This document shows, in pieces, positions 1 through 51,010 of a stretch of DNA of 51,010 nucleotides. Origin of the DNA: Pseudomonadota bacterium (GTDB lineage Bacteria > Pseudomonadota > Alphaproteobacteria > GCA-2731375). The stretch covers positions 1 to 51,010 of the forward strand of contig JAQBYC010000022.1 in NCBI GenBank assembly GCA_027623205.1, written 5' to 3'. Position numbers and translations under genes: made by a program. The notes under the pieces were generated by a model that was not told the DNA's origin, did no database searches, and saw nothing but the letters and a program-made list of their open reading frames with translations. The stretch's first letter is position 1, and each line of letters begins with the position of its first letter.

Positions 1-11
1 GGCCTAGCAAA

Positions 12-75
12 TAAAAGCGGACATTTAATGTGCTACAAAAACCGGACATCTGTATGTGTCATTGACATTTGACGG
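12..75. repeat. Possible insertion-sequence end remnant
   Basis: Two similar short blocks, GCGGACATTT and CCGGACATCT, are followed by a third GACATT, all embedded in AT-richer DNA with TGCTACA between them. Arrays of this kind resemble the multiple terminal repeats of IS21-type elements, a resemblance from memory only. No transposase lies inside the window, so any element would be to the left or lost. The downstream sequence quickly becomes typical GC-rich host DNA. Confidence 0.3.
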
Positions 76-144
76 CATCGCGGCGGCGCGGGCGCAGATG
101 CGGCGGTTCCAGGAACAGATAACCCCGCGTTCCAGCGGAGCCGG

Positions 145-174
145 TTGACAGCATCTGGTCTTGGGCGGCTAAAT
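145..174 (+). promoter_or_regulatory. Candidate sigma-70 promoter for the aminotransferase operon
   Basis: A perfect TTGACA at 145-150 is followed after 18 bases by CTAAAT (169-174), a weak -10 match. Transcription would start about 35 bases before the ATG at 217. The site also argues against a TTG translation start at 145, since that codon is part of the -35 box. Not tested; the -10 is only a three-of-six match. Confidence 0.35.
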
Positions 175-216
175 CCTACCCGACTAAACTGCTTTTCCGT
201 TTTTGGAGATACCCTC

Positions 217-1590
217 ATGAACGTCATGCCCAACTCGAACGCCGCGCGGGATATTGCCTACTATGTGCATCCGCAAACCAATCTGCGCCGCCATGCGGAG
301 GTCGGCCCGGTCATCGTCAGCCATGGTGACGGCGTCCATGTGGTGGACGAAAACGGCAACCGCTATCTGGAGACCGTGGCCGGCCTGTGGTGCGCCAACC
401 TGGGCTTTTCCGCCTCCGAGCGCATCGCCAAGGTGGCCTATGACCAGATGCGCAGGCTGGGCTATTACCACACCTACCGCCACACCGCCCACGAGGCCAG
501 CATCGATCTGGCCGAAAAGCTGGTGCAGCTGGCGCCGGTGCCCATGTCGAAGGTGCTGTTCCAGTGCTCCGGCTCGGAAGCCAACGACACGGCGATCAAG
601 CTGGCCTGGTACTATCAGGCGGCCATGGGGCGGCCGGAAAAGAACAAGATCATCGGGCGCCAACGGGGCTATCACGGCAGCACCATCGCCGCCGTCAGCG
701 TCTCGGGCAAGCCGGACATGCATGCGGATTTCGCCCTGCCGTTGCCCATGATGCGGCATACGGAATACCCCCACTATTATCGCGGGCACGCCGACGGCGA
801 GAGCGAGGAAGACTATGCCAGCCGCATGGCCGAGGCCCTGGAAAGCCTGATCCTGGCCGAGGGGCCCGAGACCGTCGCCGCCTTTTTCGCCGAGCCGGTC
901 ATGGCGGCGGGCGGCGCCATCGTGCCGCCGAAAACCTATTTTGCGAAAATGCAGGCGGTGCTGAAAAAGTATGACGTGCTGTTCATCGCCGACGAGGTGG
1001 TCTGCGGTTTTGGCCGCACCGGCAACTGGTGGGGCAGCCAGACATTTGATCTGCAGCCCGATATGATCTCCTGCGCCAAGGCCTTGTCCGCCGCCTATCA
1101 GCCCATATCGGCCCTGCTGGTGAACGAGAAAATCCATCAGGCCATGCTGGCGGAAAGCGACAAGCTGGGCGCCTTCGCCCATGGCTACACCCATGCGGGC
1201 CACCCGGTCACCACCGCCGTCGCCCTGGAGGTCATCAAGATCTACGAGGAAATGGACATTACCGAACGGGCGCGGCGGATCGGCGGCCGCATGATCGCGG
1301 GCCTGCAAGGTTTCGCCGCGCACCCCCTGGTGGGCGACGTGCGCGGTGTCGGCATTCTGGCCGGCATGGAACTGATGCAGGACAAGGCGACGCGCACGCC
1401 GTTCGAAGCCGGCCGCGCCGGCGCCGTCATGGACCGGATCGGCCGGGCCAACGGCCTGATCCTGCGGGTAATCGGCGACCGTCTGGCCTTTGCCCCGCCC
1501 CTTGTGATCACCGAAGCGGAAGTCGACGAGATGCTGGAAAAACTCGGCCGCAGCCTGGATCAGGCCCAGATCGAACTGTCCGCCGCATGA
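217..1590 (+). CDS. Class III (omega) aminotransferase, PLP-dependent
   Basis: A 457-residue aminotransferase of class III, the family that moves an amino group from an omega-amine or amino acid to pyruvate or a similar keto acid. The cofactor-binding aspartate lies in FIADEVVCGFGRTG, and the Schiff-base lysine is K288 in SCAKALSAAYQP. SGSEANDTAIK near residue 120 is the usual phosphate-binding segment. The ATG at 217 is chosen because GGAG lies 8 bases upstream; the frame is open back to a TTG at 145, but that overlaps a promoter box. It leads a four-gene run with the hydantoinase/oxoprolinase subunits 13 bases downstream, so a role in degrading a nitrogen-containing ring or amide compound is a reasonable inference. 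The substrate cannot be read from sequence. Confidence 0.9.
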   Translation: MNVMPNSNAARDIAYYVHPQTNLRRHAEVGPVIVSHGDGVHVVDENGNRYLETVAGLWCANLGFSASERIAKVAYDQMRRLGYYHTYRHTAHEASIDLAEKLVQLAPVPMSKVLFQCSGSEANDTAIKLAWYYQAAMGRPEKNKIIGRQRGYHGSTIAAVSVSGKPDMHADFALPLPMMRHTEYPHYYRGHADGESEEDYASRMAEALESLILAEGPETVAAFFAEPVMAAGGAIVPPKTYFAKMQAVLKKYDVLFIADEVVCGFGRTGNWWGSQTFDLQPDMISCAKALSAAYQPISALLVNEKIHQAMLAESDKLGAFAHGYTHAGHPVTTAVALEVIKIYEEMDITERARRIGGRMIAGLQGFAAHPLVGDVRGVGILAGMELMQDKATRTPFEAGRAGAVMDRIGRANGLILRVIGDRLAFAPPLVITEAEVDEMLEKLGRSLDQAQIELSAA

Positions 1591-1603
1591 AGACCGCGCA
1601 CGG

Positions 1604-3691
1604 ATGATCCGGGTCGCGTTCGATATTGGCGGCACCTTTACGGACTTTGTCCTGCATGACGGCAGCGATGGGGCCAGCCACTTCCTGAAAGTGCCCAGCA
1701 CCCCCCATGACCCGGGCGAGGCGGTCATGGCCGGCCTGGAAGACCTGTTCGGCCAGGCCGGCATCGAGACGGGCGCCATCGACAGCGTCCTGCACGCCAC
1801 CACGGTGGCCACCAACGCGATACTGGAGCGCAAGGGCGCGCCCACCGGCCTGATCACCACGAAAGGCTTTCGCGATGTGCTGATCATCGGCCGGCAAAAG
1901 CGCTACGAGACCTACGACCTTTATATCGAGAAGCCGGAACCCCTGGTGCCCCGCCGCCATATCTGGGAGGTGGAGGAGCGCATCGGCTTTGACGGCACCG
2001 TGGTGACGCCGTTGGACGCGGCATCGGTGGACCGGGCGATCGATGCCTTGCGCGCGGCGGGCCTGCGGACCGTGGCGGTAGCGCTGCTGCATGCCTACGC
2101 CAACCCGGCCCACGAACAGGCGATCCGGGCGCGCATCCAGGCCCGGGCGCCGGAGCTGTCGGTGTCTCTGTCGTCCGAGGTCGCGCCGAAAATCCGCGAA
2201 TACGAGCGCACCAACACCACGGTCGCCAATGCCTATATCAGGCCCATCGTCGCGCGCTATATCGACCGGTTGGAAGACGCCTTGCGCCAACGGGGCTACA
2301 CCCGGGACCTGTTCGTCATGCAATCCAGCGGCGGCCTGGTCTCGCCCGGCATCGCCAAGGCCTATCCGGTCAGGATCATCGAATCCGGCCCCGCCGCCGG
2401 CGTGCTGATGGGCGCCATCGTCGGCAAAAACGAGGGCCGCGACCATGTCATCACCTTCGATATGGGGGGCACCACGGCCAAGCTGGGCGCGGTCGACGGC
2501 GGCACGCCGGCCATCATGCCCACCTTCGAAATCGACCATGTGCGCTATAAAAAGGGCAGCGGCCTGCCCATCAACGCGCCGGCCGTGGAGCTGTTGGAGA
2601 TCGGCGCGGGGGGGGGCAGCATCGCGCGGGTCGAGATGGGCATGATCGCCGTCGGCCCGGACAGCGCGGGCGCCGATCCCGGACCGATCTGCTATGGCCG
2701 GGGCGGGACCCTGCCGACCATCACCGACGCCAATGTGGTGCTGGGTTATATCGATCCCGACTGGTTCAACGGCGGCCGCATGGGACTGGACAGGGATGCC
2801 GCCGCGCGGGGCATCATGGAGCAAATCGGCGCGCCCCTGGGGCTGGCGCTGGGCGCCGCGGCCTGGGGCATCCATCTGGTCGCCACCATGAACATGGAAA
2901 ACGCCCTGCGCATCGTCTCGGTGGAACAGGGCCGCGACCCGCGGCGCTATGCCATGATCGCCTTCGGCGGCGCGGGGCCCCTGCATGCCGCGCGTCTGGC
3001 CCGCGCGGTGGGCATTCCCACGGTCATCGTGCCCTATGGCGCGGGGGTGGGGTCCGCCATCGGGCTGTTGCAGGCGGCGCCCCGGATCGATGTGTCCATC
3101 ACCCGGGTCATGGGCTTGGACGCGGCGGCCGGCCCCGCCATTGCCGCCCTGTATGGCGAGTTGGAAGCCCGGGCGCGCAAGGATATCGAACAATTCGGCG
3201 CGGCAGCGGCGCCGCACTGGTCGCGCTATGGCTACATGCGCTATGCGGGCCAGGGTTTCGAGGTTCAGGTGGACCTGCCGGACGGCGCCATCGGTGACGA
3301 TTTCGGCAGCCAGGCGATTACCGCCTTCAACAAGGCCTATCTGCGGAAACACAAATTCCTGGACCCCGAGGCCCGTATCGAGGCGGTGGACTGGACCCTG
3401 GTGGCAACCCTGCCCAGCGGCCACGAGGACGCGCCCATGGCGCGGGCCCGGCAATCGGCCGGGACCGGGCCGGGCCGGGACGGCAGCCGGCCCGCCTGGT
3501 TTCCGGAAGCGGGCGGCTATGTGGACACCCGGATCATCGACCGCCAGACCCTGGCCGGCGACACCGAGGTTACCGGCCCGGCGATCATCGAGGACCCGGA
3601 CAGTACAACCGTGGTATTACCGGGCGATGTGGCGCGGCTCAGCGCCGCCGGGCATCTGATCATCGAAGTTGCACAGGAGGGCACGGCATGA
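1604..3691 (+). CDS. hyuA: Hydantoinase/oxoprolinase subunit A family protein
   Basis: A 695-residue member of the ATP-dependent hydantoinase A / 5-oxoprolinase family, which couples ATP hydrolysis to opening of cyclic amides such as hydantoins or 5-oxoproline; relatives include acetone carboxylase subunits. The N-terminal phosphate-binding motif is FDIGGTFTDFVL and the second nucleotide-binding motif is TFDMGGTTAKLG near residue 285. GADPGPICYGRGG around residue 350 is also family-typical. Full length for the family. The stop overlaps the ATG of the B subunit by 4 bases, indicating translational coupling. The partner aminotransferase upstream suggests use of an amino acid or amine released by the ring opening. 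Which ring compound is used is not known. Confidence 0.93.
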   Translation: MIRVAFDIGGTFTDFVLHDGSDGASHFLKVPSTPHDPGEAVMAGLEDLFGQAGIETGAIDSVLHATTVATNAILERKGAPTGLITTKGFRDVLIIGRQKRYETYDLYIEKPEPLVPRRHIWEVEERIGFDGTVVTPLDAASVDRAIDALRAAGLRTVAVALLHAYANPAHEQAIRARIQARAPELSVSLSSEVAPKIREYERTNTTVANAYIRPIVARYIDRLEDALRQRGYTRDLFVMQSSGGLVSPGIAKAYPVRIIESGPAAGVLMGAIVGKNEGRDHVITFDMGGTTAKLGAVDGGTPAIMPTFEIDHVRYKKGSGLPINAPAVELLEIGAGGGSIARVEMGMIAVGPDSAGADPGPICYGRGGTLPTITDANVVLGYIDPDWFNGGRMGLDRDAAARGIMEQIGAPLGLALGAAAWGIHLVATMNMENALRIVSVEQGRDPRRYAMIAFGGAGPLHAARLARAVGIPTVIVPYGAGVGSAIGLLQAAPRIDVSITRVMGLDAAAGPAIAALYGELEARARKDIEQFGAAAAPHWSRYGYMRYAGQGFEVQVDLPDGAIGDDFGSQAITAFNKAYLRKHKFLDPEARIEAVDWTLVATLPSGHEDAPMARARQSAGTGPGRDGSRPAWFPEAGGYVDTRIIDRQTLAGDTEVTGPAIIEDPDSTTVVLPGDVARLSAAGHLIIEVAQEGTA

Positions 3692-5388
3692 CCGGCAGCG
3701 CCACCACGGCCGCAAGCGAAGCGCCCGTCGATCCCATCACCCTGACGGTGATCTGGAATACCCTGATGTCCATCGCCGAGGAGCTGGGCATAACCCTGCG
3801 CAACACCGCATTTTCCGAAGGCGTGCGCGAGGGCGATGACTTCGCCACCGCCCTGTTCGACCGCAACGGGCGCCTGATCGCGCAAGGCAATTTCAGTCCC
3901 GGGCATCTGGGCTCCATGCCCGCCTGTGTCAAACACGCGATCGATTATTTCCCGGCGGCAAGCCTGCGGCCCGGCGATTCCATCCTGTTGAATGACAGCT
4001 ATATGTGTTCGGGGCATTTCCCGGACACCTTTCAGGTGATGCCCATATTCCTGGACGGCGGCCTGGTGGGCTATGTCGCCTGTTCGGCCCATCAGGTCGA
4101 TATGGGCGGCGCGGCGCCGGGCTCGCAGAAGGTCCATGGCGTGACCGAAGCCTTCCAGGAAGGCCTGCGCATCCTGCCGGTCCGTTTCGTGCGCGAGGGC
4201 CTGATCGACGAGGATATTCTGCGCCTGGTGCTGGGCAATGTGCGCATGCCGGACAAGGTGCGGGGCGATCTGCTGGCCCAGCATACCGCCAATTTGAGCG
4301 CCGGCAGCCGTCTGCGGCAACTGTTCCGCGAGCACGGGGCCGGCACCCTTGATCGCGCCTACGACATCATTCTGGACCGTTCGGAGCAGGCCATGCGGAC
4401 CGCCCTGGCGGCGGTGCCGGCGGGCACCTACAGTTTCGAGGATTATCTGGATGATTACGGCCCGGATACCGATCCCATCAAGATGGCGGTCGATATCACC
4501 TTTGACGGCAGGGGTGCGGTGGAGGTCGATTTCTCCCGCTCCTCGGATGCCGTGCCCGCCGCCATTAATTCCTACATCAACTACACCCGCGCCTATGCCA
4601 TTTTCGCCATCAAGGTGTTTTGTGACGCCCTGCAGCCCCAGACCGAAGGCAGCATCCGGCCCATCACGGTGACGGCGCGGGAGGGATCCTTCTTCAATCC
4701 GCGGTTTCCCGCGCCGTCCGGCGGGCGGGCGGTGCTGCAGGTGCGTATTTTTGACGCCATCAACGGGGCCATCGCCCAGGCCCTGCCGCACCGGGCCATG
4801 GGCGCCTTTTCCCACTGGTCCAATCCGAACCTCGGCGGCACCGACGACCGCACCGGCCGCCCCTTCGTGATGTACGACCTTTCCCTGGCCGGGTACGGCG
4901 GGCGCCAGGGCAAGGATGGCGTCGAAGCCTTGAGCCCGGTGATGAACTGTTCCAACATCCCGGTCGAGGTGCATGAGACCCATAATCCCATCCGGGTGCG
5001 CCGTTTGGAATTTATCCCGGATACCGGCGGGGCCGGGCAATGGCGCGGCGGCTGCGGCCTGCGCAAGGACATCGAATTGCTGAATTCCACCGCCGTGCTC
5101 TCCACCCTGGGCGATCGGCATCGCTTCCAGCCCTATGGCCTGTTCGGCGGCCAGCCGGGCGCCCTGGGCGAAACCCTGCTGAACCCCGACGGCAACGCGC
5201 AGCCCCTGCATTCCAAAGGCATGTACGACCTGAAACAGGGTGACGTATTGAGCTTTCGCCTATCGGGCGCCGGCGGCTATGGCCCGGCGGCGGCAAGAGA
5301 CCCCGACGCCATCAGCGGCGATGTGAGGGATGGCTATGTCACCGAGGACAGCGCCAGAAAGGATTACAGTTGGGAACCCGGCCGCTGA
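3688..5388 (+). CDS. hyuB: Hydantoinase/oxoprolinase subunit B family protein
   Basis: A 566-residue B subunit that pairs with the preceding A subunit. Family-typical segments include DPITLTVIWNTLMSIAEE at the N terminus, LNDSYMCSGHFPD near residue 105, and the C-terminal RRLEFIPDTGGAGQWRGG. It starts inside the stop of subunit A (ATGA overlap) after GGAGG, so equal production is likely. The 3' end overlaps the desaturase gene by 19 bases. Together A and B form an ATP-dependent cyclic amidase or a carboxylase-like complex. There is no gamma subunit nearby, which makes acetone carboxylase less likely. Confidence 0.93.
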   Translation: MTGSATTAASEAPVDPITLTVIWNTLMSIAEELGITLRNTAFSEGVREGDDFATALFDRNGRLIAQGNFSPGHLGSMPACVKHAIDYFPAASLRPGDSILLNDSYMCSGHFPDTFQVMPIFLDGGLVGYVACSAHQVDMGGAAPGSQKVHGVTEAFQEGLRILPVRFVREGLIDEDILRLVLGNVRMPDKVRGDLLAQHTANLSAGSRLRQLFREHGAGTLDRAYDIILDRSEQAMRTALAAVPAGTYSFEDYLDDYGPDTDPIKMAVDITFDGRGAVEVDFSRSSDAVPAAINSYINYTRAYAIFAIKVFCDALQPQTEGSIRPITVTAREGSFFNPRFPAPSGGRAVLQVRIFDAINGAIAQALPHRAMGAFSHWSNPNLGGTDDRTGRPFVMYDLSLAGYGGRQGKDGVEALSPVMNCSNIPVEVHETHNPIRVRRLEFIPDTGGAGQWRGGCGLRKDIELLNSTAVLSTLGDRHRFQPYGLFGGQPGALGETLLNPDGNAQPLHSKGMYDLKQGDVLSFRLSGAGGYGPAAARDPDAISGDVRDGYVTEDSARKDYSWEPGR

Positions 5389-6284
5389 TTGAGGATAGCA
5401 AAAAATTCTCGATCTTGACCCTGAGCAAGGCCCAGCGGCAGGCCCTTTTGGCCCGCTCGGACGGACGCGGGGCGCTGCAACTGGCCGGCCATGTGGGCCT
5501 GGTCCTGAGCCTCGGCGGCTTGATCCAGGCCCGGATACCCTATTGGCCCCTGCTGCTGCTGCCCCAGGGCATCCTGGTGATGTTTCTGTTTTGCGCCATG
5601 CACGAGAGCATTCACCGCACGGCCTTTCGCACGAAATGGTGCAACGATGGGGTGGCGGCGGTCTGCGGCTGGCTGGTGGCGTTGCCGCCAATCTGGTTCC
5701 GCCATTTTCACATCTATCATCACCGCTTTACCAATGACCCCGCCCGGGACCCGGAGCTGGCCGCGGCCAAGCCCGCCAGCCGCGCGGCCTATCTGTGGCA
5801 TCTGACCGGCCTGCCCACCTGGGGGTCCCGGATCCGGGTCCTGATCGGCAGCGCCCTGGGCCGCAACAGGGACAGCTTTGTCCCGGACAAGGCCCGGGCC
5901 GCGGTGGCGGCGGAGGCGCGGGGGTTTCTGGCGCTCTACGCCGTCGCCTTGGCCGGCTCCCTGGCCTTTGCCAGCGATATATTGCTGTGGAGCTGGCTCG
6001 TTCCGGCCCTGCTGGGCCAGCCGTTCCTGCGCGCCTATCTGTTGGCCGAGCACACGGGCTGCGCCGAAGTGGCCGATATGTTCGTGAATACCCGCACCAC
6101 CTACAGCAACGCCCCGGTGCGCTTCATCGCCTGGAATATGCCCTATCATATCGAACATCACGCCCTGCAGGCGGTGCCGTTCCACAAACTGGCGGCCTTC
6201 CACCGCCACACCCGGCCCTACCTGAAGGTCACGGAATACGGCTACCTCAACGTGCACCGGAAACTCTGGGCGGCGCTAGATTAG
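5370..6284 (+). CDS. Membrane fatty acid desaturase / hydroxylase family protein
   Basis: A 304-residue integral-membrane di-iron enzyme. The three histidine boxes are HESIH (78-82), HIYHH (114-118) and HIEHH (260-264), arranged between hydrophobic helices as in acyl-lipid desaturases and related hydroxylases, so the active site should face the cytoplasm. The proposed start is TTG at 5370, preceded by AGAAAGG and overlapping hyuB by 19 bases; no better start precedes the first helix. Its place at the end of the aminotransferase-hydantoinase operon is unusual, since lipid desaturation has no obvious link to cyclic amide opening; it may instead hydroxylate or desaturate a small hydrophobic substrate. 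Its stop overlaps the convergent nitroreductase by 4 bases. Confidence 0.85.
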   Translation: MGTRPLIEDSKKFSILTLSKAQRQALLARSDGRGALQLAGHVGLVLSLGGLIQARIPYWPLLLLPQGILVMFLFCAMHESIHRTAFRTKWCNDGVAAVCGWLVALPPIWFRHFHIYHHRFTNDPARDPELAAAKPASRAAYLWHLTGLPTWGSRIRVLIGSALGRNRDSFVPDKARAAVAAEARGFLALYAVALAGSLAFASDILLWSWLVPALLGQPFLRAYLLAEHTGCAEVADMFVNTRTTYSNAPVRFIAWNMPYHIEHHALQAVPFHKLAAFHRHTRPYLKVTEYGYLNVHRKLWAALD

Positions 6285-7039
6285 CGGAAATCGAAGCCGA
6301 GTTCCTTGAGCTGTTGGCGCAGATTGTCGCGCAATTGCGGGTCGAACTTCTTGTCCATGTCATGGGTCCAGGAATCCGCCGTGGTTGGCTTGCCGATGCT
6401 GCCGTAATGCTTGGCCAGAGCCGCGTCATAGTCGTCCAGGGACTGAGCCGTCGTCCGGTTGTCCCGCAGGGCGCCATGGCGCTCGTAATGCACCATGGTG
6501 GAATAATCCATCCGCGGCTTTTGCGGCGGCGCCTCGTCGGGCCAGCCCAGGCACATGCCGAACACGCAATAGACCTGGGGCGGCAATCCCAATATGCGGG
6601 CCGCGGCCACCGCATCGTTGCGCACCGCGCCAATCATGACGCCTTTCAGGCCCACGGACTCGGCGGCCAGATATGCCGACATGCCGACCAGGGAGGCATC
6701 GACGGAGGAAACCAGGCCGATCTCCATGTTGTTGTCCGCAATGCTATGGCCGTGCCTGGCCATGGCCTGTTCGATGCGGGTCAGATCGGCGCAAAAGGCC
6801 AGAAAGACCGGCGCCTCTATCACGTGCCTTTGATTGCCCGTCAGCGCCGCCAGCTGTTCCCGGATGGCCGGATCGTGGACGACGATCACGCTGTAGGATT
6901 GGATGTTTGACGAGGTCGGCGCGCGGAAGGCGGCGTTGAGCACTTCGTCGATCAGCGCCTCGGGCACCGGATCGCTTTTGAATTTCCTCACGCTGACACG
7001 GTTGTTCAGCAGGGCGATGGTCTCGCTGGAATAACTCAC
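6281..7039 (-). CDS. Nitroreductase family protein (FMN)
   Basis: A 252-residue protein of the nitroreductase fold, closest in layout to NADPH-dependent NfsA-type enzymes, which reduce nitro groups, quinones or flavins using bound FMN. The N-terminal FMN-phosphate segment is NRVSVRKFKSDP, followed by AAFRAPTSSNIQSYSVIVV, and GLPPQVYCVFGMCLGWPDE sits near residue 155. It ends tail-to-tail with the desaturase, overlapping by 4 bases. It is 35 bases downstream of the aminotransferase-like gene 7075-8355 and probably co-transcribed with it. Substrate unknown. Confidence 0.9.
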   Translation of the reverse strand: MSYSSETIALLNNRVSVRKFKSDPVPEALIDEVLNAAFRAPTSSNIQSYSVIVVHDPAIREQLAALTGNQRHVIEAPVFLAFCADLTRIEQAMARHGHSIADNNMEIGLVSSVDASLVGMSAYLAAESVGLKGVMIGAVRNDAVAAARILGLPPQVYCVFGMCLGWPDEAPPQKPRMDYSTMVHYERHGALRDNRTTAQSLDDYDAALAKHYGSIGKPTTADSWTHDMDKKFDPQLRDNLRQQLKELGFDFR

Positions 7040-7074
7040 GGATAGGGTCTCTCACATTATTTCAGAGCTGGATT

Positions 7075-8355
7075 TCAGAGCGACTTGATGGCGGCGGCAA
7101 AGGCGTCGAGGGTTTTCGCCACATCCGCTTCGTCATGGGCCAGGGAGACGTAAAACTTGCTGTCCCCCTTCAACACGCCGTTTTCGCGCAGGGCGCGGTT
7201 GAAGCGCCGGGCCCGTTCCAGGTCGTTGCCCAGCATGCCGCGATAATCCTTGATATCGCCGCTGGTGAAGAAAACGTCAAACAGGGGCGGCTCGCCAATC
7301 ACCTGGGCCGGGATGCCGGCCGCCCGCAACTGGCTGTCCAGGCCCCGCATCAGTTTTTTGCCGGTGGTGAAAATCGTCTCGTAGGCGCCGGGACGCCTGA
7401 GTATCTCCAGGGTGGCCAGACCCGCGACGGCGGCCACGGGATTGCCGCTCAAGGTGCCGATTTGCGGCATGAAGCTTTCGTCGTCTACTGCATTTCGGTC
7501 GAAATGCGCCATGATATCGGCCCGACCCGCGATGGCGGCCAGGGGAAAGCCGCCGCCGATTACCTTGCCCATGGCGCAAATGTCAGGTGTCACGCCGTAA
7601 TAGGCCTGGGCGCCGCCATAGGCAAAGCGGAAGCCGGTCACCACCTCGTCGAAAATCAGCGGGATGGCGTATTCCGTGGCCAGTTTCCGCAGAGCCTCAA
7701 GGAAGCCCGGTTGCGGCGGCAACAGCCGTTGGAAGGGCTCGACGATGATGCCGCCCAATTCGTCGTGATGTTCCTTGATCAGGCTGGCCGCGGTCTCGGC
7801 GTCGTTAAACGGCGCGATCAGGACCTCATCGCGGATCATTTGCGGGATGCCGGCCGAATCCGGGATCGCCTGGGGGAAGTTGCCGGGCCGTTTCGGCGCC
7901 ATGCTCATCAGGGCGTAATCGCTCATACCGTGATAACCGCCCTCGAACTTCAGGATTTTATCGCGTTCGCGATGGGCGCGGGCCAGGCGCATGGCATAGA
8001 AGGTTGCCTCGGAACCGGTGGAGACAAAGCGAACCTTGTCGGCACAGGCGACGGCATCCACGATTTCCGCCGCCAGTCGAATGCCCGCTTCATTGTTGGC
8101 GAAGAACGTGGTGCCGCGCAGCAACTGTTCCTGGACCGCGGCCAGCACTTCGGCGTTGCCGTGGCCAATAAGCATGGGCCCCGAGCCGAGCAGAAAATCC
8201 ACATATTCGTTGCCGCTGACATCCCAGACCCGCCCGCCATGCCCCTCTTTGATGACGATGTCGGACGCCAGATTGCCGAAACCTCCCGCGGGTAGAACCC
8301 GCCTGGCCAGTTCCACCAGGGCCTGTTCGCTCTCGCTGCGGCTTAACTTACTCAT
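7075..8355 (-). CDS. Glutamate-1-semialdehyde aminomutase-like class III aminotransferase
   Basis: A 426-residue PLP enzyme resembling glutamate-1-semialdehyde 2,1-aminomutase. The cofactor lysine is K264 in MGKVIGGGFPLAAIAGR; the PLP aspartate is in PLIFDEVVTGFRFAYGG; and FVSTGSEATFYAMRLARA binds phosphate. It lies in a catabolic run with a nitroreductase and acyl-CoA dehydrogenases rather than among haem genes, so a catabolic transaminase or aminomutase role is more likely than the housekeeping hemL. The start at 8355 follows GGGAGAAAAC. A second class III enzyme sits at 217-1590, and the two are only distantly alike. Confidence 0.88.
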   Translation of the reverse strand: MSKLSRSESEQALVELARRVLPAGGFGNLASDIVIKEGHGGRVWDVSGNEYVDFLLGSGPMLIGHGNAEVLAAVQEQLLRGTTFFANNEAGIRLAAEIVDAVACADKVRFVSTGSEATFYAMRLARAHRERDKILKFEGGYHGMSDYALMSMAPKRPGNFPQAIPDSAGIPQMIRDEVLIAPFNDAETAASLIKEHHDELGGIIVEPFQRLLPPQPGFLEALRKLATEYAIPLIFDEVVTGFRFAYGGAQAYYGVTPDICAMGKVIGGGFPLAAIAGRADIMAHFDRNAVDDESFMPQIGTLSGNPVAAVAGLATLEILRRPGAYETIFTTGKKLMRGLDSQLRAAGIPAQVIGEPPLFDVFFTSGDIKDYRGMLGNDLERARRFNRALRENGVLKGDSKFYVSLAHDEADVAKTLDAFAAAIKSL

Positions 8356-8398
8356 CTGTTTTCTCCCGGCCGGTAAAAAGTAACGATTACGCTGTGGT

Positions 8399-9655
8399 CT
8401 ATCTGATCAAGTTCCGGGGCACGTCGCGGAAGGGACGATCAGTGTCGTTGCGGGGTTCCTTGGGCATGCCCAGGACCCGCTCTGCAATGATATTGCGCTG
8501 GATTTCGTCGGTACCCCCGGCGATGGATATGGCGGGGGTCGAGACCAGAATTTCCGCAATGACGCCTTCCATGGGACTGTCCGCGCCGGTCAACATGGCG
8601 TCCGCGCCACTGATCAGGGTATGCACATGGTTGGCCAGGCGCGCCACGTGGCTGGCGGCCAGCTTGCCAATGGAACCTTCCGGACCCTGGTTGCGCCCCA
8701 GAACCTGGGCGGCGCGGGCCCGCCGGGCGGTCCATTCCGCCGATTTCGCAAGGGTCAACAGCTTGGCGATCTCCTGGCGCACCGTCGGGTCGTCCAGCTT
8801 GCCCGTGGTCCTGGCCCGTTCGACCACCAGATCGATCCGGCCCATGCGCTGGGGATACCACTTATAAGGCGCCATGGCCGTGGCCAGTTCGGCCCGCTCC
8901 TCCGCATAGGCCCGCTCCGGCCGGTCCGTGCCCATGGCCCAGCGGCGCAGGCCGTCCGCGCCCCGGCGTTCGTGCATCAATGTCGTCGTCGCGATCTTCC
9001 AGCCATCGCCAAGACCTTCCACCATAAATTCCGGCGCGATCTCGGCGTCCGTGAAAAACACCTGATTGAACGAGGCGTGGCCGTTCATTTGCCGCAGGGG
9101 TTGCACCTGGACGCCGGGCTGTTCCATATCCAGCACGAAATAGGTCAGGCCCTTGTGCTTGGGCAGGTCCCAATCCGTGCGGGCCAGCAACAGGCCGTAT
9201 TGGGCGTGATGGGCCGAGGTGGTCCAGACTTTCTGGCCATTGATGATCCACTTGCCGTCTTTCAGATCGGCCCGTGTCGATGCCCCCGCCAGGTCCGAAC
9301 CGCTGCCCGGTTCGCTGAACAGCTGGCACCAGGTGTCTTCGCCAGTCAGGATGCGGCGCAGAAACTTTTCCTTGTGCATTTGACTGCCGTGTTCCAGCAG
9401 GGTCGCGGCGGCCAGCATGCGAATGCCGGCCCGGGCCACGCCGATGGCGCCAATGGCCTGAAATTCTTCCTCGACCGCCGTGCCCAGGGTGCTGGACATG
9501 CCCTTGCCGTACCATTCCGACGGCCAGGTCGGCATGCCCCAGCCGGAATCTGCCAGTATGTTCCGCCATTCCACCAGACCCGTATTCGGGTCCCAATTGG
9601 CGTCCAGCCAGGCCCGCACTTCCGCGCGAACCGATGCTTCCGTGTCTTCGCTCAT
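8399..9655 (-). CDS. Acyl-CoA dehydrogenase, FadE-like, probable alpha partner
   Basis: A 418-residue flavin acyl-CoA dehydrogenase that would oxidise an acyl-CoA to the enoyl-CoA and pass electrons to ETF. Signature segments are LFSEPGSGSDLAGASTRA near residue 115 and the C-terminal GGTDEIQRNIIAERVLG, the usual FAD/CoA-binding end. The gene follows the second dehydrogenase by 18 bases. Adjacent dissimilar pairs of this kind often form alpha2beta2 enzymes in steroid side-chain or branched-acid degradation (FadE28/29 type); that pairing is inferred from arrangement. The start at 9655 follows GAGAGCGGTACC. Confidence 0.92.
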   Translation of the reverse strand: MSEDTEASVRAEVRAWLDANWDPNTGLVEWRNILADSGWGMPTWPSEWYGKGMSSTLGTAVEEEFQAIGAIGVARAGIRMLAAATLLEHGSQMHKEKFLRRILTGEDTWCQLFSEPGSGSDLAGASTRADLKDGKWIINGQKVWTTSAHHAQYGLLLARTDWDLPKHKGLTYFVLDMEQPGVQVQPLRQMNGHASFNQVFFTDAEIAPEFMVEGLGDGWKIATTTLMHERRGADGLRRWAMGTDRPERAYAEERAELATAMAPYKWYPQRMGRIDLVVERARTTGKLDDPTVRQEIAKLLTLAKSAEWTARRARAAQVLGRNQGPEGSIGKLAASHVARLANHVHTLISGADAMLTGADSPMEGVIAEILVSTPAISIAGGTDEIQRNIIAERVLGMPKEPRNDTDRPFRDVPRNLIR

Positions 9656-9673
9656 GGTACCGCTCTCCGTTCT

Positions 9674-10822
9674 TTACGCACCGGGTTCGCCATCCTGCCA
9701 GCGCTGCATCATCAGTTCCCGGTGGTAGCCGGGATCGCCCAGAAAGACCTCGGAACTTTTCGCGCGCTTGAACCACAAATGGGTATCGTTGTCCCAGGTG
9801 AAGCCGATGCCCCCGTGAATCTGGATGGCATGGATGGCGGTTTGCATATAGGCCTCGGCCGCACCCGCCTTGGCCAGGGAGGCCATTGCCGCCAATTCAT
9901 CATCACCGTCGGCGTCCGCCGCCGCCGCCGCGTAGTAAGCGGCGGATTTCGCCAGTTCCACATCGATCAGCATATCCGCCGCCTTGTGCTTCAGGGTTTG
10001 AAACGAGGCGATGGCGCGGCCGAACTGCATCCGCATCATGGCGTAGTCCAGGGCCTGCTCGCGCAGCAACTCGGCCCCGCCGACCATCTCGTTGGCAAGG
10101 CAGGCCGCCGCCTGATCCAGAGTGCGGGACAGGGGCGCCGCCGCGCCGCCCTCATCCCCCAGCAGTTCGGCCGATACGCCCCGAAATTCCAAACGGGCCA
10201 GCTTGCGCGTATCGTCGGTGGATTGCAGCAGGCGCCTGGTAAGACCCTTGGCATCACCCGGCAGCGTAAAGAAGGACAAGCCAGCGTCCCCCGCCGACCC
10301 GGGCCGGCGGGCCAGAACCACCAGAAGATTGGCGGTGTGCCCATCCAAAACGAAGCTCTTGGCGCCATCCAGTTGATAGCCGCCGTCATGGGGGGTTGCG
10401 GTCAGCGCCACGCCGGCGGCATCCCAACGGCCATTGTCTTCCGTGAAGGCCAGCGCGGCGCGGGTATCGCCCGCGGCTATGGCCGGCAACAGAGCACGCT
10501 TTTGCGCTTCATCCCCGGCATTCATGATGGCCGTCGCGGCCAGCACGATGGACGAGAAATAGGGTGCGCACAACAGCGCCCGGCCCATTTCTTCCAGCGC
10601 GATGGCCAATTCCACGAAGCCGAAGCCCTGGCCGCCGTAGTCTTCGGGGATATGAAGGGCTGTCAGGCCAAGATCCTGGCTCAACTGGCGCCAGACCTCC
10701 TGGTCGAAACCCGCCTCGGTCGCCATCAGACGTCTGACTTCCGTGGTGGGCGATTTTTCCGCCAGGAAACGCCGCAGGACCGACCGGAACTCCGCCTGTT
10801 CATCGGTAAAACTGAAACTCAT
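9674..10822 (-). CDS. Acyl-CoA dehydrogenase, probable beta partner
   Basis: A 382-residue acyl-CoA dehydrogenase, the first of the adjacent pair. The N-terminal FSFTDEQAEFRSVLRRFL and C-terminal IQIHGGIGFTWDNDTHLW are family-typical, the latter carrying the HGGIGFT loop. The ATG at 10822 is chosen because GGGAGG lies 9 bases upstream; the open frame extends 48 codons further back but into the divergent intergenic region with the amidase. The two members differ strongly in their FAD-loop regions, as expected for catalytic and structural subunits of a heteromeric enzyme. Confidence 0.92.
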   Translation of the reverse strand: MSFSFTDEQAEFRSVLRRFLAEKSPTTEVRRLMATEAGFDQEVWRQLSQDLGLTALHIPEDYGGQGFGFVELAIALEEMGRALLCAPYFSSIVLAATAIMNAGDEAQKRALLPAIAAGDTRAALAFTEDNGRWDAAGVALTATPHDGGYQLDGAKSFVLDGHTANLLVVLARRPGSAGDAGLSFFTLPGDAKGLTRRLLQSTDDTRKLARLEFRGVSAELLGDEGGAAAPLSRTLDQAAACLANEMVGGAELLREQALDYAMMRMQFGRAIASFQTLKHKAADMLIDVELAKSAAYYAAAAADADGDDELAAMASLAKAGAAEAYMQTAIHAIQIHGGIGFTWDNDTHLWFKRAKSSEVFLGDPGYHRELMMQRWQDGEPGA

Positions 10823-10924
10823 TGCCGTTACCTCCCTGGCTGCAGTGTAGACTGAACGCGCGGATGGGTGAAGACTGCTATCATGCTTCCGAACAGCGCA
10901 GCCAGATAACGCGAGAGAGATACA

Positions 10925-12328
10925 GTGACCCAGCCAGACCTTGATCCTACCTTCATGACCGTGCATGCCCTATCTGCCGCTATCAGCGATGGCAGCCTGA
11001 CATCCCGCGACATTGTTGAATGCTGTCTGCGGCGAATCGCTGCCCATGACGGCAAGCTGCATGCGTTTGTCGAAGTCTATTGGGAGGACGCCCGCCTGGC
11101 GGCCGGTGCGGCGGATCAGGCCATTCGATCAGGCCATCGCCTTGGCCCCCTGCACGGCATTCCCATCGCCCTGAAGGACATCATCGATATGGAGGGGCGC
11201 ATTACCACCGGGGGCTCCCAGGTCTGGCGCGATCGCGTCTCCCCCACCACGGCGACGGTGGCCCAGCGGCTGATCGGAGCCGGCATGATCATCATCGGCA
11301 AGACCCATTCGGTGGAATTCGCCATGGGCGGCTGGGGCACCAATACCCACATGGGTACGCCCTGGAACCCCTGGGACCTGGTAACCCACCGCACACCGGG
11401 GGGGTCCTCGGCCGGATCCGGCGTCGCGGTCGCCGCCGGCATGGTGCCGGCGGCCATCGGCACGGATACGGGCGGCTCCGTGCGCCTGCCGGCCTCGTTC
11501 TGCGGCCTGGCGGGCCTTAAAACCACGGTTGGCCGGATCAGCCTGCACGGCATCCTGCCGCTCTCCACCACCTTGGATACGCCGGGGCCCATGACCCGCT
11601 CGGTCGAGGATGCGGCACTGATCTATGATGTCCTGCAGGGACCCGACCCGTTGTGGCCGCCAACCTTGAGCCACCACACCCACAACCCATTCACCAGCCT
11701 GCGCCGCGGGGTCAAGGGCCTGCGCCTGGCCGCCATCTCGGCGGCCGAGCGCGCGGGCGTCGACGGCCCGACCCTGGCCGCCTTCGATGCGGCGCAGACA
11801 ACCCTGCGGGAACTGGGCGCCACGATCACGGAAATCGAGATGCCCCGGCCGTTCACGGACTTCGCCGCCATTGCCGGCCGGATCATTGGCGCGGAAGGCT
11901 ATCGTTTCGTCGGCGCATTGGCGGATGATCCCGATCTGCCCGTTGATCCCAATGTCAGGCCCCGCATTCAACTGGGACGGAATATCAGTGCCCATGAATA
12001 TCTCGATGCCCTGGCCGAACAGCAGGCGGCAAAGGCGGAGTATGCCGAAGCCATGATGGATTTCGACGCCTTGTTGCTGCCCAGCACCGAGACGCCGGCC
12101 ATTCCGTTGACCGAGGTGGATGAAGGCGGCACGCCGGCCCGCTTCACCCGCGCGGGCAACTGCCTTGAGCTATGCGCCCTGTCCCTGCCCAATGGCCTGT
12201 CGCCCGATGGCCTGCCCACCTCCCTGCAGATTGCCTGCGACGGCCACGACGAAGCCATGGCCCTGCGCATTGGCTGGGCCTATGAGCAAGCCACCGATTG
12301 GCACCGCCAGCATCCGGCCCTGGGTTAG
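10925..12328 (+). CDS. Amidase (amidase-signature family, GatA-like)
   Basis: A 467-residue amidase-signature hydrolase cleaving a carboxamide to acid and ammonia. The Ser-cis-Ser-Lys machinery is visible: K84 in PIALKDIIDM, the GGSSAGSG loop with S161/S162, and the nucleophile S185 in GTDTGGSVRLPAS. The start is GTG at 10925 after GAGAGA. It is transcribed divergently from the acyl-CoA dehydrogenase pair, with 102 bases between. The absence of gatB/gatC neighbours argues against tRNA amidation. It could supply acids to the neighbouring CoA pathways; substrate unknown. Confidence 0.92.
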   Translation: MTQPDLDPTFMTVHALSAAISDGSLTSRDIVECCLRRIAAHDGKLHAFVEVYWEDARLAAGAADQAIRSGHRLGPLHGIPIALKDIIDMEGRITTGGSQVWRDRVSPTTATVAQRLIGAGMIIIGKTHSVEFAMGGWGTNTHMGTPWNPWDLVTHRTPGGSSAGSGVAVAAGMVPAAIGTDTGGSVRLPASFCGLAGLKTTVGRISLHGILPLSTTLDTPGPMTRSVEDAALIYDVLQGPDPLWPPTLSHHTHNPFTSLRRGVKGLRLAAISAAERAGVDGPTLAAFDAAQTTLRELGATITEIEMPRPFTDFAAIAGRIIGAEGYRFVGALADDPDLPVDPNVRPRIQLGRNISAHEYLDALAEQQAAKAEYAEAMMDFDALLLPSTETPAIPLTEVDEGGTPARFTRAGNCLELCALSLPNGLSPDGLPTSLQIACDGHDEAMALRIGWAYEQATDWHRQHPALG

Positions 12329-12423
12329 GATCAAGATCACTTCTTGGTGAGACGCTTGCAAAAGCCGGTAGGCTCTGTTCCTATTCAGGCAATGCTTTGA
12401 TCTTGCGCGGGAGAACTTACCAC

Positions 12424-12900
12424 ATGGCTGAAAAACTGGGATCTGGTGACGGTTTCCCCCAGATGAACCTGCCGCTGGTCGGGGGCGGCAGCATTGATTT
12501 GCCGTCCGACCTGAAAACCAATTATTCGGTCATCCTGTTTTACCGCGGCCATTGGTGACCCTACTGCCGCCGGCAGTTGGTCGGCATGGAAAACGAACTG
12601 GAAACCTTGAAAAGCCTCGGCGTATCGGTGATTGCGGCCAGTGTGGACAACGCGGAAAAAGCCGCCGAAGTCGCGGCGGAACTTTCCTACCCCGTCGCCT
12701 ATGGCGTAACCCATGAACAGGCCGCGGCCCTTGGCGCCTGGTGGGAACCGAAACGCGCCATCATTCAGCCCAGCGAATTTTTGCTGAACGCCGAGCATAA
12801 GGTGGTGGCATCCACCTACAGCGCCGGCCCCATCGGACGCATGAACCCGCCCGACGTGGTCAACATCGTGCGCTTCTACGAGAAGCAAAAAGCCGGCTAG
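12424..12900 (+). CDS. Peroxiredoxin-like selenoprotein (TGA read as selenocysteine, UxxC)
   Basis: A 158-residue AhpC/TSA-like redoxin whose codon 45, at 12556-12558, is TGA. Upstream the protein reads LFYRGHW and downstream PYCRRQL with no frame change. Cysteine relatives in this family have W-C-P-Y-C here, so TGA replaces exactly the first redox cysteine and gives a U45-P-Y-C48 motif. The remaining 113 codons are open and keep family features such as VSVIAASVD and FLLNAEHKVVASTYS. The ATG at 12424 follows GGGAG by 10 bases. A hairpin can be drawn just after the TGA (see the separate entry). The expected role is reduction of peroxides or disulfides in the cytoplasm; no signal peptide is seen. 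Alternatives are a nonsense mutation or sequencing error, both less likely given the exact position. Without selenocysteine insertion it would be a 44-residue fragment. Confidence 0.85.
12556..12588 (+). promoter_or_regulatory. Candidate bacterial SECIS hairpin of the peroxiredoxin-like gene
   Basis: After the TGA, TGCCG (12565-12569) pairs with CGGCA (12582-12586); CC (12570-12571) continues with GG (12579-12580), leaving a seven-base loop GGCAGTT at 12572-12578 and one unpaired T at 12581. The loop begins 14 bases after the TGA. An alternative shorter hairpin pairs CTGCC (12564-12568) with GGCAG (12572-12576). Bacterial SECIS elements are small hairpins immediately 3' of the UGA with a G in the loop; both folds fit roughly. 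Drawn by eye, with no energy calculation. Confidence 0.5.
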
Positions 12901-12902
12901 AT

Positions 12903-12990
12903 AGAGCAATTTTTAATCGACCGGCGCCGCTCTCGCAACTTAAGTACTTGGTTCAATTGCTCTATTCTTGAATGAGTCTGAGCATGTTTT
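12903..12990 (-). repeat. Dispersed intergenic repeat, copy A
   Basis: Reverse-orientation copy of a roughly 100-bp element also found at 34573-34672 and 37433-37531. The shared core, read on this strand, contains AATAGAGCAATTGAACCAA and ends AATTGCTCT. This copy has a perfect 11-bp inverted repeat, ATAGAGCAATT (12901-12911) against AATTGCTCTAT (12955-12965). It begins directly after the stop of the selenoprotein gene. No coding capacity is seen. Confidence 0.75.
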
Positions 12991-13029
12991 AGGGGAACAT
13001 GCGCTAGCGCACTTGCAATGAAATCGGGA

Positions 13030-13102
13030 CCGGCCCGCAATGATCCCCGAATGATCCCCGAATGATCCCCGAATGATCCCCGAATGATCCATTGCGGGCC
13101 GG
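13030..13102. repeat. 11-bp tandem repeat inside a 13-bp inverted repeat
   Basis: Four full copies of ATGATCCCCGA run from 13040 to 13083, with a fifth partial copy to 13090. The array is enclosed by a perfect 13-bp inverted repeat, CCGGCCCGCAATG at 13030-13042 and CATTGCGGGCCGG at 13090-13102. It lies about 70 bases upstream of the membrane fusion protein start. There are no unique spacers, so this is not a CRISPR. It could be a regulatory structure or a slippage-prone site. Confidence 0.9.
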
Positions 13103-13170
13103 GCAATTTGGGGTGAATATGCTTTTTCCCTTATTTGATGGGCCAAATTGAGCCCGATTGAGCCGTTGCG

Positions 13171-14274
13171 ATGTCCTTGCGCCTGCAATTTTTGATCGTT
13201 GCCATCCTCGCCGCAGGTCTTGCGGCCGGCTGGTGGTCATTGGCCAAATGGGGTGGCGATGGCGGCAAGCACAAGAAAGTTGGCGAGACCAGCGCCACCC
13301 TGGTGTTGGTCGAGGCGATTGAGTTGACCGACGATCATATCGCACTGCGGGTGGTCGGCACCGGCAAGGCCATCCAGTCCGCCGCATTGCACCCCGCCGT
13401 GGCCGGCGAAGTGCGCGAAATCACCTTCAAGGCGGAACAACGTGTGGAGAAGGGCCAGGCCCTGATCCGTCTGGACGACAAGCATCAACGCCTGAAGGTC
13501 CGTCTGGGCGAAGTCGCGGTGGCCGAGGCGCTGCGGCAAAGGCAGCGCCTGTCGCAGCTGGCCCCGTCAGGGTACGCCGCCCGGTCGCGTCTGGACACCG
13601 CCCAGGCGGAATTGGAGCTGGCTAAACTGCGCCTGGAACAGGCCCAGGCCGAACTGCACGACCGCACGATCTATGCCCCCTTCACCGGCGTGGTCGGCAT
13701 GACCGACCTGAGCCTTGGCGACAGGGTGACCCAGGATACCATGGCCGTCACCTTGGACGACCGCGCCACTATATTGATTGAATTCAGCGTACCCGAGGCG
13801 CATGCCGGCAAGATCAAGGTCGCCGATGCCATCACCGTCCGGCCATGGTCGGCACCCGACACCGAGATTCAGGGCAAAGTTACCGCGCTGGCCAGCCGGA
13901 TCGACAGGATGACCCGGTCCCTGCGGATACAAGCCGAATTCGCCAATCCGGAGGACCGCATCCGCCCGGGCGGCTCCTTCGATGTGCAGCTTGCCTTTAC
14001 CGGCAAAGCCTATCCCATCATCCGCGAGGTCGCCGTATTGTGGAGCCGCGATGGCGCCTATCTGTGGCGGGTCGTGGATGGCACGGCGGAAAAAGTCTTC
14101 GTCCGCCTGGTCCGGCGCGACAAGGGGCGGGTGCTGGTGGACGGCGCCCTGAACCCGGGTGATCTGATCGTGGTGGAGGGCGTTCAGGGATTGCGTCCCG
14201 GCCAGAACGTGAAAACGGCGCCCTTCAAGGCCGCGCACGCTATCCACGGCCGACAAAGGGAGGCGCTGTCGTAA
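13171..14274 (+). CDS. RND efflux periplasmic adaptor (membrane fusion protein)
   Basis: A 367-residue HlyD/AcrA-type adaptor that bridges the inner-membrane pump to an outer-membrane channel. Residues 7-22 form a hydrophobic N-terminal anchor. A lipoyl-like half follows around HPAVAGEVREITFK and VEKGQALIRLDD, then a short coiled coil (residues 105-160), a second lipoyl half with DRTIYAPFTGVVGMTD, and a C-terminal beta-barrel. Its last base is the first base of the permease ATG, so the two are coupled. A TolC-like partner is not in the window. Confidence 0.93.
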   Translation: MSLRLQFLIVAILAAGLAAGWWSLAKWGGDGGKHKKVGETSATLVLVEAIELTDDHIALRVVGTGKAIQSAALHPAVAGEVREITFKAEQRVEKGQALIRLDDKHQRLKVRLGEVAVAEALRQRQRLSQLAPSGYAARSRLDTAQAELELAKLRLEQAQAELHDRTIYAPFTGVVGMTDLSLGDRVTQDTMAVTLDDRATILIEFSVPEAHAGKIKVADAITVRPWSAPDTEIQGKVTALASRIDRMTRSLRIQAEFANPEDRIRPGGSFDVQLAFTGKAYPIIREVAVLWSRDGAYLWRVVDGTAEKVFVRLVRRDKGRVLVDGALNPGDLIVVEGVQGLRPGQNVKTAPFKAAHAIHGRQREALS

Positions 14275-17200
14275 TGGTCCAGCTCAGCGATCTGCCCTCC
14301 CTGGCCGTCCGCCGGCCCACTTTGATCGTGGTCTTGAACCTTTTGATTATTGTGGCGGGCCTGGGTGCCTTGCTGGGGGTCGAAGTACGGGAACTGCCCG
14401 ATGTGGATCAGCCCGCGGTCACCGTGCGCGCCTTTTTCGAAGGCGCCTCGCCGGAAACCATGGACGCTGAAGTAACCTCGGTCATCGAGGGCGCCGTGGC
14501 GAGGGTTTCCGGCGTAAAGACCATCAATTCGGCCAGCGAGGAAGACAATGCCCGTATCCGGGCGGAATTCTACGCCAACGTGGATTTGGACGTCGCCGCC
14601 AACGACGTTCGCGAGGCTGTCGCCGCGATCGAACGCAAACTGCCCAAGGGGGTGGAGGATATCGTCGTGATCAAGGCGGACAGCGACGCCCGCCCCATCA
14701 TCCAACTGGCCCTGACCTCTGATCGGCTCAACGAGCAAGCCCTGACCCGTCTGGCGGAGGAAGACGTGGTGCCGGAACTGGCGGCCATCCCCGGCGTCGC
14801 CCTGGTCGATCTGTTCGGTGACCGAAAAGAGGTACTGCGCGTTATCGTCGATCCCATGCGCCTGGCCAGCTATCACCTGTCCATCGACGATATCGCCAGA
14901 GTATTACGCAGCACGGATATGGATGTGCCGGCGGGCAGTTTTAAATCCGACGATCAAATGCTGCTGGTCCGGGCCGATGCCTCCCTGTGGCGTACGGAGG
15001 ATGTGGAGCGCCTGGCGATCAATGAAAACGTCCGGCTGAGTGATGTCGGCCACGCCGTCTATGGTCCGGCGGAGGCACTGAACTACACGATCTTGAACGG
15101 CCGCAAGGTGATTGGCTTGGGCCTGATCCGCAAGGCAAAATCCAACACCATCGCCATTTCGGACGCCGTTGATAAAGCCATTGTCCGCCTGAATAAACGC
15201 CTGAAAGGGGCGCAGGTCGTCAAAATTTCCGATGACGCCCGCTTCATCCGCGGTTCGATTCGCGAGGTCATCTACAGTCTTGGCATCACCACCCTGGTGG
15301 TTATCGCGGTGATTTACGCCTTTATGACCGCGGTTCGCCCCACCCTGATCCCGGCCCTGGCCATTCCCATCGCCCTGGCGGGGACCGTCGCCGCGATCTG
15401 GCTGCTGGGCTTTTCCATCAATATTCTGACCCTGCTGGCGCTGGTTCTGGCGACCGGCATGATCGTCGATGACGCCATCGTGGTGGTGGAGAATATTCAG
15501 CGCCAACGGGCCCTGGGCCAAAGGCCCTTGGCGGCGGCCGTGCTGGGCACCCGGCAGGTGTTTTTCGCGGTGCTGGCCACAACGGCGACCCTGGTTTCGG
15601 TCTTTCTGCCCATCGCCTTTCTGCCCAGCGTGGCGGGAAAGCTGTTCAGCGAGTTCGGCTTTGTCCTCGCCATCGCCGTCGCCATATCTTCCTTTGTCGC
15701 CCTGACCCTGTGTCCCATGCTGGCGGCGCGCCTGCCGGCGAGCTGGGGTGACCCGGCCCGGTCGCGCCCCAATCCGCTGGCGCGCCTGGGCATCGGTGCC
15801 GCCAGGCTTTATGAACGGCTGCTGGACTTCACCCTTGCCGCGCCGGTTTTGATCCTGGGCGCCGCCAGCCTGATCGCCCTGTGCGCCGTGGTGGTGTTCC
15901 CGAGCATCGACAGCGAGCTTCTGCCCAAAGAGGACCGGGGTGCCATTATCATCTACATGCAGGGACCGGACGGCGTCGGTCTGGATTACATGGACCGGCA
16001 ATCGGCCCAGGCCGAAGCCCTGTTGGCGCCGTTGCGTGAGCGGGGCGAGGTCAGCAATGTCTTCGCCATCGTCGGGCGTTGGGATCTCAACCGGGTGTTT
16101 CTGCTGGCACCCCTGGCGGATTGGTCCGAACGGAGCCGCAGTCAGGCTGAAATTGCCGCCACTTTACGCGGGCCGTTGAAGGCCATCCCCGGTGCGACAG
16201 CACGCATCGGCGCCCCCAACAGTCTCAATTTGCGGCGCTCCGGCGGCCGCATCGAATTCACCCTGACCGGCACCAACTATGGTGAGATTGCCGCCGCCGC
16301 CGACAGCTTTCTGGCGGCCATGCACGAACGCCTGCCCAATCTGGAAGATCCGGAAATTGAGTACCAGCAGACCCAACCGCAATTGTCGGTGAAAGTGGAC
16401 CGGCAGCGGGCGGAAGATCTGGGCGTACCGGTGGAAGGCATCGAGTCCAACTTGCGGGCCATGGTCGATGGCCTGGAAGTAGCGGAGTTGAATCTCAACG
16501 ACCGCACCATCCCGGTGCGCATAGAATCCGCCGCCGGCGCCATCAATGACCCCAGTGATCTCAGCAACCTTTTCGTCACCGCGGCGACCGGCCAGTTGGT
16601 CCCCCTGTCGGCCTTCATCACATTGGAGGAAGTCGGCGTGGCGGCGGAACTGGACCGGGCCGGGCAGAAACGCGCCATCGAGATCGATGCCCCGCTGGCG
16701 CCGGGATATTCCCTGAAACAAGCGATGGTGGACGTGCAGGCCCTCGGGGATGACATCCTGCCGCCGGGTATCGGCCTGCATTTCATTAACGAGGCCGCGA
16801 CCTTGCAGGATACCAACCAGGATGTGGCGATCACCTTCGCGGTGGCGATCCTGGTGGTGCTGCTGGTCCTGGCGGCACAATTTGAAAGCGTGTTCAGCGC
16901 CCTGGTCATTGTACTGACCGTGCCTTTTGGCCTGGCGGCGGCCGTCTTTGCCTTGAAATTCACCGATTCGAGCCTGAATATCTACAGCCAGATTGGTCTG
17001 GTCATGCTGGTCGGATTAATGGCCAAGAATGGCATTCTGGTGGTGGAATTCGCGGATCAGTTGCGTGACCAGGGCCTATCGGTGCGTGATGCGGTGCGCG
17101 AGGCCGCACTGACCCGCTTGCGCCCGGTCATAATGACCATGCTGTCCACGGTCCTCGGCGCGCTGCCCCTGATTCTGGGCAGCGGCCCCGGCGTCGAGGC

Positions 17201-17396
17201 CCGCGCCGCCATCGGCTGGGTGGTGTTTGGCGGTTTGGGCATGGCGACCGTCTTCACCCTGGTGCTGATCCCGGTCATCTACAGCCTGGTGGCCCCCTTC
17301 CGCTCCCCTCGCGCCGACGCCGGCCGGCGCCTGCATCAGGAATTGAGCGAAAGCGAAAAAGCGGCGGACCTGGCCTTCGAAAAAGCAGCGGAGTAG
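14274..17396 (+). CDS. RND (HAE-type) efflux permease
   Basis: A 1040-residue resistance-nodulation-division pump of the usual size, with two sets of hydrophobic helices separated by large periplasmic loops. The proton-relay aspartates are in helix 4, LATGMIVDDAIVVVENIQR, near residues 398-399. The second half has MLVGLMAKNGILVVEFADQ and the later GVEARAAIGWVVFGGLG. It exports lipophilic compounds across the envelope using the proton gradient. It directly overlaps the adaptor gene; no local regulator gene is seen. Drug or metabolite specificity cannot be inferred. Confidence 0.95.
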   Translation: MVQLSDLPSLAVRRPTLIVVLNLLIIVAGLGALLGVEVRELPDVDQPAVTVRAFFEGASPETMDAEVTSVIEGAVARVSGVKTINSASEEDNARIRAEFYANVDLDVAANDVREAVAAIERKLPKGVEDIVVIKADSDARPIIQLALTSDRLNEQALTRLAEEDVVPELAAIPGVALVDLFGDRKEVLRVIVDPMRLASYHLSIDDIARVLRSTDMDVPAGSFKSDDQMLLVRADASLWRTEDVERLAINENVRLSDVGHAVYGPAEALNYTILNGRKVIGLGLIRKAKSNTIAISDAVDKAIVRLNKRLKGAQVVKISDDARFIRGSIREVIYSLGITTLVVIAVIYAFMTAVRPTLIPALAIPIALAGTVAAIWLLGFSINILTLLALVLATGMIVDDAIVVVENIQRQRALGQRPLAAAVLGTRQVFFAVLATTATLVSVFLPIAFLPSVAGKLFSEFGFVLAIAVAISSFVALTLCPMLAARLPASWGDPARSRPNPLARLGIGAARLYERLLDFTLAAPVLILGAASLIALCAVVVFPSIDSELLPKEDRGAIIIYMQGPDGVGLDYMDRQSAQAEALLAPLRERGEVSNVFAIVGRWDLNRVFLLAPLADWSERSRSQAEIAATLRGPLKAIPGATARIGAPNSLNLRRSGGRIEFTLTGTNYGEIAAAADSFLAAMHERLPNLEDPEIEYQQTQPQLSVKVDRQRAEDLGVPVEGIESNLRAMVDGLEVAELNLNDRTIPVRIESAAGAINDPSDLSNLFVTAATGQLVPLSAFITLEEVGVAAELDRAGQKRAIEIDAPLAPGYSLKQAMVDVQALGDDILPPGIGLHFINEAATLQDTNQDVAITFAVAILVVLLVLAAQFESVFSALVIVLTVPFGLAAAVFALKFTDSSLNIYSQIGLVMLVGLMAKNGILVVEFADQLRDQGLSVRDAVREAALTRLRPVIMTMLSTVLGALPLILGSGPGVEARAAIGWVVFGGLGMATVFTLVLIPVIYSLVAPFRSPRADAGRRLHQELSESEKAADLAFEKAAE

Positions 17397-17438
17397 TTGT
17401 GGAGCCCATTCCTCGCGCTCATATCTCTTGCACAGTGG

Positions 17439-18515
17439 TTAATTCGCTGCTGTCTCAGAATTGCCGGCGGTGGTCGAAGTCGGCTTGGTCCAGGCATCGA
17501 AGTCAGGATCAAGTGAAATACCATCAACTAAGTTTTGCAGCCATGCAGGCGGTGACTCGTGCGTGCCGCAGACGTGTTTCAGCATCACAATTATCAGGTC
17601 TACAGACACCTTCGCAGCTTGTTCAGCTTTGTCCGAATCTATCCGATACAAATGTTCGAGCTTGTCATATCCGCCGTATCGCCCTGGAACACTGAATGGA
17701 GACGGATGTACAAGGGAATTGCGATAAGGCTTAACCTGCTCCAGGAAACTTTTTAGAGGTTCATCTTGGTCGCTCCAGAGTGCGGTGCCGGCAACAGTTT
17801 CTGGGTATTTCAGCAGTTTGTCTCGAATAGTTCCATCCTGGATTAGCTTTTTCCTGTTTTTCGACAAACTTTCTATGTTCTGGACATTCCTCGAAAAATC
17901 CCAGGCGATTCCGTTTGCAAATGTCTCGACAAGATTGAAACATGCTAAGACGCACATACGGGCGCCAAACTCCGATTGCCTTATGGCGGTTGCAATTTCG
18001 CTCTTTGCAGCCTTCACACTTTGGTGTGATTGGCCCTTATGTATATTCAGCGTTTCTTCGGCGCGCCGGTTCAATGTCAGCGCCTCAATGACGTCCTTAG
18101 CAAGCATGTCTTCCGGGAACTTAAACTGCAGCCCCCAAAGTGAAATTTCGATTGTACAATGGGTCGGTTGCCCTCGAAGGACAGTCGGTTTAACTTTTGC
18201 AAAATTGCTTTCAAACTCATCCAGAGGCATCTCAAGCCCGCGGTGAACTTTGATATCTTCAAAAAGGGCAGAGAGTTTGGCCTGATTCATTCCGACAAAA
18301 TTTCTGTTGCAGAACTTTAGGATTTCTTTGGAAAGACGTTTCTGAACATCGATTTTGCCAGCTTTCAACATCCGGCGAGGAAGAGTTTCCAAATCGTCAG
18401 TTTCGGCGCGAAGAAACTCAACCCAGCTATTGAAATCGCCCAGCATTAATCGCCCTACAGCCGCTGCGCGGTTGCCTTGCCGAATGATAGAAATTTCTTT
18501 GTCTCGAGACCTCAT
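17439..18515 (-). CDS. HEPN-motif hypothetical protein, third gene of higBA island
   Basis: A 358-residue protein with no recognised full-length family. Near residue 265 it has PYRNSLVHPS, an exact RNxxxH (R265 to H270), the catalytic motif of HEPN ribonucleases, within a helical context; an AT-richer codon use than the neighbours is visible. The gene lies 61 bases downstream of higA on the same strand and ends 42 bases from the RND permease, tail to tail. Position beside a toxin-antitoxin pair suggests a defence or growth-control role; this is inference. It could also be a helical protein with a chance motif. The start at 18515 follows AGGTCAG, a weak ribosome site. Confidence 0.75.
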   Translation of the reverse strand: MRSRDKEISIIRQGNRAAAVGRLMLGDFNSWVEFLRAETDDLETLPRRMLKAGKIDVQKRLSKEILKFCNRNFVGMNQAKLSALFEDIKVHRGLEMPLDEFESNFAKVKPTVLRGQPTHCTIEISLWGLQFKFPEDMLAKDVIEALTLNRRAEETLNIHKGQSHQSVKAAKSEIATAIRQSEFGARMCVLACFNLVETFANGIAWDFSRNVQNIESLSKNRKKLIQDGTIRDKLLKYPETVAGTALWSDQDEPLKSFLEQVKPYRNSLVHPSPFSVPGRYGGYDKLEHLYRIDSDKAEQAAKVSVDLIIVMLKHVCGTHESPPAWLQNLVDGISLDPDFDAWTKPTSTTAGNSETAAN

Positions 18516-18576
18516 GGACTGACCTGAATGCGTACGCTATCGCCTGGATAGGGCATCGATATTCCTTTTGCACTCG

Positions 18577-18864
18577 TCACACTGGTTCAAGGCGCTGTAC
18601 ATTTATCTCATCTGTCCTGGCTCTGATTTGGGCAAGACCATAACGCATTTGCAAGGTCATCCATCCATCGGCCGTACCCCATCCTATTTTTTCAAATCTG
18701 AGCGCCATTTCTGGCGATATCGCAGATTTTTCATTAACCACATTGTTGAAAGCCTGGCGCGTAACACCAAGATGTCGAGCGGCCTGAGTCACGCTCAAAC
18801 CCAATGGCTCCAAGCATGTGAGGCGAACGTTCCGGCCAGGATGCGGCGGATTCTTCATTGCCAT
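18577..18864 (-). CDS. higA: HigA-family antitoxin (XRE helix-turn-helix)
   Basis: A 95-residue HigA-type antitoxin. The opening HPGRNVRLTCLEPLGLS and the helix-turn-helix LSVTQAARHLGVTRQAFNNV (residues 23-42), followed by NEKSAISPEMALRFEK, are characteristic. It should bind and neutralise the HigB toxin and repress its own operon through the palindrome at 19175-19199. It lies 19 bases downstream of higB, the toxin-first order normal for this system. Confidence 0.92.
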   Translation of the reverse strand: MAMKNPPHPGRNVRLTCLEPLGLSVTQAARHLGVTRQAFNNVVNEKSAISPEMALRFEKIGWGTADGWMTLQMRYGLAQIRARTDEINVQRLEPV

Positions 18865-18883
18865 ATTATTTTTCTCCTATTCC

Positions 18884-19162
18884 TTAATGATAGTCGAGCA
18901 GATCGACATCAAAAACATCCCCTTTATCAAACCGAAAAACGATCCGCCAGTTGCCGGAAACGTCAACGGCTTGAAAGCCTTTCAAACCGCCGGTAAGGCG
19001 GTGTAGGCGATAGCCAGGCCGTCTCATATGATTGATAGAATTGGCGGCATCAAGGTCTGCCAGAATGACCTCGATTTTCTCAACATAGTTCGGATCGACT
19101 TGGCTCCGGTCCCCGCGCTCATATGGCCGCTTTAATCCGCGATGATGAAAGCTTCGTATCAT
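18884..19162 (-). CDS. higB: HigB-family toxin (RelE-like ribosome-dependent RNase)
   Basis: A 92-residue RelE/HigB-fold toxin, which cleaves mRNA on the ribosome when free of antitoxin. IRSFHHRGLKRPYERGDRSQ at the start and VSGNWRIVFRFDKGDVFDVD near residue 70 are typical; the arginine and aspartates there form the usual core. It is the first gene of higBA, with the promoter-operator directly upstream. Confidence 0.92.
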   Translation of the reverse strand: MIRSFHHRGLKRPYERGDRSQVDPNYVEKIEVILADLDAANSINHMRRPGYRLHRLTGGLKGFQAVDVSGNWRIVFRFDKGDVFDVDLLDYH

Positions 19163-19171
19163 GGAAGAAAG

Positions 19172-19199
19172 CTATATTGACAATTGTCACTTGTCAATA
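19172..19199 (-). promoter_or_regulatory. higBA promoter-operator with overlapping palindromes
   Basis: A perfect 9-bp inverted repeat, TATTGACAA (19175-19183) and TTGTCAATA (19191-19199), overlaps a perfect 12-bp palindrome TGACAATTGTCA (19178-19189). On the minus strand TTGACA (19198-19193) and TATAGC (19177-19172) give a -35/-10 pair with a short 15-base spacer. The site ends about 10 bases before the higB ATG. HigA binding here would block the promoter, as in other auto-repressed modules. Confidence 0.65.
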
Positions 19200-19255
19200 C
19201 GTTCCCATGAACAAAGCTTAGCACCGGGTGCAAGCGCTCGCGGCCGGGCCTTAAT

Positions 19256-20401
19256 CTAGGGTCTGAAAATATACTCCGGGCCAAGATCCGCTTGGGCGGA
19301 GCAGCCGATCTGGCCCATGATCAGTTCGAATTCCCTGCGCAGAATATCGATCGCCTTGGCCGCGCCCGGCGTCGCGCCGGCGGCGACGCCATACAGGGTG
19401 GCCCGGCCGACAAAGACGAACTTGGCGCCCAGGCACAGGGCCGTGACGATGTCGGAGCCGCGTTGCACACCGCTGTCCAGCATGACGGTCATGCGCGCGC
19501 CCACGGCTTCGACGATACCGGGCAGGACCTCGATGGCGCCGGGCGCCCGGTCCAGTTGCCGCGCGCCGTGGTTGGAAACGACGATGCCGTCACAGCCGAG
19601 TTCGGCGGCACGCACCGCGTCGTCGGGGTGCATGATGCCCTTGATGACCAGGTTACGGGGCCACATGTCACGGTACCGCGCCACATTGTCCCAGGTCAGG
19701 GGCGCCGTGACTTGCGCGGCGACAAGGTTGGCGACATCATCGGCACTGGCGCCCTCGCCGGCATAGGGCCGCCAGTTGGCGAGCATGGGCATGCCCTTCG
19801 ACAGATAGCCAGCCAGCCATCCGGGATAATTCAACGCATCCAGCTTGGTGTTCCAACTCAACTTCAGGGGGCGGGTGAAGCCGTTGCGGAAGTTCCGCTC
19901 CCGGTTCGAGTGCACGGGCACATCCACGGTCAACGCCAGGGTGGATAGCCCCGCGATTTCGGCCCGGTTGATCAAGTCGCCGGAAATGTTGTCATCCCGG
20001 GCGGCGTAAAGCTGATACCAGCCATGCTCCGGCGCCACCTTCGCCAACTCCTCGACCGTGCAGGTGGCGGAACCGGACATCACAAAGGGAATGTTCGCAT
20101 CGCGGGCCGCCTGCGCCAGCATCAGATCCGCGCCGGGACGGAACAGGCCGGCCAGGCCGGTGGGCGATATGCCGAACGGGTTATCATAGATGCGGCCGAA
20201 TAATTCCGTTTTCCGGTCGCAGCCGTCGATGTTGCGTAGATAACGCGGCACCAGGGCAATATCCCGAAAGGCCTGCTGGTTTCGGTCGAGGCCAATTTCG
20301 TCATCGGCCCCGCCTTCGATAAAATCAAAGGCGATCTTCGGCAGACGCTTCTTTGCCAGTTGGCGCAAATCGTCATAGTTGATCGCATCGTCGATACCCA
20401 T
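19256..20401 (-). CDS. FMN-dependent alpha-hydroxy-acid oxidase/dehydrogenase
   Basis: A 381-residue member of the lactate/mandelate/glycolate oxidase family, a TIM barrel with FMN that oxidises 2-hydroxy acids to 2-keto acids. The catalytic histidine is H278 in SNHGARQLDRAP, and MLDSGVQRGSDIVTALCLGA is the FMN-phosphate segment. The ATG at 20401 is chosen for GGGAG 6 bases upstream; the frame stays open another 105 codons into the divergent promoter region, with no family match. Whether electrons go to oxygen or to the respiratory chain cannot be told. Confidence 0.93.
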   Translation of the reverse strand: MGIDDAINYDDLRQLAKKRLPKIAFDFIEGGADDEIGLDRNQQAFRDIALVPRYLRNIDGCDRKTELFGRIYDNPFGISPTGLAGLFRPGADLMLAQAARDANIPFVMSGSATCTVEELAKVAPEHGWYQLYAARDDNISGDLINRAEIAGLSTLALTVDVPVHSNRERNFRNGFTRPLKLSWNTKLDALNYPGWLAGYLSKGMPMLANWRPYAGEGASADDVANLVAAQVTAPLTWDNVARYRDMWPRNLVIKGIMHPDDAVRAAELGCDGIVVSNHGARQLDRAPGAIEVLPGIVEAVGARMTVMLDSGVQRGSDIVTALCLGAKFVFVGRATLYGVAAGATPGAAKAIDILRREFELIMGQIGCSAQADLGPEYIFRP

Positions 20402-20569
20402 GATGTCTCCCTTATCGTCGCCCGGATGTGGCCCAAGTGTTTGCATTGCCTCGCTACCGGACATTCTGGCCTGGAAGCCGGCCCGCGCCAAGGGTCTGTT
20501 TGCGGCCGCCTTCACACAGCCTCTCGGATAGTGGACAATAGGCCCCGAAGAAAAAGGGGAGACATTGAG

Positions 20570-21532
20570 ATGCCGGTCATATTGGGCGAAGGCGATTACC
20601 GTTACCGCGTTGTCGAGGATTGGGCCAAGCTGCCCGATGGCTGGGATTTTCGCGATGTCGCCGGCGTCGCCGTTGACAGCAAGGATCAGGTCTATGTCTT
20701 CAATCGGGGCGTGCAACCCATGATCGTCTTCGACCGGGAGGGCAATTTTCTACGTTCCTGGGGCAAGGATATTTTTCACCGCGCCCATGGCCTGCACATC
20801 GGGCCCGACGATGCGCTTTATTGCACCGACGACGGCGATCACACCGTGCGCAAATGTACCGCCGAGGGCAAAGTTTTGCTGGAAATCGGCGTGCCCGGCA
20901 AACCCGCGCCCTATGTCAGCGGCGAGCCCTTTCACCGCTGCACCCACACGGCCCTGTCGCCGGACAATCACATTTTCGTCTCCGACGGCTATGGCAATGC
21001 CAGAGTGCACAAATACACACCGGACGGCAAACTGGTGCTGTCCTGGGGCGAGCCGGGCAGCAACCCCGGCCAATTCAACATCGTCCACAATATCGTGGCG
21101 GACGACGACGGCTGGATTTATGTGGCGGACCGGGAAAACCATCGCGTACAGGTATTCGACACCAACGGCAAATACGAAACCCAATGGAACAACCTGCATC
21201 GGCCCTGCGGTCTGTTCATGCCCCGTGGCGAATGCCCGCATTGCTTTATCGGCGAACTGGGCCCCGGCATGCCGGTCAACCGTCATCTGCCCAATCTGGG
21301 TCCGCGCCTGAGTATCGTCAGCAACGAGGGCAGGCTGATCGCCCGTCTGGGCGGTGAAGAGGGCCTGGTCAATGAACCTGCCAAGTTCATGGCGCCGCAC
21401 GGCCTGGCGGTGGATGGGCGCGGTGATATTTACGTGGGCGAAGTGAGCTATACCAACTGGCCGGCCTCATTCGGCGACCGGCCCATGCCGAAATTTCTGC
21501 ATACCCTGAAAAAGCTGGAAAAGATCGACTGA
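20570..21532 (+). CDS. NHL-repeat beta-propeller protein
   Basis: A 320-residue six-bladed beta-propeller of NHL repeats, related in fold to the lyase domain of peptidyl-alpha-hydroxyglycine alpha-amidating enzymes. Repeated blades include VDSKDQVYVFNRG, DGWIYVADRENHRVQVFDTN and GLAVDGRGDIYVGEVSY. No signal peptide is present, so a cytoplasmic enzyme or binding role is likely. The start at 20570 follows GGGGAGA. It is divergent from the hydroxy-acid oxidase. Such proteins sit beside catabolic dehydrogenases in many proteobacteria; the substrate is unknown. Confidence 0.85.
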   Translation: MPVILGEGDYRYRVVEDWAKLPDGWDFRDVAGVAVDSKDQVYVFNRGVQPMIVFDREGNFLRSWGKDIFHRAHGLHIGPDDALYCTDDGDHTVRKCTAEGKVLLEIGVPGKPAPYVSGEPFHRCTHTALSPDNHIFVSDGYGNARVHKYTPDGKLVLSWGEPGSNPGQFNIVHNIVADDDGWIYVADRENHRVQVFDTNGKYETQWNNLHRPCGLFMPRGECPHCFIGELGPGMPVNRHLPNLGPRLSIVSNEGRLIARLGGEEGLVNEPAKFMAPHGLAVDGRGDIYVGEVSYTNWPASFGDRPMPKFLHTLKKLEKID

Positions 21533-21606
21533 CGCCTCGTGTGGCGAATTTTAAGCCGGCCTTGTTGAGTTTCCCATCTACGCGTGCGGTCCTAAGAGTC
21601 GCCACG

Positions 21607-22434
21607 CTAACCGCTAAACGGCGCCCGCTCGTCATACAGGCGGGCGGCCTGTTCCATGGTCATGAATTCCGCGCCCAGCTCGCGCAGCTTGTCGATGAAT
21701 TTTTCCAGCATCAGCATGCGGTGGCCGCGGCCGATCACGTAGGGGTGGCAGGTGTAGGTGATGACGCCCCAATCCGCACAGCGGGTCATGTAGACGAAAT
21801 CATCGACCCAGTTTTCCAGCACGCTGTTGGCGTTGCGGTGGCCGGGCCGGGCCGCCGTCATTTCGAAATGGGGGTGGTCGTCCTGGGACCAGCTGATGGG
21901 CATTTCGATCAGCCGGGTTTCGGCCCCGAAGAGCATGGGTTTCTGCAATTCGATGACATCGCCCTGGCGGGCCCGATAGGGAGAATAGTCGTGCCCCATC
22001 ATGCTGCTCTCATAGTAGAAATCATGCTGCAACAGCAGTTCGAGCGTATGGGGGCTTAAATCCCAGGCCGGAGAGCGGTAGCCCCGCGCCCGTTTGCCGC
22101 ACAACCGTTCAATGGTGTCGTTGGCGCGAATCATCTCGCTTTCTTCCTGTTCCCGCGCCAACAGCGCCGGCTGCACATGGGTCCAACCGTGATGGCCGAT
22201 CTCGTGCCCCTGATCGACGACCAGGGCGCAGGTGTCGGGATAGGTCTCGATCGTGAAACCGGGAATGAACCAGGTCGAGGTGATCTCCCGGGCCTGCAGC
22301 AAGGACAATACGCGGCCCGCGCCCACCACGCCGAACTCGCCACGGGATATGGGTGTCGGCGTGGTCATGCCTCTGGCGATATGCCCCGACATGACGTCGA
22401 AATCGAACGTCAAACAAACAATATGCTGTGCCAT
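21607..22434 (-). CDS. Polysaccharide deacetylase (NodB-homology) family protein
   Basis: A 275-residue carbohydrate-esterase-4-like protein. Metal-site motifs are LTFDFDVMS near residue 10 (the aspartate pair) and GHEIGHHGWTHV near 75 (H-x3-H), followed by RGYRSPAWDLS. In this cytoplasmic form, without a signal peptide, relatives hydrolyse allantoin- or peptide-like amides as well as sugars, so the substrate is open. The ATG at 22434 is preferred; a GTG four codons earlier is possible and the ribosome site is weak for both. Confidence 0.87.
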   Translation of the reverse strand: MAQHIVCLTFDFDVMSGHIARGMTTPTPISRGEFGVVGAGRVLSLLQAREITSTWFIPGFTIETYPDTCALVVDQGHEIGHHGWTHVQPALLAREQEESEMIRANDTIERLCGKRARGYRSPAWDLSPHTLELLLQHDFYYESSMMGHDYSPYRARQGDVIELQKPMLFGAETRLIEMPISWSQDDHPHFEMTAARPGHRNANSVLENWVDDFVYMTRCADWGVITYTCHPYVIGRGHRMLMLEKFIDKLRELGAEFMTMEQAARLYDERAPFSG

Positions 22435-22501
22435 GACTCTATCCACCCCGTGCCATTGATGCTCACCGTGATAGTGCGTTCAGATCAAAATTTCAGTCAA
22501 G

Positions 22502-23317
22502 TCACGCGCGGCCCTGCTGCTGAGCCAGGAATTCGAGCAGTACATGGTTGAATTCCTCTTCCCGCTCGATATTCACCAGATGTCCGGCCCCTTCGATGAC
22601 GGCCAGGCGGGCGTGCGGAATTTGCCGTTGCATCGCCTCGCCGATGGCGGGCGGGGTCAGGCGGTCCTCGGCGCCATAAATCAACAGCACGGGCACCGAA
22701 ATAGCGGCGATATCGACAGCGCGGTCGTAGCGCATGGTGGCTTCGATGGTCTTGATATAGGAGCCTTTGTGCAAGGCCGCGACGCTGTCCACCAGACGCT
22801 GAAAATGCGCCGGCGCGACATTGGCGCTGACCAGGGTTTTCGCCAGCGGTTCCGCCATCTCGCGCAAGGTCCTGCCCGCGATCAAGGGCCCTTTACGCAG
22901 GTTGATGAAGGCCTCGCGCTCATCGGGCGGCAGGGTCGGCGTGGTCCCGGGAAAAGTGTCGCACAGGACCATTGTGGCGACCCGGTCGGGATAGCGGAAA
23001 TACAGATCCTGGGTGATGCGGCCACCCATGGAAAGGCCGACCATATGCGCCTTGGCAAGCCCCAGGTGATCCAGCAGACGGATCACATCGTCGGCAAAAT
23101 CGCCGAAATCCAGGGCCCCCTGGTAATCGTCCGACTGGCCATAGCCGCGGGCATCCCAGGCCAGGGCCCGGTATCGCCCGGCGCAGGCCAGCAATTGATC
23201 GCGCCAGTTGCCGCGGTTGCCGCCGATGCCGTGCAAAAACAGGACCGGCGGACCGGCGCCAACCACATCGTAGGCGATGCGGGGCGCGCCGGGCACGAAG
23301 TCTGTTTGAATTTCCAT
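22502..23317 (-). CDS. Alpha/beta hydrolase
   Basis: A 271-residue alpha/beta-hydrolase-fold enzyme like 3-oxoadipate enol-lactonase. The nucleophile elbow is GLSMGG with S96; the oxyanion segment is LFLHGIGGNRGNW; the acid is in LLIYGAEDRLTPP; and the catalytic histidine is in IEGAGHLVNIE. The ATG at 23317 follows AGGAAAAG; another ATG five codons upstream lacks a ribosome site. It is divergent from the aldo/keto reductase across a 63-base region with a TATAAT box. Confidence 0.9.
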   Translation of the reverse strand: MEIQTDFVPGAPRIAYDVVGAGPPVLFLHGIGGNRGNWRDQLLACAGRYRALAWDARGYGQSDDYQGALDFGDFADDVIRLLDHLGLAKAHMVGLSMGGRITQDLYFRYPDRVATMVLCDTFPGTTPTLPPDEREAFINLRKGPLIAGRTLREMAEPLAKTLVSANVAPAHFQRLVDSVAALHKGSYIKTIEATMRYDRAVDIAAISVPVLLIYGAEDRLTPPAIGEAMQRQIPHARLAVIEGAGHLVNIEREEEFNHVLLEFLAQQQGRA

Positions 23318-23345
23318 TCTTTTCCTATTCATCGTCAGGCCGCGA

Positions 23346-23351
23346 TATAAT
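23346..23351 (+). promoter_or_regulatory. Candidate -10 box for the aldo/keto reductase operon
   Basis: A perfect TATAAT lies 30 bases before the ATG at 23381, giving a leader of about 23 bases that contains CAGGGAG. No convincing TTGACA is seen at the right distance, so a factor-dependent or weak promoter is possible. The region is shared with the divergent hydrolase gene. Confidence 0.4.
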
Positions 23352-23380
23352 GCGGGCAATACATACAGGGAGTAAGACAA

Positions 23381-24313
23381 ATGGAAAGACGCAGCTTTGG
23401 CAAGACCGGTCTGGAGGTTTCCGTGTTGGGTTTCGGCGGCGCGCCCGTCGGCTTCCTGGAAACGGAACAGAACGAGGTCGCCGAAATTCTCAATAATCTG
23501 CTGGACCAGGGCGTCAACCTGATCGATACGGCCGCCGCCTACGCGGGCTCGGAAGTGATGATCGGTAAGACCATCAGCCATCGCCGTGATGAATTTATCC
23601 TGGTGTCAAAATGCGGGCGGGCATCCGACGACCTGGCGGGCGAGGCCTGGTCGGCCAGCGTGATTGAAAATACCGTCGAGCGCGCCCTGCGGCGGTTACG
23701 GACCGACCACCTGGACGTCATGCTTTTGCATTCCTGCGATCTGGCAACCTTGCAAAAGGGCGAGGCCGTCGCGGCGCTGGTCAAGGCGCGGGAGGCCGGC
23801 AAGATCCGCTTTCTGGGCTACGCCGGCGACAACGACGCGGCGGCCTATGCCGCCGGATTGGATGACGTCGCGGTGATCGAGACCTCGGTTAATATTTGCG
23901 ACCAGGCCAACATCGACAGCGTGCTGGCTCTGTGCCGGCAGAACAACATCGGCGTGATTTCCAAACGCTCCATCGCCAATGCCGCCTGGAAGGGCGCCGC
24001 GCAGCAAAGGGGTATGTATGTGAACTATGCCGCGACCTATGCCCAACGCCTGGCGGACATGGCGATCACGCCGGAAGACCTGGGCTTTCCCGGCGAGGCC
24101 GCGCAGGTCTGGCCCGAAATTGCACTGCGTTTCACCCTGGCCCAACCGGGGCTGAGCACGGCGATCATCGGCACCACGAAAGCCAGCCATGTGGTGAGAA
24201 ATCTTGCCGCCGCCGGCAAAGGCCCGCTGCCGGAAAACAGCGTCAGGCAACTACGCGCCGCATTTCAACGGGCCGAAGCCGCCGCCGGCGAAGCATGGCT
24301 GGGCCAGCAATAG
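23381..24313 (+). CDS. Aldo/keto reductase
   Basis: A 310-residue NADPH-dependent aldo/keto reductase barrel. The catalytic tetrad residues appear in LIDTAAAYAGSEVMIGK (Asp and Tyr), ILVSKCGRAS (Lys) and DVMLLHSCDL (His). AIIGTTKASHVVRNLAAA near the C terminus is the NADP-binding end. It is co-directional with the formamidase-like gene 20 bases downstream. Likely reduces or oxidises a sugar or aldehyde; substrate unknown. Confidence 0.9.
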   Translation: MERRSFGKTGLEVSVLGFGGAPVGFLETEQNEVAEILNNLLDQGVNLIDTAAAYAGSEVMIGKTISHRRDEFILVSKCGRASDDLAGEAWSASVIENTVERALRRLRTDHLDVMLLHSCDLATLQKGEAVAALVKAREAGKIRFLGYAGDNDAAAYAAGLDDVAVIETSVNICDQANIDSVLALCRQNNIGVISKRSIANAAWKGAAQQRGMYVNYAATYAQRLADMAITPEDLGFPGEAAQVWPEIALRFTLAQPGLSTAIIGTTKASHVVRNLAAAGKGPLPENSVRQLRAAFQRAEAAAGEAWLGQQ

Positions 24314-24333
24314 TGAGCGGAGAGGATAACACC

Positions 24334-25275
24334 ATGGTGCAAATCATCGAAGCCCGTCCCGACAACGTGCATTGGGGCTATTTCGAGGCGGCGCGTCCCG
24401 CCGTGGCCGAAATTGCCTCGGGCGAGCGGGTCACAATCCGCACGGTTTCCGGCGCCCCCGATGTAACGCCCGCCGACGATGGGCCCTTTACGGTTGCGCC
24501 CGAACAGCGCGCCATCCACGACCAGGTCACGCGGCGAATGTTGCCCGGGCATATTCTGACCGGCCCGGTCGCGGTCCGCGGCGCCCAGCCCGGCATGGTG
24601 CTGGAGGTTCGGATTATCGATATCGAATTGGGCAGTGATTGGGGTTGGAACTTTATCAGACCCGGTGCCGGCGCCCTGCCCGACGATTTCACGGAAAGCC
24701 GGCTGTTTCACATTGGCCTGGATGCGCGGCGCCAGATCGGCACCCTGCCCTGGGGGCAGGAGGTGCCTCTGGCGCCGTTCTTCGGTGTCATGGGCGTGGC
24801 GCCCCCGCCCGAGCGCGGCACCTTGACCTCGATCATACCCAGCGATTTCGGCGGCAATCTGGACCTGAAGGAATTGCGCCCCGGCAGCATCCTGTACCTG
24901 CCCGTGTTCGTCGAAGGCGCGCTGTTTTCCGTTGGCGACGGCCACGCGGCACAAGGCAATGGCGAGGTTTGCGTAACGGCAATTGAAACCGGCCTGAACG
25001 GTACCTTCGAACTGAGCGTCCGCGACGACCTGCACGACACCATGCCGCGGGCGGAAACGCCGAGCCATCATATCACCATGGGCATCGACCCGGATCTGGA
25101 CGAAGCCGCCCGCCAGGCCCTGCGCGGGATGATCGCCCTGATCTGCGAGCGGACGGCGCTATCCCGCGAACAGGCCTATACGCTGTGTTCCATCTGCTGC
25201 GACCTGAACGTGACGCAACTGGTCAACCAGCACAAAGGCGTGCATGCCATGCTGTCCAAGGAACGCTTGCGGTAG
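24334..25275 (+). CDS. Acetamidase/formamidase family protein
   Basis: A 313-residue FmdA/AmdA-type amidase, which hydrolyses short amides such as formamide or acetamide to the acid and ammonia. MVLEVRIIDIELGSDWGWN and FFGVMGVAPPPERGTLTSI are family-typical, as is GDGHAAQGNGEVCVTAIET near residue 210. The ATG at 24334 follows GGAGAGG. Follows the aldo/keto reductase in the same operon. Ends 25 bases from the convergent HpcH gene. Confidence 0.9.
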   Translation: MVQIIEARPDNVHWGYFEAARPAVAEIASGERVTIRTVSGAPDVTPADDGPFTVAPEQRAIHDQVTRRMLPGHILTGPVAVRGAQPGMVLEVRIIDIELGSDWGWNFIRPGAGALPDDFTESRLFHIGLDARRQIGTLPWGQEVPLAPFFGVMGVAPPPERGTLTSIIPSDFGGNLDLKELRPGSILYLPVFVEGALFSVGDGHAAQGNGEVCVTAIETGLNGTFELSVRDDLHDTMPRAETPSHHITMGIDPDLDEAARQALRGMIALICERTALSREQAYTLCSICCDLNVTQLVNQHKGVHAMLSKERLR

Positions 25276-25300
25276 AAAAATCTTCAATTAATGAGAGTCG

Positions 25301-26068
25301 CTATCCCTTCAGCGCCTTGATCCCGGCGCTTAGGCCTTCGCCGAGCAAGCCCATGTCATGGTTATACGAGACCATGCGGTAGCCCCGGTTCATAAGATCC
25401 CGGCCCCATTCCAGGGTCGGCATCATGGCGCCGGCGGCCTTGCCATTCCTGGCCGATGCCTCGACGATGGCATCGATGCCGCGCTGCAAATCCGGGTGCT
25501 CAAACTGGCCGGGAATACCCATGGACATGGACAAATCCGCATGGCCCAGATGGGCCACATCGACGCCGTCCACGGCCATGATCTCGTCAACGTTGTCCAG
25601 GCCAGCCTGGGTTTCGATCAGCACCGCGACCATGGTGCGTTCCATGACCGCCGCGGCCTTATCCGCCATCTCGCCAGCCGTATAGTCATCATGGGCGCCA
25701 CCGAATATGGCGCCGCGCACGCCGGCGGGAGGGTAGCGCGTCCAGCTGACCAGTTGGCGGGCCTCCTCGGCGCTTTCGACCATTTGATACAACAGCCCGA
25801 AAGATCCGACATCGAGCAGGCGGGCGGTGATGTGGTAGGCCTTGCCCGGCGGCCGCGCGAAGGGAATGAGGCCCACCCCGGCGCAAAGCGCGAATTGGGT
25901 TTTCATCGTCTCGATGGTGAAGCCGCTGTGCTCCAGGTCATAGAGAATGAAGTCAGCCCCGGAATTGGCCACGATACGCGGCAGCCCAGGGCTCAAGAAT
26001 TCGAAAATCATGGTGCCAAAAACGGTTTCGCCGGCGGCCAGTTTCTTCTTGACGGGATTGGAACGCAT
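25301..26068 (-). CDS. HpcH/HpaI-type class II aldolase
   Basis: A 255-residue metal-dependent aldolase of the 4-hydroxy-2-oxoheptanedioate aldolase / citrate lyase beta fold. Conserved segments are ADFILYDLEHSGF (early acidic residues), VLIETQAGLDNVDEI (metal-binding glutamate) and AHLGHADLSMSMGIPG (metal-binding aspartate). Would cleave a 2-keto-4-hydroxy acid to pyruvate and an aldehyde. Last gene of a minus-strand run with VOC, thioesterase, reductase and acyl-CoA ligase genes. Confidence 0.9.
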   Translation of the reverse strand: MRSNPVKKKLAAGETVFGTMIFEFLSPGLPRIVANSGADFILYDLEHSGFTIETMKTQFALCAGVGLIPFARPPGKAYHITARLLDVGSFGLLYQMVESAEEARQLVSWTRYPPAGVRGAIFGGAHDDYTAGEMADKAAAVMERTMVAVLIETQAGLDNVDEIMAVDGVDVAHLGHADLSMSMGIPGQFEHPDLQRGIDAIVEASARNGKAAGAMMPTLEWGRDLMNRGYRMVSYNHDMGLLGEGLSAGIKALKG

Positions 26069-26097
26069 GGGCTTCTCTTCCTAAAATTGCTTCCGTT

Positions 26098-26934
26098 TCA
26101 AACGATGAATTCGAGGACGGAATCGAACGTCGGCTCGCGCAGCACCACCCGGTTCGCCTCGTCGATGACCGGCGCCGGGTTCGCCATATGGGCCACCACA
26201 TGGCGAATTTTATCCAGGCCGCCAGTGCGAAAGACCACGGCGCCAAAAATCGATGGACGCCCGGCCATGGGCGAGGCCAAGGCGCCATAGCGTTCGCCAT
26301 AGGCGGCAGGCGTCATGACGCTGATTTGCCCCCCCGCCAGGGCCACGCTGCGGCAGTCGCCGGCGCCGTCAACCTCTGAATGCAATAGACGGGCAAGGTT
26401 TTCCGCTTCCTGTTCATGCGCCGTGGAGGCGATAACGAATTCCGGCATGGCCCGGGCGCCATTGCCATGGCTTTGCCATTCCGGGCGCCAGACCAGCTCC
26501 GGCGTGCCATGTTCGCAATAATAGACCCGGCCGCCGGGGAAAATGCCGGCCCGGACCGCCACGGTTCTGAAGGCGGCATCGGCCTCGCCATCGGGCAATT
26601 TCACCGGACGGGTAAAAGCCTTGGGCGGGTCGCCGGCCATATCTAGAGCCTGCAAATGGGCAAATGTGGCATCCACGTCCACGGTCTTGAAAACCAGGCC
26701 GTTGATACCCAATGGCGCCTCGGCGATATCAGCGCGGGGGTTCGCCATACCCGGCGGCAGGCCGATCAGTTCCAGATAATCGCTGCCGAACATCATCAGA
26801 TGATTGACCGAGCCCAGGGAGTGATAGCCCCGCTCGGTCAGGGAAAAGCCCAGGTCGCCGAACAACCCTTCGGCCCGGTCCATCTCGAAGCGAACGTTGA
26901 TGACCGTGTGGTCCAGCCGTGCCAGTTCCGTCAT
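26098..26934 (-). CDS. Glyoxalase-like (VOC-fold) protein
   Basis: A 278-residue protein of the larger glyoxalase-like family, with an N-terminal VOC half LDHTVINVRFEMDRAEGLF and a second part from about residue 150. LGSVNHLMMFGSDYLELIG near residue 40 is typical of the metal-binding face. Relatives include small-molecule dioxygenases and binding proteins, but no activity is assigned. It lies 20 bases downstream of the thioesterase and 29 upstream of the aldolase. Confidence 0.82.
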   Translation of the reverse strand: MTELARLDHTVINVRFEMDRAEGLFGDLGFSLTERGYHSLGSVNHLMMFGSDYLELIGLPPGMANPRADIAEAPLGINGLVFKTVDVDATFAHLQALDMAGDPPKAFTRPVKLPDGEADAAFRTVAVRAGIFPGGRVYYCEHGTPELVWRPEWQSHGNGARAMPEFVIASTAHEQEAENLARLLHSEVDGAGDCRSVALAGGQISVMTPAAYGERYGALASPMAGRPSIFGAVVFRTGGLDKIRHVVAHMANPAPVIDEANRVVLREPTFDSVLEFIV

Positions 26935-26954
26935 ATCCTATCCTCCCGAAGTTT

Positions 26955-27383
26955 CTAACCAACCAATGTCGCGTAGGTACCCCGGCCAATCGCCACCAGG
27001 GACTCCTGTTCGTTCAGAACATCAATATCGACGACGGTAACCGTTCGCCCGGTCCGGCGCACCCGGGCTACCGCCACCAGGGCATCGCCCACGGCGGGTT
27101 TCAGGTAGTCGATCCGAATATTGATGGTTGGCACCCCACCGCCCAGCAGCATGCCAATGGCAAAATCACCGACCGTATCAATGAACGAGGCGATGGGACC
27201 GCCATGAAACTGCTTGGTGCCCGCGGCCCGCTCCAGGCCCGGGTTCAGGGGCATTTTGACGGTTAGTTCCGATGCCTCGTAGTCCATGGACAATACCACC
27301 AATCCCAGGGTGGCAATGAACGGCGAGGTGTCAAAGCGCGCCTGGATCTGTTCGTGGCTCAAACGTTCAGGTATTGCATTCAT
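26955..27383 (-). CDS. PaaI-type hotdog thioesterase
   Basis: A 142-residue hotdog-fold acyl-CoA thioesterase of the PaaI group. KQFHGGPIASFIDTVGDFAI (residues 66-85) carries the HGG and catalytic aspartate. It should release free acid from a dead-end acyl-CoA formed in the neighbouring pathway, between the ligase/reductase and the aldolase. Start follows GGAGCCCCGGC. Substrate unknown. Confidence 0.9.
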   Translation of the reverse strand: MNAIPERLSHEQIQARFDTSPFIATLGLVVLSMDYEASELTVKMPLNPGLERAAGTKQFHGGPIASFIDTVGDFAIGMLLGGGVPTINIRIDYLKPAVGDALVAVARVRRTGRTVTVVDIDVLNEQESLVAIGRGTYATLVG

Positions 27384-27394
27384 GCCGGGGCTCC

Positions 27395-28405
27395 TTAGGG
27401 CGTGAGCACGACTTTGCCGAAGACAACCCGGTCTTCCAGCAGGCGAAAGGCCTCGTTGACCTCTTCCAGGGGCAAAGTCGTATCAATCACCGGCTTCAAC
27501 GAGCCATCGCCCAACAGATCAAGCAGGGTCAGCAGATCCTCGCGCAGCCAGCCGTTGGCGCCCAGCACCTTCAACTCGTAGGACCAGATAAACCGCAGGT
27601 CCTCGGCCGGATCATAGCCCGCCGTGGCGCCGCAGGTCAGCACCTTGCCGCCCCGATGCAACACCCGCAGCCCCTTTACCCAGGTATCGCCGCCAGTGAA
27701 ATTCACCACCACATCGACGCCGTCTTCATAGCGGCGGCGGTGCGGCTTGCCGAATTTCTGCCAGACCGCTTTCATGAAATCTTCTTCGGCGTAGTTGATC
27801 AAATGATCCGCGCCAATGCCGGCCAGACGGTCCAGCTTGTCCTGGTTGGAAGCGCAGGCGATGACCTCGCAACCGACCCGCTTGGCCAGTTGCACGGCGC
27901 AGGTCCCCACCCCGCCGGAGGCGCCCAGAATCAGGACTTTATCGCCGGGCTGAATATCGCCGATGGTGTACATCATGCGTAGCGCCGTGCCGTAGGCCAC
28001 CGGCAGGCACGAGGCGGCTTCATAGGACACGTTGTGGGGCAGATGCACCAGATGGTGGCTGGGCACTTTGCAATATTCGGCCAGGCCGCCGTGCCACATC
28101 TCGCCGATCAGGCCGCCGGGCCCCACCCGGTCCACCGGGTCGATCATCACCCGGTCGCCGATCTTCCAGTCGGTTATGTCCGCGCCGACCTCGACAATCT
28201 CGCCGGAGAAATCCAGTCCCATGATGCAGGGCATGGGCACCTTGATGCCGGGCATGCCCTTGCGGGTGAAGATGTCGTGATAATTGAGCGAGGTCGCGCC
28301 CACCTTGACAATGACGTCTTCGGCGCCCGGCTGCGGGTCGGGGAAATTATGATCGATCCGGATTGACCCTGGACCGCCGTGTTCACTAATGACTGCCGCT
28401 TTCAC
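27395..28405 (-). CDS. Medium-chain (MDR) NADPH oxidoreductase / quinone reductase
   Basis: A 336-residue zinc-type alcohol-dehydrogenase-fold protein. The N-terminal domain has NYHDIFTRKGMPG and the Rossmann motif is ILGASGGVGTCAVQLAKRVG (residues 169-188). Cysteines of a structural zinc lobe are lacking, so a zinc-free quinone or enoyl reductase is more likely than a zinc alcohol dehydrogenase. It is 11 bases upstream of the thioesterase and downstream of the acyl-CoA ligase. Confidence 0.9.
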   Translation of the reverse strand: MKAAVISEHGGPGSIRIDHNFPDPQPGAEDVIVKVGATSLNYHDIFTRKGMPGIKVPMPCIMGLDFSGEIVEVGADITDWKIGDRVMIDPVDRVGPGGLIGEMWHGGLAEYCKVPSHHLVHLPHNVSYEAASCLPVAYGTALRMMYTIGDIQPGDKVLILGASGGVGTCAVQLAKRVGCEVIACASNQDKLDRLAGIGADHLINYAEEDFMKAVWQKFGKPHRRRYEDGVDVVVNFTGGDTWVKGLRVLHRGGKVLTCGATAGYDPAEDLRFIWSYELKVLGANGWLREDLLTLLDLLGDGSLKPVIDTTLPLEEVNEAFRLLEDRVVFGKVVLTP

Positions 28406-28481
28406 TTATCACTCCTCGTCCCGTCTCCCGGCGCGTTGTTCAAATTAGCGCGATCACCGGCGGATCGGGTCCCATTCAATT

Positions 28482-29996
28482 TCAGTTTGATGCTTCGTGC
28501 CAAATTTCCCGCCCGCGCGTTTCCAGGCCCTTGCGGTCTATCTTGCCCGGGCCGGCCAGGGGTAGTTCGTCCATGAAAATGACCATGCGGGGATGCTGAA
28601 AGGCCGGTCCGTTGGCCAGGGCATGTTGCTTGATCTCGTCCTCGCCGACGGTCGCGCCGGGCCGGCGCACCACGAAGGCGATGGGTTTTTCGCCCTTGAT
28701 GTCGTCGGGTACGGGCACGACGCAACTTTGTTCCACATCCGGGTGACCGACCAGGATGCTTTCCACCTGTCCGGGATAGATATTCTCGCCGCCGCAGACG
28801 AACATGTCGTCATTCCGGCCGACAAAGTAGTAGGCGCCGTCCGTATCGCGGCGAAAGACATCGCCGGAATCGTACCAGCCATCCGGGGTAATGACTTCGG
28901 CGCTTTTTTCCGGCAGGTTGAGATAGCCCGTGGTGTTGGCGGGCGTGCGCTGCCAACAGACGCCTTCGTCCGCCTCTGTGCCGTCCTGATCGATCAGCTT
29001 GACCTCGACGCCCGGCATCAGCCGCCCGACAGACAGGGCGGGGACCGGCTGGCCGCCGGCCGCGCCGAACACCATGGGACCGGCTTCCGTGGTGCCATAG
29101 CCGTTCATGACGTTGGCGTTCGGGAAAATTTCTTCCACCCGCGCCCATAGTTTGGGCGAGACCGGTGCGGATCCCATACGCACGATGGCGACCGAGGACA
29201 GATCCAAACTGGCGATCAGGTCTGCTTCCATGAAGGCCATGGCCAGCATGGTCGGCACGGAGGTGATCCAGGTGCATTTGAAACGCGCGATGGCCTGCAG
29301 GTAATGGCGCGCATCGAACTCGGGCAGCATCACGGTAGAGGCCGAAGCGGCATGGCCGAACAGGCAGGTACACAGCGCGTTCATGTGATACATCGGCGCC
29401 GCGATCAGCAGCCGGTGATGGGTGAAGGGCCAGGCGGTCATGCGTCCGCGCAGGGCCCATAAATGCCCCTTGTGGGTCAGGGGCACGCCCTTGGGCCGGC
29501 CGGAGGAACCGGACGTGTAGAGCACCATGGCGACGTCGTCGTCACCGGGCCGCACGGTCTCGAACGGCCCGGTATCCAGCAGCGCCGCAAAGCCCTGGTC
29601 GCCGGTGTCATCGAAATTCGTCAAGGGTATGTTCGTGCCAAGTGCGTCCCGGCGTGGGCCGTCGCAGAAAACATGCCTGGCGGCCGCATCGCCCAGAATG
29701 AAGTCGATCAATTCGCCGGGAAACCTGTAACTTATCGGCACGGCGATCATGCCGGCGCGCAAAATGCCCAGGTAGGCGACGAGAAATTCCGCCCGGTTGG
29801 CGGATAGCAACGCCACCGCATCACCTTTGGCCAGACCCCGGCCCCGTAAACCGCGGGCGCAGGCATTGGCAAGGTCGTCGATTTGCCGATGGCTGTATTG
29901 ACGGGGCGCCTGCCAATCCAGGCAATCGATCAAGGCCAGATTATCGCCCCCCAGCTCCGGATCGAAAAGGGCGCCAAGATTATACGCGGTGATCAT
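28482..29996 (-). CDS. AMP-dependent acyl-CoA synthetase/ligase
   Basis: A 504-residue acyl-adenylate ligase. The phosphate loop is VLYTSGSSGRPKGVPLTH near residue 170, the adenine motif is MNGYGTTEAGP near 295, DGWYDSGDVFRRD precedes the hinge, and the catalytic lysine is in GPGKIDRKG near the C terminus. It would activate a carboxylic acid to its CoA thioester with ATP, feeding the downstream reductase, thioesterase and aldolase. Substrate unknown. Confidence 0.93.
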   Translation of the reverse strand: MITAYNLGALFDPELGGDNLALIDCLDWQAPRQYSHRQIDDLANACARGLRGRGLAKGDAVALLSANRAEFLVAYLGILRAGMIAVPISYRFPGELIDFILGDAAARHVFCDGPRRDALGTNIPLTNFDDTGDQGFAALLDTGPFETVRPGDDDVAMVLYTSGSSGRPKGVPLTHKGHLWALRGRMTAWPFTHHRLLIAAPMYHMNALCTCLFGHAASASTVMLPEFDARHYLQAIARFKCTWITSVPTMLAMAFMEADLIASLDLSSVAIVRMGSAPVSPKLWARVEEIFPNANVMNGYGTTEAGPMVFGAAGGQPVPALSVGRLMPGVEVKLIDQDGTEADEGVCWQRTPANTTGYLNLPEKSAEVITPDGWYDSGDVFRRDTDGAYYFVGRNDDMFVCGGENIYPGQVESILVGHPDVEQSCVVPVPDDIKGEKPIAFVVRRPGATVGEDEIKQHALANGPAFQHPRMVIFMDELPLAGPGKIDRKGLETRGREIWHEASN

Positions 29997-30117
29997 ATTT
30001 ATATTGCTGAAGCCGTTGCTTGCGGGAGCAAAACACTAAGGGTCCCCGGCCATCCAAGTCAAGGCAAGGGCCAACGCGGTCATGTCGGACAGCGGGCCGG
30101 CATGGCGGTCTGGATGG

Positions 30118-31074
30118 TTACCGGCGCGAAACTTTGCCGGGCGCCGGCGCTGTTCCCGCCCCATCGGTGCCGCTTTGCAAGACGAACATAGCGGCGACAA
30201 TGATGGCGATTCCCGGCCAGGTCATGGCCGATGGCAGGCCTTTGCCCAGGGCCCAGTCAATGGCCACGACGAAGGCCGGGGTCAGATAGCTATAACTCAT
30301 CACCCGGGTCGGGCCGAGGTACAGCGTGGCATGCTGGATGATGAAAAAGCTGATGATCGTGGTGAACACCGCCAGGTAGGCGACGCCAAACAGGACCTTG
30401 GCTTCGACGCCGCCCCAATCGGTCTCGAATACCGCCCCGTTGTTCAATAACAACAGCCAGACCGTTCCCGTCGCCATGGTCCAGAACGCCATCACGCCGG
30501 CCGGTTCGTCCCGGCGCAGGCGCTGCACCAGCGGCGTGTAGAGACCCATGGCCAGCAGGCCGGCCAGGAAAACCAGATCGCCTTTGTTGATGTCAAGGCG
30601 CAACAGCAGGCCCAGATCACCCCGGAACACCACCCAAAGGGCGCCGATAGCGCCCAAAATCAACGCCGCCAGGTGCCGCTTTCCCAACCGTTCCCTGATC
30701 AGGACCGCCGCATAAATGGCCGCAATACCCGGCAGAACCGTAAATAGCGCCGCCGCGTTCAAGGCGGTGGTCAGGCGCAGGGCGGCGAACATGCACCAGA
30801 AAAAGGTGACCAGGCAGCCCCCGATCAGCGCATAGCCGGCCAGCGCCCGGGCGGAGGGAATGGCCAGGCCATGGCGCCAGGCGATATAGGGCGCGAACAA
30901 CAGGGTCGCCAGCGCGAAGCGCAACAGGGTCAGGCGTTCGGGTTGCAGACCGTGCGCAATAGCGGCGCCGACGGGAAAGGAGGTGGCAACCAGGGCGCGC
31001 CCCAGCAATACCTGGGCGTGCACCCGCGCCAGGGGCGCCCGGTCTGACTTCGGCTTGGTCTGCGGCATCTTCAT
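30118..31074 (-). CDS. EamA/DMT-family inner-membrane transporter
   Basis: A 318-residue drug/metabolite transporter with about ten hydrophobic helices in two EamA repeats. Typical segments are ALRLTTALNAAALFTVLPG in the first half and GPTRVMSYSYLTPAFVVAI in the second. It likely exports a metabolite or amino acid. It heads the minus-strand run ending at 25301, though a 121-base gap separates it from the acyl-CoA ligase. Divergent from the luciferase-like monooxygenase gene. Ribosome site weak; an internal ATG two codons later is equally possible. Confidence 0.9.
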   Translation of the reverse strand: MKMPQTKPKSDRAPLARVHAQVLLGRALVATSFPVGAAIAHGLQPERLTLLRFALATLLFAPYIAWRHGLAIPSARALAGYALIGGCLVTFFWCMFAALRLTTALNAAALFTVLPGIAAIYAAVLIRERLGKRHLAALILGAIGALWVVFRGDLGLLLRLDINKGDLVFLAGLLAMGLYTPLVQRLRRDEPAGVMAFWTMATGTVWLLLLNNGAVFETDWGGVEAKVLFGVAYLAVFTTIISFFIIQHATLYLGPTRVMSYSYLTPAFVVAIDWALGKGLPSAMTWPGIAIIVAAMFVLQSGTDGAGTAPAPGKVSRR

Positions 31075-31142
31075 GTCGCCGAGTATCGACGATTGGCGGG
31101 CGTTTTGCCAAACGGTACTGCGCCCAAAGGCACGCGCCGGTC

Positions 31143-31170
31143 CCCTGCCATTGGCAGGGCGGGGTATAAT
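31143..31170 (+). promoter_or_regulatory. Palindromic operator and -10 box upstream of the oxygenase cluster
   Basis: A perfect inverted repeat, CCCTGCCA (31143-31150) and TGGCAGGG (31152-31159) with a single central T, sits 5 bases before a perfect TATAAT (31165-31170). The palindrome occupies the -35 region, which has no TTGACA match. Such an arrangement fits a dimeric regulator that either replaces the -35 or represses. Transcription would start about 50 bases before the ATG at 31226. Confidence 0.55.
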
Positions 31171-31225
31171 CGATTATCGTCTTTGCCTGATCTGCCCGGA
31201 GTCTGTAGACGGTATGGAGATGTTG

Positions 31226-32317
31226 ATGCAGTTTGGATGGCTTACCCTGGCGCTCTCTCCCTCGGGGGATGAAGACGCCGCCCGTATTCATCAACAGATC
31301 GAACAGGTTTGTTATGCCGAAGAACTGGGCTTTTCCGATGTCTGGCTGACGGAACATTATTTTACCGGCGAGAGCGTCTATAACGACGCCGTGGTGTTCG
31401 CCGCCGCCCTGGCCATGCGCACGGAACGTATCCGCATCGGTTTCGCGGTCGTACAGATGCCCTTTCACCATCCCGTGCGTCTGGCGACGCAACTGGCCCT
31501 GTTGGATAACTTATCCAAAGGGCGGATCGACGTGGGCGTGGGTAAGGGCACGATCTATAACGAATACGAATTTGTCGGCCACGGCCTGCGTAGCGGCGAC
31601 AGCCGGGAACGCATGGAAGAGGCCGTCGATATCCTGGAGCAAGCATGGCGGGGGGCCTGGACCGAAGCGCCGCTCAGCTACAACGGCAAGTTCCACCAGG
31701 TAGAGATACCGCAACTGCGTCCTCGGCCGTATCAACGGCCCGGCCCACCCCTGTGGCGCAGCGTAATTTCGCCAAATTCATTCACCGAATGCGGCCGCAA
31801 GGGCATCCCCATATTGACGGCGCGGCTGGGGGTGGACCGCATCAAGGAGCGCTGGGCGACCTATGCGGCGGCACTGCGCGAGGGCGGCCATGACGAGGCC
31901 ACCCGCGCCCGGCTGATGACGCAGATCGCGCTATGGCGCAACGTCTATGTGGCGGAGACCGATGCCCAGGCCGAGGATGAGTTGTCGCAGCTGCTGCTGG
32001 ACACCCGCCGGCATATGCTGCACGTGCGCGATGCCTATAACCCCAAGGACTTCGCGATCGATCCCCTGATGCTCAACCCGTGGACCGACCCCACGGTCGG
32101 CGAGGCGGAGTCGCTGGCCTATACCCTTGAAACCGGCTGTCTGTTCGGCTCGCCCCGGCGGGTGCAGGAACAGGTGGCGGAACTGCGGGACGTGGGCGTA
32201 CAGCATCTGCTCTGCCAGACCGGTTTTGGCGATATGGGCCAGGCACAGAACCTCGAATCCATGCGGCGCTTCGGCGAACAGGTGATGCCGGCGTTCAATA
32301 ACCAGCTATCTGAATAG
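31226..32317 (+). CDS. Luciferase-like (LLM) flavin-dependent monooxygenase
   Basis: A 363-residue bacterial-luciferase-like TIM-barrel flavoprotein. The start of the family core QFGWLTLALSPSG lies at the N terminus, followed by ELGFSDVWLTEHYF, FAVVQMPFHHPVRLATQLA and DVGVGKGTIYNEYEF. Uses reduced flavin from a partner reductase to oxygenate a small molecule. The ATG at 31226 is chosen because GGAG lies 6 bases upstream; two ATGs at 31214 and 31220 in the same frame are possible. First gene of the oxygenase cluster. Confidence 0.9.
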   Translation: MQFGWLTLALSPSGDEDAARIHQQIEQVCYAEELGFSDVWLTEHYFTGESVYNDAVVFAAALAMRTERIRIGFAVVQMPFHHPVRLATQLALLDNLSKGRIDVGVGKGTIYNEYEFVGHGLRSGDSRERMEEAVDILEQAWRGAWTEAPLSYNGKFHQVEIPQLRPRPYQRPGPPLWRSVISPNSFTECGRKGIPILTARLGVDRIKERWATYAAALREGGHDEATRARLMTQIALWRNVYVAETDAQAEDELSQLLLDTRRHMLHVRDAYNPKDFAIDPLMLNPWTDPTVGEAESLAYTLETGCLFGSPRRVQEQVAELRDVGVQHLLCQTGFGDMGQAQNLESMRRFGEQVMPAFNNQLSE

Positions 32318-32329
32318 GAGCGCGTTGCA

Positions 32330-33223
32330 ATGGCCATGACGATCAGACAGATCGGTCCGTGTTTTGCCGGCGAGGTTGACGGGATTGATTTGACGCAGCC
32401 CCTGTCCCGGGCGGACGCGGCGGGCATCCACGCCGGGATGAACCGATACGCCGTGTTGGTGTTTCGGGAACAGGCGCTGGAAGACGGCCAGCAGATGGCT
32501 TTTACCCTGTCATTGGGCGCGATCGAACACGCCATTGGCACCTCCCTGAGAGGCCCCGACGAGAACCGGCTGCCCACGACCTTCGCCGATGTCTCCAATC
32601 TGGACAAGCAGAACAAGCCGTTTGCGCGGGAGGATCGGCGCCGGCTGTTCGCCATCGGCAACCGGTTGTGGCACTCGGATAGTTCCTTCAAGGAGACCCC
32701 GGCGAAATATTCGTTGCTGAACGCGCACGCCATTCCTGGGAAGGGCGGCAATACGGAATTCGCCGATATGCGGGCCGCCTACGATGCGCTGGAGGATGAC
32801 CTGAAGGCGCAGGTCGAGGGGCTGATCTGCGAACATTCGCAGCTCTATTCCCGCGGCAAAATCGGCTTCACCGATTTTACCGACGAAGAGCGGGAGCGGT
32901 TCGCGCCGGTGCGTCAGGTGTTGGTCCGCAGCCACCCGGTGACGGGGCGGAAGTCGCTTTACCTGTCTTCCCATGCCGGCGGCATCATCGGGTGGCCGGT
33001 GCCCGAGGCCCGCATCTTTCTTCAGGATCTGGCCGAACATGCCACGCAACGCCAATTCGTCTACGCCCACGAATGGCGGGTCGGGGATCTGGTGATCTGG
33101 GACAATCGGCAAACCATGCACCGGGCGCGGCCGTTTCCCGCAGAAGAGCCGCGCGATATGCGGCGCACCACGCTGGCCGGCGACGGCCCCACCGCCCCTT
33201 CGCGGCAAGCTGCCATGATATAG
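32330..33223 (+). CDS. TauD/TfdA-type 2-oxoglutarate dioxygenase
   Basis: A 297-residue non-haem iron dioxygenase. Iron ligands are H115 and D117 in LWHSDSSF and H264 in NRQTMHRAR. The C-terminal arginine that holds 2-oxoglutarate is likely in MRRTTLAGD. Members such as TfdA and TauD hydroxylate aryloxyacetates or taurine to release a leaving group. It lies 12 bases after the luciferase-like gene and precedes the P450, so three oxygenases are co-transcribed. Substrate unknown. Confidence 0.93.
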   Translation: MAMTIRQIGPCFAGEVDGIDLTQPLSRADAAGIHAGMNRYAVLVFREQALEDGQQMAFTLSLGAIEHAIGTSLRGPDENRLPTTFADVSNLDKQNKPFAREDRRRLFAIGNRLWHSDSSFKETPAKYSLLNAHAIPGKGGNTEFADMRAAYDALEDDLKAQVEGLICEHSQLYSRGKIGFTDFTDEERERFAPVRQVLVRSHPVTGRKSLYLSSHAGGIIGWPVPEARIFLQDLAEHATQRQFVYAHEWRVGDLVIWDNRQTMHRARPFPAEEPRDMRRTTLAGDGPTAPSRQAAMI

Positions 33224-33264
33224 TTTTTGTGACCTCATAGGGAATTTTTGCGGAGAAGAGCGCC

Positions 33265-33348
33265 ATGGGCCCGATAGCTCTGGATATTTCACCGACCCGG
33301 CATTATTGTAAATTGCGGGGCTACAGGAACCTGGGGATGACACCATGA
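33265..33348 (+). CDS. Possible 27-residue leader ORF coupled to the P450 gene
   Basis: An ATG at 33265 preceded by CGGAGAAGAG opens a 27-codon frame whose TGA overlaps the P450 ATG (ATGA at 33345-33348). The peptide includes PTRHYCKLRGYRNLG and is strongly basic. Stop-start overlap suggests translational coupling to the P450. No relative is known to me. In a GC-rich region a short open frame can arise by chance; the ribosome site and overlap are the only support. Confidence 0.35.
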   Translation: MGPIALDISPTRHYCKLRGYRNLGMTP

Positions 33349-34574
33349 GTGATGATGATCAGTGTCCGGTAAAGGACTGGGCCACCGACTACGACATTAT
33401 GGATCCCGACTATGTTTGCGATCCCGTGCCGGTGTGGAAGGAGCTTCGGGAAAGCTGCCCAATCGCCCATACCACCCGTTGGGGCGGATCCTGGCTGCCA
33501 ACGAAGTACGCCGACCTGCAGGCTATGGTCCGCATGGTGCCGGAACTGTCGTCGCGTTCGCCGGCCGTCATTCCGCCCGCACCGGAGCTACGCGCGGAAC
33601 TGGTCGCGGAACTGAAGGAATATGGCTCTGAAAACCCACCGATTACTGCCGACCCGCCGGAGCAGATCGCCTATCGCCGGTTGATCCTGCCGTTCTTCAC
33701 GCCCAAGGCGGTCGAAGTTCACCGGGAATTTACCGCGCGGCTTTGCCATGAATTGATCGACCGCTTTATCGATGCGGGATCCTGCGATGCCGCCGCTGAT
33801 TACGCCCAGCAGATCCCACCACGGGTTATCGCGCAGATGCTTGGCATCGACCCGGGCCGCGGCGATGAATTCACCGAATGGACCCGCGGCGTCCTGGAAC
33901 TGGGCCAGACGCGGCCCGAACTGCGCCGGAAATACCGCCTGGTGATCCGCGATTTCTTTGCGGCACTGGTCACGGAGCGGCGGTCGAGCCCGGGCGAGGA
34001 TATGGTTTCAAAGTTGATTAAATCCGAGATCGACGGCGAACCGTTGAGCGATCATACGGTCATTGGCATGTGCAACTTGTTGCTGGTCGCCGGCATTGAT
34101 ACAACCTGGAGCTCCATCGGGGCGGCCTTGTGGCATTTCGCCGGACATCCCGATGACCGGCGCCGGTTGGCGCGTGAACCGGAATTGTTCGGCACCGCGA
34201 TTGAAGAAATGCTACGGTTTTATTCGCCCGTGACCATGGCCCGCAAGGTGACCGCACCGGTCACGGTCGGCGATGCCGATTTCGTTCCGGGGGATAAGGT
34301 GTTGCTCAATTTCCCAGCCGCCAACCATGATCCCGAGGTGTTCGAAAATCCGGACGAGGTTGTTCTGGACCGCCAGCGCAATCGTCATATCGCTTTCGGC
34401 GTCGGCATACATCGTTGTGCCGGGTCCAATCTCGCGCGTATGGAAATGGACGTGGCCCTGCGTATTTGGTTCGACCGGCTGCCGGAATTCAAACTGTCGG
34501 CGCCCGCAAAAGTCACCTGGGCCGGCGGTCAGGTCCGCGGCCCCCGCAGCGTGCCGGTGGTCTTTCCCGTCTGA
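33345..34574 (+). CDS. Cytochrome P450
   Basis: A 409-residue soluble bacterial P450. The I-helix oxygen-binding motif is LLLVAGIDTTWSSIG, the K-helix ExxR is in IEEMLRFYSP, and the haem-cysteine loop is AFGVGIHRCAGSNLAR with the ligand C358. Size and lack of an N-terminal membrane helix indicate a class I enzyme needing ferredoxin and reductase supplied elsewhere. It is the last gene of the oxygenase cluster; its stop codon overlaps repeat copy B. Substrate unknown. Confidence 0.95.
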   Translation: MSDDDQCPVKDWATDYDIMDPDYVCDPVPVWKELRESCPIAHTTRWGGSWLPTKYADLQAMVRMVPELSSRSPAVIPPAPELRAELVAELKEYGSENPPITADPPEQIAYRRLILPFFTPKAVEVHREFTARLCHELIDRFIDAGSCDAAADYAQQIPPRVIAQMLGIDPGRGDEFTEWTRGVLELGQTRPELRRKYRLVIRDFFAALVTERRSSPGEDMVSKLIKSEIDGEPLSDHTVIGMCNLLLVAGIDTTWSSIGAALWHFAGHPDDRRRLAREPELFGTAIEEMLRFYSPVTMARKVTAPVTVGDADFVPGDKVLLNFPAANHDPEVFENPDEVVLDRQRNRHIAFGVGIHRCAGSNLARMEMDVALRIWFDRLPEFKLSAPAKVTWAGGQVRGPRSVPVVFPV

Positions 34575-34672
34575 GCATGGTTCTTCGAAACATGCCCGGA
34601 CTCTTAAGAATGGAGCCATTGAACCAATTACCTAAGTCGCGATAGCGACTCCGATGCATTGAAAATTGCTCT
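34573..34672 (+). repeat. Dispersed intergenic repeat, copy B
   Basis: Copy of the roughly 100-bp element found at 12903-12990 (reversed) and 37433-37531. Shared with copy C: CTTCGAAACATGCCCGGACT, then TTAAGAAT, GAACCAATT and GATAGCGACTCCGAT, ending AAAATTGCTCT. This copy also has a perfect small hairpin, GTCGC-GATA-GCGAC, at 34637-34650. It begins within the P450 stop and fills most of the gap between convergent genes. Confidence 0.85.
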
Positions 34673-34697
34673 AGCTATTTCCGCCCTCGAAAACGGT

Positions 34698-36746
34698 TTA
34701 GGCCGCCGCAACCGCGACGCGGGTGTCGTTGTAGCAGGCGCCTTCGGACAGATCGGCCTTGGTAGTGGGAGCCAGGGCGGAGACGGTCTGGCCGTTTGTG
34801 GTGGTCCGCATCCAGGCGCCCTTGTATGACAGCAACACGCCCCGGGCCACGCTGTCGGTGAGTTTCAGGGGCAGAAAAACCTCGCCAAGGCCGTTGAAGA
34901 CCCGCACTTGCTGGCCGTCCGCGAAGCCGCGCCGGGCCGCATCGTCGGGATGCATTTCCAGGGCCGGGGTGGGGTCCGATTTGGCCAGACCGCCGAACAT
35001 GGAATTGGTCCGCCAATTCGACGATGGCGTCAACAGGGCAAAGGGATAGGTGGCAGCCGCATCTTCGTCCGCTGGCAGGGTTTGAAAGCGGGGCAACGGG
35101 GCCGCGAACTTTTCCTCCAGATAGGCCGATTTCAGCTCTATCCGGCCGCTTTTCGTGGTCGGTCTGCGTTCAAAGCCGATGCGCGGGCCAGGGGCCGCCA
35201 TGGACAGCGCCGCCGCGGTCGGCAGTTCGCTGGGCCGGATGCCGCCCAGGCGGGGATCGTCACCGTCAATGGCATCGTCCATCAGTTGCCCATCGCTGGC
35301 CTGGAAGATCGGGTCGTTGAAGCCGAACCGGCGTGCCAGGCGGCGGAAGATTTCCGTATTGGGCAGGGCTTCGCCGACCGGGGCGATGACCGGTGCCGCC
35401 CGTTGCAAATACTGCTGGCCATAGGCGCAGAACAATTCGTCATGCTCGAAATGGCTGGCCGCCGGCAGCACCACGTCCGCGTAGTCGACCGTGTCCGTAT
35501 GGGCGATATCCGCCACCACCGTGAAGATATCTTCCCGGGCCAGACCGCGCCGCATGGTGTTCTGGTCGGGGTGCACCACCAGGGGATTATGGTTATAGAT
35601 CACCAGGCCCCGGACCGGCGGATCGATATCGTCATCGGCCAGATGCCGGCCCACGTCGATGATGTTCAAGGTGCGGGTGCCCGCGGGGATCAAGTCGGGA
35701 CGCTGCAGGCGTTTCATGGTCTTGGGAAACAGATTGCCCGCACCGCCCACCAGACCGCCGGCGGGATGGCGGAATTTGCCGGTCAGAGCCGGCAGGGCGA
35801 AAATAGCGCGCAGGCCGGCGCCGCCATTGCGGTTCCGCTCCAGCCCGTTGCCGGTGGCGATCACCGCCGGCTCCGCCCCGTGATACAGCGCCGCCAGGGC
35901 GCGGATATCCTCGGCCCTGACGCCGGTAATTTCGGCCGCCCGTTCGATGCTGTAGGAACGCGCCTCGGCCATGAATGCCTCGGCGCCCTCGACCATATCG
36001 GCGATGAAGGCGGCATCGAAGGCGCCGCGCCGCTCCAACTCCGCCGCCAGGGCAAAGGCCAGCACCACGTCGGTGCCCGGCCGGGGCGCCAGATGCAGAT
36101 CCGCCTGTTCCGCCACCTTGATCCGCTTGGGGTCCACCACCACCACCTTGCCGCCGCGATCCCGGATGCGCTGGATCACGGGGGCCAGATGCAGATTTGA
36201 AAAGGTAACGTTGTTGCCCCAGACCACGATCAACTGGGCGCTTTCCACGTCGGTCATCTGCACGCCCGCGATGGCGCCAAAGGTGCCCAGCCAGGCCTCG
36301 GTCTTGATACCGCCGCACAAGGGCCGGCGCGAGAGGACCGAAGCGCCCATCTGATGGAAGAACCGCAGATCCATGGAGCCCATGGCCAGCAGGCCGTGGG
36401 GGCCGGCGTAATTCAACGGCAGAATGCTTTGCCGGCCATGTTTCGCGATAGCGTCCTGAAAGCCGTCGTGAATCAAATCCAGGGCCTCTTCCCAGGAAAT
36501 CGCCTGGAAGCGGCCCTCGCCCTTGGCGCCAACGCGCTTCAGGGGCCGGGTCAGGCGGTTGGCGCCATGGACGAATTCAGGGTACAGCTTCGAGACCTTG
36601 CCGCAGATCGCACCCTGGGTCAGCGGATTGACGTAGGAGCCGCGCACCTTGCTGATCCGGCCGTCATCCACGGTAACGGTCAGAGAACAGGTATCGGGGC
36701 AATCCAGGGGGCAGACACTGGGCATTTGCTGGGCCATGAGAGACAT
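34698..36746 (-). CDS. Molybdopterin oxidoreductase with 4Fe-4S cluster
   Basis: A 682-residue DMSO-reductase-family enzyme. Cluster cysteines C12, C16, C20 and C48 lie in VCPLDCPDTC and QGAICGKV. The molybdopterin-binding core follows, with VVWGNNVTFSN near residue 175 and the C-terminal dinucleotide domain from about 560, including LLTPSSNWRTNSMFGG. No signal peptide is seen, so it is likely cytoplasmic. The genes for other subunits are absent, and it stands alone between a P450 and a VOC gene. Formate dehydrogenase is possible but no active-site Cys/Sec is recognised, so the substrate is left open. Confidence 0.92.
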   Translation of the reverse strand: MSLMAQQMPSVCPLDCPDTCSLTVTVDDGRISKVRGSYVNPLTQGAICGKVSKLYPEFVHGANRLTRPLKRVGAKGEGRFQAISWEEALDLIHDGFQDAIAKHGRQSILPLNYAGPHGLLAMGSMDLRFFHQMGASVLSRRPLCGGIKTEAWLGTFGAIAGVQMTDVESAQLIVVWGNNVTFSNLHLAPVIQRIRDRGGKVVVVDPKRIKVAEQADLHLAPRPGTDVVLAFALAAELERRGAFDAAFIADMVEGAEAFMAEARSYSIERAAEITGVRAEDIRALAALYHGAEPAVIATGNGLERNRNGGAGLRAIFALPALTGKFRHPAGGLVGGAGNLFPKTMKRLQRPDLIPAGTRTLNIIDVGRHLADDDIDPPVRGLVIYNHNPLVVHPDQNTMRRGLAREDIFTVVADIAHTDTVDYADVVLPAASHFEHDELFCAYGQQYLQRAAPVIAPVGEALPNTEIFRRLARRFGFNDPIFQASDGQLMDDAIDGDDPRLGGIRPSELPTAAALSMAAPGPRIGFERRPTTKSGRIELKSAYLEEKFAAPLPRFQTLPADEDAAATYPFALLTPSSNWRTNSMFGGLAKSDPTPALEMHPDDAARRGFADGQQVRVFNGLGEVFLPLKLTDSVARGVLLSYKGAWMRTTTNGQTVSALAPTTKADLSEGACYNDTRVAVAAA

Positions 36747-37016
36747 TCCTTATCGCGCGGCGGGCTGAAGCCTGACCATCTTCCAAAATTGGCAGGAATT
36801 AAAGAGCCATTTTAGACTATTTCATAGGGCCAATTTAACAAATTGAAAAAGACCGCTTGCACGGTCGACCGGGGCGCCCGCGTCAGATTGAAGCACCGGG
36901 CCGGATCAGCAAATTCGGGCTGTCTGATTGCGGCATTTGGTGAAACAATCCCCCCGAGCCTGCGGGATACGGGCGCCTGCGCGCGCGGCGCCCCGCGCCG
37001 AAAAAGGAGGAAAACC
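36747..37016. other. Divergent intergenic region
   Basis: This 270-base region lies between the molybdopterin gene and the VOC gene. It is AT-richer around 36780-36850 and contains CAATTT-AAC-AAATTG at 36831-36845, a 6-bp inverted repeat that may be an operator. AAGGAGG at 37004-37010 is the ribosome site of the following gene. No coding frame or RNA gene is recognised. Confidence 0.5.
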
Positions 37017-37433
37017 ATGACAAAGAAAATCAGCCACATTGGTATTCTGGTGCACGACGCGGATGCAGCCGTCAAACACTGGACGGAAGCGTTCGGCTTC
37101 ACGAAATTCGAGGACCGCCGGATCGAGGTCGAAGGCATCCGCAGCGTGTTCATTTCCGTAGGCGGCAGCTGGGACGAAATGGTCATCGAGATCATGCAGC
37201 CGCTGGATAAATCGAACATGGAAAATGCCCTGTCGCGGCGCCTGGCCAAGGTTGGCGAGGGCTTCTATCACATCTGCCTGGAGGTCGATGACGTCGAAGG
37301 CAGCAGCCAGGCATTGCGCGACCGCGGCATGACCGTGCTGATGCGCGATCCGACCGAAGCCGGTGCCTCGCCCCGCTGGCTGGTCCACCCCAAGGACGCC
37401 AATGGCGTCATGGTCGAGGCAATTAAACGCTAG
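37017..37433 (+). CDS. VOC-family protein, methylmalonyl-CoA epimerase-like
   Basis: A 138-residue single-domain vicinal-oxygen-chelate protein. The beta-strand HIGILVHDADAAVKHWTEAF opens the fold; metal ligands are likely the H near residue 6, an E in VIEIMQPL and the E of VMVEAIK. YHICLEVDDVEGSSQALRDR is the second half. Small epimerases and lyases share this layout. The start at 37017 follows a strong AAGGAGG. The TAG stop forms the start of repeat copy C. Confidence 0.85.
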   Translation: MTKKISHIGILVHDADAAVKHWTEAFGFTKFEDRRIEVEGIRSVFISVGGSWDEMVIEIMQPLDKSNMENALSRRLAKVGEGFYHICLEVDDVEGSSQALRDRGMTVLMRDPTEAGASPRWLVHPKDANGVMVEAIKR

Positions 37434-37531
37434 AGCCTGTGGCTTCGAAACATGCCCGGACTCTTAAGAATAGAGCAATTGAACCAATTCCTTAAGTGTC
37501 GATAGCGACTCCGATTGATTAAAATTGCTCT
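37433..37531 (+). repeat. Dispersed intergenic repeat, copy C
   Basis: Closest to copy B, differing at scattered bases over 99 positions. Contains the inverted repeat AGAGCAATT (37472-37480) and AATTGCTCT (37523-37531), also kept in copy A. It overlaps the last base of the VOC stop codon and separates it from the convergent dienelactone hydrolase gene. Confidence 0.85.
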
Positions 37532-37566
37532 GGCCGGGTATTGATCGCCCTCGCAACCGGGGCGGC

Positions 37567-38304
37567 CTACAGGTTCCTGCCGTACAGGGCGATCAGGCGT
37601 TCCCAATGGCGTTCGGCGGCGGGCTTGTCGTAGACCTTGCGCTCGGGAAAGGCAAAGCCGTGATGGACGCCGGGGTGCAGTTCGATCTCGCCCGGCGACC
37701 CCGCCGCCTCGAACAGCCGGCGCAATTCGTCAACCATGTCCAGGGGCGCCAGGGCATCGTGCTCGGCACAGGAGATATAGATCTCGCCCTTGACCTGGGC
37801 AAAGCTCAGATGCGGGCTTTCCTCGGCGTCACTGACCAGCCAGGTGCCGTAGAACGAGGCGGCGGCCGTGACCCGGTCGGGATAACGCGCGGCGGCGGCC
37901 AGGGCGTAGGGACCGCTCATGCAATAACCGTGGCAACCCACCGGGCCCGCCTTGGCCATGTCCTGGCCGTCCACATGTTCCAGCATGGCGCCAATATCCC
38001 GCATCACCGGGGGAATGGTCATCTTGGTTCGGATCGCGCGCATGGCCGTATGGTCGGCGCTGCCTTCCTGCAGCACCTCCGGGCCATACAGGGTATCCCG
38101 GCCGGCCCGATAGTACAGATTGGGCAGCAGCACATAATAACCTACCGTCGCCAGACGCCGCGCCATGTCGCGCAGTTCCTCGCGAATGCCCGGCGCATCC
38201 ATCAGCAAAAATACCGCGGGATACGGCCCGCCCCGTTCCGGATGGCAGATAAAAGTCTCCATTGCGCCGTCCTGGGTCTGAATATCCAACGTCTCTTCAA
38301 GCAT
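37567..38304 (-). CDS. Dienelactone hydrolase family protein
   Basis: A 245-residue hydrolase with a cysteine nucleophile: C128 in GCHGYCMSGPYALAAA, with the histidine in GVHHGFAFPERK. LLMDAPGIREELRDMARRL at residue 35 is typical. Family members open dienelactones in chloroaromatic breakdown, but many broad-specificity esterases share the fold. Single gene between convergent VOC and divergent amidohydrolase. Confidence 0.9.
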   Translation of the reverse strand: MLEETLDIQTQDGAMETFICHPERGGPYPAVFLLMDAPGIREELRDMARRLATVGYYVLLPNLYYRAGRDTLYGPEVLQEGSADHTAMRAIRTKMTIPPVMRDIGAMLEHVDGQDMAKAGPVGCHGYCMSGPYALAAAARYPDRVTAAASFYGTWLVSDAEESPHLSFAQVKGEIYISCAEHDALAPLDMVDELRRLFEAAGSPGEIELHPGVHHGFAFPERKVYDKPAAERHWERLIALYGRNL

Positions 38305-38402
38305 CCGACCGCCCCCCGATTTTTATGCTGGCCGCAGTATATGGCAAAACGGCTGTTCAGTGGCATACTATGAACCGATGACAACCGCGGGAGGGTGGGA
38401 TC

Positions 38403-39446
38403 ATGGCGTACACCGACGACTGGCTGGCACTGACCACGGAAAAAACCCTGGAACCGGATTTGCCGATCTGTGATCCCCATCACCATCTATGGGATGCCAG
38501 CATCGACCCGGCGGCGAAGTTTCGCACGGAACAGGTCGAAGGCCGTTATCTGCTGCACGAATGGCTGGCCGATATCGGCTCGGGCCATAACGTGGTTTCC
38601 ACCGTCTTCATCGAATGTGGTTCCATGTACCGCGCCGACGGACCTGGCCCCATGCGCCCCGTGGGCGAGACGGAATTCGTCAACGGCATCGCCGCCATGA
38701 GCGCCTCGGGCCAATACGGCCCCGCGCGGGTTGCCGCCGGCATTGTCGGCTTGGCGAATCTGAACCTGGGCGCCGAGGTGAAAGAGGTGCTGGAGGCGCA
38801 TATCGCCGCCGGCGGCGGGCGCTTTCGCGGCATTCGCCATGCCGCGTCCTGGGATGCAAGCGACGACATACGCAATTCCCACACCAAGCCGACCAAGGGC
38901 ATGCTGGGCGACGCCGTCTTCCGCCAGGGCTTCGCCCAATTGGCGCCGCTCAACCTCAGTTTCGAGGCCTGGTGCTTTCACCCCCAGATCCCCGAGATGA
39001 CCGATCTGGCCCGCGCCTTCCCGGACACCACGATGATCTTGAACCATTTTGGCGGGCCCATCGGGATCGGCCCCCATGCGGGCAAGCGCGCTGAAATTCT
39101 GGCCCAATGGCGCCTGGATATTGATGCACTGGCGAAATGTCCCAACGTGGTGGCCAAGCTGGGCGGCATCAATATGAAGGTCAACGGCTATGATTGGGAT
39201 TTGCAGGCCCGGCCCCCCGGCAGCGAGGAACTGGCCGCCGCGACCCGGGTCTATTACGACCATTGTATTGAGCGCTTCGGGGTCGAGCGCTGCATGTTCG
39301 AATCCAACTTCCCCGTCGACAAACGGACCTGCAGCTACAACGTGCTTTGGAACACCTTCAAGCGCATAGCCGCAGGCTGCTCGGCCGGGGAAAAGGCCTC
39401 GCTGTTTCACGACACCGCCGCCCGGGTTTACCGCATCAATGTGTAA
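38403..39446 (+). CDS. Amidohydrolase-2 family metal-dependent hydrolase
   Basis: A 347-residue TIM-barrel hydrolase or decarboxylase of the amidohydrolase-2 family (LigI, lactonase and decarboxylase relatives). The metal-binding segment is ICDPHHHLWDAS near residue 20; other barrel strands end at WCFHPQIPEM, LNHFGGPIG and MFESNFPVDK. It is 18 bases upstream of the HIBADH-like dehydrogenase, so the two act together, perhaps in degrading a lactone or dicarboxylate. Confidence 0.9.
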   Translation: MAYTDDWLALTTEKTLEPDLPICDPHHHLWDASIDPAAKFRTEQVEGRYLLHEWLADIGSGHNVVSTVFIECGSMYRADGPGPMRPVGETEFVNGIAAMSASGQYGPARVAAGIVGLANLNLGAEVKEVLEAHIAAGGGRFRGIRHAASWDASDDIRNSHTKPTKGMLGDAVFRQGFAQLAPLNLSFEAWCFHPQIPEMTDLARAFPDTTMILNHFGGPIGIGPHAGKRAEILAQWRLDIDALAKCPNVVAKLGGINMKVNGYDWDLQARPPGSEELAAATRVYYDHCIERFGVERCMFESNFPVDKRTCSYNVLWNTFKRIAAGCSAGEKASLFHDTAARVYRINV

Positions 39447-39464
39447 TCAGGAGTGGATGAAATC

Positions 39465-40361
39465 ATGACCGAACGTATCGCGGTAATCGGCATGGGGCAG
39501 ATGGGCTCGGCCATGGCCCGGCGACTGAGCGAGTCGCAATGGGACGTGATGGGCTACGATATCAGCGAAGAGGTCCGCCGGAACCTGACCCCGCAGGGCG
39601 TCAAGATGGCCGATAGCCTGGCGGCGGCCCTGGCCGGACGCACCACCGTTCTGACCTCGTTGCCGGACCCGAAAGCGGTGAACGACGCCTGGTTGGGCGC
39701 CGACGGCATCATCGCCCTGGCCGAAGACGGCAGCCTGCTGGTGGAATTGAGCACCATTGATCCCGATACCATGAAGACAGTGGGCGCCGCGGCGATTGCG
39801 AAAGGGCTGGCGGTGCTGGACTGCCCCGTCAGCGGCAGCCCCAACGAAGCGGGCACGGGCAAGCTGGTGTTGCTGGTGGGTGGCGAGGCGCCAACCCTTG
39901 ACCGCGCCGGACCCCTGTTCGATTTGCTGGGGCAGACCTGGCAGCACACCGGCCCCATCGGCACCGCCAAGGTGGTGAAAATCGTCAACAACATGATGTC
40001 CATGGGCAACGTCCTGGTCGCCTCGGAAGCATTTGCCCTGGGCGTCGCCGCCGGCGTGGAGCCGCAAAAGCTGTTCGATGTGATATCCGTCAGCGGCGGC
40101 CGCTCGCACCATTTCACCAAGCGCTTCCCCAACGCCCTGCAGGACGATTTCGCGCCTGGCTTCAAGATGGAGCTGGGGGAAAAGGACCTCTCCCTGGGCG
40201 TCGATCTGGGCCGCGTCCTGAAAATGCCCACCCCCGCCGCCTCCCTGGCCCGCGAGATGTACGCTCTGGCCGTGGCCGAGGGCTACAAGGGCCAGGACAT
40301 CGTCGCACTGATGGACATGTACCGCCAATGGGCCAAACGCAGCCGGCCATCGGGGGGATGA
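39465..40361 (+). CDS. 3-hydroxyisobutyrate-dehydrogenase-family oxidoreductase
   Basis: A 298-residue beta-hydroxyacid dehydrogenase. The Rossmann motif is IAVIGMGQMGSAMARRL; the substrate loop DCPVSGSPNEAGTGKLVLLV and the catalytic lysine region AKVVKIVNNMMSMGN follow. Uses NAD(P)+ to oxidise a 3-hydroxy acid. The ATG at 39465 follows AGGAG; a GTG four codons upstream is less likely because it overlaps that site. Operon partner of the amidohydrolase. Confidence 0.92.
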   Translation: MTERIAVIGMGQMGSAMARRLSESQWDVMGYDISEEVRRNLTPQGVKMADSLAAALAGRTTVLTSLPDPKAVNDAWLGADGIIALAEDGSLLVELSTIDPDTMKTVGAAAIAKGLAVLDCPVSGSPNEAGTGKLVLLVGGEAPTLDRAGPLFDLLGQTWQHTGPIGTAKVVKIVNNMMSMGNVLVASEAFALGVAAGVEPQKLFDVISVSGGRSHHFTKRFPNALQDDFAPGFKMELGEKDLSLGVDLGRVLKMPTPAASLAREMYALAVAEGYKGQDIVALMDMYRQWAKRSRPSGG

Positions 40362-40487
40362 AGCCCGGCCCATGGCCGCACCTACTTGATCCTCATCGAG
40401 TCACCGAGCGACCCGCTCCCACTCCGTGCGAATCTTTGGAACGCCTGTTAGATATATAGAACGCGCCGGACCGCAGTCCGCATCGGA

Positions 40488-40859
40488 CTATTTCGTGGCG
40501 TAGAACGCCAGTTTATTGCCGTCCAGATCGCGGACGTAGCCAAAGGTCATGCCGCCGCCGCCGCGCGGGCCCACTTCGCCTTCATCGCTGCCGCCCAACG
40601 CCAACGCCTTGGCATGCAGTTTCGCAACGGTCTCGGCATCGTCCACCATGAGCGCCACCATTGTCCCGTTGCCGGCGCTGGCGGGCTGGCCGTCGAACGG
40701 CTTGATAACGCCAAGCATGGCCGCGCCGGCCTTGCTGGACCACAGCACCAGACGATCGTTCGGGGTAATCTTTTTGAGCCCGAGGTCGGCGAACAGAGCA
40801 TCATAGAATGACGCGGCTTTTTCGAGGTCGTTGGTTCCAAGGGTGGTGTAGCCGATCAT
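40488..40859 (-). CDS. Glyoxalase/VOC-family protein
   Basis: A 123-residue VOC protein. YTTLGTNDLEKAASFYDALF begins the fold, GNGTMVALMVDDAETVAKLH is central, and MTFGYVRDLDGNKLAFYATK ends it. Often annotated as glyoxalase-like or bleomycin-resistance-like. Function unknown. It lies 82 bases downstream of the UGSC gene and may be co-transcribed. Confidence 0.88.
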   Translation of the reverse strand: MIGYTTLGTNDLEKAASFYDALFADLGLKKITPNDRLVLWSSKAGAAMLGVIKPFDGQPASAGNGTMVALMVDDAETVAKLHAKALALGGSDEGEVGPRGGGGMTFGYVRDLDGNKLAFYATK

Positions 40860-40941
40860 GGTGCGGATTTCCTTTGTGTTGGTATGATGACGTTTAAATT
40901 GAAATGTGACGAAGGACCCAAGTCGAGTCCTATTTTTTATC

Positions 40942-41463
40942 CTAGGCCTCCATCAGGATCGGCAGGGCCTGGGCATAGGCGGTCTCGGCCAGGGTCTTGA
41001 TTTCGGGCAGGGTGCGGCTGCCGATGGGGTGCTCGACCATCACGAAAGGATAGTCCGGCAAGCCCAGCATCCGGGCAATGTTCCTGACCGTCACCTCGAA
41101 CGGTTCCGTGCACACCACCACCGCGCGCTTGCCAAGCTGTTCGAAACTGATGCCGTCATGCAAACTGCACGTCGAGCAACTGCCTCAATCACCCAGACCA
41201 GTAAGCAGAAAATCCACCTCATCGGCGGCCGCCCGAATGGTTTCGCTGGGCGCCGGCGCGGAGGCGTTGCTTTTCGAGAAGAGCGGCAGAACGGTGCAGC
41301 CGTGGCGCTGTTCGAACAGGGCGGCGGTTTCCCGCAGCATGTTGACGGCGTTCAGCTTGCCGTTCTCCAACAGCCCGATGGTCTTGCCTTCCAGGCTGGA
41401 CAATTGCGCCGCACGGGCATAGTTCCGTTCCGGCCCGGTTACGGTGGGGTCATAGAGTTGCAT
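40942..41463 (-). CDS. UGSC-family selenoprotein (TGA read as selenocysteine)
   Basis: A 173-residue protein whose codon 93 (41187-41185) is TGA. It reads LLTGLGD before and GSCSTCSLHDG after with no frame change. U93-G-S-C96 is the family's defining motif; relatives carry cysteine or selenocysteine at U, and a second pair C96-S-T-C99 follows. The ATG at 41463 follows TTGGAGGAAAG, and the last 80 codons are open. Taken with the peroxiredoxin-like gene, this makes a real selenoprotein far likelier than a disrupted gene. The enzymatic role of the family is not established; a thiol/selenol redox function is inferred from the motif. The gene 34 bases upstream is a probable partner. Confidence 0.88.
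41160..41187 (-). promoter_or_regulatory. Candidate SECIS hairpin of the UGSC gene
   Basis: Read on the minus strand after the TGA, GCAG (41183-41180) pairs with TTGC, wobble included, and TTGC then pairs with GCAG after one bulged T, leaving a loop TCGACGT at 41175-41169. The loop starts 10 bases after the TGA and contains a G. The stem includes wobbles and is weaker than in the peroxiredoxin-like gene. Drawn by eye. Confidence 0.4.
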
Positions 41464-41497
41464 GGCTTTCCTCCAATCGTCGCCGTGGTTTTACCAT

Positions 41498-42577
41498 TTA
41501 GTCGCAATCAATGCAGACGCCGATGGGCTTGGACTGCATGATCGAGCCGCGGCCGCGGCTCCAGGATGGAATAAAGGACGAGTGGCCGCCGGCATCGCCG
41601 CCGCCCATGACGACCAGGATGTCGTCGGGCGACAGACCCCGGTGCATCTTGCCGGCCTCCACCAGCGGGCTGCCACCCGCATCGCTGTGCTGTTTGTCAT
41701 ACTCGCGCTGGCGGTACTTGCCGACCGACTGCATCCCCTCGACGGTGCGGGCCGCGTGGCTGAACAAAAATTCCTGTACCTGTTGCTTGCTCCAGCCGGT
41801 GGCGGCGATAACCCGGACATGCTCCGGTGACAGCACCACCACCGATTGGCCCAGTGTGATGCAGCCATAGTTGGCCATGGCATCGGCGATGGAGCCCAGC
41901 ACCATCTCGGGCGTGTTGCCGCCGTGGTTCTCGACGTTGCAGAAACCGCCGCCCGCGAACACGGTCACGCTGCTGACGCCGGGGGGATAGTCCAGATCCT
42001 CGACCAGCAGGGGCCAGGGATTGCCCGCCCGGCGCTCGGCGATGCAGAAGCTGAACTTGCCCGGATTGCCCTGGGTGGATTTGTCGGACACCCCCGGGAT
42101 CATCCGGAATACGTTCATCAGGATCAGGCGCACGGCACGGCCGATGGTGGCGTTGGCGCGGTTGCCGGGGCCGAACAGGTTCACGTCGGCGTTCATGCCG
42201 ATGTCATCGATCACCGGCCCGCTGACCACCAGCAAGGGCGCGGAGCCCCCGGTGCTGGCGGTGGAGCCGTGGAAGTTGAAGCCGGGTTCATTCATCGCCT
42301 CGAGCGCGGCAACGACGACGGGCAGATATTCCGGCTTGCAGCCTGCCATGACGGCATTCACCGCCGCCGCGTGCACCGTGCACTCAAGCCCTGTCGCCGG
42401 ATGCGCCGCCAGCACGGTCTCGGGCGGCCGGCCCTCGAACAGCAGCATCGCCTCGACGCGCTGTACATCCGGCGGGACCACCGGCAAGCCGTCCGTCCAG
42501 CCCTGCGCGTAACAATAGTCGATGGCGGCCAGAGGATCGTCGTCGACCTCGTGAATCCGGGCTGAAGCGAGGGACAT
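41498..42577 (-). CDS. Conserved hypothetical protein, UGSC neighbour with C-terminal CxxC
   Basis: A 359-residue protein of unknown function, apparently intact. Prominent segments are YCYAQGWTDGLPVVPPD, NAVMAGCKPEYLPVVVAALE and GVSDKSTQGNPGKFSFCIAE. The last residues read IGVCIDCD, a C355-I-D-C358 pair three residues from the end that could act as a mobile redox tail. The ATG at 42577 follows GGGAGC; the frame stays open upstream without similarity. It is 34 bases upstream of the UGSC gene on the same strand. I recall this protein type being linked with UGSC proteins, but that needs a search. No function is asserted. Confidence 0.8.
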   Translation of the reverse strand: MSLASARIHEVDDDPLAAIDYCYAQGWTDGLPVVPPDVQRVEAMLLFEGRPPETVLAAHPATGLECTVHAAAVNAVMAGCKPEYLPVVVAALEAMNEPGFNFHGSTASTGGSAPLLVVSGPVIDDIGMNADVNLFGPGNRANATIGRAVRLILMNVFRMIPGVSDKSTQGNPGKFSFCIAERRAGNPWPLLVEDLDYPPGVSSVTVFAGGGFCNVENHGGNTPEMVLGSIADAMANYGCITLGQSVVVLSPEHVRVIAATGWSKQQVQEFLFSHAARTVEGMQSVGKYRQREYDKQHSDAGGSPLVEAGKMHRGLSPDDILVVMGGGDAGGHSSFIPSWSRGRGSIMQSKPIGVCIDCD

Positions 42578-42730
42578 GGCGTTGCTCCCGATGTTGGTTC
42601 CGTCGTTGCCAGAATACACCGCGGCGAAATTGATGGGCAAAGAAATCAACCCCGCCGAGGAGAAATGTTGTGCAAGCCATTCGCCTAAGTTCGCCTGCCG
42701 TTTCCCTTGGCAGGCCGGCCGCATCGCCGG

Positions 42731-43540
42731 TTAGGCCCGTTCGTTCAAAAACATCCGCAACGTCGTGCTGCATTCGCCAGCGTGGGAGAACGGCAGGCCA
42801 TGTTTGGCATGGGGGAAAACCCGCAGCCGCGCATTGGGCAGCAGGGCGTGCAGGTCCGCCATGATGGGCACGGGGATGAAGGGCGAGGAATCCGGATGCA
42901 TCAGCAGGGTCGGCAGCCCGAGAGCAGGCAATTGCCGGCTCAGGTCCGTGCCCACGAGGGTCTTTAACAGGGCCAGCACGGTGGCCGGGTCGGCGCTGGC
43001 CTGTTGCGCGCGGTACCAGGCCCACACCGGCGCTGTCAGGGCGCCTTCGAAAAACCGGTGGCTCATCATGCGGTCGGACCAGGCCGGCATGCCCTCGCCC
43101 TCGATCAACGCGTGCCAGAAATCCAGGTTCCGGATGCTGCCGCCCACATGGGCGCCGTTGCTCACCGTCAGGCTCAACAGGCGGTCGGGATGTTCGATCG
43201 CGGTCCGCAGGGCCACGGTGCCGCCCACGGATTCCCCCACCAGATGGAATTTCTCACAGTTACCGGTGCCGTTCAGGGCGTCCGCCAGGGCGATGACATC
43301 GCCCACCATGGCGTCAATGGTAATGGCGCCATCGCCGGGTTGGGACTGCCCATGGCCCGGCAGATCGAATGCCACCAGGCGATAATTGTCCTGCAAGGCG
43401 GCCGCCCAGCCCAGCCAGCAACGCCAATTGGCGCCCACGCCATGATGGAAAATGATCGTTTCCGGCGCTTCGACCCAAGGCGCCGTCAGGTCGACGATTT
43501 CATAATGCAGGCGGTGCGCGCCGGTATCCAGCTGTGGCAT
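42731..43540 (-). CDS. Alpha/beta hydrolase
   Basis: A 269-residue alpha/beta-hydrolase. The nucleophile is S104 in GESVGGTVALR; IIFHHGVGANWRCW is the oxyanion region; the acid may be in LMHPDSSPFIPVP; and the histidine is in FPHAKHGLPFSHA. The ATG at 43540 is the first good start. It lies 19 bases downstream of the sulfurtransferase and 153 upstream of the UGSC neighbour. Substrate unknown. Confidence 0.9.
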   Translation of the reverse strand: MPQLDTGAHRLHYEIVDLTAPWVEAPETIIFHHGVGANWRCWLGWAAALQDNYRLVAFDLPGHGQSQPGDGAITIDAMVGDVIALADALNGTGNCEKFHLVGESVGGTVALRTAIEHPDRLLSLTVSNGAHVGGSIRNLDFWHALIEGEGMPAWSDRMMSHRFFEGALTAPVWAWYRAQQASADPATVLALLKTLVGTDLSRQLPALGLPTLLMHPDSSPFIPVPIMADLHALLPNARLRVFPHAKHGLPFSHAGECSTTLRMFLNERA

Positions 43541-43559
43541 CTTATTCCATTGCTCCCGT

Positions 43560-44441
43560 CTATAGGTCGCCGTCGGTTTCCATGGGCAGACTATGGTCAT
43601 TGGCCCATTCCGACAGGGAATTGTCGTAGATGCCCACATCGTCGTGGCCGAGGAGCACCAGGGCGAAAGCGTCCGCCGTGGCCGCGATACCGCCGCCGCA
43701 ATAGGTCAGCACCTTTTTATCCATCCCGATCCTGGCTGCGGCAAACTTCGCCTGCAGGGCGTCCGCCGCAAGAAAGGTATTGCGTTCCCGGTCCAGCAGA
43801 TCCAGTCCCGGCAGACAGACACTGCCCGCGATCCGGCCCGGCCGGCCATAATGGGTTTTCGAGGCGCCCGCATGCTGGGCCTGGGTCAGGGCATTGACCA
43901 CCACCGCAGCCTCGTTTTCCAGAGCGGCCAGCACCGCCTCCTTCGCCACGATCCGCCCGGGCTGGACCCGGGCCGTAAAGGCGGCGGCTGGATAGCGGCA
44001 GGCAGCCGTGCTGGTGGGGCGCCCCTCGGCCTGCCATTTTTGCATGCCGCCATTCAGGACCGCCGCAGTCTCAAAGCCGAAGGCGTACAGCATCCACCAG
44101 ATACGGGTAGCCCACCACATGGTCCCGCCGCTGTAGAGCACGATGCGGAAATCATCGCCCAGGCCCTTGGCCCCCACGGCGGCGGCAAAATCATCGGCGC
44201 CCGGGGTGGTAAAGCGAAAGGCGCCGGCGGGATCGGACAATTCAGCCTGCAGGTCCAGATAGCCGGCGCCGGGAATATGGCCGGCCTGATAGTCTTCCAA
44301 GCCGCTCTTGACGGTAAAAACCTTTTCCGGATCAGGCACCAGATGGGTCGTGCAATCGAAAATCCGCACCTTCGGATCGTCCAGATGATCCTCCAGCCAG
44401 TCCGTTTCCACCAATAATTCCGGCCGCGGGTAGTCGTTCAT
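43560..44441 (-). CDS. Thiosulfate / 3-mercaptopyruvate sulfurtransferase
   Basis: A 293-residue tandem-rhodanese protein. The active cysteine is C248 in TYCGGGIAATADAF; the inactive N-terminal domain ends with LYSGGTMWWATRIWW. It moves sulfur from thiosulfate or 3-mercaptopyruvate to an acceptor. The ATG at 44441 follows GGAGAGGAGG. It leads a minus-strand run toward the UGSC gene, so a sulfur or selenium link is possible but unproven. Divergent from the ketopantoate reductase. Confidence 0.92.
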   Translation of the reverse strand: MNDYPRPELLVETDWLEDHLDDPKVRIFDCTTHLVPDPEKVFTVKSGLEDYQAGHIPGAGYLDLQAELSDPAGAFRFTTPGADDFAAAVGAKGLGDDFRIVLYSGGTMWWATRIWWMLYAFGFETAAVLNGGMQKWQAEGRPTSTAACRYPAAAFTARVQPGRIVAKEAVLAALENEAAVVVNALTQAQHAGASKTHYGRPGRIAGSVCLPGLDLLDRERNTFLAADALQAKFAAARIGMDKKVLTYCGGGIAATADAFALVLLGHDDVGIYDNSLSEWANDHSLPMETDGDL

Positions 44442-44494
44442 GGCTCGCCTCCTCTCCCAATAACCCTTAGCATAGCGCAAAAGGAGAGCGGGCC

Positions 44495-45469
44495 ATGAAG
44501 ATTTGCATAATCGGCGCGGGCGCCATGGGCGGGCTGTACGGCGGCCGTCTGGTGCTGGCGGGAGAAGACGTTCAGTTCATCGAAATCCGCACGGCGGCGG
44601 TGGACGCCCTGAACAACGGCAGCTACCTGTATGACGGCATCGATGGCGAGCATCGCATCAAGGCGCCCGCGGCGACCGCCGCCGATGCGCTGCCGGCGGC
44701 CGATATCGCCTTCATCCACACGGACAGCAACAACACCCGGCGGGCGGCCGAGCATGCCAGGGCGGTGCTGAAACCCGGGGGCTGGGCCGTTACCTTTCAA
44801 AACGGCGTCGGCAATGTGGAAACCCTGTGCGAGGTCCTGGGCGCCGCGCGGGTGGTTGGCGGCATCAGCTATCACAGCGCCGCCTCGCCCAAAGCGGGAC
44901 ACGCCACCCATACCAACGCCAACAAGACCTGGATCGGCGAGCTGGGTGGCGGCGGCAGCGCCCGGGTGGAACAGCTGCGCGATCTGCTGGCCGCGGCGAA
45001 GTTCGATCCCCATATCGCCGAGGATATCCAGGCGGTGATCTGGACAAAATTCATGCTGAACTGCGCGGTCAATCCGTTATGCGCCATCACCGGCCTGCGT
45101 TCCGGCGAGGTTGGCGGGGACGCCGCGGCCATGGAAATGCAGGACCTTGTGCTGGACGAGACCCTGGCGGTGATCGCGGCCAAGGGCATCGCCCTGACCG
45201 ATCCCGATCCCAAGGCCTCGATCAGGAAAATCCTGGGCCGCGCCTTTAACAAGCCATCCATGCTGCAGCATATGGAAGCGGGCCTGCGGACCGAGATCGA
45301 CAGCCTGAACGGCGCCGTGGTGCGCGAGGGCGCCGCCCTTGGCATCCCCACCCCCTACAACCATGCCCTGACCATGATGATCAAGGCCCGCAACGCCAAC
45401 ATGATCCGGCAGATGCACGAACCGCCCATCGACTACGCGGCGTTGGAGGCGAAGGCCCGCGGGACCTGA
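44495..45469 (+). CDS. Ketopantoate reductase (2-dehydropantoate 2-reductase) family protein
   Basis: A 324-residue NADPH-dependent reductase. The dinucleotide motif is ICIIGAGAMGGLYGGRL; the catalytic lysine is in WTKFMLNCAVNPLCAITGLR; and the C-terminal helices include MLQHMEAGLRTEIDSLNGAV. PanE is one member, but many paralogues in catabolic clusters act on other 2-keto acids, so panE is not assigned. Start after AAAAGGAGAG. Confidence 0.92.
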   Translation: MKICIIGAGAMGGLYGGRLVLAGEDVQFIEIRTAAVDALNNGSYLYDGIDGEHRIKAPAATAADALPAADIAFIHTDSNNTRRAAEHARAVLKPGGWAVTFQNGVGNVETLCEVLGAARVVGGISYHSAASPKAGHATHTNANKTWIGELGGGGSARVEQLRDLLAAAKFDPHIAEDIQAVIWTKFMLNCAVNPLCAITGLRSGEVGGDAAAMEMQDLVLDETLAVIAAKGIALTDPDPKASIRKILGRAFNKPSMLQHMEAGLRTEIDSLNGAVVREGAALGIPTPYNHALTMMIKARNANMIRQMHEPPIDYAALEAKARGT

Positions 45470-45560
45470 CGCGTTCCGGGGCGCGTTCGCCGCCCCCCCT
45501 TGGCCCGGATATACGAGAGCTTTGTGCGTGAGTACGCCCCTTGGCGCGACCAAACCGCCG

Positions 45561-45598
45561 CGCCCTGGTAGAGCGCTGCGCTTTAGCGCACAAGGGCG
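45561..45598. terminator. Nested stem-loop between convergent genes
   Basis: CGCCCT (45561-45566) pairs with AGGGCG (45593-45598) around an inner hairpin TGCGC-TTTA-GCGCA (45577-45590). It lies between the ends of two convergent genes and could stop transcription from either side, but there is no T tract. Confidence 0.3.
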
Positions 45599-45604
45599 AG
45601 CGGA

Positions 45605-45997
45605 TCAGGCCTCGCTGAACACCGCCACGAAATCGCACTTCACCTGGGACGGCCCGCCTTCGCCCAGGGGTTGGGTATGGCGGGCGGGGCGGGCGTTCGC
45701 ATCCGGGAACATCTTCTCCCACTCGCCATTCAGCGCGGCGCGCCCGCTAGCCGGATCGCCGATCCAGAAGGTGATCTTGATGATGTCCTCGGGTGAGCCA
45801 CCCGCCGCCTCGACCGCACCGCGGATATGGCTGAAGATATTGACGATCTGCTGGTCCAGCGCGTCGGGCATTTTCCTGGTCACGGGATCGCGGCCACTGA
45901 TGACGCTGGACATCATGATATTGCCGATCCGGCTGGCCACCGGGATCGGGTTGGCGTGGCTGAAGCCCTGAATTTCAATGCTCTGGCGTTTGGCCAT
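45605..45997 (-). CDS. RidA/YjgF-family protein
   Basis: A 130-residue RidA-fold trimeric protein of the enamine/imine deaminase superfamily. GRDPVTRKMPDALDQQIVNI and GSPEDIIKITFWIGDP are typical, and ARPARHTQPLGEGGPSQV holds the arginine that in RidA binds the carboxylate. Clears reactive imines from PLP enzymes or acts in a catabolic step. It lies 26 bases upstream of nothing else on its strand; the VOC gene precedes it by 26 bases. Confidence 0.88.
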   Translation of the reverse strand: MAKRQSIEIQGFSHANPIPVASRIGNIMMSSVISGRDPVTRKMPDALDQQIVNIFSHIRGAVEAAGGSPEDIIKITFWIGDPASGRAALNGEWEKMFPDANARPARHTQPLGEGGPSQVKCDFVAVFSEA

Positions 45998-46023
45998 GCG
46001 ACCTCTACCTCTCTAAAATAGCA

Positions 46024-46626
46024 TCAAACGTCACCCGCGGCCCCGAACACGGGGTTATCCCGGGTCTCGTCGACCAGGGCTTCCGGGCCTTCGCTGGGCA
46101 GCGGGCGCACCCAGTTGAGGGCGGCATCGATGTCTCCTTCCCAGATTTCGCGGGGCAGGTCGTACAGCAGCTCGACGCCGTAGCCGTTGGGATCGTGGAT
46201 ATAAAGGCTGTGGGTCATGCCATGATCAACCCGGCGGTCGAACTTGACACCCCTGCTCTGCAAAAAGGCCAGTTGCCGCTGCCACGCCTCGCGGCTGGGC
46301 AAGGTGAGGGCGATATGATTGACGGCGATGGGTGTGCCGAACATGCGCCATTCCGCGGGCGGTTCCGGTAGCGCCGTATTTTCAACCAGCGCCACATCGT
46401 GGTGATGATCCCGGCCGTCGTGGTCGCCGCTGTAAAAACGCATCTTCGGCGGGTTTGGCCGTTCCGGCGTCGCGTGCAGTTCGCCCACCTGTTTGAAGCC
46501 CAGGATCTCGGTCCAAAAGCGATGGGATTCCTCCAGGTCGCGGACGTTGAGCACCAGGTGGTTCAGGCCGGACGGCCTTACCGCCTCTTGCGGTACCGCC
46601 GGGGCCTCTGTTTTGCTATCTGTCAT
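46024..46626 (-). CDS. VOC-family extradiol-dioxygenase-like protein
   Basis: A 200-residue VOC protein resembling catechol 2,3-dioxygenase-like enzymes. NHLVLNVRDLEESHRFWTE starts the fold, HHHDVALVEN and AVNHIALTLPS follow, and HSLYIHDPNGYGVELLYDLP ends it with the likely metal-binding glutamate. A one-domain enzyme, so activity on aromatic rings is only inferred. The ATG at 46626 follows GGGAGTCGG. Confidence 0.87.
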   Translation of the reverse strand: MTDSKTEAPAVPQEAVRPSGLNHLVLNVRDLEESHRFWTEILGFKQVGELHATPERPNPPKMRFYSGDHDGRDHHHDVALVENTALPEPPAEWRMFGTPIAVNHIALTLPSREAWQRQLAFLQSRGVKFDRRVDHGMTHSLYIHDPNGYGVELLYDLPREIWEGDIDAALNWVRPLPSEGPEALVDETRDNPVFGAAGDV

Positions 46627-46711
46627 TCGCCGACTCCCTGGTGATGATGTGGGCAGCAATGAGGGGAACCGGCCGCGGCACGATCCCCACCGCCACGGTC
46701 CGGACGCCCAT

Positions 46712-46739
46712 GCTATACCGTCGAATTACGCTTTGTCGA
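46712..46739 (-). promoter_or_regulatory. Candidate promoter for the VOC gene at 46024-46626
   Basis: On the minus strand TCGACA (46739-46734) is followed after 16 bases by TATAGC (46717-46712), 86 bases before the ATG. It is in the otherwise empty 217-base gap 46627-46843. Five and four of six matches respectively. Confidence 0.4.
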
Positions 46740-46843
46740 GCCGGAACAGAGGCGCCCCTGCTGCCGGCTCCGGACATCGGGCCGGCGGGGCCGGAGGGCG
46801 CGAAGCCGAACCTCATGCAGTCCCGGCCCTGCACGCTTTTTCG

Positions 46844-47338
46844 TCAGGTATGCCGGGCGATGAATTCGTCGAACACCGCGACCATATCCTTTGCCATCAT
46901 CTGTTCGGCGGCCATGCTGCGTTGTTCGATTGGCAGGCCGACCTGCGCGCGCAGTTCCTGGTTGCTCATGGCGCGGGCCCACTTCGGGTCATGTTCGGAC
47001 AGGCGCGCGAAAAAGGCGGCGCTGTCCGCGGCCGCGCCGGCGTAGAACAGCCGCGCGATGCCAACCTGATACATGGCCGCCACGCACATGGAGCAGGGCT
47101 CGCCGGAGGCATAGAGATCGGCGCCCGTGAGCGAGGTAACCGAAAGCCGGGCGCAGGCGTCGCGGATGGCATCGATCTCGCCATGGGAGGTTGGATCGCA
47201 GTTCGCCTCGGCCCGGTTCAAGCCTTCGCCAATGATTTCGCCGTCCCTGACGACCACCGCGCCATAGGGCAGGGTGCCCGGGCTGTCGATGCTTTCCCGG
47301 GCAATCGCTATGGCGCGGGCCATGAATGTCTCGTGCAT
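46844..47338 (-). CDS. Nucleoside/guanine deaminase family protein
   Basis: A 164-residue cytidine/deoxycytidylate-type zinc deaminase. Zinc and catalytic residues are in TSHGEIDAIRD (H-x-E) and SGEPCSMCVAAMYQ (PCxxC). Similar proteins include guanine deaminase and tRNA adenosine deaminase; length and the C-terminal part fit a guanine- or nucleoside-deaminase, and tadA is less likely. The ATG at 47338 follows GGAGG. Stands 72 bases upstream of nothing co-directional but shares the strand with the mur/his block. Confidence 0.85.
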   Translation of the reverse strand: MHETFMARAIAIARESIDSPGTLPYGAVVVRDGEIIGEGLNRAEANCDPTSHGEIDAIRDACARLSVTSLTGADLYASGEPCSMCVAAMYQVGIARLFYAGAAADSAAFFARLSEHDPKWARAMSNQELRAQVGLPIEQRSMAAEQMMAKDMVAVFDEFIARHT

Positions 47339-47410
47339 GTGACCATCCTCCGGGCTTGCTACGACCAATTCCCGTCAGCCTAACGCGGATCGCGGTGAAT
47401 TGAAAATGCG

Positions 47411-47842
47411 CTAATCCGCACCGCCGAACCGTTCCATGATGCGGCGGCGCAGATCGTCGCGGACCTGGCGGAAGGCGTCCAGCATGACCTCGCGGCTGCC
47501 GTCGATACCGGTGGGATCCAGGCTGGGCCAGTATTCCAGCTCGACCGCCATGGTGCGGGTCAATTCCACCGCCTTGTGCTGCGCCTCGGGCGTCAGACTG
47601 ATCACCAGATCGAACGAGGTGTCTTCCAGATCCTCGAAGGTCTTGGCGTCGTGCCGGGAAATGTCGATGTCGATTTCCGCCATGGCGGCGATGGCGAAAC
47701 CGTCGACGCCGCCCTGGCGCACACCGGCGGAGTCGAAGAAAATCCTGTCGCCAAACAGCTGCCGGCCCAGCCCCGCCGCCATGGGCGAGCGCACGGCATT
47801 GAAGTTGCAGGCGAACAGGACACTGCCGGGCGGCCGCGCCAT
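47411..47842 (-). CDS. Low-molecular-weight protein-tyrosine-phosphatase/arsenate-reductase-like protein
   Basis: A 143-residue LMW-PTP fold protein. The phosphate loop is C12-NFNAV-R18 in LFACNFNAVRSPMA, and a general-acid aspartate is likely in SLDPTGIDGS. The gene next to UPF0262 and hisD is a standard alphaproteobacterial neighbour. It is translated immediately after the UPF0262 gene, with 5 bases between. Confidence 0.9.
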   Translation of the reverse strand: MARPPGSVLFACNFNAVRSPMAAGLGRQLFGDRIFFDSAGVRQGGVDGFAIAAMAEIDIDISRHDAKTFEDLEDTSFDLVISLTPEAQHKAVELTRTMAVELEYWPSLDPTGIDGSREVMLDAFRQVRDDLRRRIMERFGGAD

Positions 47843-47847
47843 CGCCG

Positions 47848-48321
47848 TCAGCTCCTGATCTGCAAAATGCAGACAAGGGTGAACAGGCGCCGGGCGGTTT
47901 CATGGTCGAGCATCACTTTGCCGTCCAGGCGCTCGCGCAGCAAATCGGAACCTTCGTTGTGCAAACCCCGCCGGCCCATGTCGATGGCCTCGATCTTGGA
48001 GGGGGAGGCCAATTTGATGGCCTGGAAATAGCTGTCACAAATGGTGAAATAGTCCCGGATAATGCGGCGAAACGGCGTCAATGGCAGCAAAATGCGGGTC
48101 AGGGGCGCATCGTTCTCGTCGTGGACGTCCAGCGCCAGGCGGTTCTCTTCCATGCCCATGAGCACATGGTAGGGGCCGGAGAAATCGCCGGCCGGCTGAA
48201 AGCAGTTGGCTTCCAGCAAATCATAGATCGCCACCCGGCGTTCATGTTCAATATCGGCGGAGCGGCGGATGACCGTACGCTCATCCAAGGTAATCCGGGC
48301 GATGCGCTGCCGATTGGACAC
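47848..48321 (-). CDS. UPF0262 family protein
   Basis: A 157-residue protein of unknown function limited largely to Alphaproteobacteria, which supports the assignment of this genome. RITLDERTVIRRSADIEHER near the start and LRRIIRDYF-like segments in the middle are typical. It lies 8 bases after hisD and 5 before the phosphatase gene. No catalytic motif is seen. Confidence 0.9.
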   Translation of the reverse strand: MSNRQRIARITLDERTVIRRSADIEHERRVAIYDLLEANCFQPAGDFSGPYHVLMGMEENRLALDVHDENDAPLTRILLPLTPFRRIIRDYFTICDSYFQAIKLASPSKIEAIDMGRRGLHNEGSDLLRERLDGKVMLDHETARRLFTLVCILQIRS

Positions 48322-48329
48322 GGCCCAGT

Positions 48330-49667
48330 CTAGTCCTGTTTATCCGGCTGTCCCAGGCGCAGGGAAATGGCGCGGGCATGGGCCGACAGGCCTTCGGCCT
48401 CGGCCAGGATCACGGCGTCGGGGCCCAGATGGGCCAGACCGGCGGCATCGCAGCGGATGATCGAACTGCGCTTCATGAAATCCAGCACCGACAGGCCGGA
48501 ACTGAAGCGCGCGCCGCGGGCGGTGGGCAGCACATGGTTCGGCCCGGCGATATAATCGCCAATCGGCTCCGGGGTATGGGCGCCCAGAAAGATCGAGCCC
48601 GCATTGCGCACCCGCGCCAGCATGCCCTCGCAATCGGCCAGGGCGATGGCCAGATGCTCCGGTGCGATACGATCGACCAGACCGGCCGCTTCCCGCCAGT
48701 CCCGCACGATGATAACGCTCCCGTAACGATCCCAGCTGGCGCTGGCGATTGCCGCCCGCGGCAGGCTGCGCAGTTGCGCCGCCACGGCGGCCACCACCCG
48801 GTCGGCAAAGGCGGGATCGTCGGTCATCAGGATGGCTTGCGCGGCGCTGTCATGCTCCGCCTGGGACAGCAGGTCGGCGGCGATCCAGTCGGGGTTGTTG
48901 TCGCTGTCCGCCAGCACCAGAATTTCCGACGGCCCGGCGATCATCTCTATGCCGACGGTGCCGAAGACCTGGCGTTTGGCCGCCGCCACATAGGCATTGC
49001 CGGGACCGACGATCTTGTCCACCGCCGGGATACTCTGGGTGCCGTAGGCCAGGGCGGCGATGGCCTGGGCCCCGCCCATGCGGTAGATCTCGTCCACCCC
49101 GGCGATCCGCGCGGCTGCCAGGACCAGGGGGTTAAGCTGCCCGTCGGGGGCCGGCACGGCCATGGCCAGACGCGGCACCCCGGCCACCTTGGCCGGCGCC
49201 GCATTCATCAACACCGACGACGGGTAGGCGGCCAGGCCGCCGGGTACATACAGACCCACGGCGGCCACGGCGGTCCAGCGGTGCCCCAGTTCAATGCCGT
49301 AGGCGTCCGTGTAACGGTCATCGCGGGGCAGTTGCCGCTGATGATAGGCGGCAATGCGTTCATGGGCGTGGCGCAGCGCCCTGATCTGTTCGCCGGGCAC
49401 GCTGTCCATGGCGCGGTCCAGGGCCGCCGCCGGCAGGCGCAGATCCCCGGCGCCATAGTCGACCCGGTCGAAGGTCCGGGTGTAATCGCACACCGCCTCA
49501 TCGCCCCGGCTTTGCACCTGGGCCAGGATCTCGGCCACGCTCTGGTTGACGTCCACCGCCGCTTCGCGCTTGTCGGCCAGAAAGGCCGCGAAACGGGCCT
49601 GAAAATCCGCCGCGCGGCTGTCCAGCCTGCGGCCATGCGGATCGGGGCTAGGCGATTGCCGCGGCAT
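48330..49667 (-). CDS. hisD: Histidinol dehydrogenase
   Basis: A 445-residue zinc enzyme that oxidises L-histidinol to L-histidine in two NAD-dependent steps. [38 protein letters not shown] and [13 protein letters not shown] carry family-typical and metal-binding residues. The ATG at 49667 follows GGGGGCG by 6 bases and overlaps the end of hisG by 20 bases; an earlier ATG at 49691 is possible. Other his genes lie elsewhere. Confidence 0.95.
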
Positions 49668-50313
49668 CGAGCGCCCCCTGAAAACGGTCAATCCAGCCGG
49701 CCAGATGCGCCGGCCTGGTCTTGGCGGCGGCCCGGTTGACGATCAGCCGCGAGGTGACTTCGGCAATGCGTTCCACTTCCACCAGACCATTGGCGCGCAG
49801 GGTTTCGCCGCTGCTCACCAGGTCGACGATCCGCCGGCACAGGCCCAGGCTGGGCGCCAGTTCCATGGCGCCGTTCAGGTGAATACATTCGGCTTGCACC
49901 CCACGGGCGGCGAAATGACGCCGGGTGATGCCGGGATATTTGGTGGCCACCCGAATATGGCTCCAGCGGCCCGGATCATCTTCGGCCCGCAGCGCCGCCG
50001 GCTCCGCCACCGCCATGTGGCAACGGCCGATGCCCAGGTCCAGGGGAGCGTAGATTTCCGGATACTGGAATTCCATCAGGACATCGTTGCCGGCAATGCC
50101 CATCTGCGCCGCGCCGAAAGCCACGAACGTGGCGACATCGAAACTGCGCACCCGGACAATCTCCAGACCCGGAATGTTGGTGGTGAAGCGCAACAGCCGC
50201 GAGGCGGGATCGTCGAAGGCCGGCTCCGGTTCGATGCCGGCGCGGCGCAACAGCGGCATCGCCTCGTTCAGGATGCGGCCCTTGGGCAGGGCAACGACCA
50301 GTTTCTGGGTCAT
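49648..50313 (-). CDS. hisG: ATP phosphoribosyltransferase, short form
   Basis: A 221-residue short-form HisG, the first enzyme of histidine synthesis. [19 protein letters not shown] opens it and [17 protein letters not shown] and [14 protein letters not shown] follow. The short form lacks the regulatory C-terminal domain and normally needs the HisZ subunit, which is not in this window. Overlaps hisD by 20 bases; ends a chain murA-DUF2948-hisG-hisD. Confidence 0.95.
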
Positions 50314-50324
50314 CTGCACTCTCG

Positions 50325-50768
50325 CTAACTGTTCAGGCCATGGTCGGGCCGGCTGGGGGTGGGCCAACCCTGATCGATATCGCCGAGGCTGCAGGCCACC
50401 GCCTCCGCCTCCAGCAGAATCGTGCCGCCGCCGCCGAATTGCAGCCGCACGGCGACGCCATAGTCCGCCGGTGCGCAGGTGATCGCCAGCAAGGGCAACA
50501 GCCCGGCCTTGTCCGTCAGGTCGATCCCCTGGGCGCGGACCCGCAGGACATGGTCGAAATGCACGCCGCAGCGCACCCGCAAACCGCCCTGGGCGCCCAT
50601 TTCATCGGCCAGTTCCCAGCGGAACCGGGTCAGCACCATGGCGAAGCGGTGCAGCCGCGGGATATAGGCCATATCATCCATGCGGGCGATGGCGTCCTGG
50701 AGGCAGGTTGAGATAACCTCCAGATCGGCCGCTTCCCCGGCTTTCAGGCGTAATCGTGAATTGATCAT
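50325..50768 (-). CDS. DUF2948 family protein
   Basis: A 147-residue alphaproteobacterial protein of unknown function usually found between murA and his[21 protein letters not shown] and [20 protein letters not shown] are typical. No catalytic motif. It lies 18 bases after murA and 11 before hisG. Confidence 0.9.
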
Positions 50769-50786
50769 ATCTTTCGCACCGTCTTT

Positions 50787-51010
<224 letters not shown>

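Follow-up and report, generated by a model that had tools for sequence, protein, structure and literature searches.

The GrdB and PrdB proteins of the glycine, betaine, and D-proline reductases, as well as the small PrdB-like proteins of Alphaproteobacteria, resemble the proteins of the UGSC family in carrying selenocysteine (Sec) in a UxxC motif at the end of a beta-strand. Reductases of the glycine and proline type are fed by thioredoxin (PMC8547467), and the glycine reductase operon of Clostridioides difficile has the gene order trxA2-trxB3-grdXEABCD (PMC3510511). A 2008 survey assigns the UGSC family a likely thioredoxin-like fold and describes, in ocean metagenomes, its fusion to an unnamed conserved domain with a conserved Cys, called Unknown_1 (PMC2398784). 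A review from 2026 lists UGSC among the selenoproteins of thioredoxin fold (PMC13188914). Finally, a swap of the Sec codon to TAG, matched by a tRNA-Sec with anticodon CUA, has been reported, UGSC genes included (PMC5330540). Our search of the searchable papers found neither a function nor a measured activity for the family.

We analyzed a member of this family in an alphaproteobacterial genome. The window, i.e., the whole stretch of DNA that was analyzed, has 51,010 nucleotides and contains the following features.

12424-12900 (+): peroxiredoxin-like (AhpC-TSA) gene, second selenoprotein candidate, with a TGA at 12556 in HWUPYC
38403-39446 (+): Amidohydrolase_2 protein, on the other strand from UGSC; the family recurs beside UGSC modules elsewhere
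39453-40361 (+): oxidoreductase of 3-hydroxyisobutyrate dehydrogenase (hydroxyacid) type, neighbor on the other strand
40488-40859 (-): glyoxalase/VOC protein, next gene downstream, same strand as UGSC
40942-41463 (-): gene of a UGSC-family selenoprotein of 173 residues (~18 kDa) with Sec as residue 93
41155-41173 (-): SECIS-like hairpin spanning nt 15-33, where nt 1 is the T of the TGA, apical G at 41165, 20 nt past the TGA
41185-41187 (-): in-frame TGA, the U of U-G-S-C, in the context GLGD-U-GSCSTC
41464-41497 (-): gap of 34 nt from the partner stop to the UGSC start, holding GGAGG
41498-42724 (-): partner gene, "P2", ending 34 nt before the UGSC start
42731-43639 (-): alpha/beta hydrolase similar to enol-lactonases; the UGSC operon possibly begins with it

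The UGSC gene runs from 41463 to 40942, starts with ATG, ends with TAG, and has a single in-frame TGA; the GGAGG of the gap is a ribosome site preceding its ATG. The original prediction had placed a TGA between GLGD and GSCSTC, at the U that defines the UGSC family, and this is indeed what stands at 41187-41185. Its family assignment held when the read-through protein was aligned to PF24696 (UGSC), which it matches over the whole length (residues 3-170, 157.8 bits for a cut-off of 25 bits, E 3.7e-46). The narrower equivalog model NF041046 (UGSC_fam) gave 120.9 bits, 4 bits short of its cut-off of 125, whereas PF24696 takes the family more broadly. The gene is thus a member of a selenoprotein family already known since 2008, with a size like that of other members and no essential difference from them, and comparison with its relatives (see below) makes it almost certainly a genuine selenoprotein, with the TGA read as selenocysteine. 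The prediction had also counted another gene with TGA at a redox site in the window; it is real, and encodes the AhpC/TSA-type protein at 12424-12900 (+). Scanning the window for UxxC and CxxU motifs returned several chance frames besides these two. Three points were absent from the original prediction: the partner gene, the relation to the GrdB/PrdB type, and the fact that the genome encodes eight UGSC paralogues.

The frame of the partner gene extends to 42724, but homology with other partners starts downstream of an internal ATG at 42577, which is the likelier start and from which we number its residues. The partner in the window matched no family of Pfam or NCBIfam, a Pfam search with 21 partner sequences gave scattered weak matches only, and the profiles of both UGSC and partner gave only chance matches to PDB sequences. 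A partner homologue lies beside UGSC, on the same strand, in 34 of the 36 loci of relatives. When genomes across species were scanned with the partner, 72 of the 80 loci had a UGSC gene; they belong to Proteobacteria, Chloroflexota, Rokubacteria, Acidobacteria, Actinobacteria, Binatia, haloarchaea, and other groups. Four of the eight partner loci lacking UGSC lie close to the end of a contig or on a short one; the other four (L101, L105, L130, and L138) have around 5 kb on both sides. Among the latter, a locus of Bacillota (L105:3864-5993) has two partner genes in tandem, where 11 kb yielded no UGSC gene, and may perhaps represent a Sec-free form of the partner. The two proteins are fused into one in ten loci. 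Apparent fusions in L040 and L059, and those in the order partner-then-UGSC in the 80-locus scan, result from reading through the TGA stop of the partner and were not counted. Clustering of the neighboring genes did not reveal a third gene conserved with the UGSC-partner module. Linkage and fusions strongly support a predicted two-subunit enzyme, with UGSC as the small selenol-bearing subunit and the partner as the other. The domain Unknown_1 of the 2008 survey is probably this partner; the survey reports the association in a limited number of organisms, whereas here the partner accompanies UGSC nearly everywhere (PMC2398784).

How this enzyme relates to the known reductases was assessed by profile-profile comparison (hhalign), using PrdB-like selenoproteins that PF07355 had retrieved from the same class. 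UGSC profiles scored 38-46 against these profiles of GrdB/PrdB type, with probabilities of 64-91%, for controls of at most 17 with shuffled columns and at most 26 with 24 real decoy families. When the seven columns around Sec were masked in both profiles, the score was still 37-38 with the Sec columns in register, which indicates that the relation goes beyond a common CxxC. In both groups a helix comes after the Sec, and then a Gly-Ile-Pro-Thr strand and a Pro-Leu/Ile-Gly motif. Profile comparison supports a distant relationship between the UGSC domain and the Sec-bearing C-terminal domain of GrdB/PrdB. PF07355 was not among the families matched by 22 UGSC members with HMMER at E<=1, and UGSC loci were absent from the matches of a search with PF07355, so we do not file UGSC as a member of GrdB/PrdB. 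UGSC differs from these proteins in being shorter and in having a partner that is not recognizably GrdE/PrdA. The GrdE/PrdA subunit (PF09338) had no match in 240 genomes, including that of the window, in a search where no control genome gave a match either. Self-cleavage of the pyruvoyl type at the conserved Cys of the partner, as in GrdE/PrdA, is unsupported because the homologue of locus L045 has Leu there and no relation to PF09338 was seen. The PrdB-like profile itself had only chance matches in the PDB. Two other contigs of the genome, C113 and C129 (L159 and L174), have small PrdB/GrdB-like genes in which PxC is preceded by an in-frame TGA; these would be further selenoproteins truncated by automatic gene calls.

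Like some of the GrdB/PrdB operons (PMC3510511), some UGSC modules include thioredoxin genes. The order is trxB-trxA-partner-UGSC in Arthrobacter sp. ERGS1:01, with genes that overlap or nearly touch, and partner-UGSC-trxB in Roseovarius, while Variovorax SRS16 and V. boronicumulans have a trxB or a TrxR-like gene upstream of the module. In the genome of the window, the module on contig C143 consists of a fusion and a second partner copy followed by a TrxR-like gene with a CAFC site; two other loci also have a TrxR-like gene with CxxC. Of 130 loci overall, about 7 to 9 have such genes nearby, for a chance expectation of about 1 (estimated on the assumption of a few such genes in a 5 Mb genome). 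The window has no thioredoxin reductase gene. The remaining neighbors of UGSC modules vary, and catabolic genes are frequent among them: amidohydrolase_2, luciferase-type monooxygenase, CoA transferase, binding proteins of TRAP and tricarboxylate type, and dehydrogenases.

We lean towards a function that we infer from these elements, in which UGSC, together with its partner, would reduce small organic substrates as a two-subunit enzyme that depends on the selenol and is driven by thioredoxin. The partner would bind the substrate, a small organic molecule that is probably a carboxylic acid, by means of invariant Asp, Asn, Arg, and Glu residues; those invariant in all 72 aligned partner sequences include D29, G30, N74, G79, G120, R147, N155, and E181. 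The Sec selenolate, at the subunit interface, would attack or reduce this substrate. A selenenyl-sulfide would then form with the cysteine of UxxC, and thioredoxin with thioredoxin reductase would reset the U-S bridge. Several results weigh against this reading: UGSC has no direct match to PF07355, thioredoxin reductase adjoins only about 7 of the 130 loci and is absent from the window, some partner loci lack UGSC, and the hairpin of the gene in the window is no more stable than its synonymous shuffles. If this mechanistic reading is true, the UGSC family is a new form of the GrdB/PrdB type, while the gene itself belongs to a known family.

Alternatively, catalysis could lie with the partner, as a hydratase or lyase remotely akin to class I fumarases, and UGSC would then serve only to keep its metal center or catalytic thiol reduced. 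We regard this as unlikely. Modeled alone, the partner reaches a pLDDT of 91.1, and its best match among solved structures is the two-subunit class I fumarate hydratase 7xky (Foldseek E 1.7e-4). Two of its cysteines are nearly invariant in the 72 aligned sequences (C80 in 99% and C178 in 92%), and aconitase X lies beside two plasmid modules. However, the structural alignment with fumarate hydratase (VIA Z 4.7, 5.5 A rmsd over 194 residues) does not rise above unrelated rows, and the partner sequence has no PDB match. Given the low Z and the large rmsd, this weak likeness of fold cannot name a function, and we rejected fumarase as an assignment. Furthermore, the otherwise intact homologue of L045 lacks C80, and the Sec is almost always retained, which suggests that it has a chemical role.

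It is less likely still that UGSC serves redox homeostasis as a general thiol-disulfide oxidoreductase of thioredoxin-like fold, the partner being its accessory or target. The UxxC motif fits such a role, as does the fold assigned in the 2008 survey (PMC2398784) and in the 2026 review (PMC13188914). However, a natural fusion on contig C56 was modeled by AlphaFold with a mean pLDDT of 93.5 and a pTM of 0.92, and hence with a confident relative placing of the domains. In this model the UGSC domain has a parallel sheet of five strands with beta-alpha alternation, and the folds that it matches are like those of flavodoxin, CheY, and PurE. The domain is therefore predicted to be flavodoxin-like rather than thioredoxin-like; this prediction argues against the latter, although a fold absent from the list of matches may still apply. 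The profile comparison favors GrdB/PrdB. The partner is also dedicated to its own module, and the catabolic neighbors differ from module to module.

That the TGA is a real stop, as table 11 translates it, leaving a pseudogene or a protein of 92 residues, is hardly credible: of the 116 matches that 26 related genomes gave, all 115 that span the site have TGA, the other being a fragment short of it, the region past the TGA is under purifying selection, the genome has Sec machinery, and Geodermatophilus has swapped to TAG and CUA. The original prediction had named a correction of the sequence to TGC or TGT as grounds for abandoning it, and the TGA of the relatives contradicts this. The codon is kept at the same place in three orthologues of the same genus (L052, L056, and L057), and over the 80 codons downstream these differ from the gene of the window by 19-24 synonymous and 6-10 nonsynonymous changes, a pattern of purifying selection. 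The conserved TGA and the mostly synonymous changes after it exclude a base error and a decaying frame. All eight UGSC paralogues of the genome have TGA as well. The expectation of a working Sec system, together with the concern that its genes might be missing, could be settled in the same genome: SelA and SelB are encoded side by side on contig C213, there are two SelD genes, one of which itself has an in-frame TGA, and there is a tRNA-Sec with anticodon UCA.

TGA at the UGSC site is almost universal among 80 loci from many phyla. Natrialba has TGC, and Geodermatophilus ruber has TAG paired with a tRNA-Sec of anticodon CUA; this pairing is independent evidence that the position is selenocysteine. 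In a metagenome-assembled genome of Geodermatophilaceae (L112:5229-5735), the site is TGC, giving the Cys version (CAGC) of UGSC despite a tRNA-Sec(UCA). Plasmid records of cultured strains have the Cys form in Arthrobacter, Roseovarius, Variovorax, and Natrinema, and TGA in Paracoccus versutus. On a plasmid of Paracoccus ferrooxidans (L193:4447-10846), the partner gene is about 3 kb from selB, and the annotation breaks up the frame upstream of the partner into short pieces, which is what a Sec TGA mistaken for a stop would produce. A tRNA-Sec gene lies directly upstream, on the same strand, of another partner-UGSC pair on contig C209 (L031:4888-6712), and likewise in L039.

SelB and tRNA-Sec(UCA) almost certainly read the TGA as selenocysteine, with the aid of a hairpin just downstream. 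A hairpin whose apical loop begins with G follows the TGA in 96% of 108 UGSC genes, against 43% of shuffles of synonymous codons. The hairpin energies differ from those of the shuffles with a Wilcoxon p of 6e-16, a value that overstates independence since the 108 sequences are related, and an upstream control region gave a mean z of -0.16. The innermost pair of the stem forms in all sequences, with C-G changed to G-C in 19 and to G-T in two, and pairing falls from 86% to 14-50% when the opposite strand of the stem is shifted. The gene of the window has the same stem as the family, but an energy that is unexceptional relative to its own synonymous shuffles (z -0.15), so the case for its hairpin rests on the family and the position of its stem follows the family-wide one. 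An Rfam search of the window found nothing.

The eight UGSC genes of the genome fall mostly in separate parts of the family tree, and most have their nearest relatives in other genomes. Their spread suggests that the duplications are old and that the copies are probably distinct in substrate; the paralogues of one genome would then act on different substrates in different catabolic gene clusters. We put forward, tentatively, that UGSC modules could be a widespread class of two-subunit thioredoxin-driven selenoenzymes, largely outside anaerobic fermenters, in which the catalytic Sec domain of glycine and proline reductases is joined to an unrelated substrate-binding subunit, and which in this genus has expanded to between six and eight paralogues in each genome, serving different organic substrates. 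This would help explain the upkeep of an expensive Sec system in such bacteria: one genome has eight UGSC paralogues, and no replacement by Cys was seen in the 26 related genomes searched. The constant partner, the likely evolutionary link with GrdB/PrdB, and the thioredoxin connection turn a hypothetical protein into a testable enzyme. One locus (L036:2137-9551) has in a row an ABC transporter, a methyltransferase, a UGSC-partner fusion, a second partner copy, and a TrxR-like gene, and is a good candidate for finding a substrate. On contig C80 (L035:6444-8732), a UGSC-partner pair adjoins a gene similar to the beta subunit of dimethylformamidase.
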